Of a stretch of 43,376 nt of DNA, positions 1 through 43,376 are shown one piece after another; the first letter of the stretch is position 1, and each line of letters starts with the position of its first letter. The stretch spans positions 1-43,376 of the forward strand of contig CADEDG010000005.1 in the NCBI GenBank assembly GCA_902826035.1. Reading direction: 5' to 3'. The notes under the pieces were generated by a model. It did no database searches. It was not told the origin of the DNA and was given only the letters and a program-made list of their open reading frames with translations. The DNA comes from an uncultured Alphaproteobacteria bacterium. GTDB taxonomy: Bacteria; Pseudomonadota; Alphaproteobacteria; Caulobacterales; Aquidulcibacteraceae. The translations under genes and the position numbers were made by a program.

Positions 1-4
1 CCCT

Positions 5-144
5 ATGTGCCCCGCTTACCGGCGGACCTGGAAACAGCGTCCACTAACGCCCCCTCGGCCCAGGCCACCTGGGGGATCGCAAGCAACGGGAAGCAGGAAG
101 CTTCCTAGGCGATCCTCCGGCGCAAGCTCCCAAGGGCGGACCTG
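5..144 (+). CDS. Possible 46-codon leader peptide ORF
   Basis: An uninterrupted frame from ATG at 5 to TGA at 142-144 encodes an Arg/Pro-rich, very basic peptide with the stretch RPLTPPRPRP. The start may lie upstream of the window, because only four bases precede the ATG. Its stop codon lies 9 bases after the anti-SD element at 125-133. A ribosome terminating or stalling there would cover that element and release the decarboxylase Shine-Dalgarno. This resembles the gamma-proteobacterial speFL logic in concept. Whether it is translated is unknown; the function is inference. Confidence 0.28.
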
Positions 145-150
145 ACATTA

Positions 151-183
151 ATGCATGTCCGACTAACGCCGGCCTGGGTTTGA
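151..183 (+). CDS. Possible 10-residue leader peptide
   Basis: ATG at 151 to TGA at 181-183 encodes MHVRLTPAWV. It starts inside the second GGACCTG-type hairpin and runs through the second ACTAACGCC copy. That copy is read in the same phase as the first one is in the upstream ORF, so both encode a Leu-Thr-Pro core (RPLTP and VRLTP). No strong Shine-Dalgarno precedes it. It sits between the anti-SD element and the decarboxylase start, so translation could influence which structure forms. Speculative. Confidence 0.25.
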   Translation: MHVRLTPAWV

Positions 184-222
184 ACACACCGCAAAAGCGG
201 TGGAAGTTTTGGGAGCTGCCGG

Positions 223-1419
223 ATGGACTCTGTCCTCTCGCCTCTTGACCTTTTGGCGCGTGAAGCGCCGGACGGTCCCGTGGCAATCGCCCGCCCGCAC
301 CGCGTCGCCGCGGCGGCGCTTTGGTTTACGAGCAATTTTCCGGGCGAGGTGCTTTACGCGGTAAAGGCCAACCCCAGCCCATGGGTGCTCGACGCACTCT
401 GGAAGAACGGCGTCAAGGGCTTCGACGTCGCCTCCGAGGCCGAGGTCGAGCTTGTAGCTTCGCGCTTTCCTGAAGCGCGCATCGCCTTCATGCACCCGGT
501 GAAAAGCCGCCGCGCCATTGCGCGTGCCTTCCACGAATTCGGGGTCAAGACCTTCGCGCTCGACAGCGAAGACGAGCTTGAGAAAATCCTCGCCGAAACC
601 GGCGGGGCGAAGGACCTCACGCTGATGGTGCGCTTTGCTGTATCCGGCGAAGGCTCGGCCTATCCGCTGGCGCGCAAGTTCGGGGTTTCGCCCGAGGAAG
701 CGCCGGCACTGCTGCGGCGTGCGCGCTCGGTCAGCGAAGAGATGCTGGGCGTCTCGTTCCACGTCGGCAGCCAGTGCATGCGCCCGGACGCGTATCGCAC
801 GGCGATGTCCATGGTGAACCGCGCCATCGTCAAAGCCGGCGTGGTGGCCGATATCGTCGACATCGGCGGCGGCTTCCCGGCGATCTATCCCGGCATGAAT
901 CCACCGCCGATGATCGAGTACGTGAACGCGATCAAAGCCGGCTTCGAAGAAATGTTCGTCGCCCAGAACGCCGTGCTCTGGGCCGAGCCCGGCCGCGCCT
1001 TGGTGGCCGAGGCTGGCAGCACAGTCGCGCGCGTCGAACTGCGCAAAGGTGATGCGCTCTATCTCAACGACGGCGCCTTCGGCACGCTGTTTGACGCCAC
1101 GCACCTCAATTGGTCGTTCCCGGCAAAGCTGTTGCGCACGCAGGAAAGCCGCGCGCGGCTGGCGCCGTTTTCGCTCTATGGGCCCACCTGCGATTCCATG
1201 GACGCAGCAGCGGGTCCCTTCATGCTGCCCGCCGATATCCGCGAAGGCGATTTGATCGAGATCGGCTCGCTCGGGGCGTATGGCATGGCGATGGCGACGC
1301 GCTTCAACGGCTTCGGCGACGCGGTGACGGTGACGTCGAAAGACGCGCCGTGGCCGAGCATGTTCGGCGAAGTTGCGGCGACAAAGCCAAAGCGCGCGCG
1401 CAAGAACAAGCAGGCTTAG
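223..1419 (+). CDS. Ornithine decarboxylase (fold III, PLP-dependent)
   Basis: Cytosolic PLP enzyme of the alanine-racemase-fold decarboxylases, expected to make putrescine from ornithine; some relatives also take lysine. Visible motifs: YAVKANP with the Schiff-base Lys48, HVGSQ, the glycine loop DIGGGFP, EPGRALVAEAG for the PLP phosphate, and GPTCDSMD with the catalytic Cys323-Asp324 pair. The 398-residue length fits the short bacterial/eukaryotic-type ODC and not the long fold-I enzyme. The C-terminus is a basic tail (KPKRARKNKQA). The start is set by GGGAG at 211-215, 7 bases before the ATG. That Shine-Dalgarno is complementary to 125-133 in the leader, so translational control is likely. 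The deoxyhypusine-synthase-like gene lies downstream on the same strand. Ornithine versus lysine preference cannot be settled by eye. Confidence 0.93.
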   Translation: MDSVLSPLDLLAREAPDGPVAIARPHRVAAAALWFTSNFPGEVLYAVKANPSPWVLDALWKNGVKGFDVASEAEVELVASRFPEARIAFMHPVKSRRAIARAFHEFGVKTFALDSEDELEKILAETGGAKDLTLMVRFAVSGEGSAYPLARKFGVSPEEAPALLRRARSVSEEMLGVSFHVGSQCMRPDAYRTAMSMVNRAIVKAGVVADIVDIGGGFPAIYPGMNPPPMIEYVNAIKAGFEEMFVAQNAVLWAEPGRALVAEAGSTVARVELRKGDALYLNDGAFGTLFDATHLNWSFPAKLLRTQESRARLAPFSLYGPTCDSMDAAAGPFMLPADIREGDLIEIGSLGAYGMAMATRFNGFGDAVTVTSKDAPWPSMFGEVAATKPKRARKNKQA

Positions 1420-1455
1420 GCGCAAATCGACGCAGCCCCAGGGTAAGCTCGTAGC

Positions 1456-1875
1456 ATGCGCGCGGCGGTCGCGCGTATTCTCGCCTGCATGAACCTCTTT
1501 CTCCTCGCTTCGGCGCTCCTGGGCTTTGCGACCGCCGCCGGCCATTCGTTTCTCGGCGAACGCTTCGTGCTGGGACCGATGTTCGCGGGCCGCGGCGACA
1601 ACCGTGTGCTTGCGCGTGCGCCGATGCGCAGCATCATCCGCTGGGTATGGCACCTGCCCTCTTTTGCCTGGGCGCAGGTCGCGGCGGCTACGCTTTGGCT
1701 CGCCTTCGCGCCGGAACGGGCCGACACGGGCGCACGCGCACTGCTCGTCTATTTCGGCGCGGGCGTTTATCTCACTGGCGCCTTCTTCAATGCGCTGGCC
1801 CTGCGCAGTCCGCAGCCGGGCAACATCCTGCTTCCGCTCGCCGCCATCACGCTGTGGTTTGGGGTCTATGGCTAG
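1456..1875 (+). CDS. Small four-helix membrane protein, function unknown
   Basis: A 139-residue hydrophobic protein with about four predicted membrane helices: roughly residues 10-28, 60-80, 92-112 and 120-138. Between the first and second helices it carries GHSFLGERFVLGP and an Arg-rich stretch followed by WVWHLPSFAW; His and Arg residues near helix ends are conspicuous. I do not recognise a named family with certainty. The first ATG (1456) is used here, but an internal ATG at 1489 (MNLFLLAS) would give a more typical short N-terminus. It lies 36 bases after the decarboxylase stop and 131 before the deoxyhypusine-synthase-like gene on the same strand, so co-transcription is possible. A role in polyamine transport cannot be claimed. 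Confidence 0.68.
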   Translation: MRAAVARILACMNLFLLASALLGFATAAGHSFLGERFVLGPMFAGRGDNRVLARAPMRSIIRWVWHLPSFAWAQVAAATLWLAFAPERADTGARALLVYFGAGVYLTGAFFNALALRSPQPGNILLPLAAITLWFGVYG

Positions 1876-1905
1876 GAGCCGATTGTATTGCTCGCCAGAG
1901 ATTTC

Positions 1906-1933
1906 TTGCATTCCCCACGCTTTGCCCTATTTG
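1906..1933 (+). promoter_or_regulatory. Candidate sigma-70 promoter
   Basis: TTGCAT (1906-1911) and TATTTG (1928-1933) are separated by 16 bases in the 131-base gap before the deoxyhypusine-synthase-like gene. The -10 hexamer is a weak match, so this is only a candidate. It would give that gene its own transcript independent of the decarboxylase leader. Confidence 0.25.
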
Positions 1934-2006
1934 CACCCCGATCGCGCGTGGGCGGAGCGTCCGCGTGATCTGCTTTTTCCGACGCCGCCGTTAGGAGCCC
2001 ACTCCA

Positions 2007-3059
2007 ATGGCTGAAAAGACAACCCAGAACCGCAAAGCTGAACTGCTCTCCTCACCCGTCGAGCACATCGATATCGCGAGCTTCGACGCGCGCCCTATCA
2101 TCGACGCCTGGGGCAAGATGAGCTTCACCTCCCGCGACGCCGCGCGCGCCGCGCAAATCCTCAACATGGCGCTGGAAGATGAAAAGTGCTCGACTTGGCT
2201 GATCATGGCCGGCTCCACCGGTGCGGGCGGGTGCCTGCATGTGTGGCGCGACATGGTCGAGTACAACATGGCCGACGCCATCGTCGCCACCGGCGCTTCC
2301 ATCATTGATATGGATTTCCTGGAAGCGCTTGGCTTCAAGCATTACCAGGCCAAGGAGATCCCCGACGACAACGTGCTGCGCTCGCTCTATATCGACCGCA
2401 TCTACGACACCTATATCGACGAAGAAGAACTCCAGCACGTCGACGGCACGATCTACGAGATCTGCAATGCGCTCGAGCCGCGCCCCTACACGTCGCGCGA
2501 GTTCATTTATGAGCTGGGCAAATGGCTCGCCGCCGGCAACGCCAAGAAGAAAGATTCGCTGATCCAGCGCGCCTATGAGAAAGGCGTGCCGATTTTCGTG
2601 CCGGCGTTCTCCGATTGCTCGGCGGGCTTCGGCATCGTCAAGCACCAGGTCGAACGCCGCAAGGCCAAGCAGCCTTATCTCACCATCGATTCCGGCGGCG
2701 ATTTCCGCGAACTGACCGAGATCAAGCTCGCGGCTGGCACAACAGCTCTCTTCATGGTCGGCGGCGGCGTACCGAAGAACTTCGCGCAAGACACCGTCGT
2801 GTGCGCGGAGATTTTGGGCCACGAGGATGTAGAAGTGCACAAATACGCCGTGCAGATCACGGTGGCCGATGTGCGCGACGGCGCGTGTTCTTCCTCAACG
2901 CTGCAAGAGGCCGCAAGCTGGGGCAAGGTGTCCACCGTGCACGAGCAGATGGTGTTTGCTGAAGCGACAAGCGTGGCGCCGATCATCGTCAGCGATGCGT
3001 ATCATCGCGGCGGCTGGCGCAAGCGCGAAGCGCGGAACTGGGCGAAGTTGTTTGTTTGA
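2007..3059 (+). CDS. Deoxyhypusine synthase-like protein (probable homospermidine-type aminobutyl transferase)
   Basis: NAD-dependent Rossmann-like enzyme of the deoxyhypusine synthase family, 350 residues. Visible: AGSTGAGG near the N-terminus, DSGGDFRELTEIKLA, the MVGGGVPKNF loop, and EAASWGKVST, where Lys307 aligns with the catalytic lysine that carries the butylimine in eukaryotic DHS (EAVSWGKI). Bacteria lack eIF5A, so the substrate must differ. Bacterial members act on free polyamines or related amines (homospermidine-type or guanidino products), which suits a gene close to an ornithine decarboxylase. The start is supported by TAGGAG about 10 bases upstream of the ATG. A GC-rich repeat and a strong hairpin follow the stop. 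The exact acceptor is inference. Confidence 0.9.
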   Translation: MAEKTTQNRKAELLSSPVEHIDIASFDARPIIDAWGKMSFTSRDAARAAQILNMALEDEKCSTWLIMAGSTGAGGCLHVWRDMVEYNMADAIVATGASIIDMDFLEALGFKHYQAKEIPDDNVLRSLYIDRIYDTYIDEEELQHVDGTIYEICNALEPRPYTSREFIYELGKWLAAGNAKKKDSLIQRAYEKGVPIFVPAFSDCSAGFGIVKHQVERRKAKQPYLTIDSGGDFRELTEIKLAAGTTALFMVGGGVPKNFAQDTVVCAEILGHEDVEVHKYAVQITVADVRDGACSSSTLQEAASWGKVSTVHEQMVFAEATSVAPIIVSDAYHRGGWRKREARNWAKLFV

Positions 3060-3061
3060 AT

Positions 3062-3210
3062 CCCCTCCCCCCTAGAGGGGGGAGGGGTTAGGGGTGAGGG
3101 TGAATGCGCCGAGCCTTGATGTGTGCGCGCCAGCGACCGTCTCAACAAACTTTGCAAGGCAAGATACCGTCACCCCACCCCCTGCCCTCTCCCCCTCGCG
3201 GGGGCGAGGG
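3062..3210. repeat. MITE/REP-like inverted repeat pair
   Basis: Two GC-rich stem-loops face each other across about 90 bases. The left one is an 11-bp perfect stem, CCCCTCCCCCC (3062-3072) with GGGGGGAGGGG (3077-3087), followed by GGTTAGGGGTGAGGGTG. The right one begins CACCCCACCCC and contains CCCTCTCCCCC (3185-3195) paired with GGGGGCGAGGG (3200-3210). A related pair lies at 24723-24849. The arrangement resembles bipartite REP/MITE-like intergenic elements of alphaproteobacteria. It starts 3 bases after the upstream stop codon. Confidence 0.6.
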
Positions 3211-3228
3211 TTCCGGCGCCAGAAACAC

Positions 3229-3262
3229 GAAGGCCGCTCCGAAAGGGGCGGCCTTCGTTCCT
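3229..3262 (+). terminator. Strong GNRA-capped hairpin, probable terminator
   Basis: GAAGGCCGCTCC (3229-3240), GAAA loop (3241-3244) and GGGGCGGCCTTC (3245-3256) form a 12-bp stem with one G-T pair, followed by GTTCCTC. The T-run is poor, but the stem is stable and separates the polyamine genes from the TIR gene. Termination is inferred. Confidence 0.5.
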
Positions 3263-3314
3263 CATTCGACAACGGATGCTTGTCCGTCATCATTGACTAC
3301 GGCATCATCAATGA

Positions 3315-3707
3315 ATGGCCGACGTTTTCATAAGTTACTCCCATCAGGACAAGAGTTTCGCCGACGGGCGAGGCATTGAGAAGGTACTTAAGACAGTCAC
3401 TCCTGAGGTCACGTTCTGGCGCGACAGTGGCCTTGCCGCCGGCTCAACATGGAACGAGGAAATCCGAGACGAGCTAAACGCGTGCAAGTGTGTCTTCGTC
3501 ATTTGGAGCGTGAGTTCCTGGGCGTCACACTGGGTTCGCCAAGAAGCGTTCTACGGCTATGTTCGTGACATGCTCATTCCGATGCGCATTGATGACGTTG
3601 TCCTGGAGCCCCCATTCACGCATATTCAGTGCATCGATGGTCGACGCCCAATCCGCGAACACGTTTTGAGAGCACTCAGCAAGAAACTGGGGCAGGACTT
3701 CCACTAG
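3315..3707 (+). CDS. Small TIR-domain protein
   Basis: A single TIR (TIR_2-type) domain fills all 130 residues. Visible: the opening strand VFISYSHQDK (residues 4-13), the FWRDSGL loop around 34-40, WNEEIRDELNACKCVFVIWS, and SWASHWVRQEA, in which Glu77 matches the catalytic glutamate of NAD-cleaving TIR domains. No membrane segment or partner domain is present. Codon use and GC are clearly lower than in the neighbouring genes, suggesting recent transfer. It is an orphan: the flanks are a repeat region and a convergent reductase-like gene. No good Shine-Dalgarno precedes the ATG. Expected activity is NAD hydrolysis or NAD-derived signalling, as in bacterial immunity, but no cognate sensor or effector gene is adjacent. 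Defence is therefore only a hypothesis. Confidence 0.85.
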   Translation: MADVFISYSHQDKSFADGRGIEKVLKTVTPEVTFWRDSGLAAGSTWNEEIRDELNACKCVFVIWSVSSWASHWVRQEAFYGYVRDMLIPMRIDDVVLEPPFTHIQCIDGRRPIREHVLRALSKKLGQDFH

Positions 3708-3731
3708 CTGGACGAAGACTGACCAGCGTAC

Positions 3732-4262
3732 CTAACCCACCACATACCTCAACCTAACCGCATCCTCCCCCACCCGCTCGCTCCCCAACAGCCGCAGCTT
3801 CGGCCAGGCGCCAGCGAAGAACGGCGCACCGCGCCCCAGCACCACCGGGTGCAAATAAATCTGCACCTCATCGACCAACCCCAACTGCGCCAGGCTCGCC
3901 GCGAGCTTTGGTCCGCCAACATCGACGCGGCCGTCGAGATCGGCTTTCAGCTTGCGGATCGCCGCTTCGAAATCATCGCCGAGCAAAGTCGCATTCGGGC
4001 CAACCTCTTTCAACGAACGCGACACCACCCATTTCGGCTGGCGCCGCCACGCTTCGGCGAAGTCGCGCTCGGGCGCATCCCACTCGGGCCGTTCCTCATC
4101 CCAATAGCGCATCAATTCGTACAACCCGCGCCCATAGATGCTGCCGGTCAGGCCGCGCGTCTGCTCGATGAAGTGCTGAAACAGCGCCGGCCCGGGCGCG
4201 AACCGGTCATGATCGACATAGCCGTCCAGCGACATGTTCATTCCATAGATAAGCCTTGCCAT
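3732..4262 (-). CDS. Dihydrofolate reductase-fold (RibD C-terminal type) protein
   Basis: A 176-residue protein of the family with the RibD C-terminal/DHFR-like fold, predicted NAD(P)H-dependent reductases of unknown substrate. Visible: start MARLIYGMNMSLDGYV, the SIYGRGLYELM stretch, WVVSRSLKEVGPN, a DVGGPKLAASL nucleotide-binding loop around residues 115-125, and the terminal LHPVVLGRG-PFF motif with a basic strand. Length is normal for the stand-alone family. The gene is convergent with the TIR gene and divergent from the secreted protease. The name 'dihydrofolate reductase family' reflects fold, not demonstrated activity. Family is clear; substrate unknown. Confidence 0.87.
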   Translation of the reverse strand: MARLIYGMNMSLDGYVDHDRFAPGPALFQHFIEQTRGLTGSIYGRGLYELMRYWDEERPEWDAPERDFAEAWRRQPKWVVSRSLKEVGPNATLLGDDFEAAIRKLKADLDGRVDVGGPKLAASLAQLGLVDEVQIYLHPVVLGRGAPFFAGAWPKLRLLGSERVGEDAVRLRYVVG

Positions 4263-4426
4263 GCGCGACCCCGCCTCGCCCCCCCAAGTTCGCTCTTGGG
4301 ACTATGTCTGACTCATCCACCAATTGCCCGGCGCCGCCAACTGGACGGGACTGTTTAAATCGACCCTTGGCCGGGGTAAGAAAACAGGATTGGCCCCAAC
4401 AAGGGCCGGCGAAGGCGGAGTTGTTC

Positions 4427-6697
4427 GTGCGTTTCATCATCATCGCGGCCTGCTTGTTCATCGCCACAACAGCTGCGGCCCAGTCTCAAACCGCGCGAAC
4501 CCCCACCGCCCAAGCCGCCGCCCCTTCCTCGGCGCAGCGTTTCACCGGCGCCTTGACTAGCGCAGCACCTCGCGCCTCGTTCCCCATCGAACTTCAGGCG
4601 GGGCAAATCGTAACGCTCACAACCTCCTCGACGCGAAATATCGACACCGTCCTCGCGCTAAGCGGCCCCGATGGACGCCAGGTCGCGCGCAATGACGACC
4701 AGCAACCGGGCGTGCTCTCCTCGCGCATCGTGTACGTCGTGCGCACAAGCGGGCGTCATGTCGCCGTGGTGAGCGGCTTCGGCGGCGCCACCGGCGCATT
4801 CGAGCTCGAAATCGCCAGCGGACTTCAGCTCGGCCTCTCCGCCGAAGCGCGGGTGTTGCGCGAGGAGCGCGTCAGCTTCGATCGCAGACGCACTGAGCTG
4901 CGCTTTCCGGTCGACCTCCGGGCCAACGAAATCTTTGTCGCATCCACACTTGCGCTCTCGGACAATCTCGATTCCACGCTGCAGCTTCTCGACGCCAGCG
5001 GCGCCATCCTCTCGCAGAACGACGATCGCGGCGACGGCTCGCTGAATTCGCAGCTGGTGTTCCAGGCCGCCGATGCTGGCCGCTACGAAGTGCTGGTGAG
5101 TACGTTCGACGGACGCGGCGTTGGCGACCTCATGGTGTCGCTGGCGATCGATCCGAACGCCAAGGCGCCGATGAACTTCGCATCGATCCGCGGCGCGACG
5201 ATTGCGAGCTACAATGGCGAGCTCAACGAGGCGCAACCGTCCCGCGACTATCCTGTCCAACTCGTCGCCGGGCAAACGCTGCTCGCGGTGAGTGACGCCG
5301 TCACCGGCGATCTCGACACTGTGCTGCGGCTGAACGATGCGGATGGCTACCCCGTCGCCATGAACGACGACCGCGGCGACGGCTCGCTGAATTCAGGCTT
5401 TGCGTTCACCGCGCCGCGCGCCGGCGCTTACACGCTGCAAGTCTCGCGCTACATGCAATCCGACAGCAGCGGAACCTACCGCCTCGCCTTGAGTTCCGTC
5501 GATGCTTCGGTGGTGAACCAGCTCCAAGCGCTGCTCGAAGAGCCGGTGACGCTGAGCGGGGCTGAACAAGTCATCGAGACCGCCGATTTCCGCGTGCACT
5601 ACACGACCGAAGGCGGCGACGCCTCGACGCCCGAATATGCGCGCGCGACCGCCGATACGCTCCAGGAAATGCTCGACGCGCAAGTGAATCGCATCGGTTG
5701 GGCAGCACCCATTCGCGATTCCAATGGCCGATACCGCGCCTACATCGCCAACGCCAATGGCGACATGGGTTACACAAAGTCCGTGCAAATGGTGTTCGAC
5801 AATCCCAACACGGCAAATGTACGCGAACGCGGCGCCGCACGAGCCGTGCTGGTGATCGAGAACGATTTCGCGAACATGGGCAAGAAGGCGTCGCCCGAAA
5901 GCCTGATGCGCGCGACGGCGACCCATGAACTCAATCACGTCATTCAGTACGGATACGATGCCGACGAACCTTTGACATGGCTCTATGAAGCCACGGCCTC
6001 GTGGGCTGAAGTGGCGACCGCGGGCGCCGATCAAGACGCTACCGGTTACGTCGAAACCGATTTCGCCGCGCCCAACCTGTGTTGGACCACCAACGCGCGC
6101 ACCCACAATTACGCGCAATGGACATTGCTGCAATCGCTCGTCGATGCATACGGGGAGTCCTTTGTCGTACGCCTCTGGGAGAGCTCGGTTCAGTACGACG
6201 GCTTCGAGACGATGTCGCGCGCCTTGCAGAACGTCGGCGCGACCATCCCCGACGTGATCCGGCGATGGAGAGCGCAGAACTTCGCGCTCGACTACGATCT
6301 GGCGCCTCGGTTCGCGCGCGCCGTGCGGTTGGACGGCGCCATTCGGGGTGACGGCAATTATGCGTCGCGGACTCGGATTGAGCAGCTTGGCGCCGGTTAC
6401 GTGGCGCTGCGCCTGCAAGGGCCGCGCACGTTCGAACTGCGCGGCGACGCAAATCTGGAAATGCTCGCACTCGGCAAGCGCAACGGCGAGATCGAGGTCA
6501 TCGCATTGGGCCGCCGCGGCGTTTTCGACCCAACAGGTTTCGAGTACGCGGCGCTCATGGTTTTCAATCGCGCAATGCCCCAACGCCCGGGCGCCTGTAG
6601 CTCTGTCGGCTATTCGATCAATGTGGGCGCCGCGAATGGGGCACCCCCAAGCACCCAATATCGTTTCAGCGCCGAGCACTTCAAGGCGCCACGCTAG
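4427..6697 (+). CDS. Secreted PPC-repeat zinc metalloprotease (MXAN_6640-like)
   Basis: Exported protein of 756 residues. GTG at 4427 is chosen because GGCGGAG ends 6 bases upstream and a clean signal peptide follows (VRFIIIAACLFIATTAAAQ, cleavage after AAA). The same frame is open further upstream but encodes nothing signal-like. Three beta-sandwich repeats of pre-peptidase C-terminal (PPC) type follow, each with a D-T-L-ND core: around residues 40-135, 145-240 and 250-350. The last two carry NDDRGDGSLNS. The catalytic domain has HELNH (His500-His504) and downstream WLYEATASW with Glu521, a HExxH...E zinc site. A beta-rich tail follows. It probably acts in the periplasm or outside the cell. 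A lipoprotein phosphatase gene follows 12 bases later. Confidence 0.86.
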   Translation: MRFIIIAACLFIATTAAAQSQTARTPTAQAAAPSSAQRFTGALTSAAPRASFPIELQAGQIVTLTTSSTRNIDTVLALSGPDGRQVARNDDQQPGVLSSRIVYVVRTSGRHVAVVSGFGGATGAFELEIASGLQLGLSAEARVLREERVSFDRRRTELRFPVDLRANEIFVASTLALSDNLDSTLQLLDASGAILSQNDDRGDGSLNSQLVFQAADAGRYEVLVSTFDGRGVGDLMVSLAIDPNAKAPMNFASIRGATIASYNGELNEAQPSRDYPVQLVAGQTLLAVSDAVTGDLDTVLRLNDADGYPVAMNDDRGDGSLNSGFAFTAPRAGAYTLQVSRYMQSDSSGTYRLALSSVDASVVNQLQALLEEPVTLSGAEQVIETADFRVHYTTEGGDASTPEYARATADTLQEMLDAQVNRIGWAAPIRDSNGRYRAYIANANGDMGYTKSVQMVFDNPNTANVRERGAARAVLVIENDFANMGKKASPESLMRATATHELNHVIQYGYDADEPLTWLYEATASWAEVATAGADQDATGYVETDFAAPNLCWTTNARTHNYAQWTLLQSLVDAYGESFVVRLWESSVQYDGFETMSRALQNVGATIPDVIRRWRAQNFALDYDLAPRFARAVRLDGAIRGDGNYASRTRIEQLGAGYVALRLQGPRTFELRGDANLEMLALGKRNGEIEVIALGRRGVFDPTGFEYAALMVFNRAMPQRPGACSSVGYSINVGAANGAPPSTQYRFSAEHFKAPR

Positions 6698-6709
6698 CGG
6701 AGCAGAAAA

Positions 6710-7432
6710 ATGCCGAAATTCTACTTGCGCGAGGGGGGATGCGGGCGAGGGTTGCGCTGGCAAGCAATCGCGGCGGTCGCCCTCCTCTCCGCATGCGCCA
6801 GCATACAGAGTGCGGCGATCTCAACGGTCGCAGCCTTAACGCCATCGGTCGAGGCAGCCGAAATCGTCGCTGGCCCGCCAAGTGGCGCTATGCTTGGAGC
6901 AGAGGCGCAAGCCGTGCGCGGTCCGTGGAGCGAGGCGCGCGTCGCCCAGGCGCGCGCCGACGACAGCTTCGACGCGTTCTCCGCGTTCGCGTCCGTGCTG
7001 GGCGACGGCTTTGCCGAAGCGAACTATCCTCTAACCAAGGGCGCGCTCGAGCGCGTGCTCGCTCCACTCGGCGCCGCCATTGGCGTTGCGAAAGCGCGCT
7101 ACGATCGCGAACGACCGTTCGAGGTCGATAGCGCGGTGACCACATGCATTGAAGCAACGGATCGCATCCGCGCCAGCGGCTCTTACCCTTCCGGGCACGC
7201 TGCGTTCGGGTGGGCCTGGGGCCTGGTGTTGGCGGAGCTTGCCCCCGCCCATGCCGACGCGATTCTGGGGCGTGCCCGCGAGTATGGCGACAGCCGCGTC
7301 GTGTGCGGGCTGCACTATCCAAGCGACATTGAAGCCGGCCGCACCATCGCCGCCGCCGCGCTCGCGCGCCTGCATGCTGAGCCAGAATTTCGCGCCGCGC
7401 TGGATGCGGCGCGGGGGGAGTTTCAGCGCTAG
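6710..7432 (+). CDS. Class A (PAP2-type) acid phosphatase, probable lipoprotein
   Basis: PAP2-superfamily non-specific acid phosphatase, 240 residues. The three-part active site is complete: K128-x6-R135-P136 (KARYDRERP), PSGH at 160-163, and S195-R196-x5-H202-x3-D206 (SRVVCGLHYPSD). The N-terminus is a signal peptide ending in the lipobox LSAC with Cys29, so the mature enzyme should be a periplasmic lipoprotein that removes phosphate from organic phosphoesters. GGAG at 6699-6702 sits 7 bases before the ATG. Only 12 bases separate it from the upstream protease, so an exported-hydrolase operon is likely. No Pho box was looked for beyond the short gap. Confidence 0.91.
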   Translation: MPKFYLREGGCGRGLRWQAIAAVALLSACASIQSAAISTVAALTPSVEAAEIVAGPPSGAMLGAEAQAVRGPWSEARVAQARADDSFDAFSAFASVLGDGFAEANYPLTKGALERVLAPLGAAIGVAKARYDRERPFEVDSAVTTCIEATDRIRASGSYPSGHAAFGWAWGLVLAELAPAHADAILGRAREYGDSRVVCGLHYPSDIEAGRTIAAAALARLHAEPEFRAALDAARGEFQR

Positions 7433-7443
7433 AGCAAATCACC

Positions 7444-7463
7444 TTGGACCGCCGGCGGTCCAA
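7444..7463. repeat. Perfect 20-bp palindrome between convergent genes
   Basis: TTGGACCGCCGGCGGTCCAA is a perfect palindrome lying between the convergent phosphatase and sigma-factor stops. A similar core (CGCCGGCGGTCCA) occurs at about 13230-13245. There is no T-run. It could be a bidirectional transcription barrier or a small dispersed repeat. Confidence 0.5.
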
Positions 7464-7470
7464 GATGACG

Positions 7471-8685
7471 CTAAACCCCCGCCCTGCGCTCGCTTAGAAA
7501 CCTGATCACCGCCCCGTCGCGTTCGCGTGCGATGGCTTCGTCGTACGCCGCACGCGCTTCATCGGCGCGGCCCAAATGCGCCAGCAGATCCGCGCGCAGC
7601 GCCCAATAGGGTTGGTAACTCTTAAGCGCGGCACCAAGCGACTCAAGCGCCGCTAGCCCCGCCGCTGCGCCGCTCATGCGTGCACTCGCCGCCGCGCGGT
7701 TTAGGCGCACGACCGGAGAAGGCGCCAACGCAGCGAGACCATCATAGAGCGTGGCGATTGCGTTCCAATCCGCGCGGCCCTGCGCGCGTCGCGCCGCGTG
7801 TGCGGATTGGATGGCCGCCTCTAGCTGGAAGCGACCGATGCGGTCGGCGGCGGCGGCGCGTTGAAGGATTGCCTCGGCTTCGTCCTGCATGTCGGCACGC
7901 CATAGCGACAAGTCCTGCGCCTCCAGCGGCACAAAGCGACCCTCGACGCGCCGCGCGGGCCGACGCGCTTCGAGGTGCAACATCAGCGCAAGCAGGCCGA
8001 GCGCTTCGGGCTCGTCCGGCAATTGCGCAGCGAGCACGCGGGCGAGCCAGACCGCCTCCTCCGCCAGCGCCGCACGATCGGGATTGGCGCCTTCGGGATC
8101 GCTCCAGCCCTCAGAATAGGCCGCGTAGATCGCTTGCAGCACCGCATCGAGACGGTCCGACCACTCCTCCGGCGGCGGCGGCGCAAACGGGATGCGCGCT
8201 TCGGCGATGCGCTGCTTGGCGCGCACCAGACGCTGGCTCATCGCCGCTGGCGCGACCAGGAACGCCGCAGCGATCCGCGAGCCGGAGAGGCCGAGCACGG
8301 CTTGCAGCATCAAGGCGGTGCGCGCGGCCGGCTCGATCTCGGGATGCGCGCAGGCGAACATGAGCTCAAGCCGGCGGTCGGGCGTGCGGCGCGCACCGAT
8401 GTCGGCCGCCAATTCCTCCGCCGCCAATGCCAGCGTCGGCCCACCAGCGGCCGCGGTCTTGGCGCGGCGCGCTGCATCAAAAAGCTTGCGCCGGGCGGCG
8501 GCGAACAGCCAGGCTTCGGGATTATCCGGCGCGCCGGTGCGCGGCCAAGCCGTGAGCGAAGCGGCGAAGGCGTCCGCAAGCGCATCCTCGGCGGCGGCTA
8601 CATCGCGCGTGCGCGCCGCTAGCAGAGCCAGCAAACGCCCATAGCTCTCGCGCGCGACGCGTTCGGCGAGGCGGCTCGCGTTCAC
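7471..8685 (-). CDS. ECF sigma factor with C-terminal TPR-like extension (ECF42 type)
   Basis: Group IV sigma factor of 404 residues from a GTG start at 8685. Sigma region 2 is at about residues 8-75 (ARESYGRLLALLAARTRDVAAAEDA, DNPEAWLFAAARRKL). Region 4 is around 110-165 (LMLQAVLGLSGSRIAAAFLV, MSQRLVRAKQRI). The remaining 230 residues are a helical, TPR-like domain with LNRAAA typical of DUF6596. This layout, with an adjacent DGPF protein, defines the ECF42 group, which has no anti-sigma factor; the C-terminal extension is thought to control activity. The GTG is preferred because it overlaps the upstream stop as GTGA (translational coupling). A longer frame to 8778 would lie inside the partner gene. 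Confidence 0.88.
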   Translation of the reverse strand: MNASRLAERVARESYGRLLALLAARTRDVAAAEDALADAFAASLTAWPRTGAPDNPEAWLFAAARRKLFDAARRAKTAAAGGPTLALAAEELAADIGARRTPDRRLELMFACAHPEIEPAARTALMLQAVLGLSGSRIAAAFLVAPAAMSQRLVRAKQRIAEARIPFAPPPPEEWSDRLDAVLQAIYAAYSEGWSDPEGANPDRAALAEEAVWLARVLAAQLPDEPEALGLLALMLHLEARRPARRVEGRFVPLEAQDLSLWRADMQDEAEAILQRAAAADRIGRFQLEAAIQSAHAARRAQGRADWNAIATLYDGLAALAPSPVVRLNRAAASARMSGAAAGLAALESLGAALKSYQPYWALRADLLAHLGRADEARAAYDEAIARERDGAVIRFLSERRAGV

Positions 8686-9029
8686 CGCACCATGATCGGC
8701 CTGAGCTCGACGCCCCCGCCATGCATCATGGTCGGCGCATGTCTGGCCCAGTTGAGCGCTTCCGCATCGCTTGCGCACTCGATCAGGTAATAGCCGCCAA
8801 GATTTTCCTTTGTATCCACGAACGGACCATCGACGACCTGCGTCCCGCCCATGCCGCGTACGCTCTTGGCGGTGGCGACGACATTGAGTTCATCGCCGGA
8901 AACCAACGCGCCTGCATCGCGCAGCTTGGTTGTGTAGGCCTCATATGCGCCCATGATTTCACCGACGCGCTCGGAGGAAACGTTCTCCCAATCGGATTCC
9001 TTGCCATAGATCAGGATCATGTAGCGCAT
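8682..9029 (-). CDS. YCII-related DGPF-domain protein
   Basis: A 115-residue protein of the YciI/DGPF family with the eponymous motif VDGPFVDTKE near residue 66 and GGYYLIECAS after it. The fold is a ferredoxin-like dimer; YciI relatives have a His/Asp pair, but no reaction is established for DGPF proteins. It is the upstream partner of the ECF sigma gene and overlaps it by 4 bases (GTGA). This is the hallmark of ECF42 loci, in which the sigma factor typically drives the DGPF gene. Start ATG at 9027-9029 is preceded by GGAGACT. Function beyond partnership is unknown. Confidence 0.94.
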   Translation of the reverse strand: MRYMILIYGKESDWENVSSERVGEIMGAYEAYTTKLRDAGALVSGDELNVVATAKSVRGMGGTQVVDGPFVDTKENLGGYYLIECASDAEALNWARHAPTMMHGGGVELRPIMVR

Positions 9030-9093
9030 CTTCAGTCTCCAGTGGCGGGATGCCGTCCTCGTATTGACGTTCGGCCGCGCCTGCTTTCGACAC

Positions 9094-10146
9094 TCAAGCG
9101 GCCTTCTTTGGAGAATCCCGCAACAACCCTAGTGCGACCAGACTTTCAGCGGTCGCCACCAACGCGTCTTCATTGCTGCGCGGGGCCCAGCCCAGCACGT
9201 TGCGCGCCTTGGCGTTTGAACCGTTCTTGCGCTTGCCTAGCTCCGGCACGATCTGCGCCACTGCCGGATCGCGCGCGGCCGCCATACGCACCATCCAGTT
9301 CGGCAGCACGGCTGTCGGCGCGCGCCGCGCCGCGCGGCCCATGCGCGCCTTTAGCACGCGCGATATCTGCTGGATGGTGAGGAAGTCGCCGGCCACCGCC
9401 TGGAAACGCTCTCCTTTGGCTGCGGGGCTGGTCATGGCGCGCAGGTGCAGGTCGGCCACGTCGCGAACATCGACAATGCCGAACGAGAGGTTCGGGCAAC
9501 CCGGCAGCGCGCCATCCATCAAGCGTTGCACCAGCAGGATCGAGGTCGAGTAATCCGCGCCCAACACCGGGCCGAACACCCCAACCGGATTGACCACCGA
9601 GAGCTCCAACGCCCCACCTTCGCGGGTGATGAAATCCCAAGCCGCGCGCTCGGCAAGCGTCTTCGACTTGGTGTAGGCGCGAACGTCCTCGCCGTCCGGG
9701 TTTGTCCAGTTCGCCTCGGTGAAGGGTTCGGCCTGCGGCTTTTGACCGTAACCGATCGCGGCGAAGGACGAGGTCAATACCAAGCGCTTCACGCCGGCAT
9801 CGCGAGCGGCCTTCAGCACGCGCAGCGCGCCTTCGCGCGCGGGGATAATCAATTCGTCTTCGTGCTTGGGCGCGGCGGGCGGAAAGGGCGAGGCTACGTG
9901 CAGCACGTACGTGCAGCCCGCGACGGCGTCCGCCCAACCGGCATCGCTCATCAAATCGGCGGCGGCGAAACTGAGCGCTTCGCCCGGCTCAGCGCCGCCC
10001 ACTTTGAGCATGGCGCGCACTTCCGCTTCGCGCGAGAGCGAGCGCACTGTGGTGCGAACGCGATAACCCGCCGCCAGCAGCTGCAAAATGCAGTGCGCGC
10101 CGATGAAACCCGAACCGCCAGTGACGAGCACCAATTCTCCAGCCAT
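9094..10146 (-). CDS. Extended SDR reductase (dihydroflavonol-4-reductase-like)
   Basis: NAD(P)-dependent extended short-chain dehydrogenase/reductase, 350 residues. The nucleotide loop is GGSGFIG at residues 10-16, followed by TTVR, suggesting NADPH use through the arginine. A TSS motif lies at 125-127 and the catalytic YTKSK places Tyr158 and Lys162. Closest named family by pattern is the dihydroflavonol reductase/cinnamoyl-CoA reductase-like aldehyde or ketone reductases found in many bacteria; these reduce small carbonyls and the plant name should not be taken literally. It ends 64 bases downstream of the YciI start region and is preceded on the same strand by the hydrolase, with 16 bases between them, so it probably shares a transcript with that gene. 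Confidence 0.9.
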   Translation of the reverse strand: MAGELVLVTGGSGFIGAHCILQLLAAGYRVRTTVRSLSREAEVRAMLKVGGAEPGEALSFAAADLMSDAGWADAVAGCTYVLHVASPFPPAAPKHEDELIIPAREGALRVLKAARDAGVKRLVLTSSFAAIGYGQKPQAEPFTEANWTNPDGEDVRAYTKSKTLAERAAWDFITREGGALELSVVNPVGVFGPVLGADYSTSILLVQRLMDGALPGCPNLSFGIVDVRDVADLHLRAMTSPAAKGERFQAVAGDFLTIQQISRVLKARMGRAARRAPTAVLPNWMVRMAAARDPAVAQIVPELGKRKNGSNAKARNVLGWAPRSNEDALVATAESLVALGLLRDSPKKAA

Positions 10147-10162
10147 GTCGGGCTCCTAGAGC

Positions 10163-11101
10163 TTATGTCGCCGGCGCCACGCGCGCGGCCATTTGATCGA
10201 ACGCGTCCCAGAATTGGGCTCGCATCTCGTCTTTTTCCATCAGGATTTCGTGGCGGGCGCCGGGAATGCTGATGTGGGTCGCCTCGGGAAATTGCGCGAT
10301 CACCGCCGCATGGCTGGCATTGTCCACTAATTGCTCCTTACCCGCGGTGGCGACCAGGATCGGGATGCGCAGATGCGCTGAGGCCGACGGTTGAGAGATC
10401 GCATCGATGGCGTCAGCGGCGGCCGCCACCCAACCGATCGTTGGGCCTGCGAGCGCAAGCCTTGGCTCCTCCGCGATCAAATCCTGACAACGCCCGTGAC
10501 GTGCCTCGTCGTGTGTGACGGGATTTTTGCGGAACGGCTCGCGCGTCCATTTGCGCGTGACGCCCGGCGCAAACATACCGCCGCCGCCAACCGACACCAT
10601 GAAGCGCGAATAACTCTTGGCCATCTTTCCAAGCTTGGCGATGCCCCACATCGGCGCGGAGAACGCCGCGGCGTCGAGTTCGACACGGCGGGTCTGCATA
10701 GCGCGCAGCAGAATTGCGCCGCCCATCGAGTGGGCAAGCCCGATGTAAGGACGTGGCAGCTTCCCGGCGCAGAGTTTCAGCGCCGTGGCGAGGTCGTTTA
10801 CCGGATCGTCGAAACTGGCGAAGTGACCCTTGACGCCGTCGCCAACTTCGCGTCCCGACATGCCCTGCCCGCGCCAATCGATGCAGAACACAGCGAACCC
10901 GCGCGCCTGCAGGTCGCGGATTACTTCGAAATATTTCTCGATAAATTCCGTGCGGCCCGGCGCCACAATCACTGAACCGCGCGCCGGCGTCCGCGTCGCC
11001 GGTGCCGTGAGCGCGCGCACCTTCACGCCGCCGCGGCCCTCGAGCCAATGCTCTTCCGCGCCGTCCGGGATGTCGTTGCCGGGTACGCGGACGAAGGCCA
11101 T
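10163..11101 (-). CDS. Alpha/beta hydrolase, monoacylglycerol lipase/lysophospholipase type
   Basis: Serine hydrolase of 312 residues. Nucleophile elbow AHSMGG places Ser125. The oxyanion region is APGRTEF (47-53) and the strand CIDWRGQGMSGR precedes the elbow. His284 in GARHEIL is the likely catalytic base and Asp260 (QLVDN) the probable acid. No signal peptide is seen, so it is probably cytoplasmic or membrane-associated. The pattern FCIDWRGQG-SGR is typical of serine aminopeptidase S33/monoglyceride-lipase-like enzymes (PldB group). An SCP2 protein gene lies 11 bases upstream and the SDR gene 16 bases downstream, all co-directional, consistent with a lipid-handling operon. Confidence 0.9.
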   Translation of the reverse strand: MAFVRVPGNDIPDGAEEHWLEGRGGVKVRALTAPATRTPARGSVIVAPGRTEFIEKYFEVIRDLQARGFAVFCIDWRGQGMSGREVGDGVKGHFASFDDPVNDLATALKLCAGKLPRPYIGLAHSMGGAILLRAMQTRRVELDAAAFSAPMWGIAKLGKMAKSYSRFMVSVGGGGMFAPGVTRKWTREPFRKNPVTHDEARHGRCQDLIAEEPRLALAGPTIGWVAAAADAIDAISQPSASAHLRIPILVATAGKEQLVDNASHAAVIAQFPEATHISIPGARHEILMEKDEMRAQFWDAFDQMAARVAPAT

Positions 11102-11112
11102 CGCGTTCGCCC

Positions 11113-11412
11113 TCAGCCGCGCAGCTTGGCCATGACGCCTTGCAGCTGCATCGCCACGCCCATGTCGCCTTCGACCTTGAGCTTGCCTTGCATGAACGCC
11201 GAAGTCGGATCGAGCTTTCCGCTCGCCATATCGACAAAGTCTTCCAGCTTCACCTTGATGGTGGTGTCAGCGGCCGCATCCTCAGCGGACACCTTGCCCG
11301 CGCCGCCATCCAGGAAAATCTTCCCAGCGTCGCCGAAATCGAACTTCACCTTCTTGCCGGGGACCGTGACGCCGGAGCTGGAAAAACGGCCGAGGATTTC
11401 GTCGAAAGTCAT
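11113..11412 (-). CDS. SCP2 sterol-binding-domain protein
   Basis: A 99-residue protein consisting of one SCP2 domain, a hydrophobic-pocket fold that binds lipids or acyl-CoAs. Visible: KKVKFDFGDAGKIFLDGG, then VSAEDAAADTTIKVKLEDFVDMASGKLDPTSAF broken into the usual strands, and MQGKLKVEGDMGVAMQL, the conserved SCP2 signature around residues 72-88. ATG at 11412 (MTFDEIL) is chosen because GGAGAG lies 5 bases upstream; the same frame extends 11 codons further without signal. It is the first gene of a run with the lipase-like hydrolase. Bacterial single-domain members have no assigned ligand. Confidence 0.88.
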   Translation of the reverse strand: MTFDEILGRFSSSGVTVPGKKVKFDFGDAGKIFLDGGAGKVSAEDAAADTTIKVKLEDFVDMASGKLDPTSAFMQGKLKVEGDMGVAMQLQGVMAKLRG

Positions 11413-11491
11413 TGGGGCTCTCCTCCTGATCGGCCCCTTACACACCAGGAGTGCGATCCCTGCAAGGGTGACGGACCGTCAGGGCGGACGA

Positions 11492-12340
11492 TCAGGGGAG
11501 AGGCTTACGAAATTTGAGCGTCATTCTGTCGCTTTCGCCGATGACCTCGAACGGGGACGTGTCGAAGTCCGGGTCAGGGGGCTGTCCCAAAGGGGAGGTG
11601 CGCAAGGTCGGCGGCAGAGTCCACACCCCGAACGGGTGACTACGGGTGTCACGCGGATTAGCGTTGACATCGCTCGCGGCCACGAACTCGAAACCGACCT
11701 CCTGCGCCAATAGGCGCACATAGGCTTCGGTCACGTAGCCGGTGTCCGCGTTAGGCGATTGCAGTCGCGAGGACGCTGCGCGGTGTTGTTCGACGCCGAG
11801 CGCGCCGCCAGGTTTCAGCGCTGCGTAAATATCGGCGAACACGCGCTCCGCTACGCCCTCGACCATCATGGTGTTGACAGTGTTGGCGACAATCGCGAGA
11901 TCGACGCTCCCCGCCGGCGCCAGCGCCCGGCCGCGCGCCACGATCGTGCGCTCGATCTCTCCATAGCGGGCAACATCGCGACGAAACCGCGCCTCCCAAG
12001 CGGCAAGCACCTCGCGCTGCGCCTGCGATGGCGCCTGTGGATCGAAACTCGCGGCTATCAGCTTGCCGCCATTGGCGGCAAGGAACGGAGCGAGGATCGA
12101 AGTGTACCAGCCAATGCCTGGCAACACTTCCAGCACCGTCATGTCGCCGTTCAATCCCCAGAACAGCAAAGTCTGCAGCGGATGGCGGTAACGGTCGCGG
12201 CGGCGGTCGAGTCGCCAATCGCCTGCAATCGCCCAGCCAAGCGAGCCGCGCTCGGGCGGCTTTGGCGCATCCGGCTCGCCCTTGCCGCATGCGGAAAGGC
12301 TCAGGGAAAGTCCAAGAACAGCGTATCGTCGTGTAAGCAT
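11492..12340 (-). CDS. Exported methyltransferase-fold protein, probable lipoprotein
   Basis: A 282-residue protein with a class I SAM-methyltransferase fold behind an export signal. The N-terminus MLTRRYAVLGLSLSLSACGKG has a lipobox (LSAC, Cys18). The SAM-binding core VLEVLPGIGWYTSILAPFLA (around 69-88) replaces the usual E/DxGxGxG, followed by acidic FDPQ and VDLAIVANTVN. YAALKPGGALGV marks the post-SAM strand. This matches the 'predicted methyltransferase' family known as COG4798, which is curiously extracytoplasmic although SAM is cytoplasmic; some members may not be enzymes. It is transcribed away from the Hsp20 promoter. Family assignment good, activity doubtful. Confidence 0.86.
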   Translation of the reverse strand: MLTRRYAVLGLSLSLSACGKGEPDAPKPPERGSLGWAIAGDWRLDRRRDRYRHPLQTLLFWGLNGDMTVLEVLPGIGWYTSILAPFLAANGGKLIAASFDPQAPSQAQREVLAAWEARFRRDVARYGEIERTIVARGRALAPAGSVDLAIVANTVNTMMVEGVAERVFADIYAALKPGGALGVEQHRAASSRLQSPNADTGYVTEAYVRLLAQEVGFEFVAASDVNANPRDTRSHPFGVWTLPPTLRTSPLGQPPDPDFDTSPFEVIGESDRMTLKFRKPLP

Positions 12341-12382
12341 GGGCGTGCGCTATGGCGGGCGCGGCGTTTTGTCAAAGCGGGG

Positions 12383-12412
12383 CCCTTGAACCCAGCGCCG
12401 CCAAACCCATCT
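12383..12412 (+). promoter_or_regulatory. Sigma-32 (RpoH)-type heat-shock promoter
   Basis: CCCTTGAA (12383-12390), a 14-base spacer and ACCCATCT (12405-12412) match the RpoH consensus CCCTTGAA-N13-15-CCCCATNT closely. Transcription would start near 12419, giving about a 118-base untranslated leader for the Hsp20 gene. Seen directly; function inferred from consensus and the gene downstream. Confidence 0.68.
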
Positions 12413-12492
12413 CAAAATCGTGCGGCGCCCAATCGGGGCAGCACCGGCAAGGAAACGTCGCCGCTTCGGGGCGAAACAACCTGGCCATTTCC

Positions 12493-12537
12493 CGCTCTCT
12501 CGAGAGCGCTTGATGTCGCTTGAAAGGAAGGACAATC
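12493..12537 (+). promoter_or_regulatory. ROSE-like RNA thermometer over the Hsp20 ribosome site
   Basis: A 6-bp hairpin (CGCTCT, CTCG loop, AGAGCG at 12493-12508) is followed by TCGCT (12516-12520), TGAA loop, and AGGAAGGA (12525-12532). TCGCT fits the U(U/C)GCU motif that pairs with AGGA around a bulged G in ROSE elements, the RNA thermometers of alphaproteobacterial small heat-shock genes. The alternative AGGA at 12529-12532 is the Shine-Dalgarno, 5 bases from the ATG. Heat would open it. Inferred by motif and context. Confidence 0.5.
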
Positions 12538-13032
12538 ATGAACGCCAACGAACTCAACCCCCTCTACCGCACCCTGGTCGGCTTCGACCGGATCGCCAAT
12601 TTGATGGACCAGGCCGCGCGCCTTGACGCTGCGCCAGGTTATCCTCCGTTTAACGTCGAGCAAAGCAGCGAGGATGCGTTCCGCATCGAACTTGCAGTCG
12701 CCGGCTTCGGGCAGGACGACCTCACCATCGAATTCAAGCAGAATTCGCTCACCGTTTCGGGTGCGCGCAAGCAGCCGGAAACGCCACGCAATTTCCTCCA
12801 TCGCGGCATCGCCGAACGTTCGTTCGAGCGCCGCTTCGGCCTCGCCGACCATGTTCGCGTCGCCGGCGCCAAGCTGGAGAACGGATTGCTGACCATCGAC
12901 CTGGTGCGCGAGCTGCCGGACATCCTGAAGCCGCGTAAGATCGATATTGCGAATGTAACCGCCGGCGCACCGAAGGCGAAAGCCAGAGTGGTCGAAGCGC
13001 AAGCGGCCAACGACGAGACAGAAGCGGCATAA
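12538..13032 (+). CDS. Hsp20 family small heat-shock protein (IbpA-type)
   Basis: ATP-independent holdase chaperone of 164 residues that binds unfolding proteins in the cytoplasm. The alpha-crystallin domain spans about residues 36-130: PPFNVEQSSEDAFRIELAVAG, FKQNSLTVSGARK, RGIAERSFERRFGLADHV and LENGLLTIDLVRELP. A C-terminal KIDI provides the I-x-I motif used for oligomer contacts, followed by an Ala/Glu-rich tail. The start at 12538 is fixed by AAGGA 5 bases upstream and by the conserved N-terminus MNANELNPLYRTLVGFDR; an upstream in-frame ATG has no ribosome site. A sigma-32 promoter and a ROSE-like leader precede it and a strong terminator follows, so it is monocistronic and heat-controlled at two levels. 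Confidence 0.94.
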   Translation: MNANELNPLYRTLVGFDRIANLMDQAARLDAAPGYPPFNVEQSSEDAFRIELAVAGFGQDDLTIEFKQNSLTVSGARKQPETPRNFLHRGIAERSFERRFGLADHVRVAGAKLENGLLTIDLVRELPDILKPRKIDIANVTAGAPKAKARVVEAQAANDETEAA

Positions 13033-13116
13033 TACCCGCTTCCCGCTCGCCGCGCGGACATCCCCTCCCCCCGCGCCGCGCGGCGAGCCCCTCCTCCCCC
13101 AAGAAGCAAACTAAAG

Positions 13117-13142
13117 CGGCGCCTGTTGGCGCCGTTTTTTTT
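13117..13142 (+). terminator. Intrinsic terminator of Hsp20
   Basis: CGGCGCC (13117-13123), TGTT loop and GGCGCCG (13128-13134) form a perfect 7-bp GC stem, followed by eight T residues (13135-13142). Textbook intrinsic terminator about 85 bases after the hsp20 stop. Confidence 0.88.
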
Positions 13143-13279
13143 GGTCGAAGTCACGAACCCCACGCGCCAGATGCTGACTCAACCCGTCTTGTACAGCATC
13201 TTACACAAATGGGATGCGAATTGGAGAGAGCGCCGGCGGTCCAGGCTTGCGGCGCCTCGTCTGAAGCCGTCGGCAACCT

Positions 13280-14347
13280 TCAATCGTCGCTTGCTTCGTC
13301 GTCCTCGCCGCCGGTTTCGTGATCTTCGGCCTCGTCCGGTCCGGCGTCCTCCGACACGACGCCTAACAACACTGCATCGCATCCGGTTTCACCCAGAAGC
13401 GCCGCCAACGCTTCGTCCGCGACCAGCGCGCGCTTGCGGCGCAGTTCGGCCAGCGCTTTGGCGGCGTAACGCTGTGGCTTTTGCGAGAAGCGGGCCCCGG
13501 TGATATCGATCGCGACATTGGGCGCATCGCTCGCAAGAGCGTCGGCGTTCGCAGCCATCCAGGCCAGATACGCGCCAGCGATTTCGGTGCGTAAAAATTC
13601 GGCCAATCCGGCGCCCGCCGCCGCAAAGCTCGCGAACGCACCGTCAATGGAGGGCGCCCGCATGCGCTCAACCCAGCGCACCAGGTTCGGCGCTTGCGCC
13701 CGGATCAGCGCGCCCGGCGTCGGATCGGAAAGCAATTGTTCAAACTGGCCCGCCAGGCCGAAATCGGCCAGGCAGGGTCTGCCGCCCAACAGGTAGGCGC
13801 GGTCCGCCAGAATTTGGTCGATGATGCCGAGCACGCGCTGAAACGAGCCCTCGATCGCCGGCGCGGTTTCACGCGTGGAGCCGACATGGTGCAAGCGCCC
13901 AACCATGCGCACGCGGATGCTTTCCTCCAGCCCCTCCGGCGCTTCGGCGCCATCGAACATCATGTCGAGGATGCGGCGCGCGGCGCTCTCCTGATCGGCG
14001 GGATAGGTCCAGCGATAGTGGAACATCGCCTTGTTGAGCCATTCGTCGGCAAAGTCCTCGATCAGCGCCGACACGAACGCCAGGGCCGGATCGTCAGGTA
14101 TGATGGAGGGCTCGGGAAACCGCGCTTCCAGCGCCTCGATGATCGGCGTCGAATCCTGCATCGCTTCGTCGTCGGCGTCGACCAAAACTGGAATCAGAGG
14201 CAATTTGGCGAACCGCGCGAATTCTTCTTGCCGCGCCTGATTGCGCTGCAGCCACTCGAACGGAATGTTCTTGAAGCGAAGATAAGAGCGCACCTTCACC
14301 GAATAGGGAGACAGCTCTGCGCCATAGAGTCGAAACGGGGCGTTCAT
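13280..14347 (-). CDS. Glutathione S-transferase family protein with acidic tail
   Basis: A 355-residue protein with an N-terminal thioredoxin-like GST domain (residues 1-80: LYGAELSPYSVKVRSYLRFKNIPFEW in sequence, cis-Pro segment KLPLIPVLVDAD, then MQDSTPIIEALE, the usual glutathione gamma-glutamyl site) and an all-helical C-terminal domain to about 250 (YLLGGRPCLADFGLAGQF is the conserved GST motif with the N-capping Asp). About 90 extra residues follow, ending in a very acidic tail (EDAGPDEAEDHETGGEDDEASDD in part). That is longer than the usual 200-240. Either Ser13 or Tyr15 could activate the thiol. Convergent with Hsp20. Substrate unknown. Confidence 0.88.
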   Translation of the reverse strand: MNAPFRLYGAELSPYSVKVRSYLRFKNIPFEWLQRNQARQEEFARFAKLPLIPVLVDADDEAMQDSTPIIEALEARFPEPSIIPDDPALAFVSALIEDFADEWLNKAMFHYRWTYPADQESAARRILDMMFDGAEAPEGLEESIRVRMVGRLHHVGSTRETAPAIEGSFQRVLGIIDQILADRAYLLGGRPCLADFGLAGQFEQLLSDPTPGALIRAQAPNLVRWVERMRAPSIDGAFASFAAAGAGLAEFLRTEIAGAYLAWMAANADALASDAPNVAIDITGARFSQKPQRYAAKALAELRRKRALVADEALAALLGETGCDAVLLGVVSEDAGPDEAEDHETGGEDDEASDD

Positions 14348-14418
14348 GAATACCTCAAAGCAAGATCGCCGCGCGGGCTAACCGCACGGCGACCGAAAGT
14401 TCAAGCGCCGACGATGCG

Positions 14419-14628
14419 TCAGATCGGCTTGATGTTGACCGCGGAAGGTTTGTTTTTGCGCGGATCGTTTTCAACGTCGAAGCTGATCGCCTGACCTTCG
14501 CGCAGGCCGGTGAGCCCCGAACGCTCCACCGCGCTCACGTGCACGAACACATCCTGACCGCCTTCGTCGGGGGCGATGAAGCCGAAACCCTTCGCCATGT
14601 TGAACCATTTAACGACGCCTGTAGCCAT
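14419..14628 (-). CDS. Cold-shock domain protein (CspA family)
   Basis: Single-domain nucleic-acid chaperone of 69 residues. RNP1 is KGFGFI (13-18) and RNP2 VFVHVSAV (27-34), with the opening MATGVVKWFN. The start at 14628 follows an AGTGAAATC-type purine-rich stretch; the same frame is open much further upstream but without family similarity. It destabilises RNA secondary structure in the cytoplasm during cold or growth transitions. The gap to the next upstream gene is about 150 bases, which would fit the long structured 5' leaders usual for csp genes, but I could not identify a cold box. Confidence 0.95.
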   Translation of the reverse strand: MATGVVKWFNMAKGFGFIAPDEGGQDVFVHVSAVERSGLTGLREGQAISFDVENDPRKNKPSAVNIKPI

Positions 14629-14779
14629 GATTTCACTTTCTCGAACTGCGCGCCGGGGGGCCACAAGCGACCCCGCGGTGGACTTGGGGCTGGAAGAACG
14701 AAAGCCGGCGCAGCAAAGCGCAGGTCGGGCCGTCACGACCTTTAGTCCTGCGCCATAGGGCGCCGTGGCGGGGGGCAAG

Positions 14780-16231
14780 TCAAGGCCGATCCGAGCCAAC
14801 CCAATCCAGCGCCACCGCCAACATTGCGCGCAGCGCCGTTTCCATCGCCGGTTCGTGCACGAAGAAGCGCGGGCTGTGGTTGGGGGCGGCGTCCGCGGCG
14901 GCGAGCGCAGGCGGGTTGACGCCATAATAGAAAAACACCCCTGGAACCGCTTGCTGAAAGTAAGCGAAATCCTCCGCCACCATGCCCGGCGCACCGCCCT
15001 GCACGGCGCCTTCCCCTAGCGCTCGCACCAGCGCCGAGCGCGCCCGCGCTGTCACTTCTGGCGGATTGACCACGGGGATGGCGTTGGACTCAATCGAAAC
15101 CTCCGCGGTCGCGCCAGAGCTGGCCGCGACGTCCGCGACGGTGCGGCGGATGCGCATGTAGAGCTCATCGCGCGTATCGGGGTTGAGATAGCGGATCGTG
15201 CCTTCCATTTCTACGCGATCGGGGATGATGTTGTAGCGCACGCCGCCATGGATCGCGCCGATGGTGACGATGACGGGCGAGCCCACGGCATCCATCTGGC
15301 GCGACGGGATCGTCTGCAGCGCGTTCACAATCTGCGACGCCGCCACGATCGGATCGATGCCGCGGTGCGGCTGGGCGCCATGAGTTTGTCGACCCGTCAC
15401 ACTGATGCGCAAGCGATCGGAGCCAGCCATGAACGGGCCGGACAGGATCTTCACCGTGCCGGTGGGTTGCGGCCAGGCATGCAGGCCAAAAATCGCTTCA
15501 GGCCGCAGATCGCCAAACACGCTTTCCGCCAGCATGCGGCGCGCCCCGCCGAGGCCGCCTGGAGGCGCGCCTTCCTCCGAGGGCTGGAACACGAAAATCA
15601 CCGTGCCGGCGAGTTCGGCGCGCCGCTCCGCCAGCACGCTCGCGGCCGCCATCAACACGGCGACGTGGGTGTCATGCCCGCACGCGTGCATGATGCCGAC
15701 TTGCTGATTGTTGTAAGTTCCGCGTGCGCGCGACGCGAACGGCAGATCTACCTCCTCGGTCACCGGCAGCGCATCCATATCGGCGCGCAGCGCGATCACC
15801 GGCCCCGGCCGCCCCCCGCGCAACACGCCGACCACGCCGGTCAGCGCCACCCCGGTGCGCACTTCGTCGAGACGCAGCGCACGCAAGTGTTGCGCGACGA
15901 CCCGCGCGGTGCGGACTTCTTCGTAGCTGAGTTCCGGATGCTCATGAAAATCACGCCGCCAGGCGATCATGTTAGGGAGCGTAGTTTGGATGGAGGCTTC
16001 GATGGCGGGGGGGAAGGGAGGTGGCGCGGATTGCGCGTTTGCGGCGCCAGTACTTGCCAACGCTGCCGCGATAAACATCGCAGCAACAACATTTCCGTCA
16101 TTCCGGACACGCGGAGCGCGATCCGGGATACAGGGGATGGAAGCACGGCGCGCTTGACCCTGGATTGCAGGCTCGCCGCCGTGCGGCGCCCCGGAATGAC
16201 GGAGCAATATTGCGAACCATTTGTTCATCAT
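14780..16231 (-). CDS. M20 family metallo-amidohydrolase with signal peptide disrupted by a repeat
   Basis: Zinc-dependent M20 aminoacylase/carboxypeptidase-like enzyme, expected to hydrolyse N-acyl amino acids or related amides. Visible: DFHEHPELSYEE, ALRADMDALPV, MHACGHDTHVAV (metal His/Asp) and FQPSEEGAPPGG (catalytic Glu pair), then GGVRYNIIPD and a terminal His ligand in PNHSPRFFVHE. Codons from 16231 read MMNKWFAIL, then 36 codons come from a palindromic repeat (16095-16202), then VVAAMFIAAALASTGAANAQ. Removing the repeat gives one uninterrupted signal peptide. The start ATG at 16231 overlaps the kdsD stop (TGATG). An alternative start is ATG at 16078, lacking a basic n-region (432 residues). 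Exported form was surely ancestral; export now is uncertain. Confidence 0.85.
   Translation of the reverse strand: MMNKWFAILLRHSGAPHGGEPAIQGQARRASIPCIPDRAPRVRNDGNVVAAMFIAAALASTGAANAQSAPPPFPPAIEASIQTTLPNMIAWRRDFHEHPELSYEEVRTARVVAQHLRALRLDEVRTGVALTGVVGVLRGGRPGPVIALRADMDALPVTEEVDLPFASRARGTYNNQQVGIMHACGHDTHVAVLMAAASVLAERRAELAGTVIFVFQPSEEGAPPGGLGGARRMLAESVFGDLRPEAIFGLHAWPQPTGTVKILSGPFMAGSDRLRISVTGRQTHGAQPHRGIDPIVAASQIVNALQTIPSRQMDAVGSPVIVTIGAIHGGVRYNIIPDRVEMEGTIRYLNPDTRDELYMRIRRTVADVAASSGATAEVSIESNAIPVVNPPEVTARARSALVRALGEGAVQGGAPGMVAEDFAYFQQAVPGVFFYYGVNPPALAAADAAPNHSPRFFVHEPAMETALRAMLAVALDWVGSDRP
16095..16202. repeat. 108-bp palindromic element inside the M20 gene
   Basis: Bounded by perfect 12-base inverted ends CCGTCATTCCGG (16095-16106) and CCGGAATGACGG (16191-16202). 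The length is 108 bases, exactly 36 codons, and the host frame stays open throughout. Related sequences: full element at 26487-26623, a half copy at 39679-39704 and a possible half copy around 24680-24712. No target duplication was evident. Comparable in behaviour to Rickettsia palindromic elements that sit in frame within genes. Confidence 0.82.
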
Positions 16232-17211
16232 CACCTTACCCCCGCCGCCAGCAAATCATGCATGTGCACCACGCCCACCGGCCTGCCCTCCTCGACCGCG
16301 AACAGCAGGGTGATGCGTTTCTCGTTCATGATGGCGATTGCGTCGGCGATCGGGGCGTCGGGGGCGATGGTTTTGGGCGCCGCTGTCATCAGTGCGCGTG
16401 CGTCCTTCTGAAACATTTCCGGCGTCAGGCGCCGGCGTAGATCGCCGTCGGTTATAATGCCGATCAGTTTGCCCTCTTCGATCACGCCGACCGCGCCAAT
16501 GCCGCCCGCGTTCATCGCTTCCAAAGCCTGCGGCACCGGCGTCGATGGCGCAATCAGCGGATCGCTCCGCCCCACGCGCATGATGTCCTTCACCCGCTTC
16601 AGCGCCGCGCCGAGCTTGCCGCCGGGATGGATGGCGCCGAAATGGTCGGCCGTGAAGCCGCGCGCCTTCAACAGCGCCACCGCCAGCGCGTCGCCGAGCG
16701 CCAGGCACATGGTGGTGGAAATCGTCGGCGCCGGGGCTTCCTCGCTGGCCTCGCCGCAATCGGGCATGACCAATGCCGCGGTCGAGGCCTTCGCCAAGGT
16801 CGATTGCGGTTTGAAGGTCATGCCGATGATGGGCACGCCCAAACGATGGCAATGGTACAACAGGTCCGACAATTCGGCCGTCTCGCCCGAGCGCGAGATC
16901 GCCAGCACGCAATCGGCTTCCACGATCATGCCGAGATCGCCGTGGCTGGCTTCGGCCGGGTGCACGAATTGCGCCGGCGTGCCGGTGGAAGCGAACGTGG
17001 CGGCGATCTTGCGGGCGATGTGGCCCGATTTGCCCATACCCGAGACGATCACCCGGCCCTTGGCGCTGGCCAGCAAGCGCGCGGCATGCACGAACGGCTC
17101 ATTCAGCCCGTTGCCAAGGGCACCCGCCAATTGCTCCAGCGCGCGCGCCTCGGCGCGGATGGTGTCCTGACCGGCGGCGACGGCCGCAGCGGGGTCGATG
17201 AAATCGCTCAT
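16231..17211 (-). CDS. kdsD: Arabinose-5-phosphate isomerase (KpsF/GutQ family)
   Basis: Interconverts D-ribulose 5-phosphate and D-arabinose 5-phosphate, first step of Kdo synthesis for lipopolysaccharide. 326 residues: an N-terminal SIS domain (RVIVSGMGKSGHIARKIA around 53-70, then HPAEASHGDLGM with the catalytic-region His, and SRSGETAEL) and two C-terminal CBS domains (DIMRVG-SDPLIAP; IGIITDGDLRRRL; LFAVEEGRPVGVVHMHDLL). The start ATG at 17211 (MSDFID) matches the family N-terminus; the frame is open upstream without similarity. Its stop overlaps the M20 gene start, and it is divergent from a glycosyltransferase gene that precedes kdsA. Context and domain order make kdsD better than the sugar-operon paralogue gutQ. 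Confidence 0.93.
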   Translation of the reverse strand: MSDFIDPAAAVAAGQDTIRAEARALEQLAGALGNGLNEPFVHAARLLASAKGRVIVSGMGKSGHIARKIAATFASTGTPAQFVHPAEASHGDLGMIVEADCVLAISRSGETAELSDLLYHCHRLGVPIIGMTFKPQSTLAKASTAALVMPDCGEASEEAPAPTISTTMCLALGDALAVALLKARGFTADHFGAIHPGGKLGAALKRVKDIMRVGRSDPLIAPSTPVPQALEAMNAGGIGAVGVIEEGKLIGIITDGDLRRRLTPEMFQKDARALMTAAPKTIAPDAPIADAIAIMNEKRITLLFAVEEGRPVGVVHMHDLLAAGVR

Positions 17212-17292
17212 GGCGCTGTGTTCGCACGAGCCAGCCCCGTTGTCATGGGGAGTGCGGTTGAGCAGAGGCCGCAACCGCCCTAAGCAGCCCCC

Positions 17293-18336
17293 ATGCGCGT
17301 ACTGCATATTATCGCCGGGGCCGCCGAAGGCGGGGCTGAGCACCATATGCTCGAGAACGTGCTGGCGTTGGCCGAAGCGGGGTTAGAACAGCGCGTGGTG
17401 ACGCGCCCTTCCGAGCGGGTGGCTAGGTTCGAAGCGACGGGCGTGCCGGTGACACTGGCGGATTTCTCACGGCTGTGGCGGTTGCCGACGGACAACGCGA
17501 TCCAAGCCGCCATCGCTTCCTTCAAGCCAGACGTGATCCATCATTGGATGGGCCGCGCCGGCACGTTCGCGCGGAAGAACAATTACGCGCGCAATCTCGG
17601 CTGGTACGGCGGCTATTACAAACTGGAGCGGTTCAAAAATTGCGGCTGGCAGGCCGCCGTCACCGCCGACATCGTGGCCCACATCGTGGCCCAGGGCGCG
17701 CCGACCGACCGCGCGGTGACGCTGCACAATCACGCCAGCCTCGAACCGGGCGCGCCTGTGGATCGCGCCGAGTTCGACACGCCGGCGGACGCGCCCCTCC
17801 TCCTCGCGCTGGCGCGGCTGCATTGGAAGAAGGGGCTCGACACGCTGCTTGAGGCGCTGGCCGGGCTGCCGGGCGCTTATCTCTGGGTCGCCGGCGATGG
17901 GCCGCTGGAGGCGGAGCTGAAAGCGCTGGCGGCGAAGCTCGGCGTCGCGCCGCGCGTGCGCTTTCTCGGCTGGCGCACAGACCGTGCGGCGCTGTTGGCG
18001 GCGTGCGATGTGGTGGCGTTCCCCTCGCGCTATGAGCCGTTCGGGAATGTGACCATCGAAGCCTGGGCGGCTGGAAAACCGATCGTCGTTGCGGATGCGG
18101 CAGGGCCGGCGGCGACCGTGACGCCGGAGGTCGATGCGCTGATGGTTCCTAAGGACAATGTCGCGGCGCTGCGCGAGGCGCTAGCACGAGTGATCGGAGA
18201 CCAGGAGCTGGCGGCAAAACTCGTGGCCGGCGGCCGGGCCGCGTATGAAGCCGGCTACACCAAGGAAGCGTTCGTGCGCAACGCCATGGCGCTGTACCAG
18301 CGCATCGATGAAGCGGCGCGGGCGGAGGGGAAGTAG
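17293..18336 (+). CDS. GT4-like glycosyltransferase (GT-B fold)
   Basis: A 347-residue retaining glycosyltransferase with the two-Rossmann GT-B fold. The N-terminal half opens with VLHIIAGAAEGGAEHHML, the family-4 acceptor-side loop. The C-terminal domain carries LALARLHWKKGLDTLLEAL, VAGDGPLEAELKALA, RVRFLGW and the donor-site E-x7-E motif in PFGNVTIEAWAAGKP. No membrane segment is visible; such enzymes work at the cytoplasmic membrane face. It stands 86 bases ahead of kdsA and divergently to kdsD, which points to lipopolysaccharide core or a related glycan. It contains HW and FKN segments typical of heptosyl/hexosyl transferases in alphaproteobacteria. Donor and acceptor are unknown. Confidence 0.9.
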   Translation: MRVLHIIAGAAEGGAEHHMLENVLALAEAGLEQRVVTRPSERVARFEATGVPVTLADFSRLWRLPTDNAIQAAIASFKPDVIHHWMGRAGTFARKNNYARNLGWYGGYYKLERFKNCGWQAAVTADIVAHIVAQGAPTDRAVTLHNHASLEPGAPVDRAEFDTPADAPLLLALARLHWKKGLDTLLEALAGLPGAYLWVAGDGPLEAELKALAAKLGVAPRVRFLGWRTDRAALLAACDVVAFPSRYEPFGNVTIEAWAAGKPIVVADAAGPAATVTPEVDALMVPKDNVAALREALARVIGDQELAAKLVAGGRAAYEAGYTKEAFVRNAMALYQRIDEAARAEGK

Positions 18337-18421
18337 CGCAGCTGCCGATTTCCTGAACTCTGGGAGGGCTACGCGGTTGGCGGAGACCTGAGGCGGCTTG
18401 AGCCCCCCCGCTTCCGCGCCT

Positions 18422-19294
18422 ATGTCCACCCCCATGAACCCCTCCCCCACGATCCATATCCCCCGCGTCGAATCCTCCCCGCTCGATATCGGCAACGCGC
18501 TGCCGCTCAGCTTCATCTGCGGGCCGTGCCAGCTTGAGAGCCGCGGGCATGCGTTGGAGACGGCGGAGTTTTTGCGCGATGTGTTCAAGCGCGTCGGCGC
18601 GGGCTTCATCTACAAGACCAGTTTCGACAAGGCCAACCGCTCCAGCCTCAAGACCAAGCGCGGCGCGGGGCTCTCGGTGGCGGGGCCGATCTTCGAGGAA
18701 ATCCGCATGAAGCTCGGCGTGCCGGTGCTGACCGATGTGCACCTGCCCGAGCATTGCGCCGAAGTGGCGCAAGTCGCTGACGTGCTGCAGATCCCGGCGT
18801 TCTTGTGCCGGCAGACCGATCTGCTTGTCGCTGCCGCGGAAACCGGCAAGCCGATCAATGTCAAGAAGGGGCAATTCCTGGCGCCCTGGGACATGAAGAA
18901 CGTGATCGCCAAGATCACCGATAGCGGCAATCCCAATGTGATGGCGTGCGAACGCGGCGTGAGCTTCGGCTACAACACGCTCATCTCCGACATGCGCGCG
19001 ATCCCGATCCTGAAAAGCTTCGGCGCACCGGTGGTGTTCGACGCCACGCATTCTGTACAACAACCGGGCGGCCGCGGCGATACCAGCGGCGGCGAGCGCC
19101 AGTTCGTGCCGGTGCTGGCGCGCGCGGCGGTGGCGATCGGCGTCGCAGCAGTGTTCCTAGAAGCCCACCCCGACCCAGATAACGCGCCCAGCGACGGACC
19201 GAACATGGTGCCGTTCGAAGAACTAGAAGATTTGGTGCAGGATTTGATGGCCTTCGACCGGCTGGCGAAACAACACCCAATTGGGGTGGGGTAG
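18422..19294 (+). CDS. kdsA: 3-deoxy-8-phosphooctulonate synthase
   Basis: Condenses phosphoenolpyruvate with arabinose 5-phosphate to Kdo-8-phosphate; the product of the neighbouring kdsD is its substrate. A TIM-barrel enzyme of 290 residues. Visible: [10 protein letters not shown] (Cys36), [61 protein letters not shown] and [15 protein letters not shown]. Cysteine in GPC, instead of the asparagine of the E. coli enzyme, indicates the metal-dependent class (Cys, His, Glu, Asp ligands). The start is uncertain: ATG 18422 or 18434, neither with a strong ribosome site. A TTG at 18398 following GAGGCGG is also possible. Confidence 0.95.
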
Positions 19295-19343
19295 AGGCGC
19301 CTCCCGAGCGGGACAGAATTGCGATGGAAGCGGGGCAAGCGGA

Positions 19344-20447
19344 ATGAAGATCACTTCCATTGTAGTCTACCAGGTAGACCTCCCCCTTCATGAGGGATCC
19401 TACAAATGGTCCGGGGGCAAATCGGTCAAAGTGTTCGACTCGACTATTGTTCGCGTCGAAACCGATGCGGGCATCGTGGGTCATGGCGAAGTGTGTCCGT
19501 TGGGACCCGCGTATTTGGCAGCCTACGCCGCGGGCGCGCGGGCCGGCATCGCCGAGCTAGGCCCTGCGCTGATTGGCCATGACCCTACTCAGCTCGACTG
19601 CATTACACGAACGATGGATGCTGCGCTGAAGGGGCACCCGTACGCCAAATCAGCGCTTGACGTCGCATGCTGGGACATCCTCGGGCAGGTTGCAGGCGTA
19701 CCCGTGTCCACATTGCTTGGCGGGCGTTATGGCGCCGACTTCGTGCTGTATCGTGCCATCTCGCAGGAAGCGCCGGAACTCATGGCCTCTCGGGTGGAGC
19801 AGTATCGCGCCGAGGGCTATAAGCGCTTCCAGCTCAAGGTCGGCGGCGAACCCGATGTGGATGTGGAGCGCATTCGGGCTGTCTCTGCAAAGCTGACAAC
19901 CGGCGAAAGACTAGTCGCCGACGCAAATACTGGTTGGCTGATGCACGACGCCATGCGGGTGGTGAGAGCGGTGCGCGATGTAGATGTCTACATCGAGCAG
20001 CCATGCCTGACGTATGAGGAATGCCTATCCGTCAGACGCCACACCGATCATCCATTCATCCTCGATGAAGTGATTGACGATGTGGGCATGGTCACTCGTT
20101 TGCACGCCGACAAGGCGGCCGACATCATCAACCTGAAGATCAGCAAAGTGGGCGGTCTGACGCGCGCGCGCCGCATTAGAGACATGTGCGTCGAACTCGG
20201 CATTGCGCTCACCATCGAAGATACGTGGGGCGGAGACATCGTCACCGCCGCAATCGCTCACCTCGCCCACAGCACACCGTCTGAATTCCTGTTCACCGCG
20301 ACGGACTTCAATTCATACGTCACCGTGAGCATCGCCGATGGCGCCCCCAAGCGGGTGAACGGACGAATGGCGGCGGCGACCGCGCCTGGCCTTGGCGTAA
20401 CGCCGAGGGCCGACGTGTTGGGAAAGCCAATCATGCGTTTCGGCTAG
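19344..20447 (+). CDS. Enolase-superfamily dehydratase, cis-3-hydroxy-L-proline dehydratase-like
   Basis: Mandelate racemase/muconate lactonizing enzyme family, 367 residues. The N-terminal capping domain begins [18 protein letters not shown] and YKWSGG, a pattern I associate with cis-3-hydroxy-L-proline dehydratases. The barrel carries Lys165 (FQLKVGG), metal ligands Asp193 (VADANTGW), Glu218 (YIEQPC) and Asp241 (ILDEVID), and Lys268 (KISKVGG). The first lysine of the usual K-x-K pair is replaced (Gln163). Expected to dehydrate a hydroxyproline or a related acid. Codon choice looks less GC-biased than in kdsA, and no proline-catabolic partner is nearby, so it may have been acquired. Start ATG at 19344 after AAGCGGA. 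Confidence 0.88.
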
Positions 20448-20489
20448 AAGGGTGTTTGCGCCGCGCCAATGGCTGCCACTCGGCCCCGC

Positions 20490-20522
20490 TTAAGGGCGCC
20501 CGTCGGCGACGAGCGTCCTTAA
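20490..20522. other. Large stem-loop upstream of receiver gene
   Basis: TTAAGGGCGC (20490-20499) pairs with GCGTCCTTAA (20513-20522), ten pairs with one G-T. The loop itself contains a CGTC/GACG stem. No T-run follows, so a terminator for the dehydratase gene or a leader structure for the receiver gene 60 bases downstream are both possible. Confidence 0.4.
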
Positions 20523-20582
20523 CCAAATCTCCAGCCCCTCCAGGCCAAGCTCACGCGCACGCCGCAACGAGCGCTAACGCCG

Positions 20583-21062
20583 ATGATCCCGGACTCAGTT
20601 CGCCTCAACTTCTCCACCGCCCGCGTGGGCATCGTGGATCCGAGCAGGTTCTCGCTGCAGATCACGCGCAGCGTTGTGTTCGGGTTCGGTTTTCGCGAGA
20701 TCTTCGAATATTCAAGCGCACCCATGGCTCTTGCGCGCCTCAAGATGACGCCGGTCGATCTGGTCGTGTGCGACCCCTACCCCAATGTTTCGGAAAATTT
20801 GCAGGCGCTCGCGGCGCTGCGCGATCCGCGCTACGGGGACACGGCGTTCGCGCCGATCATTGTTGTCACAGCGTCGGTCTCGCTTGAACTCATGCAAGCC
20901 GCGCGGCAGGCGAAAGTCGATTGCGTGCTGGCCAAGCCGTTCTCGCCCGCCGCGCTCTTGGAGCGCATTCTTTGGGCTTCGAAACGACCAGGCATGCGCG
21001 ATTCCGAAACGCCGCAACCTGTGCACGCCGCGGTCGAGACCGGAGTGATCGAGATATGGTGA
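20583..21062 (+). CDS. Stand-alone receiver (CheY-like) domain protein
   Basis: A 159-residue response-regulator receiver without an output domain. Asp19 in GIVDPSRF is the acidic-pocket residue, although the usual second Asp is Pro. Asp64 in LVVCDPYP is the likely phosphoacceptor, Thr96 in IIVVTAS the switch residue and Lys118 in LAKPFSP the conserved lysine with its cis-Pro. The first 12 and last 25 residues are extensions. The stop overlaps the next gene's start (ATGGTGA), so the two proteins should be made together. No histidine kinase is in the window. Partner and pathway unknown; annotation as a single-domain regulator is fairly secure. Confidence 0.8.
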   Translation: MIPDSVRLNFSTARVGIVDPSRFSLQITRSVVFGFGFREIFEYSSAPMALARLKMTPVDLVVCDPYPNVSENLQALAALRDPRYGDTAFAPIIVVTASVSLELMQAARQAKVDCVLAKPFSPAALLERILWASKRPGMRDSETPQPVHAAVETGVIEIW

Positions 21063-21517
21063 AGCCATCGCGCCTATCCCAATGCGTCAACACGCCAGCC
21101 GGAATGAGCTTCGAGGAAGCCGCCGCCGGCGCAGAAGCGGCGCTTGCCGAACTCGCCGTCGAAGCAGGCTCGCAAATGGCTGCAGGCGTGTCAGCGCTGA
21201 GCGTCGCGTGCGCGGATTATGCAAAGGCGCGCAACAGTGCAGCCCTGATGCGCATCCATTGCATCGCCACCGAACTTTACACCGTGGCTGGCACGTTCGA
21301 CGCGCCGCACTTGGCCGCTTCCGCCAAAACGCTTGCCGATTTCATCGAAGAAACCGCCAAGCCCGAGCAGTGTTCTCCCGCCCTGCTCGCGATGTTTGCG
21401 CAGGCGATCAACGCGTTGCAACGCGGCGGCGCTGGCGGCCAAACCCCGGCGCAACTCGCGCGGGGCTTAAGCCTGCTGGCGAGCCGTGCGCTTTCGGGGC
21501 AAGTGCAGCTGCCCTAG
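21056..21517 (+). CDS. Helical protein coupled to receiver gene, Hpt-like possibility
   Basis: A 153-residue, Ala-rich, almost certainly all-helical protein. It starts at ATG 21056, 7 bases inside the receiver gene; GTG at 21059 would give a 4-base overlap. A helix around residues 60-90 contains RIHCIATELYTVAG and DAPHLAASAKTL. His68 followed by such a small-residue-rich helix recalls a histidine phosphotransfer (Hpt) domain, but the canonical HxLKG is absent. I do not recognise a family. Tight coupling to a lone receiver suggests the two act together, for example as a phosphotransfer or phosphatase partner. That is inference only. Confidence 0.68.
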   Translation: MVKPSRLSQCVNTPAGMSFEEAAAGAEAALAELAVEAGSQMAAGVSALSVACADYAKARNSAALMRIHCIATELYTVAGTFDAPHLAASAKTLADFIEETAKPEQCSPALLAMFAQAINALQRGGAGGQTPAQLARGLSLLASRALSGQVQLP

Positions 21518-21721
21518 GGCAAGGGCCTCTGTCCGGGCAGGATATGTCGTAGCGGCAAGGGCGCACGCGCAGGGACGGACCCGGGCGGACCCAGGGGCAC
21601 GGCCGCGCAAGCGATTCACGGAAATGGGGAAACGCGGCCGCGTCACATGAATCGGTCGGCGCTGGGCAGCAGCCATTCCAACGCGGTTAAACCTCTGTTA
21701 GAAACCGGTGACGAGGTGGCG

Positions 21722-23047
21722 GTGGCAGACGTCTTTCTATCCTACAATCGCGAAGATCAGCCCAAGGCGAAGGTCATTGCCGAGGCCTTGGAGCGTGCGG
21801 GATTCCAAGTCTGGTGGGACACCGTCCTTCGTGCTGGGCAGACCTACGATGAGGTCACCGAAAAACAATTGCGCGACGCCTGGGCGGTCGTGGTGCTGTG
21901 GTCTTCGCGTTCGGTGCAGTCGAAATGGGTGCGCGCGGAAGCCACGCTCGGAGAGCGCAAATCGGCGCTGATCCCGGTGATGATCGAACCGTGCGAGCGC
22001 CCGATCATGTTCGAACTGATCCAAACGGCCGATCTCACCAATTGGCAAGGCGATCTAACTGACGGCAACTGGTTGGCGTTCGTGGCGGACGTGCGCGAGC
22101 ACGTGGAGCGCAAGCGCAACATCGAGACTGCAGCGGCCGCAGAGGCAGCCAAGGAAAAGTCACCGCCGAAAGAGCGCAAAGCGGGAAAGAAGAAGGGCGG
22201 AGGCGGAGGCCTGTTCTTCGGGTTGATCGCTTTGGTTGCCGCGGGCGCGGCGGGCTTCTACTTCTGGCAACAATATCAGGCGGGCGAGCGATCTGAGGTC
22301 GCGCAAGGCGACGCAGCGAAAACGCCGCCGCCGGCTGCGACGGCGACATTGTTCAGCGATTGCGAAGGGTGTCCAGAAATGATGCGCCTGCCTGGCGGCA
22401 CGTTTCTCATGGGCTCGCCTGAGGGCGAACCCGGCCGGCGCGCCTGGGAAGGCCAACAGCGCGAAGTGCAAGTTCCAGCTTTCGCCATCAGCACCCACGA
22501 AGTCACGCTCGCGCAATGGGACGCGTGCTACGCGGCCGGCAGCTGCAGCGGCTACACCCCGCCCGATCGTGGTTGGGGGCGCGGCGCACACCCGGCGTTG
22601 ATGGTGTCGTGGAGCGATGCGCAGGCTTATGTGCAATGGCTTAGCCAACGCACGGAGCGTGCCTATCGCCTGCCCTCCGAGGCGGAGTGGGAATACGCCG
22701 CTAGAGGCGGCGCGACGAGCGCTTATTGGTGGGGCCCCCAATACGATGCGAGCAAGGTGAGCACGGGCCGAACCAGCGAAGTCGGTTCGCATGGCGCCAA
22801 CGCGTTCGGCCTGTTCGATGTGAGCGGCAATGTCGGCGAATGGGTCGAGGATTGCTACGTCGCTGGCTATTCGGGCGCGCCAAGCGACGGCGGGCCCATG
22901 CTAGAGGGCAATTGCGCGATGCGGGTGATCCGAGGCGGCTCCTGGCGCGACGATCCCACTGGCCAGCGCATCGCCAGTCGCGGCCGCATTGGACGCAACA
23001 CGCGCGACAGCGGCGTCGGCTTCAGGGTTGCTGCGGCCGCGAACTAG
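21722..23047 (+). CDS. TIR - transmembrane - FGE/SUMF1-domain protein
   Basis: A 441-residue three-part protein. Residues 1-130: TIR domain (VADVFLSYNRED, WWDTVLRAGQ, AVVVLWSSRSV, KWVRAEATLG with Glu73 at the catalytic-Glu position). Residues 145-160: lysine-rich, then a glycine hinge and one membrane helix at about 163-182. Residues 214-441: formylglycine-generating-enzyme-like (C-type-lectin-like) domain (MMRLPGGTFLMGS, FAISTHEVTLAQWDACY, YRLPSEAEWEYAARGG, LFDVSGNVGEWVEDCY, RVIRGGSW, GVGFRVA). The two active-site cysteines of true FGE, expected after GGSW, are absent, so the domain probably binds instead of oxidising. Predicted topology puts TIR inside and FGE outside. GTG 21722 after GAGG is preferred by analogy with the small TIR protein; ATG 21647 would add 25 residues. 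Confidence 0.88.
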   Translation: MADVFLSYNREDQPKAKVIAEALERAGFQVWWDTVLRAGQTYDEVTEKQLRDAWAVVVLWSSRSVQSKWVRAEATLGERKSALIPVMIEPCERPIMFELIQTADLTNWQGDLTDGNWLAFVADVREHVERKRNIETAAAAEAAKEKSPPKERKAGKKKGGGGGLFFGLIALVAAGAAGFYFWQQYQAGERSEVAQGDAAKTPPPAATATLFSDCEGCPEMMRLPGGTFLMGSPEGEPGRRAWEGQQREVQVPAFAISTHEVTLAQWDACYAAGSCSGYTPPDRGWGRGAHPALMVSWSDAQAYVQWLSQRTERAYRLPSEAEWEYAARGGATSAYWWGPQYDASKVSTGRTSEVGSHGANAFGLFDVSGNVGEWVEDCYVAGYSGAPSDGGPMLEGNCAMRVIRGGSWRDDPTGQRIASRGRIGRNTRDSGVGFRVAAAAN

Positions 23048-23127
23048 AGGTAGGCGCGGCGGCGACGCGGGTTTCATCTAGGCGCAGGTCAACAAATCCT
23101 TAACCGGCGCAGCGTCCAGTCACGCCC

Positions 23128-24171
<1,044 letters not shown>

Positions 24172-24211
24172 GGGCTGGAGGGAGCTTTTTTTGGTCGGAG
24201 CGGCCACAAGA

Positions 24212-24637
24212 TCAGAAGTACATCGCGAGGATGAGAGGCCGGCGTTCCATAATCGCACGCTTCGCAAATTGACTCATCTCGCCCAGCCCCTTCTCCGCGA
24301 GGTCTTCCGTAAGCCCTTCCATTTGCGCACCGCGATCTGCGGCCCATCGCCGAGCCGTTGGAACGATCTCGTCAGCGCCGAGCGCGGCAAGTCTATCCGT
24401 GAGATCATCAGGCAGGCGAAACACGAGTGGCTTAGTCTTTGGCCAAACAACAATCTCCATGCCTTCGAGGCGTGATGCGGATTCGTTTTCATTCAGCGCT
24501 CGCCAAAGGGTAGCGAGAAGCGAGTTGTCTACGCCGTTGTAATCCAACCGAGGAAGGTTTGGCGCCCAAAACCCCGAGCCTTGCGGCTCCCCAATCTCCA
24601 GAGGCTCACAAACAAGAATGTGCGTAATGATGGACAT
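24212..24637 (-). CDS. Hypothetical protein
   Basis: A 141-residue soluble protein of unknown family. It begins MSIITHILVCEPLEIGEP, has a central strand pair EIVVWPKTKPLVFRLPDDLTDRL and a helix around EDLAEKGLGEMSQFAKRA, ending LILAMYF. GC at the third positions is lower than in uxs next to it. It is convergent with uxs and bordered upstream by a repeat pair, so it looks like an isolated accessory gene. No signal peptide or membrane helix. The internal amino-acid balance looks coding, but I cannot assign a function. Confidence 0.6.
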   Translation of the reverse strand: MSIITHILVCEPLEIGEPQGSGFWAPNLPRLDYNGVDNSLLATLWRALNENESASRLEGMEIVVWPKTKPLVFRLPDDLTDRLAALGADEIVPTARRWAADRGAQMEGLTEDLAEKGLGEMSQFAKRAIMERRPLILAMYF

Positions 24638-24722
24638 GCCCCGAGCATAGAGGAAGAACAGAACGTCTCAAATGCCCTACCCCGATCATTCCGGGGCGTC
24701 GCGCAACGCTCCGCGAAGAAAG

Positions 24723-24849
24723 CCTTCTCCCCTTGAGGGGAGAAGGTGGCCCGTAGGGCCGGATGAGGGGTCTGCGCGACTTCAGGAGGGACCGCCTTCC
24801 CCTCACCCGTCGCTTCGCGACACCCTCTCCCCTCAAGGGGAGAGGGGAA
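24723..24849. repeat. MITE/REP-like inverted repeat pair, second copy
   Basis: The left stem is CCTTCTCCCC-TTGA-GGGGAGAAGG (24723-24746), followed by a GGCCC/GGGCC hairpin and GGATGAGGGG. The right part begins CCCCTCACCC, has hairpin GTCGC-TTC-GCGAC and ends with a CCCTCTCCCC-TCAA-GGGGAGAGGG stem (about 24823-24847). It shares its layout and the TGAGGG/CCCTCAC arms with the copy at 3062-3210. The first arm closely resembles a dispersed repeat common in Rhizobiales and relatives. Confidence 0.68.
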
Positions 24850-24864
24850 GAAACACCACAGCAA

Positions 24865-25755
24865 TCACGCCCCCCACGTCGCAAAAAAATCCGCGTTCTG
24901 CGCGCGCGCTTCGTCCTCGAACAAACCCACCTCAACACCGACCCCTGCCGCGCGCAGGCGTTCGGTGCCTACGCCGGAGGCAAACGGGTGCGGGTCGCTT
25001 GCGGCGATCACTACGCGCGCGATGCCGGCTTGGATGAGCAGATCGGCGCAGGAGGGCGCGCCGCTGCTGCGCTTCGCGCACGGCTCCAGCGTGACGTAAG
25101 CGGTCGCGCCGCGCGCGCGTTCGCCGGCAAGCGCCAGCGCTTGTTCTTCCGCGTGTGGGCGGCCGCCTTGGGCGGTGGCGGAGTAGGCCAAAATGTCTGA
25201 AAATCCGTCGGCGGCTACCAAGACGCAACCAACGGAAGGGTTTTCACCAGTCAAGCCCACTCGAACGCGTGCCACCTCGAGCGCCACACGCATGTTGGTT
25301 CTGTCATAAGCAGCAGCAGCATCGCCCTTACCTTCAAACCAATCCCGAGTGAGCGCTTCAAGGAAGCCTGATTCCAGATTGATGCCAGCGTGTGCAAACA
25401 ATGGCTTGATGACTGAATCATCTCCCGAGTACCCGATCTCGTCTTCCGCGCACTCCTTCGCTAGAATGCCGCCACTTCTAAAGACTATGCCTTCTTCGAA
25501 GTCGATGCTTCCGCCCCAACAGCTCGTGGTCAATCGGATGAAGGTGCAATCGGGAAAAGACGCGCTGAACATTACGAGCGCCTCATCGAAGTCTGAAGGC
25601 GCCTCAAAGAGTTTGTAGTCCGCAGCGAACGCAACGGCCCAAGCTCGTACGGGCCTTTGCATCTCTCCCGTACGACCGCCGAAGTCCATGCATATCTTCT
25701 TCGCCGCTTCAGCGCCGTCCCCCAGCACAAAAACACCGGAGAAGAAGTACGTCAT
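24865..25755 (-). CDS. RibD-type deaminase domain fused to an unknown N-terminal domain
   Basis: A 296-residue protein in two parts. Residues about 153-296 are the RibD deaminase: [27 protein letters not shown] (zinc His201, catalytic Glu203), [14 protein letters not shown] (zinc Cys226, Cys236) and [17 protein letters not shown]. The reductase half of normal RibD (about 200 residues) is missing. Residues 1-145 match no family I know, with [12 protein letters not shown] and several acidic stretches, and their DNA is distinctly AT-richer. The start ATG overlaps the gpmA stop (ATGA), so the whole frame should be translated. Possibly a foreign ORF inserted between gpmA and a stand-alone deaminase. 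Substrate unproven. Confidence 0.78.
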
Positions 25756-26471
25756 CCCGGCAATCCCGGCAGTTTCTCCGCCCGCGCTTCATCCAGATAG
25801 CGCGCGGCAATGGGCTTCAGTTCAGCATCCAGCTCAATCAGCAGCGGATTGCCCGTCGGCATTTCCACGTGCACGATCTCGCCATCCGCTACGCCAAACA
25901 AATGCTTCACGATCGCGCGCAGCGAGTTGCCGTGGGCGGCGATTATGAGATTTTTCCCGGCGCGCAGATCTGGCGCGATGGCTTCGTTCCAGTAGGGCAG
26001 CACGCGTTCCAAGGTGAGCTTCAACGATTCCGTGCGGGGCAAATCCGCGACGCCGGCATAGCGGCGATCCTTAGAGAAATCGTGTTCGCTCGAGACGTCG
26101 AGCGGCGGCGGCGGCGTGTCGTAGGAGCGCCGCCAGATTTTCACTTGCTCTTCGCCGTGCTTGGCGGCGGTCTCGGCTTTGTTGAGGCCGGTGAGCGCGC
26201 CGTAATGGCGCTCGTTCAACCGCCACGAGCGCGCGACGGGTAGCCAGTTCAATTTGGCCGTCTCAAGCGCCAGATTTCCGGTGCGGATCGCGCGCGTCTG
26301 CACCGAGGTGTAGAGCTTGTCGAACGCCACGCCCGACGCCGCCAGCAACGCGCCAGCGCGGCGCGCCTCCTCCTCGCCCTTTGGCGTCAAGTCCACATCC
26401 ACCCAGCCGGTGAAGCGGTTTTCCAGATTCCACTGGCTCTGGCCGTGGCGAAGCAAAGCGATGTGACTCAT
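25752..26471 (-). CDS. gpmA: 2,3-bisphosphoglycerate-dependent phosphoglycerate mutase
   Basis: Glycolytic/gluconeogenic enzyme interconverting 3- and 2-phosphoglycerate in the cytoplasm, 239 residues. Visible: phosphohistidine motif [10 protein letters not shown] with His9, [49 protein letters not shown] (the dPGM-specific insert), and [16 protein letters not shown] with the second catalytic His. Length agrees with dPGM. It is followed by the deaminase fusion with a 4-base overlap, and a 137-bp palindromic element lies just upstream of its start (26487-26623), close enough to fall in its leader or promoter. Confidence 0.97.
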
Positions 26472-26486
26472 GGCTGCACACCGTTT

Positions 26487-26623
26487 CCGTCATCCCGGGC
26501 TTGCGGAGCAAGACCCGGGACCCAGGGGCAAACACTCAGCTCTACGATCCCCTGGGTCCCGGATCGCGCTCCCGCCTTCGCTCTTCGAGCTTCGGCGGGC
26601 AGGCCGCGCGTCCGGGATGACGG
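26487..26623. repeat. 137-bp palindromic element upstream of gpmA
   Basis: Ends CCGTCATCCCGG (26487-26498) and CCGGGATGACGG (26612-26623) are perfect inverted repeats. An inner pair GGGACCCAGGGG/CCCCTGGGTCCC makes a second long stem. Same family as 16095-16202, with a longer interior. It begins 16 bases upstream of the gpmA ATG. Confidence 0.8.
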
Positions 26624-26697
26624 TGTTTGTGTTTCGGGCGGGGTGTCTGGGGCCGATGAGTTCATGCTCTATGCTTCGCCACGCCGACGTCGTTGCG

Positions 26698-27240
26698 TCA
26701 AGCAGGGGTTGGAGCCCGCGCCGGAAGGAAGCGGCTGTTGCGCAGGAGGAGTGCTGCGATCAGCGACACGATGAGCCCGACGGGGAAGATTTCAATGAAC
26801 GTCATCGGCAGCCGGAACAACGGATTGGCGTACATCGTCTTCATCTGCTCCATCTCCGCGATGAAGGCGTTGAGTTGTTCACTCGGCAGGCCCTTCGCGC
26901 GCTCCGCCTCGATCGCCGCGGCCACGTAGTCGTTCATGAACGTGTAGTGCGTCATCGCCAGCGAGATTTCCCAGGCGATCACGTAGATGACCCCCGCCAC
27001 GACGCTGATGCCAAGCCCGATCAGGAACGCCGGCAGGAACTTGATCACGCCACCCAGTGCGCGGTCGCGGTACCTCTTCACGGCGACAAAGATGAAGCTC
27101 AGGCCGACCAGCATGAGCGTGTAGCCGGTAAGATATCCACTGACGCCTTCCCCATGCGGGTAGAGCATCAGCAGTACGTTCATCGGGACGGCGACAATCA
27201 GCCCGGCGATGAGGCCGTAGATCGAGATGGTGCGTAGCAT
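26698..27240 (-). CDS. DUF4199 family membrane protein
   Basis: A 180-residue integral membrane protein with about four helices: roughly 7-27, 33-52, 68-92 and 150-170. It carries FIFVAVKRYRDRALGG between helices 2 and 3, the feature I associate with DUF4199, and a soluble helical loop (residues 100-140) before the last segment. Function unknown. Start ATG at 27240 (MLRTISIYGL) is supported by GAGGAAG 6-8 bases upstream. Its N-terminus resembles that of the membrane-bound LuxR regulator two genes upstream (MLRTIITYGL). It is last in a same-strand run of LuxR regulator, VOC protein and this gene. Confidence 0.82.
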   Translation of the reverse strand: MLRTISIYGLIAGLIVAVPMNVLLMLYPHGEGVSGYLTGYTLMLVGLSFIFVAVKRYRDRALGGVIKFLPAFLIGLGISVVAGVIYVIAWEISLAMTHYTFMNDYVAAAIEAERAKGLPSEQLNAFIAEMEQMKTMYANPLFRLPMTFIEIFPVGLIVSLIAALLLRNSRFLPARAPTPA

Positions 27241-27279
27241 GGTGTGCTTCCTCAAGGAGCGAAACGAGGCGGTTTGGCG

Positions 27280-27666
27280 TCAGGCCGGCATTGGCTTCGG
27301 TTCCCAAAGCTCGATCTTGCGGCCGTCGGGATCCATGATGTGGGCGAAGCGGCCGTTCACCTCCTCTGGGAACAACTTCACCGGCTCAACGCCGTGCTCC
27401 TTGCAGCGCGCCAGGATGCCGTCGAGATCGTCGACCACCAGGTTGAACATGAAGTCTCGGGTGGAGGGTTCTAAGTAAGTCGTGTCAGCGCCCATGACGT
27501 TGAACACTGTGCCCGCGCCTGGCTGCGCCGCGAACGCGGTCGCGGGAAACCAAGTGCCGCCCCATTCCGTCGGCTCGACGCCAAGCACGTCGGCGTACCA
27601 TTTGCGAAGGCGCTCCTGGTTCTCCGCCTTCAGGAACAAGCCGCCAACGCCCAGAACTTTCGCCAT
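27280..27666 (-). CDS. VOC (glyoxalase/bleomycin-resistance) superfamily protein
   Basis: A 128-residue vicinal-oxygen-chelate protein of two beta-alpha-beta-beta-beta modules. Visible: start MAKVLGVGGLFLKAENQERLRKWY, then FMFNLVVDDLDGILARCKEHG and the end FAHIMDPDGRKIELWEP, where the Glu is a typical metal ligand. Members are metal-dependent lyases, isomerases, dioxygenases or binding proteins; this one cannot be assigned a substrate. The start at 27666 is preferred over an upstream ATG because GGGAGAT sits just before it and homologues begin there. It lies 39 bases upstream of the DUF4199 gene and 95 bases after the LuxR-type regulator. Confidence 0.91.
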   Translation of the reverse strand: MAKVLGVGGLFLKAENQERLRKWYADVLGVEPTEWGGTWFPATAFAAQPGAGTVFNVMGADTTYLEPSTRDFMFNLVVDDLDGILARCKEHGVEPVKLFPEEVNGRFAHIMDPDGRKIELWEPKPMPA

Positions 27667-27761
27667 GGATAGAATCTCCCTGAACCGGGGCTTGAACCAC
27701 CATGGCGGAGGCGTTCGCACAATCGCCCAAAAGGGTGATTTGAGCGAAATCACCCGACTTC

Positions 27762-28178
27762 CTACGGGATCAGCCCCAATTCCCGCGCTTTGAGGATTGC
27801 TTCGGTGCGCCGCGAGGCTTCGAGCTTCTCGAACAGGCGCGCCATGTGGGTCTTGATCGTGTTTGGCGAAACCGCGAGCGTTTGCGCGATTTCCTTGTTC
27901 GAGCGCCCCGCCGCCACGAGGCGCAGCACCTCAAACTCGCGCTCGGTAATGCCCAAAGACGCCTGCGCAGCTGAATTCGGTTCGAAACCGCCTCCCCTAG
28001 CGTTGGATCGAAACAGGTGCCCGCCGACCCAGACCCCCAGAGCCAGGAAGGCGAACGCGAGAACGCCAAGATAGAGTTCGCCGGGATGGCTGCGCGCCCA
28101 GACCCGGTATTCCAGCCATTGGAGCGCCGCCGCTGCGGCGGCCAGCGCAAGCCCGTATGTGATGATCGTTCGCAACAT
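27762..28178 (-). CDS. Membrane-anchored LuxR-family transcription regulator
   Basis: A 138-residue protein. Two membrane helices at the N-terminus (about 4-21 and 36-57) are followed by a LuxR-type HTH at about 72-138: ITEREFEVLRLVAAGRSNKEIAQ, then LAVSPNTIKTHMARLFEKL, the recognition helix. There is no receiver or ligand domain, so signalling would have to come through the membrane part or partner proteins. It is divergent from the gene at 28261 and heads the VOC and DUF4199 genes. Start ATG at 28178 chosen; a longer frame exists without similarity. A membrane-bound HTH of this minimal layout is uncommon but recurrent in alphaproteobacteria. Confidence 0.86.
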   Translation of the reverse strand: MLRTIITYGLALAAAAAALQWLEYRVWARSHPGELYLGVLAFAFLALGVWVGGHLFRSNARGGGFEPNSAAQASLGITEREFEVLRLVAAGRSNKEIAQTLAVSPNTIKTHMARLFEKLEASRRTEAILKARELGLIP

Positions 28179-28260
28179 CGGCTTGATTCTAAGGCGCCTT
28201 CCCGGGCCGGCGCCAGCTGGCGGCTTTGCGCGCGGCCCGGCCCCGGCTACACCGCTCACC

Positions 28261-28887
28261 ATGCGCAATTGGCTCTTCCACCCGCTTCTGTTCTACCCGC
28301 TCGCCGTCCTGCTCGCGGTCGCTTTGATCGCCATCAGCATCCGGCCGCAATCCTGGCCGAAGCCGCCCGCCCCCGCCGCCGGCGTGATGCAAGGGCAGAC
28401 CATCGTGTTCGAGGGTGCGGCGTTCGACGCCCCCTCCATTGGCGCCGAGCAGGATATGAGTGTGAAGCGCGATTATTGGGGCCGCGCACTCTCTCTGATG
28501 ATCGCCCAGAAGCCCGGCCAACCTGCCCCCACCCCAGCCGAACTGGGCGCCCGCATTTTGCTGACCAGAGAGCGCGCGGCGATGCTTGAAGGAAATCCAG
28601 TGACCGTCGAGGTGAATTACTTGCCTCTGCCCATCAACGCCGCCTCGGGATTGGCGGTGAGCGTCCAGGGCATCGGCCCGGCGGAATGGGTAAGCCAGCC
28701 CACCCCGCCCCAGCCCGGGACGCTGCGCTTCGAACTGCCCCCGCAAATCGCCGTGGATGCGATCGGGCTGCGCGCGCTGAGCGACGGGACCGACCAGGCC
28801 TACGGCCTCGAGATCACCCGCATCAGCGTGTCGGTTGCCGCACTGCCGCCGCCAGAAGCGCCGGCGGAAGCTCCCCCCGGCAATTGA
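28261..28887 (+). CDS. Conserved hypothetical membrane-anchored protein
   Basis: A 208-residue protein with one N-terminal membrane helix (LLFYPLAVLLAVALIAISI, residues 9-27) and a soluble part rich in Pro and Ala that should face the periplasm. It contains GQTIVFEGAAFDAPS, RDYWGRALSLMIA, TVEVNYLPLPINAASGLAVSVQG and FELPPQIAVDAIGLRALSD, suggestive of a beta-sandwich, possibly carbohydrate-binding-like. It ends 57 bases before the phosphohexomutase gene and probably shares a transcript with it and ugd. No family name recognised with confidence. The start follows a weak ribosome site. Confidence 0.75.
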   Translation: MRNWLFHPLLFYPLAVLLAVALIAISIRPQSWPKPPAPAAGVMQGQTIVFEGAAFDAPSIGAEQDMSVKRDYWGRALSLMIAQKPGQPAPTPAELGARILLTRERAAMLEGNPVTVEVNYLPLPINAASGLAVSVQGIGPAEWVSQPTPPQPGTLRFELPPQIAVDAIGLRALSDGTDQAYGLEITRISVSVAALPPPEAPAEAPPGN

Positions 28888-28944
28888 ACTTTCGTCTCCT
28901 TTCGCCCAAACACCGACTTTCTCTTCGCTCTGGACTTGACCCTC

Positions 28945-30468
28945 ATGCTGCCTGCGCCGCGCGCAAGCCTTCCCGCCAACACGGCGGAGTTCGAAGATTT
29001 TCCCCTGGTCAAGCCGACCGGGTTTCGCGAGTACGACGCGCGGTGGTGGTTCGGCATTCCGGGCAATGCGAAAGCGCCGGAGCTGAACCTGCTCGGAGTG
29101 CAAGCGCTCGGGCTTGGGCTTGGGACTTTGGTTCACGAATTTGGCGTCGCGCCGCGCATAATCGTCGGCCACGATTTTCGCTTCTACTCGCAATCGATCA
29201 AACAGGCGCTAACGCTTGGTCTGATGCAGGCGGGCATGGAAGTGATCGATATCGGCCTGGCGCTCTCGCCCACCGCCTATTTCGCACAATTTGCTCTGGA
29301 CGCGCCGTGCGTGGCGATGGTGACGGCGAGCCACAACGAAAACGGCTGGACCGGCGTGAAGATGGGCGCCGACATGCCGCTCACTTTCGGCCCTGACGAG
29401 ATGGGGCGGTTGAAGGAGATCGTGCTCGGCGGTCGTTTCAAAACGCGCGCGGGCGGCGCCTATACGCGTGTCGAAGGCATGCGTGAACGCCATATCACCG
29501 ACGTCGTCGCGCGCGTGCGGCTTTCGCGCCCGCTCAAAGTCGTGGCGGCTTGCGGCAATGGCACGGCGGGCGCGTTTGCGCCGGAGGCGCTGCGACGGAT
29601 GGGCGCCGAAGTGGTCGAGCTGCATTGCGCGCTCGACTGGAATTTCCCCCATTACAACGCCAATCCCGAAGACAGCGAAATGCTGCACGACATGGCCGCC
29701 GCGGTGCGCGCGCACCGCGCCGATCTCGCGCTTGGTTTCGATGGCGATGGCGATCGTTGCGGCGTGGTCGATGATGAGGGCGAGGAAATCTTCGCCGACA
29801 AAGTCGGCTTGATGCTGGCGCGCGATCTTTCCGCCACCCACGTCAACGCTACTTTCGTGGTCGATGTGAAGTCCACCGGGCTCTACGCCATCGACCCGGT
29901 GCTGAAAACCAATGGCGCCAAGGTCGATTATTGGAAAACCGGCCATTCCTATATCAAGCGCCGCACCACAGAACTTGGCGCGCTGGCGGGCTTCGAGAAG
30001 AGCGGGCATTTCTTTTTTCGCGAGCCGCTGGGCCTCGGGTACGATGACGGCATGGTCGCGGCCTCGGCCGTGCTCGCCATGCTCGACCGCAATCCGGGCA
30101 AAAAACTCTCTGACCTGCGCAAAGCGCTGCCGCTCTCGTTCACCTCGCTGACCATGAGCCCCCATTGCGACGATGAGAAGAAGTACGGCATCGTCGAGCG
30201 CGTCGTCGCCGATTATCAGCGCCTCGCAGCCGAAGGCGGCAAGATACTGGGGCGGGCCATTCGCGACGTGAACATCGTGAATGGCGCGCGAGTGACGCTT
30301 GAGGACGGCGCCTGGGTGCTGGTGCGCGCTTCGTCGAACAAGCCGGAGTTGGTTGTGGTGGTGGAAAGCATGAAGAGCAACGACGACATGCGCGCCCTCT
30401 TCCGCGAGGAAGTGAAGCCGCGGCTGGCAAAATTTGCCGAGGTCGGCGCGTATAATCAGGAGATTTAG
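28945..30468 (+). CDS. Phosphomannomutase/phosphoglucomutase
   Basis: Alpha-D-phosphohexomutase superfamily enzyme, 507 residues, interconverting 1- and 6-phosphates of mannose or glucose in the cytoplasm. Active-site phosphoserine Ser129 in VTASHNENGW, metal loop DGDGDR at 266-271, sugar-specificity loop FEKSGHFFF (the E-x-S motif typical of PMM/PGM), and a C-terminal phosphate-binding domain with RASSNKPELV. Length is close to AlgC/ManB, somewhat longer at the N-terminus. Start: ATG 28945 (MLPAPRASL) in preference to a TTG three codons earlier. Three bases separate it from ugd, so the pair supplies hexose phosphate and UDP-glucuronate. Mannose versus glucose preference is not readable from sequence. 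Confidence 0.93.
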   Translation: MLPAPRASLPANTAEFEDFPLVKPTGFREYDARWWFGIPGNAKAPELNLLGVQALGLGLGTLVHEFGVAPRIIVGHDFRFYSQSIKQALTLGLMQAGMEVIDIGLALSPTAYFAQFALDAPCVAMVTASHNENGWTGVKMGADMPLTFGPDEMGRLKEIVLGGRFKTRAGGAYTRVEGMRERHITDVVARVRLSRPLKVVAACGNGTAGAFAPEALRRMGAEVVELHCALDWNFPHYNANPEDSEMLHDMAAAVRAHRADLALGFDGDGDRCGVVDDEGEEIFADKVGLMLARDLSATHVNATFVVDVKSTGLYAIDPVLKTNGAKVDYWKTGHSYIKRRTTELGALAGFEKSGHFFFREPLGLGYDDGMVAASAVLAMLDRNPGKKLSDLRKALPLSFTSLTMSPHCDDEKKYGIVERVVADYQRLAAEGGKILGRAIRDVNIVNGARVTLEDGAWVLVRASSNKPELVVVVESMKSNDDMRALFREEVKPRLAKFAEVGAYNQEI

Positions 30469-30471
30469 GCG

Positions 30472-31776
30472 ATGCGCGTAACCATGATCGGCACCGGCTA
30501 TGTGGGCCTTGTCTCCGGCGCGTGCTTTGCAGATTTCGGCCACACCGTCACCTGCGTGGACAAGGACGAAGGCAAGATTGCGCGCTTGCAAAAGGGCGAA
30601 ATCCCGATCTTCGAGCCGGGGCTCGAGGATCTGGTGAAGGACAATGTCGAGCAAGGGCGGCTTTCCTTCACCACCGACCCAAGTGCGGCCATCCGCGACG
30701 CGGACGCGGTGTTCATCGCCGTCGGCACGCCGTCGCGTCGCGGCGACGGTCACGCGGACCTTACTTATGTCTACACCGCCGCCGAAGAAATAGCCTCGCT
30801 CATGAACGGCTACACGGTCGTTGTCACCAAATCGACCGTTCCGGTCGGCACCGGCGATGAAGTTGAGGCGACCATCAAGAAAAAACGTCCGGACGCGGAA
30901 TTCGCCGTCGTGTCCAATCCGGAATTCCTGCGCGAAGGTGCGGCCATCAGCGATTTCAAGCGCCCAGATCGCGTCGTGGTCGGCACCGAGGAAGAACGCG
31001 CGCGCGAAGTCATGCGCGATCTCTACAGGCCGTTGTTTCTGAACGAAACGCCGATCATTTTCACTGAACGGCGTACGTCGGAATTGATCAAATACGCCGC
31101 CAATGGGTTTCTGGCGATGAAGATCACCTTCATTAACGAGATCGCTGATCTCTGCGAAGCGGTCGGCGCCAACGTACAAGAAGTCGCGCGCGGCATCGGC
31201 CTCGACAACCGCATCGGCAAGAAATTCCTCAACGCCGGGCCTGGCTATGGCGGTTCGTGCTTTCCAAAGGATACGCTGGCGTTGATGAAAACAGCGCGCG
31301 ACCACAAGGCGCCGATCGAGCTGATCGAAACCACCGTGCGCGTGAATACAGCGCGAAAGCAGAAGATGGCGCAGAAGATCATCGACGCACTCGGCGGCAA
31401 TGTCAGCGGCAAGACCATCGCTGTGCTCGGCCTCACCTTCAAACCAAACACCGACGATATGCGCGACGCCCCCGCGCTCGACATCGTGCCGGCGCTGCAG
31501 GACGAAGGCGCGCGCGTGCGCGCGTTCGATCCCGAGGGCATGGAGGAGGCCAAGCATTTGCTCAAGGACGTGGCCTTCGCCTCAGGCCCCTACGATTGCG
31601 TGCAGGACGCGGACGCTGTCGTGTTCATCACCGAATGGGACCAGTTCCGCGCGCTCGATCTGGATCGGATGAAGAAGGCGCTGAAGGCGCCTGTAGTGAT
31701 CGATCTGCGCAATATCTACCGACCGCAGGAAATGGCGGCGAAGGGGTTCAGGTATGTGAGCGTGGGGCGGCCTTAG
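30472..31776 (+). CDS. ugd: UDP-glucose 6-dehydrogenase
   Basis: Oxidises UDP-glucose to UDP-glucuronate with two NAD+. 434 residues. Visible: N-terminal Rossmann MRVTMIGTGYVGLVSG with the glycine loop, catalytic Cys263 in GPGYGGSCFPKD, FINEIADLCEAVG, and C-terminal domain LGLTFKPNTDDMRDAP. All family residues appear intact. The gene starts 3 bases after the phosphohexomutase stop. The product feeds UDP-xylose synthase (23128-24171) and other uronic acid glycans. It converges on the higBA module, whose antitoxin stop lies 3 bases away. Assignment is very secure. Confidence 0.97.
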   Translation: MRVTMIGTGYVGLVSGACFADFGHTVTCVDKDEGKIARLQKGEIPIFEPGLEDLVKDNVEQGRLSFTTDPSAAIRDADAVFIAVGTPSRRGDGHADLTYVYTAAEEIASLMNGYTVVVTKSTVPVGTGDEVEATIKKKRPDAEFAVVSNPEFLREGAAISDFKRPDRVVVGTEEERAREVMRDLYRPLFLNETPIIFTERRTSELIKYAANGFLAMKITFINEIADLCEAVGANVQEVARGIGLDNRIGKKFLNAGPGYGGSCFPKDTLALMKTARDHKAPIELIETTVRVNTARKQKMAQKIIDALGGNVSGKTIAVLGLTFKPNTDDMRDAPALDIVPALQDEGARVRAFDPEGMEEAKHLLKDVAFASGPYDCVQDADAVVFITEWDQFRALDLDRMKKALKAPVVIDLRNIYRPQEMAAKGFRYVSVGRP

Positions 31777-31779
31777 GGT

Positions 31780-32097
31780 CTACGCCACCCGCGGCGCGAT
31801 CGCCTTCAGCGCGGCGCCAAGCTCACGCTTGCGTGCCATCAAGTCGAAATCCGTCTGCAGTCCCAGAAAAAATCCTTCGGACATACCGAAGTAACGCGCG
31901 AGACGCAGATCGGTGTCCGCAGTCACGGCGCGCTTGCCGAGCACGATCTCGTTGATGCGGCGCGGGGGAACCTTGAGCGCACGCGCGAGTTCGCTTTGGC
32001 TCAAATTCAAGGGCCTGAGAAATTCTTCGAGCAAAATCTCGCCCGGCGTCGGGTTCGGCAGCAAGGCGCCCTTAGTGGTAGTCGACGATTTCGACAT
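31780..32097 (-). CDS. higA: HigA-type antitoxin (XRE HTH)
   Basis: Antitoxin of a type II higBA module; DNA-binding autorepressor and toxin neutraliser, 105 residues. Visible: PNPTPGEILLEEFLRPLNLS, then an XRE helix-turn-helix SELARALKVPPRRINEIVLGKRAVT, and the FFLGLQTDFDLM tail common in HigA (VapI) proteins. ATG at 32097 (MSKSSTTTKG) follows GGAGGG and lies 26 bases inside the toxin gene, typical of the toxin-first order. Codons and GC look native. Target toxin immediately upstream. Confidence 0.9.
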   Translation of the reverse strand: MSKSSTTTKGALLPNPTPGEILLEEFLRPLNLSQSELARALKVPPRRINEIVLGKRAVTADTDLRLARYFGMSEGFFLGLQTDFDLMARKRELGAALKAIAPRVA

Positions 32098-32353
32098 TGA
32101 TCGGCCCTCCTTTCTCCCACACAAAACAAATGCGCCACTGGTCATTGATCCGGATCGCGTGCTGACCTTTGCGCTCCCCCACCAGCGCCTTCAGCCTGTT
32201 AGCTGGCGGCGCGCGCAAGTCCTGCAGCACCTGCGCCTGGTTGAGTAACCGCAATTTGCGCAACGCCGTCGCCTGGATATCGGGCGGCAATTTCCTGCTC
32301 ATCACGCCGGACCAGATCTTCTCGGTTTCGGTGTCCGCGAAACTCTGGATCAT
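32072..32353 (-). CDS. higB: HigB-type toxin (RelE/ParE fold)
   Basis: A 93-residue RelE-superfamily toxin, a ribosome-dependent mRNA endonuclease in characterised HigB proteins. Visible: MIQSFADTETEKIWSG, then RKLRLLNQAQVLQDLRAPPANRLKAL, RKGQHAIRINDQWRICFVWE and the ending VEIVDYH. This is the usual HigB signature with basic residues and the terminal His. The gene comes first and overlaps higA by 26 bases. A 10-bp palindrome in the promoter, 16 bases upstream, is a likely HigA operator. Activity inferred from family. Confidence 0.91.
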   Translation of the reverse strand: MIQSFADTETEKIWSGVMSRKLPPDIQATALRKLRLLNQAQVLQDLRAPPANRLKALVGERKGQHAIRINDQWRICFVWEKGGPINVEIVDYH

Positions 32354-32368
32354 GAAGACTTATACCGC

Positions 32369-32378
32369 ATAACGTTAT
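32369..32378. promoter_or_regulatory. Candidate HigA operator over higB promoter
   Basis: ATAACGTTAT is a perfect palindrome 16 bases upstream of the higB start. On the minus strand, TATAAC at its edge looks like a -10 box, so bound HigA would block transcription. This is a standard autoregulatory layout for type II modules. Seen in sequence; binding inferred. Confidence 0.48.
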
Positions 32379-32485
32379 AGGTGTCAACGGAGAGAGGCCC
32401 GATCGCGCCGGCTCTGTGGGCTCCAATTGACTGGAAGCTCGCGCCCGCACGTGCATTTGCGTCCGCCATACGCTACAACCCCGCC

Positions 32486-33616
32486 ATGACATACGCAGCG
32501 ATCACCGGCTGGGGCGCGGCCATGCCCCCTTCCGTGCTCTCCAACGGGGACCTCTCCACTTTCCTCGACACCAACGACGAGTGGATCACCTCGCGCACCG
32601 GCATGAAGGAGCGCCGCGTCAGCCATATCAGCGGCATCGAGATGGCGGTCATCGCCGCAAAGCGCGCGATCGCCGCCGCCGGCCTCGAGGGCAAGGACAT
32701 CGATCTCATCGTCTACGGCTCGTGCAGCAATGACGAGCAGGTGCCTAACGCCAGCTCCGGCGTGCAAGCCGCCATCGGCGCCAAGCACGCCGCCTCCATG
32801 GACGTCAACACCGCCTGCACCAGCTTCCTCTATTCGCTCTCCACCGCCACGGCGCTGATCCGCACCGGCGTGGTCAAGAACGCGCTGGTCATCGGCGTCG
32901 AGATCATTTCGCCGTTCATGGATTGGGACAACCGCAATGTCGCGGTGCTGTTCGGCGACGGCTGCGCCGCGGTGGTGGTCCAAGCAAGCGAGCGCGAGGA
33001 AGGCGTCATCGGCGAACAGCTCGGCTGCCTCGCCGACGTGCGCCATACGCTGCGCGTGCGCGGCATGGGCACGGCTTATTGCAACCTCGACGTCACCGCG
33101 GGGACCACCTCATGGGATTTCGACGGTCAGGAAATTTTCCGCCATGCCGTGCAAGGCATGGTGCAAGCCAGCGCCGCGGTGATGAAGAAGTGCAGCGTGA
33201 CGCCCGACGACATCGATCTCGTCGTCCCCCACCAAGCCAATTTGCGTATCATCGAAGCCGTTGTGAGCCGCGCCGGCGTGCCCATGGATAAAGTAATGCT
33301 CACCGTGCAGCGCTACGGCAATATGAGCGCAGCCACCGTGCCGGTTGCGCTTGCCGAAGCGGTTGAGAGCGGCCGCGTGAAACCGGGCAGCCTCATCCTT
33401 ATGCCGGCCTTCGGCGCTGGTCTCACTGTTTGCGCGCACCTCGTGCGCTGGGGCGAACGCACCACGCCGTTGGGCGTCAGCGACGCCGCCTTCCCGCCGA
33501 CCGCACGCACCGCGCTCGAGCAAGTTAACGCCATTCGCGCCAAAAAAGCCGAAGGCGCAGCGCGTTCGGCCGAAGGCATGCGCAATGCGAGATTGGTGGA
33601 GACCGGGGCGAAGTAG
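32486..33616 (+). CDS. 3-oxoacyl-ACP synthase III family protein
   Basis: Thiolase-fold condensing enzyme of the FabH/KAS III family, 376 residues. Catalytic triad intact: Cys111 in VNTACTSF, His in PHQANLRIIEA and Asn in QRYGNMSAATVP. Start MTYAAITGWGAAMP and NDEWITSRTGMKERRV are standard FabH patterns. It is about 50 residues longer than FabH at the C-terminus (TTPLGVSDAAFPPTARTALE onward), and it is not in a fatty-acid operon. Expected to condense an acyl donor with malonyl-ACP, or to act as a specialised KAS III. Start ATG at 32486. Convergent with galE, divergent from higBA. Confidence 0.9.
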   Translation: MTYAAITGWGAAMPPSVLSNGDLSTFLDTNDEWITSRTGMKERRVSHISGIEMAVIAAKRAIAAAGLEGKDIDLIVYGSCSNDEQVPNASSGVQAAIGAKHAASMDVNTACTSFLYSLSTATALIRTGVVKNALVIGVEIISPFMDWDNRNVAVLFGDGCAAVVVQASEREEGVIGEQLGCLADVRHTLRVRGMGTAYCNLDVTAGTTSWDFDGQEIFRHAVQGMVQASAAVMKKCSVTPDDIDLVVPHQANLRIIEAVVSRAGVPMDKVMLTVQRYGNMSAATVPVALAEAVESGRVKPGSLILMPAFGAGLTVCAHLVRWGERTTPLGVSDAAFPPTARTALEQVNAIRAKKAEGAARSAEGMRNARLVETGAK

Positions 33617-33633
33617 CGCCTGTGCGCGCGACC

Positions 33634-34620
33634 TCAACCGAACACGCGCCCTTCCACCTCCCCATGCCATTCCCACGCATCCGCGATGATCGCATCTAAC
33701 CCCCGCGTCGGCGACCAGCCAAGCTCGCGCCGCGCCAGCGCGTTGTCGGCCACCAAAGCTGGCGCGTCGCCGTCGCGGCGTGGCGCGGAAGACGCGGGCA
33801 CCTCTCTGCTGGTGACGCGCGCAATCGCTGCAAGCAATTCGCGCACGGTGACGCCATCGCCGGTGCCGAGATTGGCGGCGAACGATTCGCCGCCCGCAAG
33901 CAATCGCTCCGCGGCGCGCACGTGCGCATCGGCTAAATCGAGCACATGAACGTAATCGCGAAGGCAAGTGCCATCGCGCGTATCGTAGTCATCTCCGAAA
34001 ATCTTGAACCCCTCGCGCCGCCCCAGCAGCGTGAACAAGGCGAGCGGAATCGCATGCGTCTCCGGCGAGTGGCGCTCGCCAATGCCTTCCCTCGCCGCCG
34101 CGCCCGCTGCGTTGAAATAACGAAGGTGCGCGAACTTCAGGCCGTAGGCGCGCGCGAAATCCTGGTTTGCGCGCTCGATGGCGAGCTTGGTCCAGCCATA
34201 GGGGTTCAGCGGATTTTGCGGGTGGGTCTCGTCCATCGGCAACTGCAGCGGCGCGCCATAGGTCGCACAGGTGGACGAGAACACCAGTGCGCGGCAATGC
34301 GCTTCGCGCATGGCGTTCAGCAGCGTCAGCGAGCCGACAAGATTGTTGTCCCAGAAGCTCGCCGGGTCCTTGACCGATTCCCCCACCTCGATCAGCCCCG
34401 CGCAATGCAGCACGAGGTCAGGCCGGTGCTCGGCGAACGCTGCTTTCATACGCGCGGCGTCGCGGATGTCGCCCTCGACCAGCGGGCCCCACTTAACGAA
34501 TTGCGCATGGCCGTTACTGAGATTGTCGTAGACCACCGGCTGGTGGCCGGCCGCCGCCAGCGCCAGACAGCAATGCGCGCCGATATAGCCAGTGCCGCCC
34601 GTGATCAGAATTGTCGCCAT
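33634..34620 (-). CDS. galE: UDP-glucose 4-epimerase
   Basis: Interconverts UDP-glucose and UDP-galactose using tightly bound NAD. 328 residues. Visible: ITGGTGYIGAHCCLAL, YDNLSNGH, SSTCATYG, the catalytic Tyr and Lys in NPYGWTKLA, RYFNAAGA, and RDYVHVLDLADAH. Start ATG at 34620; a second in-frame ATG 7 codons upstream is less likely. Divergent from pgi with only 28 bases between the start codons, so the two share a compact promoter region. It provides UDP-galactose or UDP-GalNAc for surface polysaccharide. Very secure family, substrate breadth unknown. Confidence 0.95.
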   Translation of the reverse strand: MATILITGGTGYIGAHCCLALAAAGHQPVVYDNLSNGHAQFVKWGPLVEGDIRDAARMKAAFAEHRPDLVLHCAGLIEVGESVKDPASFWDNNLVGSLTLLNAMREAHCRALVFSSTCATYGAPLQLPMDETHPQNPLNPYGWTKLAIERANQDFARAYGLKFAHLRYFNAAGAAAREGIGERHSPETHAIPLALFTLLGRREGFKIFGDDYDTRDGTCLRDYVHVLDLADAHVRAAERLLAGGESFAANLGTGDGVTVRELLAAIARVTSREVPASSAPRRDGDAPALVADNALARRELGWSPTRGLDAIIADAWEWHGEVEGRVFG

Positions 34621-34648
34621 CGCCGCCGCCTGATAGAGCATCGCTCAT

Positions 34649-36154
34649 ATGAACGCCAACCAAAACCAGGCCTGGAACGCAATCGCCGCAGAGGCCGAAC
34701 GCCTCAAGCGCACCACATTGCTCGACCTGTTCGCCGCCGACCCGGCCCGCGCCGAGGCGCTCACTTTCACCGCGCCACACCTGGTCGCGGATTTTTCCAA
34801 ACAGCGCATCGATGCGCCAGCGCTGGCGGCCATGGCGCAGCTTGCGACTGCGATGGATTTCGAAGGCTGGCGCGAGAGGATGTTCGCGGGCGACATCGTC
34901 AACACCACCGAAGGTCGTCCGGCCATGCACTGGGCTTTGCGCGCCAGCGACCCGCCGCCCGAGATTCGCGCGGCGCAAGCGAAGATGACCGCCTTTGCGC
35001 AGCGAATTCGCCGCGACGTGGATTCAGTCGTTCATCTCGGCATTGGCGGCTCCGATCTGGGCCCACGGCTCATCATCGACGCACTCGGCGCACACCGCGT
35101 CCGCGGGATGACGATGCGCTTTGCAGCCAATATCGACGGCGCTGACGTGCGCGACGCCATTGAGGGTCTCGATCCCGCGCGCACGTTATTGATCGTCGCT
35201 TCAAAGACGTTCACCACTCAGGAGACGCTCGCCAACGCCGCATTCGTGCGCGCCTGGGGTCCTGCACACCTCGCCGCCGCCACCGCCGCGCCGGACAAAG
35301 CCGTCGCCTGGGGCGTGCCGCGCGACAATGTATTTCCGTTCTGGGATTGGGTTGGCGGAAGATATTCGCTGTGGTCGAGCGTTAGTCTTTGCTGCCTCAT
35401 CGCGCTGCCGAGCGGCATCTTTCACCGCCTGCTCGCGGGCGCGGAGGAGATGGACTCCCATTTCCGCACCGCGCCATTCGCTCGCAACCTGCCGGCGCTT
35501 TCCGCCGCCATCCAGATGTGGAACCGCGAAGCGCTGGGGCATGGCGCGTATGCGCTCATCCCCTATTCCGAACGCTTACGCCTGCTGCCGGCGTACATGC
35601 AGCAGCTGGAGATGGAATCGAACGGCAAGGGCGTTTCGCGCGACGGCGATAAGCTCTCGCGATCCGCGTGTGGCGTGACCTGGGGCGCGGCGGGGACGAA
35701 CGCGCAGCATTCCTTCTTCCAATTGCTACATCAGGGCGTCGAGGAAATTCCAGTGGAATTGATCCTCAATGCCGGCGCCCACGAAGGCCCGCCCAGCCAT
35801 CGCGCCAAAGTGTTCGCCAACGCGCTGGCGCAAGCGCGCGCGCTCATGGTGGGAAAAGCGTCGAGCGAGCCGCATCGCGCATTTCCTGGCGACCGCGCCT
35901 CGACATTGATGGCGATCGACGCGCTTTCTCCGGAAGCGCTCGGCGCATTGCTCGCGTTCTACGAGCACCGCACCTTCACGCAGGCCGTGCTGGCTGGAAT
36001 CGACCCGTTTGACCAATTTGGTGTCGAACTCGGCAAGGAAATGGCGAACGCGCTGCTGCCCACGCTTGAGGGAGGCGCGGCGCCAGCGGACATCGATGCG
36101 AGCACGGCGGCATGGCTGAAGCGATTGCGTGCGCAGCGGGGGAACGCCCCTTGA
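34649..36154 (+). CDS. pgi: Glucose-6-phosphate isomerase
   Basis: Interconverts glucose 6-phosphate and fructose 6-phosphate in the cytoplasm, linking glycolysis to the GlmS and Ugd branches. 501 residues. Visible: VVHLGIGGSDLGPRL-type phosphate loop (HLGIGGSDLGPR), SKTFTTQETLANA, MESNGKG with catalytic Glu, GTNAQHSFFQLLHQG with catalytic His, and a terminal Lys-containing EFGVELGK. It is about 40-50 residues shorter than the E. coli enzyme, mainly in the N-terminal part, but catalytic residues are present. Start ATG at 34649 overlaps the shared promoter region with galE. A small lipoprotein gene follows 49 bases on. Confidence 0.96.
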   Translation: MNANQNQAWNAIAAEAERLKRTTLLDLFAADPARAEALTFTAPHLVADFSKQRIDAPALAAMAQLATAMDFEGWRERMFAGDIVNTTEGRPAMHWALRASDPPPEIRAAQAKMTAFAQRIRRDVDSVVHLGIGGSDLGPRLIIDALGAHRVRGMTMRFAANIDGADVRDAIEGLDPARTLLIVASKTFTTQETLANAAFVRAWGPAHLAAATAAPDKAVAWGVPRDNVFPFWDWVGGRYSLWSSVSLCCLIALPSGIFHRLLAGAEEMDSHFRTAPFARNLPALSAAIQMWNREALGHGAYALIPYSERLRLLPAYMQQLEMESNGKGVSRDGDKLSRSACGVTWGAAGTNAQHSFFQLLHQGVEEIPVELILNAGAHEGPPSHRAKVFANALAQARALMVGKASSEPHRAFPGDRASTLMAIDALSPEALGALLAFYEHRTFTQAVLAGIDPFDQFGVELGKEMANALLPTLEGGAAPADIDASTAAWLKRLRAQRGNAP

Positions 36155-36203
36155 GCTGCGTGGCTTTGATTGCTAGCGGGTTGCTTAGACAAAGGGGGCC
36201 TGA

Positions 36204-36554
36204 ATGAAGTTCGGAAAAATGACGATCGCGTTTGTTTGCGCCGCGTTCCTGGGCGGGTGCGCAAGTATGATCACGGGCGGACCGCTGATCCGCGAAGGCG
36301 AGCCGACTGGGATTATTGAGGTCGTAAACGGGTCGAGCCGCAATGTGGATGTAGTGTTGATCTCGGCCTGCAGCGCCTCGACCTATGGCCTGAACCGCCT
36401 GCCGGATGGGGCGGCAATTTCGCCGGGCCGCAGCTATAGGTTCACTGTGTCTGCGGGTTGCTGGGATGTTGGCGCGGGCGTCATCGGCTTCGGCGACGCA
36501 TACCAGCGCATGAATGTGAGCCCCGGCGGCGGCGTGCGCTACACGGTCAATTAG
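36204..36554 (+). CDS. Small hypothetical lipoprotein
   Basis: A 116-residue protein with a lipoprotein signal ending in LGGC (Cys19), so it should be anchored in the envelope. The mature part is a compact beta-rich domain: GIIEVVNGSSRNVDVVLISACSAS in pieces, then ISPGRSYRFTVSAGCWDVG and a strand RYTVN at the end. Two cysteines (SAC and GCW) could form a disulfide. No family recognised. Stop overlaps the stop of the convergent decarboxylase-like gene by 4 bases. AAGGGGG about 12 bases before the ATG could act as a ribosome site. Confidence 0.8.
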   Translation: MKFGKMTIAFVCAAFLGGCASMITGGPLIREGEPTGIIEVVNGSSRNVDVVLISACSASTYGLNRLPDGAAISPGRSYRFTVSAGCWDVGAGVIGFGDAYQRMNVSPGGGVRYTVN

Positions 36555-37780
36555 CGCCCATACCCCGGCGCTGGCATCGGCGTTGCGTCACCTGCGTCCT
36601 CCATCGAGGCGGCGAGATCGGCAAGGTAGGCGTCGGCGACTTCCGCGTGTTTGGGCGACAGCATCAGATGCAGGCTCGGCGGATCGACGTTCGCCGCGGT
36701 GATCCAGCCGCGCGCGTACAAGCCGCGCAGGATGGCCATGCAATCGAAACTGTCATGGGTGAACGAGACGATGCCAAGCTGGGGCACGCCAAGCACGCGA
36801 AAGCCGAGCTTTCGCACACCGGCCTCGATAGCCTCGCGCGCCTGCACGACAAGGGCTTGCTTGGCGCGATAGCCCTCGATTCCAAGATAATTGAGCACCG
36901 CCCACGCCGCCGCGATCGCACCGCCGGGCCTGGTGCCAGCGAGCGTCGGCGTCAACATGCGGCCCATCGGCCACGGCCCGGCGTCGAACAGCATGTGCTG
37001 CTTCATTGCCGCGTCGCGAAACAACAAGGTCGACGCGCCCTTCGAGCAATAGCCGTATTTGTGCAGGTCCGACGAAATCGAGCGCACGCCGGCGACGCGG
37101 AAATCCCACGCCGGGAGCACCGCGCCATTCATCTCCACAAACGGCGCCAGGAAGCCGCCGACGCAGGCATCGACGTGCAGCCACAGATTTTTCCGCAGGG
37201 CGACCGCGCTCAATTCCTCGAATGGATCAATCAAGCCGAACGGAAAGCATGGCGCCGAACCGACCAGCATGATCGTGTTGGCGTCGCACACCGCTTCCAT
37301 TGCCTCAGCGTCGGCGAGCAAATTCTTTGTCGGTACGCGGCGAATTTCGAGATCCATCATCATCGCCGCCTTGTGAAAAGCGGGATGCGCGGTGAGCGGC
37401 GTCACCAGATTGCCCTGCCCCGACATACCGCCCGCCCGCGCGAAGTCGCGCGCCGCCTTCACCGCCATGACAATGGAATCGGTGCCGCCGGAGGTCATGA
37501 GCCCGTCGGCCCCTTCCGGGGCATGCAGCAGGGTCAGCGCGTGGCCGACCACCTCCCGCTCCATGCGCGCCAACGAGGGGAAGGCCGCCGGCCCCAGGCC
37601 GTTCTCCTCGGAGAACAAGGCATAGGCCGCCTTCTTCACCCGCTCGACGTCCTCGCCGGCGTTGAAAACGTAGAGGCCGGTGCGGCCGTCGCGCCATTTG
37701 ACGTCGCCGGACGCCATCGAGCGCATGCGGGATTCGAGCTCTGGCCAGGGAGACCCGGCGCTGGGGAGGGGGACATGCAT
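36551..37780 (-). CDS. PLP-dependent lyase, sphingosine-1-phosphate lyase/group II decarboxylase type
   Basis: Fold-I PLP enzyme of 409 residues. Lys241 in SSDLHKYGYCSKGAS is the Schiff-base lysine, and Asp204 in WLHVDACVGGF pairs with the pyridine nitrogen. The GGTDSIVMAVKAARD loop (98-112) binds the phosphate, followed by HPAFHKAAMMM. DLHKYGYCSKG closely follows the THKYG-x-x-KG pattern of sphingosine-1-phosphate lyases, with no membrane anchor, as is usual in bacteria. Glutamate/aspartate decarboxylase-like activity is the alternative. Some alphaproteobacteria make sphingolipids, which would give it a substrate, but no sphingolipid gene is in the window. Convergent with the small lipoprotein gene. 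Confidence 0.88.
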   Translation of the reverse strand: MHVPLPSAGSPWPELESRMRSMASGDVKWRDGRTGLYVFNAGEDVERVKKAAYALFSEENGLGPAAFPSLARMEREVVGHALTLLHAPEGADGLMTSGGTDSIVMAVKAARDFARAGGMSGQGNLVTPLTAHPAFHKAAMMMDLEIRRVPTKNLLADAEAMEAVCDANTIMLVGSAPCFPFGLIDPFEELSAVALRKNLWLHVDACVGGFLAPFVEMNGAVLPAWDFRVAGVRSISSDLHKYGYCSKGASTLLFRDAAMKQHMLFDAGPWPMGRMLTPTLAGTRPGGAIAAAWAVLNYLGIEGYRAKQALVVQAREAIEAGVRKLGFRVLGVPQLGIVSFTHDSFDCMAILRGLYARGWITAANVDPPSLHLMLSPKHAEVADAYLADLAASMEDAGDATPMPAPGYGR

Positions 37781-37949
37781 GGGTCCGTTTTGGGCCCTGT
37801 GCGGCGTCCAAGCAACACGACGCCAACGGTGGTCACCCTTGCAGGTCTACTGATGCGGAGCCGAAATTACCGTGCTACGCTTAGCCGGAAACCAATATTG
37901 CCCCGGGGACCGCGTCACCAGCGTGACCAGGGGGAGAGGGGACGATCAG

Positions 37950-38180
37950 ATGTCATCGTGGTTTGTAGATAAGCTGGGGCCAAATCCCCTTTCGGGAGCG
38001 CCGGGCGCCCCGCCGCAAGCGCAAGCTGGACGCGCCGCCCCGCCGCCGCAGCAGGCCGCGCGAGCCGCTGCGCCGGCGCCCCAAAGCGGTACTCGACCAA
38101 CCTCGCACGCCACCCCTCCCCGGGCCGCAGCCCCGCCTCCCGAACCGGAACCGCCAAAGAAGAAGAAGGGCTGGTTCTAG
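37950..38180 (+). CDS. Short Pro/Ala-rich protein with KKKKGWF tail
   Basis: A 76-residue, almost certainly disordered protein. It starts MSSWFVDKLGPNPLSG, continues with a Pro/Ala/Gln linker and ends EPEPPKKKKGWF, a basic run capped by aromatics. ATG at 37950 follows a purine-rich GGGGGAGAGGGG, 8-9 bases upstream, a strong ribosome site that supports translation. No family recognised. It fits between the divergent PLP-lyase gene and the convergent glmM. Possibly membrane-surface or polymer binding through the KKKK-GWF end. The function is unknown. Confidence 0.6.
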   Translation: MSSWFVDKLGPNPLSGAPGAPPQAQAGRAAPPPQQAARAAAPAPQSGTRPTSHATPPRAAAPPPEPEPPKKKKGWF

Positions 38181-38202
38181 CCGGTTGGGGGCCGCGGGCG
38201 GA

Positions 38203-39564
38203 TTACGCCGCCTTCGCCGCCGCAACCACCGCGCTCTTCACGCCGCCAACTACTTCCCGCACCAGGGCTTCATCGTCGCCTTCGGCCATGATCCGCACCA
38301 GAGGCTCGGTGCCGCTTTTGCGCACCAGCAAACGACCTTTGCCTTCGAGCCGCTGCTCGCCGGCCTTGATCGCCTCCTTGACGCTGGCGGCGTTCATCGG
38401 ATCTTGCTTACCGCGTTCGTAGCGCACGTTTTCGAGCACTTGCGGCGCGGGCTCGAACATCTGGCATACCTCGCTCGCGGGCTTCCCCTGCTGTACGATG
38501 ACCGCCAGCACCTGCAGCGCGGCCAGCAGGCCGTCGCCGGTGGTGGAGAAATCGCTCAGAATGATGTGTCCCGATTGCTCTCCGCCGACATTATAGCCTT
38601 TGGCGCGCATCGCTTCGGTGACGTAGCGGTCGCCGACCTTGGTGCGTTCGAGCTTAAGTGACAACTCCTTCAGGAAACGCTCGAGCCCAAGATTGCTCAT
38701 CACTGTGGCGACGATCCCGGGTTTGGTCAGCAGGCCCGATTGCTTCCAACTTTTTGCGATCAGCGCCATAAGCTGATCGCCATCGATCGATTGGCCCTTC
38801 TCATCCACAATCGCCACGCGGTCAGCGTCGCCATCGAGCGCAATGCCGATGTCGGCGCGATATTTGAGCACCGCTTCTTTCAGCGCGCGGGTGTCGGTGG
38901 AGCCGACTTCCTGGTTGATGTTGAAACCGTCGGGTTCAATGCCAAGCTTGATCACTTCTGCGCCAAGCTCATAAAGCGCCACCGGCGCCACTCTGTAGCC
39001 CGCGCCGTTCGCGGCATCGATCACGATGCGCAAGCCCTTCAGCGTCAGGCCTTTCGGGAACGTCGCTTTGACGATCTCGACATAGCGCGCTTGCGCGTCG
39101 TCGATGCGGCGGGCGCGGCCGAGCTTTTCCGGCGCCGCCAAGTGGGTGTCGAGCGCGCTGTCCATCAGGCGCTCGATCTCGATCTCTTCCTGGTCGGAGA
39201 GCTTGTAGCCGTCAGGCCCGAACAGCTTGATGCCGTTATCGGCGAATTTGTTGTGCGAGGCCGAAAGCATGACGCCTAGGTCGGCGCGCAGGCTGCGCGT
39301 CAGCATCGCCACGGCCGGCGTCGGCAGCGGCCCGAACAGCACCACATCCATGCCCGCCGCAGTGAATCCCGCGGTCAGCGCCGGCTCCAGCATGTAGCCC
39401 GAAAGCCGCGTGTCCTTGCCGATGACCACCAGATGGCGCCGGTCGTGGGCCGACATGAAACGCTTGCCCGCGGCCAGCCCCACCCGCATCGCCACTTCCG
39501 GGGTCATGGGATAGATGTTGGCGGTGCCCCTGATGCCGTCCGTGCCGAAATAGGCCCTGGTCAT
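38203..39564 (-). CDS. glmM: Phosphoglucosamine mutase
   Basis: Converts glucosamine 6-phosphate to glucosamine 1-phosphate, second step to UDP-GlcNAc. 453 residues. Visible: start [16 protein letters not shown], phosphoserine loop [15 protein letters not shown], metal loop DGDADR, specificity loop [12 protein letters not shown] (GEQSGH is diagnostic of GlmM) and C-terminal [12 protein letters not shown]. Start ATG at 39564 chosen by family match; the frame is open upstream without similarity. Divergent from glmS, the preceding enzyme, with 171 bases between. Secure assignment. Confidence 0.97.
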
Positions 39565-39678
39565 AAATCGCTCCACAAGTCCGTCGCATGTTGAAAGACT
39601 AATTGAGGTGCAAATCAATGCCGCGCGCGCCATGAGTGCGGCGAGATCGGCACGAAACGGCGATCTCCCCAATGGAGG

Positions 39679-39704
39679 TCCCGGATTGCGCTCCGCGCGT
39701 CCGG
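39679..39704. repeat. Half copy of the palindromic element
   Basis: TCCCGGATTGCGCTCCGCGC followed by GTCCGG matches the outer part of the 16095-16202 element (reverse complement) with few differences. It lies in the glmM-glmS gap. The other half is missing, so it looks like a decayed copy. Confidence 0.45.
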
Positions 39705-39735
39705 CGATTCTCTTTAACCAACGCGGGTCCATTGC

Positions 39736-41559
39736 ATGTGCGGCATTATCGGCATTCTGGGAAGCAAGGCTGTCGCGCCAAGGCTGGTGGAATCGCTCAA
39801 GCGGCTTGAATATCGAGGCTACGATTCCGCCGGCGTCGCGACGCTTGAAAACGGCAGAATCATGCGCCGACGCGCCGCCGGGAAGCTCGCGAACCTGGAG
39901 GCCGAACTCGCGGCATCGCCGCTATCGGGGGTTTCCGGCATTGGACACACGCGCTGGGCCACCCACGGCGCGCCCACCACCGCCAACGCCCACCCGCACG
40001 CGACCGATAAGGTCGCGATAGTCCACAACGGCATTATCGAGAATTTCCGCCCGCTGCGCGAGGAACTGATGCGCGCAGGCCACAGATTCGCATCCGAGAC
40101 CGATTCCGAAGTGATCGCGCATTTGATCCACGAGGGTCTCGATCGCGGGCAGAGCCCAGAACAAGCCGCCATCGCCGCCGTGCGACGTCTCGAGGGCGCG
40201 TTCGGCATTGCGTGTCTGTTTGCTGGGGAAGAAGACGTGCTGATCGGCGCTCGCAAGGGCAGCCCGCTCGCGGTCGGCATCGGCGATGGCGAGATGTATC
40301 TCGGCTCCGACGCCATCGCGGTCTCCCCGTTCACCACCCGCGTTATGTTCATGGAGGAAGGCGACATCGCGATCCTCTCGCGCGACAAGGCCAAGATCAT
40401 CGACGCCAACGGCGCGGTCGCGAGCCGCGAAGTGCATGTGTTCTCCGGCGCCGCAGCGGCGGTGGAGAAGGGCAACCACCGCCACTTCATGCAGAAGGAA
40501 ATCTACGAGCAGTCGGAAACCGTGGGGCGCACCCTCGCCCGCTACGTGAATGCATTCGAAGAATGCGTGCAGATGCCCGATCTCGACGGCATCGATCTCG
40601 CCGCCGACAGCGCCTTCATCATCGGCTGCGGCACCGCCCATTATGCGGGGCGGGTGGCCGAATATTGGTTGGAGCAGATCGCCGGGCTGCCGGTGGAAAC
40701 CGACATCGCCTCCGAGTTCCGCTATCGCCGACCCGCCTTTGGCAAAAAGAGCTTCGGCGTGTTCATTTCGCAATCGGGCGAGACCGCCGATACCTTGGCG
40801 GCGCTGCGTTATTGCAAGGAACATGGGGTCAAGACGCTCGCCATCGTCAACGTCCCCGAATCGACGATCTGGCGCGAAGCCGACGCGCGCCTGCCGACGC
40901 TGGCCGGCCCCGAAATCGGCGTCGCCTCCACCAAAGCGTTCACCGCGCAGCTTTCGGCGCTGGCCGCGCTCGCCATCGCGGTGGGCCGCGCACGCGGCGC
41001 ACTCTCGAGCCAGGAGGAAAGCCGCTTGGTGCATGCGCTGATGGAGACCCCGCGCCTGATCGCCGAGGCCCTGCACGCTGAAGCACACATCGAGACCATC
41101 GCACACGAACTTAGCCACGCCCGCGATGTGCTCTACCTGGGACGCGGCATCCATTATCCGATCGCGCTAGAGGGCGCGCTGAAACTTAAGGAAATTTCCT
41201 ACATTCACGCCGAGGGCTACGCGGCGGGAGAGCTCAAGCACGGACCGATCGCGCTGATCGACGAGGGGACCCCGGTCGTGGTCGTGGCCCCGCACGACGC
41301 GCTGTTCGAAAAAGCCCTCTCCAACATGCAAGAGGTTGCAGCGCGGGGAGGAAAACTCATCCTGATCACCGACCCTGCAGGTGCTGCCGCAGCCGGCGAA
41401 CTTGCCAGCCACATCATCCTCGCCCCCGCGTGCGACCCCTTCATCGCCCCGCTCGTTTACTCAATTCCAATCCAGTTGCTCGCCTATCTTACCGCAGTGC
41501 ATAAGGGCACCGACGTGGACCAGCCACGGAATTTGGCGAAGTCGGTGACGGTGGAATGA
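39736..41559 (+). CDS. glmS: Glutamine-fructose-6-phosphate aminotransferase
   Basis: Makes glucosamine 6-phosphate from fructose 6-phosphate and glutamine, the entry to amino-sugar synthesis. 607 residues. N-terminal nucleophile Cys2 after Met removal ([10 protein letters not shown]), glutaminase motifs RWATHGAPT and HNGIIENF, then two SIS domains ([47 protein letters not shown] in pieces) and the conserved end AKSVTVE. Length is standard. Stop overlaps the start of the next oxidoreductase gene by 4 bases (ATGA), tying GlmS supply to diaminosugar synthesis. No glmS ribozyme is expected or seen outside Firmicutes. Confidence 0.98.
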
Positions 41560-42479
41560 GCAAACTCAAAGCGGGGGTGATCGGGGCGGGCGTTTTCGGC
41601 GCCCATCATGCCCGGAAATACGAGCAGGATGATCGCGTCGAGCTCGTCGGCGTGTACGACCTCGATTCCGAACGCACCGAGGCGCTGGCGGAAACGCTAG
41701 GCATCCGCACCTTCGCCAATATGGACGATATGCTCGACCTGCTCGACATCGTCACCATCGCCAGCCCGGCGATGACGCACGCCAGTGCGGCCGCCGCCGC
41801 GCTCGAATATGGCAAGCACGTCTATATCGAAAAGCCGATCGCGACCTCGACCATGGAGGCGAAATTGCTGGTCGATCTCGCCGCGGACAAAAGCCTGGTG
41901 ATCGCCTGCGGGCATCAGGAGCGCCTGGTGTTCGAAGCGATGGGATTGTTCGATGCGCCGGAAGCGCCGACACGCGTGGAAAGCGTGCGCGAAGGCCCCT
42001 GGACCGGGCGCAGCGCCGATGTTTCAGTCACGCTCGATCTCATGGTGCACGATCTCGATCTGGCATTGAAGCTGATGGGGCGCGCGCCGGAAAAAGTGCT
42101 GGCGCAAGGCCGCGCCGAAAAAGGCGCCACCGCCGACGCCATCGATGCGCGCTTGGCATTTGGCGGCGCGGAAGCGGTTTTCGTGTCGAGCCGCGTGGCG
42201 CCGGAGCGGCGGCGCTTCATGCGGCTCGTGTACCCAAGCGGCGAGGTCAACGTCGATTTCCTGGCCCGTAGCTTCGAGAACACTACCGATTTCCCCTTGA
42301 ACGCAGGGTTCGCGAAGACGCCGGTGGGCGTTGACCCATTGGGCGCGAATGTAGCCTCGTTCGTGGACGCGGTGCTGATGGTCGCGCCGCGGCCGGCCGT
42401 TACCGGCGCGGAGGCGCTCGAAGTACTGCGGCTCGCGCTTGAGATCGACAAGGCGTCGGGACTGCCCTCACTGAGCTAG
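41556..42479 (+). CDS. gnnA: Gfo/Idh/MocA oxidoreductase, GnnA-like
   Basis: NAD-dependent sugar oxidoreductase of 307 residues. N-terminal Rossmann LKAGVIGAGVFGAHHARKY, then TIASPAMTHASAAAAALEYGKHVYIEKP with the family EKP lysine motif, and C-terminal beta-sheet domain with LMVHDLDLALKLMG (His at the usual catalytic position). The neighbour downstream is a DegT/DnrJ aminotransferase. Together they match the GnnA/GnnB pair that oxidises UDP-GlcNAc at C3 and aminates it to UDP-GlcNAc3N for 2,3-diaminosugar lipid A. Caulobacter-type lipid A contains this sugar. Gene symbol given from context and family; other 3-keto-sugar roles (WbpB-like) remain possible. ATGA overlap with glmS. Confidence 0.83.
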   Translation: MSKLKAGVIGAGVFGAHHARKYEQDDRVELVGVYDLDSERTEALAETLGIRTFANMDDMLDLLDIVTIASPAMTHASAAAAALEYGKHVYIEKPIATSTMEAKLLVDLAADKSLVIACGHQERLVFEAMGLFDAPEAPTRVESVREGPWTGRSADVSVTLDLMVHDLDLALKLMGRAPEKVLAQGRAEKGATADAIDARLAFGGAEAVFVSSRVAPERRRFMRLVYPSGEVNVDFLARSFENTTDFPLNAGFAKTPVGVDPLGANVASFVDAVLMVAPRPAVTGAEALEVLRLALEIDKASGLPSLS

Positions 42480-42488
42480 AGAAACACC

Positions 42489-43376
42489 ATGATTCCATTC
42501 ATCGACCTTGCCTCGCAACGCGCCCGCATTGCCGACAAAATCAATGCAGCGCTCGCGCGCGTGCTCGCCCACGGCCAATACATCTTCGGTCCAGAAGTTA
42601 AAGCGCTTGAAAGCCAGCTCGCGGCATTCGCCTACGCCAAGCATTGCATCGGCAACGCCAATGGCACCGACGCGCTGGTGCTGCCGCTTTGGGCGTGGGG
42701 CGTGGGCGAAGGCGACGCCGTGTTCGCCCCGTCGTTCACGTTCGCGGCCACCGCGGAGATTGTGCCCTGGGTGCGCGCCACGCCAGTGTTCGTCGATGTG
42801 CTGCCCGACACCTACAATTTGGATCCGAAGTCGCTCGAAACAGCGATCGCTGGCGTTAAGAAAGACGGCAAGCTCACGCCGAAGGCGGTGATTGCGGTCG
42901 ATCTGTTCGGCCAACCCGCCGATTACGAAGCACTCGCAATCATCTGCAAACGCGAAGGGCTGAAGCTTATCGCTGACAGTGCGCAAGGTTTCGGCGCCAC
43001 ACTGAACGGCAAGCACCCGATGCATTGGGCCGACGCGCAGACAACGTCGTTCTTTCCGGCCAAGCCGCTGGGTTGTTACGGCGATGGCGGCGCGACGCTT
43101 ACCAATGACGATTCCGACAATGTGCTGATGCGCTCCATCGCCTTCCATGGCGCCAGCGGCGACGACAAATACAATTGCGCCCGCATCGGCATGAACTCGC
43201 GGCTCGACACGATGCAGGCCGCGATCCTGCTCGAGAAGCTGGCGATCTTCGCCGATGAAGTCCGCGCGCGGAACTTGGTGGCCGATCGCTACCGGCAGAT
43301 GCTGCCGAACGCGGTGAAAACGCCGAGCGTGATCGCCGGCGGCGTGTCCACCTGGGCGCAATACACGATCGAGATC
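42489..43376 (+). CDS. gnnB: DegT/DnrJ/EryC1 sugar aminotransferase, GnnB-like (partial)
   Basis: PLP-dependent sugar aminotransferase, cut by the window end after 296 codons of a family that is usually 360-400 long. Visible: IPFIDLASQRARI, the FGPEVKALESQLAAF opening, IGNANGTDAL, SFTFAATAE, FVDVLPDTYNLDP, Asp163 in LIADSAQGFGA and Lys192 in SFFPAKPLGCYGDGG, the PLP lysine. ARIGMNSRLDTMQAAILLEKL is the usual downstream motif. It begins 9 bases after the gnnA-like stop and should act on its 3-keto product. Annotated as gnnB by pairing; substrate not provable from sequence. Confidence 0.87.
   Translation, partial: MIPFIDLASQRARIADKINAALARVLAHGQYIFGPEVKALESQLAAFAYAKHCIGNANGTDALVLPLWAWGVGEGDAVFAPSFTFAATAEIVPWVRATPVFVDVLPDTYNLDPKSLETAIAGVKKDGKLTPKAVIAVDLFGQPADYEALAIICKREGLKLIADSAQGFGATLNGKHPMHWADAQTTSFFPAKPLGCYGDGGATLTNDDSDNVLMRSIAFHGASGDDKYNCARIGMNSRLDTMQAAILLEKLAIFADEVRARNLVADRYRQMLPNAVKTPSVIAGGVSTWAQYTIEI

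What the first reader, a model, noticed from the sequence alone, without database searches (positions are those of the whole stretch)
1..222. Anti-Shine-Dalgarno switch in the ornithine decarboxylase leader
Bases 125-133 (AGCTCCCAA) are a perfect complement of 209-217 (TTGGGAGCT), which contains the decarboxylase ribosome-binding site. The leader also carries a duplicated module: a GGACCTG-type hairpin followed each time by ACTAACGCC (24-51 and 137-170). Two copies of a structured module plus an anti-SD is a riboswitch or attenuator layout. The alphaproteobacterial 'speF' RNA is known upstream of such genes, but its mechanism is not well described.
Basis: partly seen in the sequence, partly recalled or inferred. 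Interest (0 to 1): 0.78.

Follow-up and report, generated by a model that had tools for sequence, protein, structure and literature searches.

The report
New Caulobacterales ornithine decarboxylase leader RNA
The start of this contig carries a highly conserved folded RNA, not catalogued in Rfam, that sits only in front of the ornithine decarboxylase gene across Caulobacter and its relatives and probably switches translation of this polyamine-making enzyme on and off; what it senses is unknown.

Summary
The sequence observations are exact: 125-133 is a perfect complement of 209-217, and GGACCTG / ACTAACGCC occur twice. The leader is a real structured RNA: it precedes ornithine decarboxylase (ODC) throughout the window's GTDB family and, in a smaller one-module form, in Caulobacteraceae (Caulobacter, Brevundimonas, Phenylobacterium, Asticcacaulis). 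It is not speF (RF00518); no Rfam 15 family matches it; the published odc1 motif of alphaproteobacterial ODC genes has another fold. Covariation shows the two 'modules' are not tandem units: the 3' arm of module 1 pairs with the 5' arm of module 2 (P2; 5 of 6 pairs with two-sided changes), making two halves of one nested four-way junction. The anti-SD pairing is strong and conserved in the genus (best SD complement in 23 of 48 family leaders, nearly all of these congeneric) but decays elsewhere, where SDs are GGGGG and best complement the P2 strand or other sites. Most likely this is a translational cis-regulator of ODC, plausibly a riboswitch for a polyamine-pathway metabolite; ligand and switching direction are inferred. 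It appears to be an undescribed RNA class of a known kind, the third distinct leader RNA on this gene in Alphaproteobacteria.

The parts
1..18 (+). 5' end of the leader; promoter-like TTTACA...CCTAT lies just upstream, mostly on contig C11 (L065)
   Evidence: 55-nt overlap G000:C11:44936-44990; aligned promoter-like blocks by eye in relatives; formal sigma-70 scan found none
19..23 (+). P1 5' strand CCGGC
   Evidence: inner four pairs invariant in 52 leaders; also present in Caulobacteraceae one-module leaders
24..42 (+). Hairpin H1 GGAC-CTG-GAAA-CAG-c-GTCC (GNRA tetraloop), half-module 1
   Evidence: insertions tolerated between CAG and GTCC
43..48 (+). Junction strand J1 ACTAAC
   Evidence: near-invariant
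49..52 (+). P2 5' strand GCCC (extends to 54 in some relatives); also complementary to GGGGG SDs of other genera
   Evidence: covariation; SD complement
59..64 (+). Pseudoknot (or alternative helix) strand CCCAGG
   Evidence: invariant; perfect complement of 173-178 (energy); RNAalifold pairs it with 3' CCTGGG
69..116 (+). V1, variable hairpin with covarying stem
   Evidence: 7 pairs with two-sided changes
117..133 (+). CCGGC-GCAA-GCTCCCAA element: GYAA tetraloop and anti-SD; complementary to 209-222 over 9+5 bp
134..137 (+). P2 3' strand GGGC
   Evidence: covariation
138..160 (+). Hairpin H2 GGAC...GTCC, half-module 2
161..167 (+). Junction strand J2 GACTAAC
   Evidence: near-invariant
168..172 (+). 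P1 3' strand GCCGG
173..178 (+). CCTGGG, pseudoknot partner of 59-64; YCTGGG also conserved in Caulobacteraceae
187..202 (+). variable linker hairpin (CACCGC-aaaa-GCGGTG type)
   Evidence: sequence differs among relatives, fold
209..222 (+). Ribosome-binding site GGGAG and spacer GCCGG, complementary to 117-133
223..1419 (+). ODC-family decarboxylase gene
   Evidence: codons 1-5 form a small hairpin GGAC-NNN-GTCC (GGAT/ATCC in some relatives)
2007..3059 (+). Deoxyhypusine-synthase-like polyamine gene, neighbour of ODC in relatives too
   Evidence: NF002699 at 1e-165; 41 of 47 relatives

Best explanation
A cis-acting leader RNA of the ODC mRNA, specific to Caulobacterales, that regulates translation initiation. 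Shown here: a conserved core (P1 closing a junction with a GGAC/GTCC hairpin and a CTAAC strand), built in the window's family from two half-modules joined by a covarying helix P2 into one four-way junction; strict association with ODC; a perfect complement of the Shine-Dalgarno region within the leader, conserved in the genus. Inferred: the junction is an aptamer for a metabolite of the pathway (putrescine, homospermidine or another polyamine as feedback, or ornithine as feed-forward), and its folding decides whether 117-133 captures the SD and spacer (209-222). The leader holds two copies of CCGGC (19, 117) and two of GCCGG (168, 218) that can exchange partners. My preferred direction, a guess: junction formed (19:168) frees 117-133 to block the SD, so the bound state is OFF.
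For: Conservation with tolerated insertions in hairpins. P2 covariation: 65 of 72 cells paired against 48.6 +/- 3.7 in shuffles; 5 of 6 P2 pairs changed on both sides, covariation score of the structure 0.215 against 0.099. V1 covariation. All 52 distinct two-module leaders lie just upstream of an ODC start; in named genomes 75 of 80 anchor hits precede ODC, two more are cut off by record ends, three look like chance. Cross-detection of one- and two-module forms (L115 at E 6.7e-5 with R1; L005 at 6.9e-5 with R2). Anti-SD energies -12.3 against -5.5 kcal/mol for shuffled elements. Polyamine gene neighbourhood.
Against: No ligand, expression or probing data. P1, H1, H2 and the pseudoknot hardly vary, so they carry no covariation; RNAalifold alone prefers 59-65 paired with 172-178 over P1/P2. 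The nested junction is about 10 kcal/mol less stable than the free optimum when pseudoknots are ignored. Outside the genus 125-133 is usually not the best SD complement, and swapping SDs costs little (-12.3 own, -11.4 swapped). Related lineages keep the core with other or no obvious anti-SD. Invariant junctions could equally be a protein site.
Confidence: 0.5

Rival explanations
1. The leader is bound by a protein (for example ODC itself or another regulator) or a small RNA rather than a metabolite; the invariant junction is the binding site and SD masking the output.
For: Very high sequence invariance of the junction and tetraloop; ODC-only distribution fits autoregulation.
Against: No candidate protein; compact pseudoknotted junctions with invariant unpaired bases are typical of aptamers too (general knowledge).
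Confidence: 0.25
2. It works like odc1: choice between two start codons 5 nt apart with an out-of-frame short ORF, the RNA fold steering the ribosome.
For: Caulobacteraceae one-module leaders listed carry GTG-NN-TTG (or GTG), and most have a 31-codon out-of-frame ORF; odc1 has UUG-NN-UUG with an 11-residue ORF (PMC8632094).
Against: The window and most of its family have a single ATG without the upstream start; odc1-type loci L137, L139 and L121 are not matched by models R1 or R2; folds differ. The constant ORF length may follow from ODC protein conservation (not tested).
Confidence: 0.12
3. It is a member of the speF leader family.
Against: No match at E up to 10 in the window, none in the genome, none in 12 relatives' ODC loci at E up to 1.
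Confidence: 0.02
4. Two independent tandem aptamers, one per module.
For: Each module can pair GGC with its own GCC over 3 bp.
Against: Outer pairs fail and there is no covariation for that pairing, while inter-module P2 covaries strongly; Caulobacteraceae keep only one module.
Confidence: 0.04

Closest known systems
odc1 motif (uORF-25-1; PMC8632094)
   Same: ODC leader in Alphaproteobacteria, translation-level control, pseudoknot, paired start codons in Caulobacteraceae relatives of the window RNA
   Different: odc1 is a single hairpin with the RBS inside P1 and an 11-residue uORF; odc1-type loci L137, L139, L121 are not hit by R1/R2; the window RNA is a four-way junction and has one ATG
speF leader (RF00518; PMC1273637)
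   Same: ODC leader in Alphaproteobacteria, ligand unknown (in-line probing with ornithine, lysine, diaminopimelate, putrescine, cadaverine and spermidine negative in the 2005 paper)
   Different: no covariance-model match; different sequence and fold; ar45-type domain upstream
Bacterial spermidine riboswitch (SAM riboswitch variant; PMC10853860)
   Same: polyamine-pathway sensing by RNA
   Different: variant of a SAM aptamer (from the abstract); no Rfam match of any SAM riboswitch to the window RNA
E. coli/Salmonella speF leader
   Same: leader control of an ornithine decarboxylase
   Different: different leader architecture and control (PMC6386406 abstract); no conserved leader peptide was found in the window leader

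Membership tests
speF leader RF00518 | match to the covariance model | tested here: not met
   no hit at E<=10; none in genome; model does ring in other alphaproteobacteria
[quoted passage not shown]
   RBS 209-217 lies outside the junction; odc1-type loci L137/L139/L121 unmatched by R1 and R2; no public odc1 model was at hand, so this rests on the paper's description
odc1 motif | two start codons 2 nt apart and an 11-residue uORF | tested here: not met
   window has single ATG preceded by GCCGG; Caulobacteraceae relatives do have GTG-NN-TTG, but with a 31-codon ORF
riboswitch (as a kind) | conserved complex fold in the 5' UTR of a metabolic gene | tested here: met
riboswitch (as a kind) | expression platform such as SD sequestration | tested here: inconclusive
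   perfect and genus-conserved complement; weaker outside the genus
riboswitch (as a kind) | direct ligand binding changing structure and expression | not testable with these tools
   needs probing and reporters

The most novel reading that the evidence does not exclude
A new riboswitch class for a polyamine-pathway metabolite in Caulobacterales, whose aptamer exists as a small single-module form in Caulobacteraceae and as an internally duplicated, pseudo-symmetric four-way junction in the window's family.
Probability: 0.4. Interest if true: 0.85.

Novelty: new variant of a known kind. Interest (0 to 1): 0.62.

Why it matters
It adds an apparently undescribed RNA class to ODC genes of Alphaproteobacteria, beside speF and odc1, whose ligands are also unknown. 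A form about 90 nt long occurs in culturable species such as Caulobacter vibrioides, so the open question of how these bacteria sense polyamine supply becomes directly testable. The enlarged form shows how a small RNA fold may grow by nested duplication of a half-module.

Tried and rejected
speF membership. Any other Rfam family: only chance hits. Tandem-aptamer reading. A conserved short ORF ATG-TCC-GAC-TAA in H2/J2: seen in many leaders but lost in L068 and L073 and explained by the structural CTAAC strand. Hits of the 3' anchor outside ODC: three in named genomes (Bradyrhizobium, Hymenobacter, Treponema) and two in family f5 (not read further), at the level expected by chance for a 15-base pattern. 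Sigma-70 promoter scan: negative, promoter seen only by eye in aligned upstream regions. Unconstrained energy folding: does not settle the state. Class-wide search with R2: only Caulobacteraceae among 337 genomes (strict filters). Literature: no description of this leader found in the held library; subscription papers are not held.

Full report
Observation. The exact complementarity 125-133/209-217 and the two GGACCTG / ACTAACGCC copies are present as stated. For the given SD 9-mer a perfect complement is rare by chance (2 of 5000 shuffles), though some 9-nt inverted repeat in a 222-nt GC-rich leader is not (116 of 1000). Window base 1 is the start of contig C5; contig C11 ends with the same 55 bases and shows the upstream side, with a promoter-like TTTACA ... 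CCTAT that aligns with CTCTTTACATTGGGG...CATAT in relatives. A formal promoter scan of that stretch found nothing, so the transcription start is inferred.

Is it real? Bases 1-222 match 54 of 101 genomes (the window's own included), at 82-98% over most of the genus and about 70-85% in most other genera of the same GTDB family. A covariance model (R1, built from the 36-sequence alignment) finds 53 of 299 genomes of the order, all in this family. Of the family genomes searched with the ODC protein, those with a full ODC either carry the RNA, carry part of it at a contig break (G024, G025; G014 is cut inside ODC), or carry a reduced form (G031); G006 and G011 have no close ODC orthologue and no RNA. 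One further genome (G070) has ODC with a different leader. All 52 distinct two-module leaders sit just upstream of an ODC start.

Wider family. Other families of the order show a one-module version: CCGGC-GGAC..GTCC-...-CTAAC-GCCGG-YCTGGGTT..-GGGGG-..GTG-AA-TTG. The two forms are related by statistics as well as by position: R1 hits L115 at 6.7e-5 and R2 hits L005 at 6.9e-5, while odc1-type loci (L137 and L139 with 11-residue uORFs; L121) are hit by neither. R2 found only Caulobacteraceae among 337 genomes sampled across the class.

Structure. In the two-module form the 3' arm of module 1 (after ACTAAC) and the 5' arm of module 2 (before GGAC) change together: GC to AT, CG to TA, GT or AT, and so on. 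Over 12 distinct combinations 65 of 72 cells pair, against 48.6 +/- 3.7 (maximum 64 of 2000 shuffles); the pair counter gives 5 of 6 P2 pairs with two-sided changes, and for the whole structure a covariation score of 0.215 against 0.099 shuffled and at most 0.082 when slid. Pairing each module with itself gives only 3 bp and no covariation. The two modules are therefore halves of one nested four-way junction: P1, H1 (GGAC-CTG-GAAA-CAG-GTCC), P2, H2, with unpaired ACTAAC and GACTAAC strands. P1, H1 and H2 are nearly invariant, so comparison neither supports nor contradicts them; P1 is also kept where the rest is lost. A variable hairpin V1 inside P2 covaries in 7 pairs. CCCAGG 59-64 and CCTGGG 173-178 are invariant and complementary, forming either a pseudoknot or, as RNAalifold prefers, an alternative helix. 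The compact AT-rich leaders L080, L081, L129 and L130 keep the junction and lack this element.

Mechanism. The SD and its spacer (209-222) are complementary to 117-133 over 9 plus 5 bp. In 23 of 48 leaders with the GGCGYAAG element, nearly all from the window's genus, this element is the best SD complement of the whole leader; mean energy -12.3 against -5.5 kcal/mol when the element is shuffled. Elsewhere the SD is mostly GGGGG and the best complement is often the P2 strand GCCCCC. The element is conserved even there, and swapping SDs between leaders costs only about 1 kcal/mol, so the anti-SD reading holds for the genus and is only partly general. CCGGC occurs at 19 and 117 and GCCGG at 168 and 218, so P1 and the SD-blocking helix share sequences and could exchange partners; that this happens is inference. 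Downstream of ATG a GGAC-NNN-GTCC hairpin is kept in 30 leaders, with GGAT/ATCC in 4 and broken in others.

Context. The gene belongs to the Orn/DAP/Arg decarboxylase family; general models score it best as lysA below cut-off, and the ODC assignment rests on the published assignment of alphaproteobacterial orthologues (PMC1273637, PMC8632094) and on the neighbouring deoxyhypusine-synthase-like polyamine gene (NF002699, 1e-165). That neighbour follows ODC in 41 of 47 relatives. A polyamine-pathway ligand is therefore plausible but not shown.

Known or new? No Rfam 15 family matches. speF was rejected by its own model, which works in other genomes. The odc1 motif (PMC8632094) is the closest published relative by gene, class and, in Caulobacteraceae, by the paired start codons, but it is a different fold. 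No paper in the held library describes this leader. I call it a new variant of a known kind: an undescribed ODC leader RNA class.

Noticed in passing
L195-L272, Caulobacteraceae ODC starts: GTG-NN-TTG (or GTG-NN-GTG) paired starts 5 nt apart; the out-of-frame ORF from the first start is 31 codons in most species (29 in four, 23 in one). Whether the stop is selected or follows from ODC conservation was not tested.
   Followed up: partly
L314 (G070), 1400-1500: One species of AT-rich genus g24 has a different, possibly odc1-like ODC leader where its sister species have the compact four-way-junction RNA: a swap of leader RNAs on the same gene.
   Followed up: no
L123, L124 (family f5, genus g16): Another ODC leader, with CTAACGACGGTCAGGG in L124 and ATG-NN-GTG paired starts, possibly a distant relative of this RNA.
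   Followed up: no
L122, L136 (family f2): ODC leader GGCGGAC...GCTAACCCACTCGGTGGGGGCCCCCGTACTAACGCC: looks like a shrunken two-module junction; only a weak model score (E 0.17).
   Followed up: partly
L061-L064: Rfam ar45 (annotated as an sRNA) lies directly upstream of speF RF00518 in all four loci, so ar45 is probably the 5' domain of the same extended speF leader.
   Followed up: no
L080, L081 downstream of the junction: A local GGGT / ACCCCC / GGGGGGTT arrangement looks like an anti-anti-SD, anti-SD, SD series independent of the 125-133 element.
   Followed up: no
L078, L079, L165-L170 (genus g6, Aquidulcibacter-like): GGTCCGC next to the SD is a perfect complement of the GCGGACC that opens each half-module, another possible SD-masking pair.
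   Followed up: no
window 1-55 and G000:C11:44936-44990: Identical contig ends: the assembly breaks inside this leader, as it also does in G024 and G025.
   Followed up: yes
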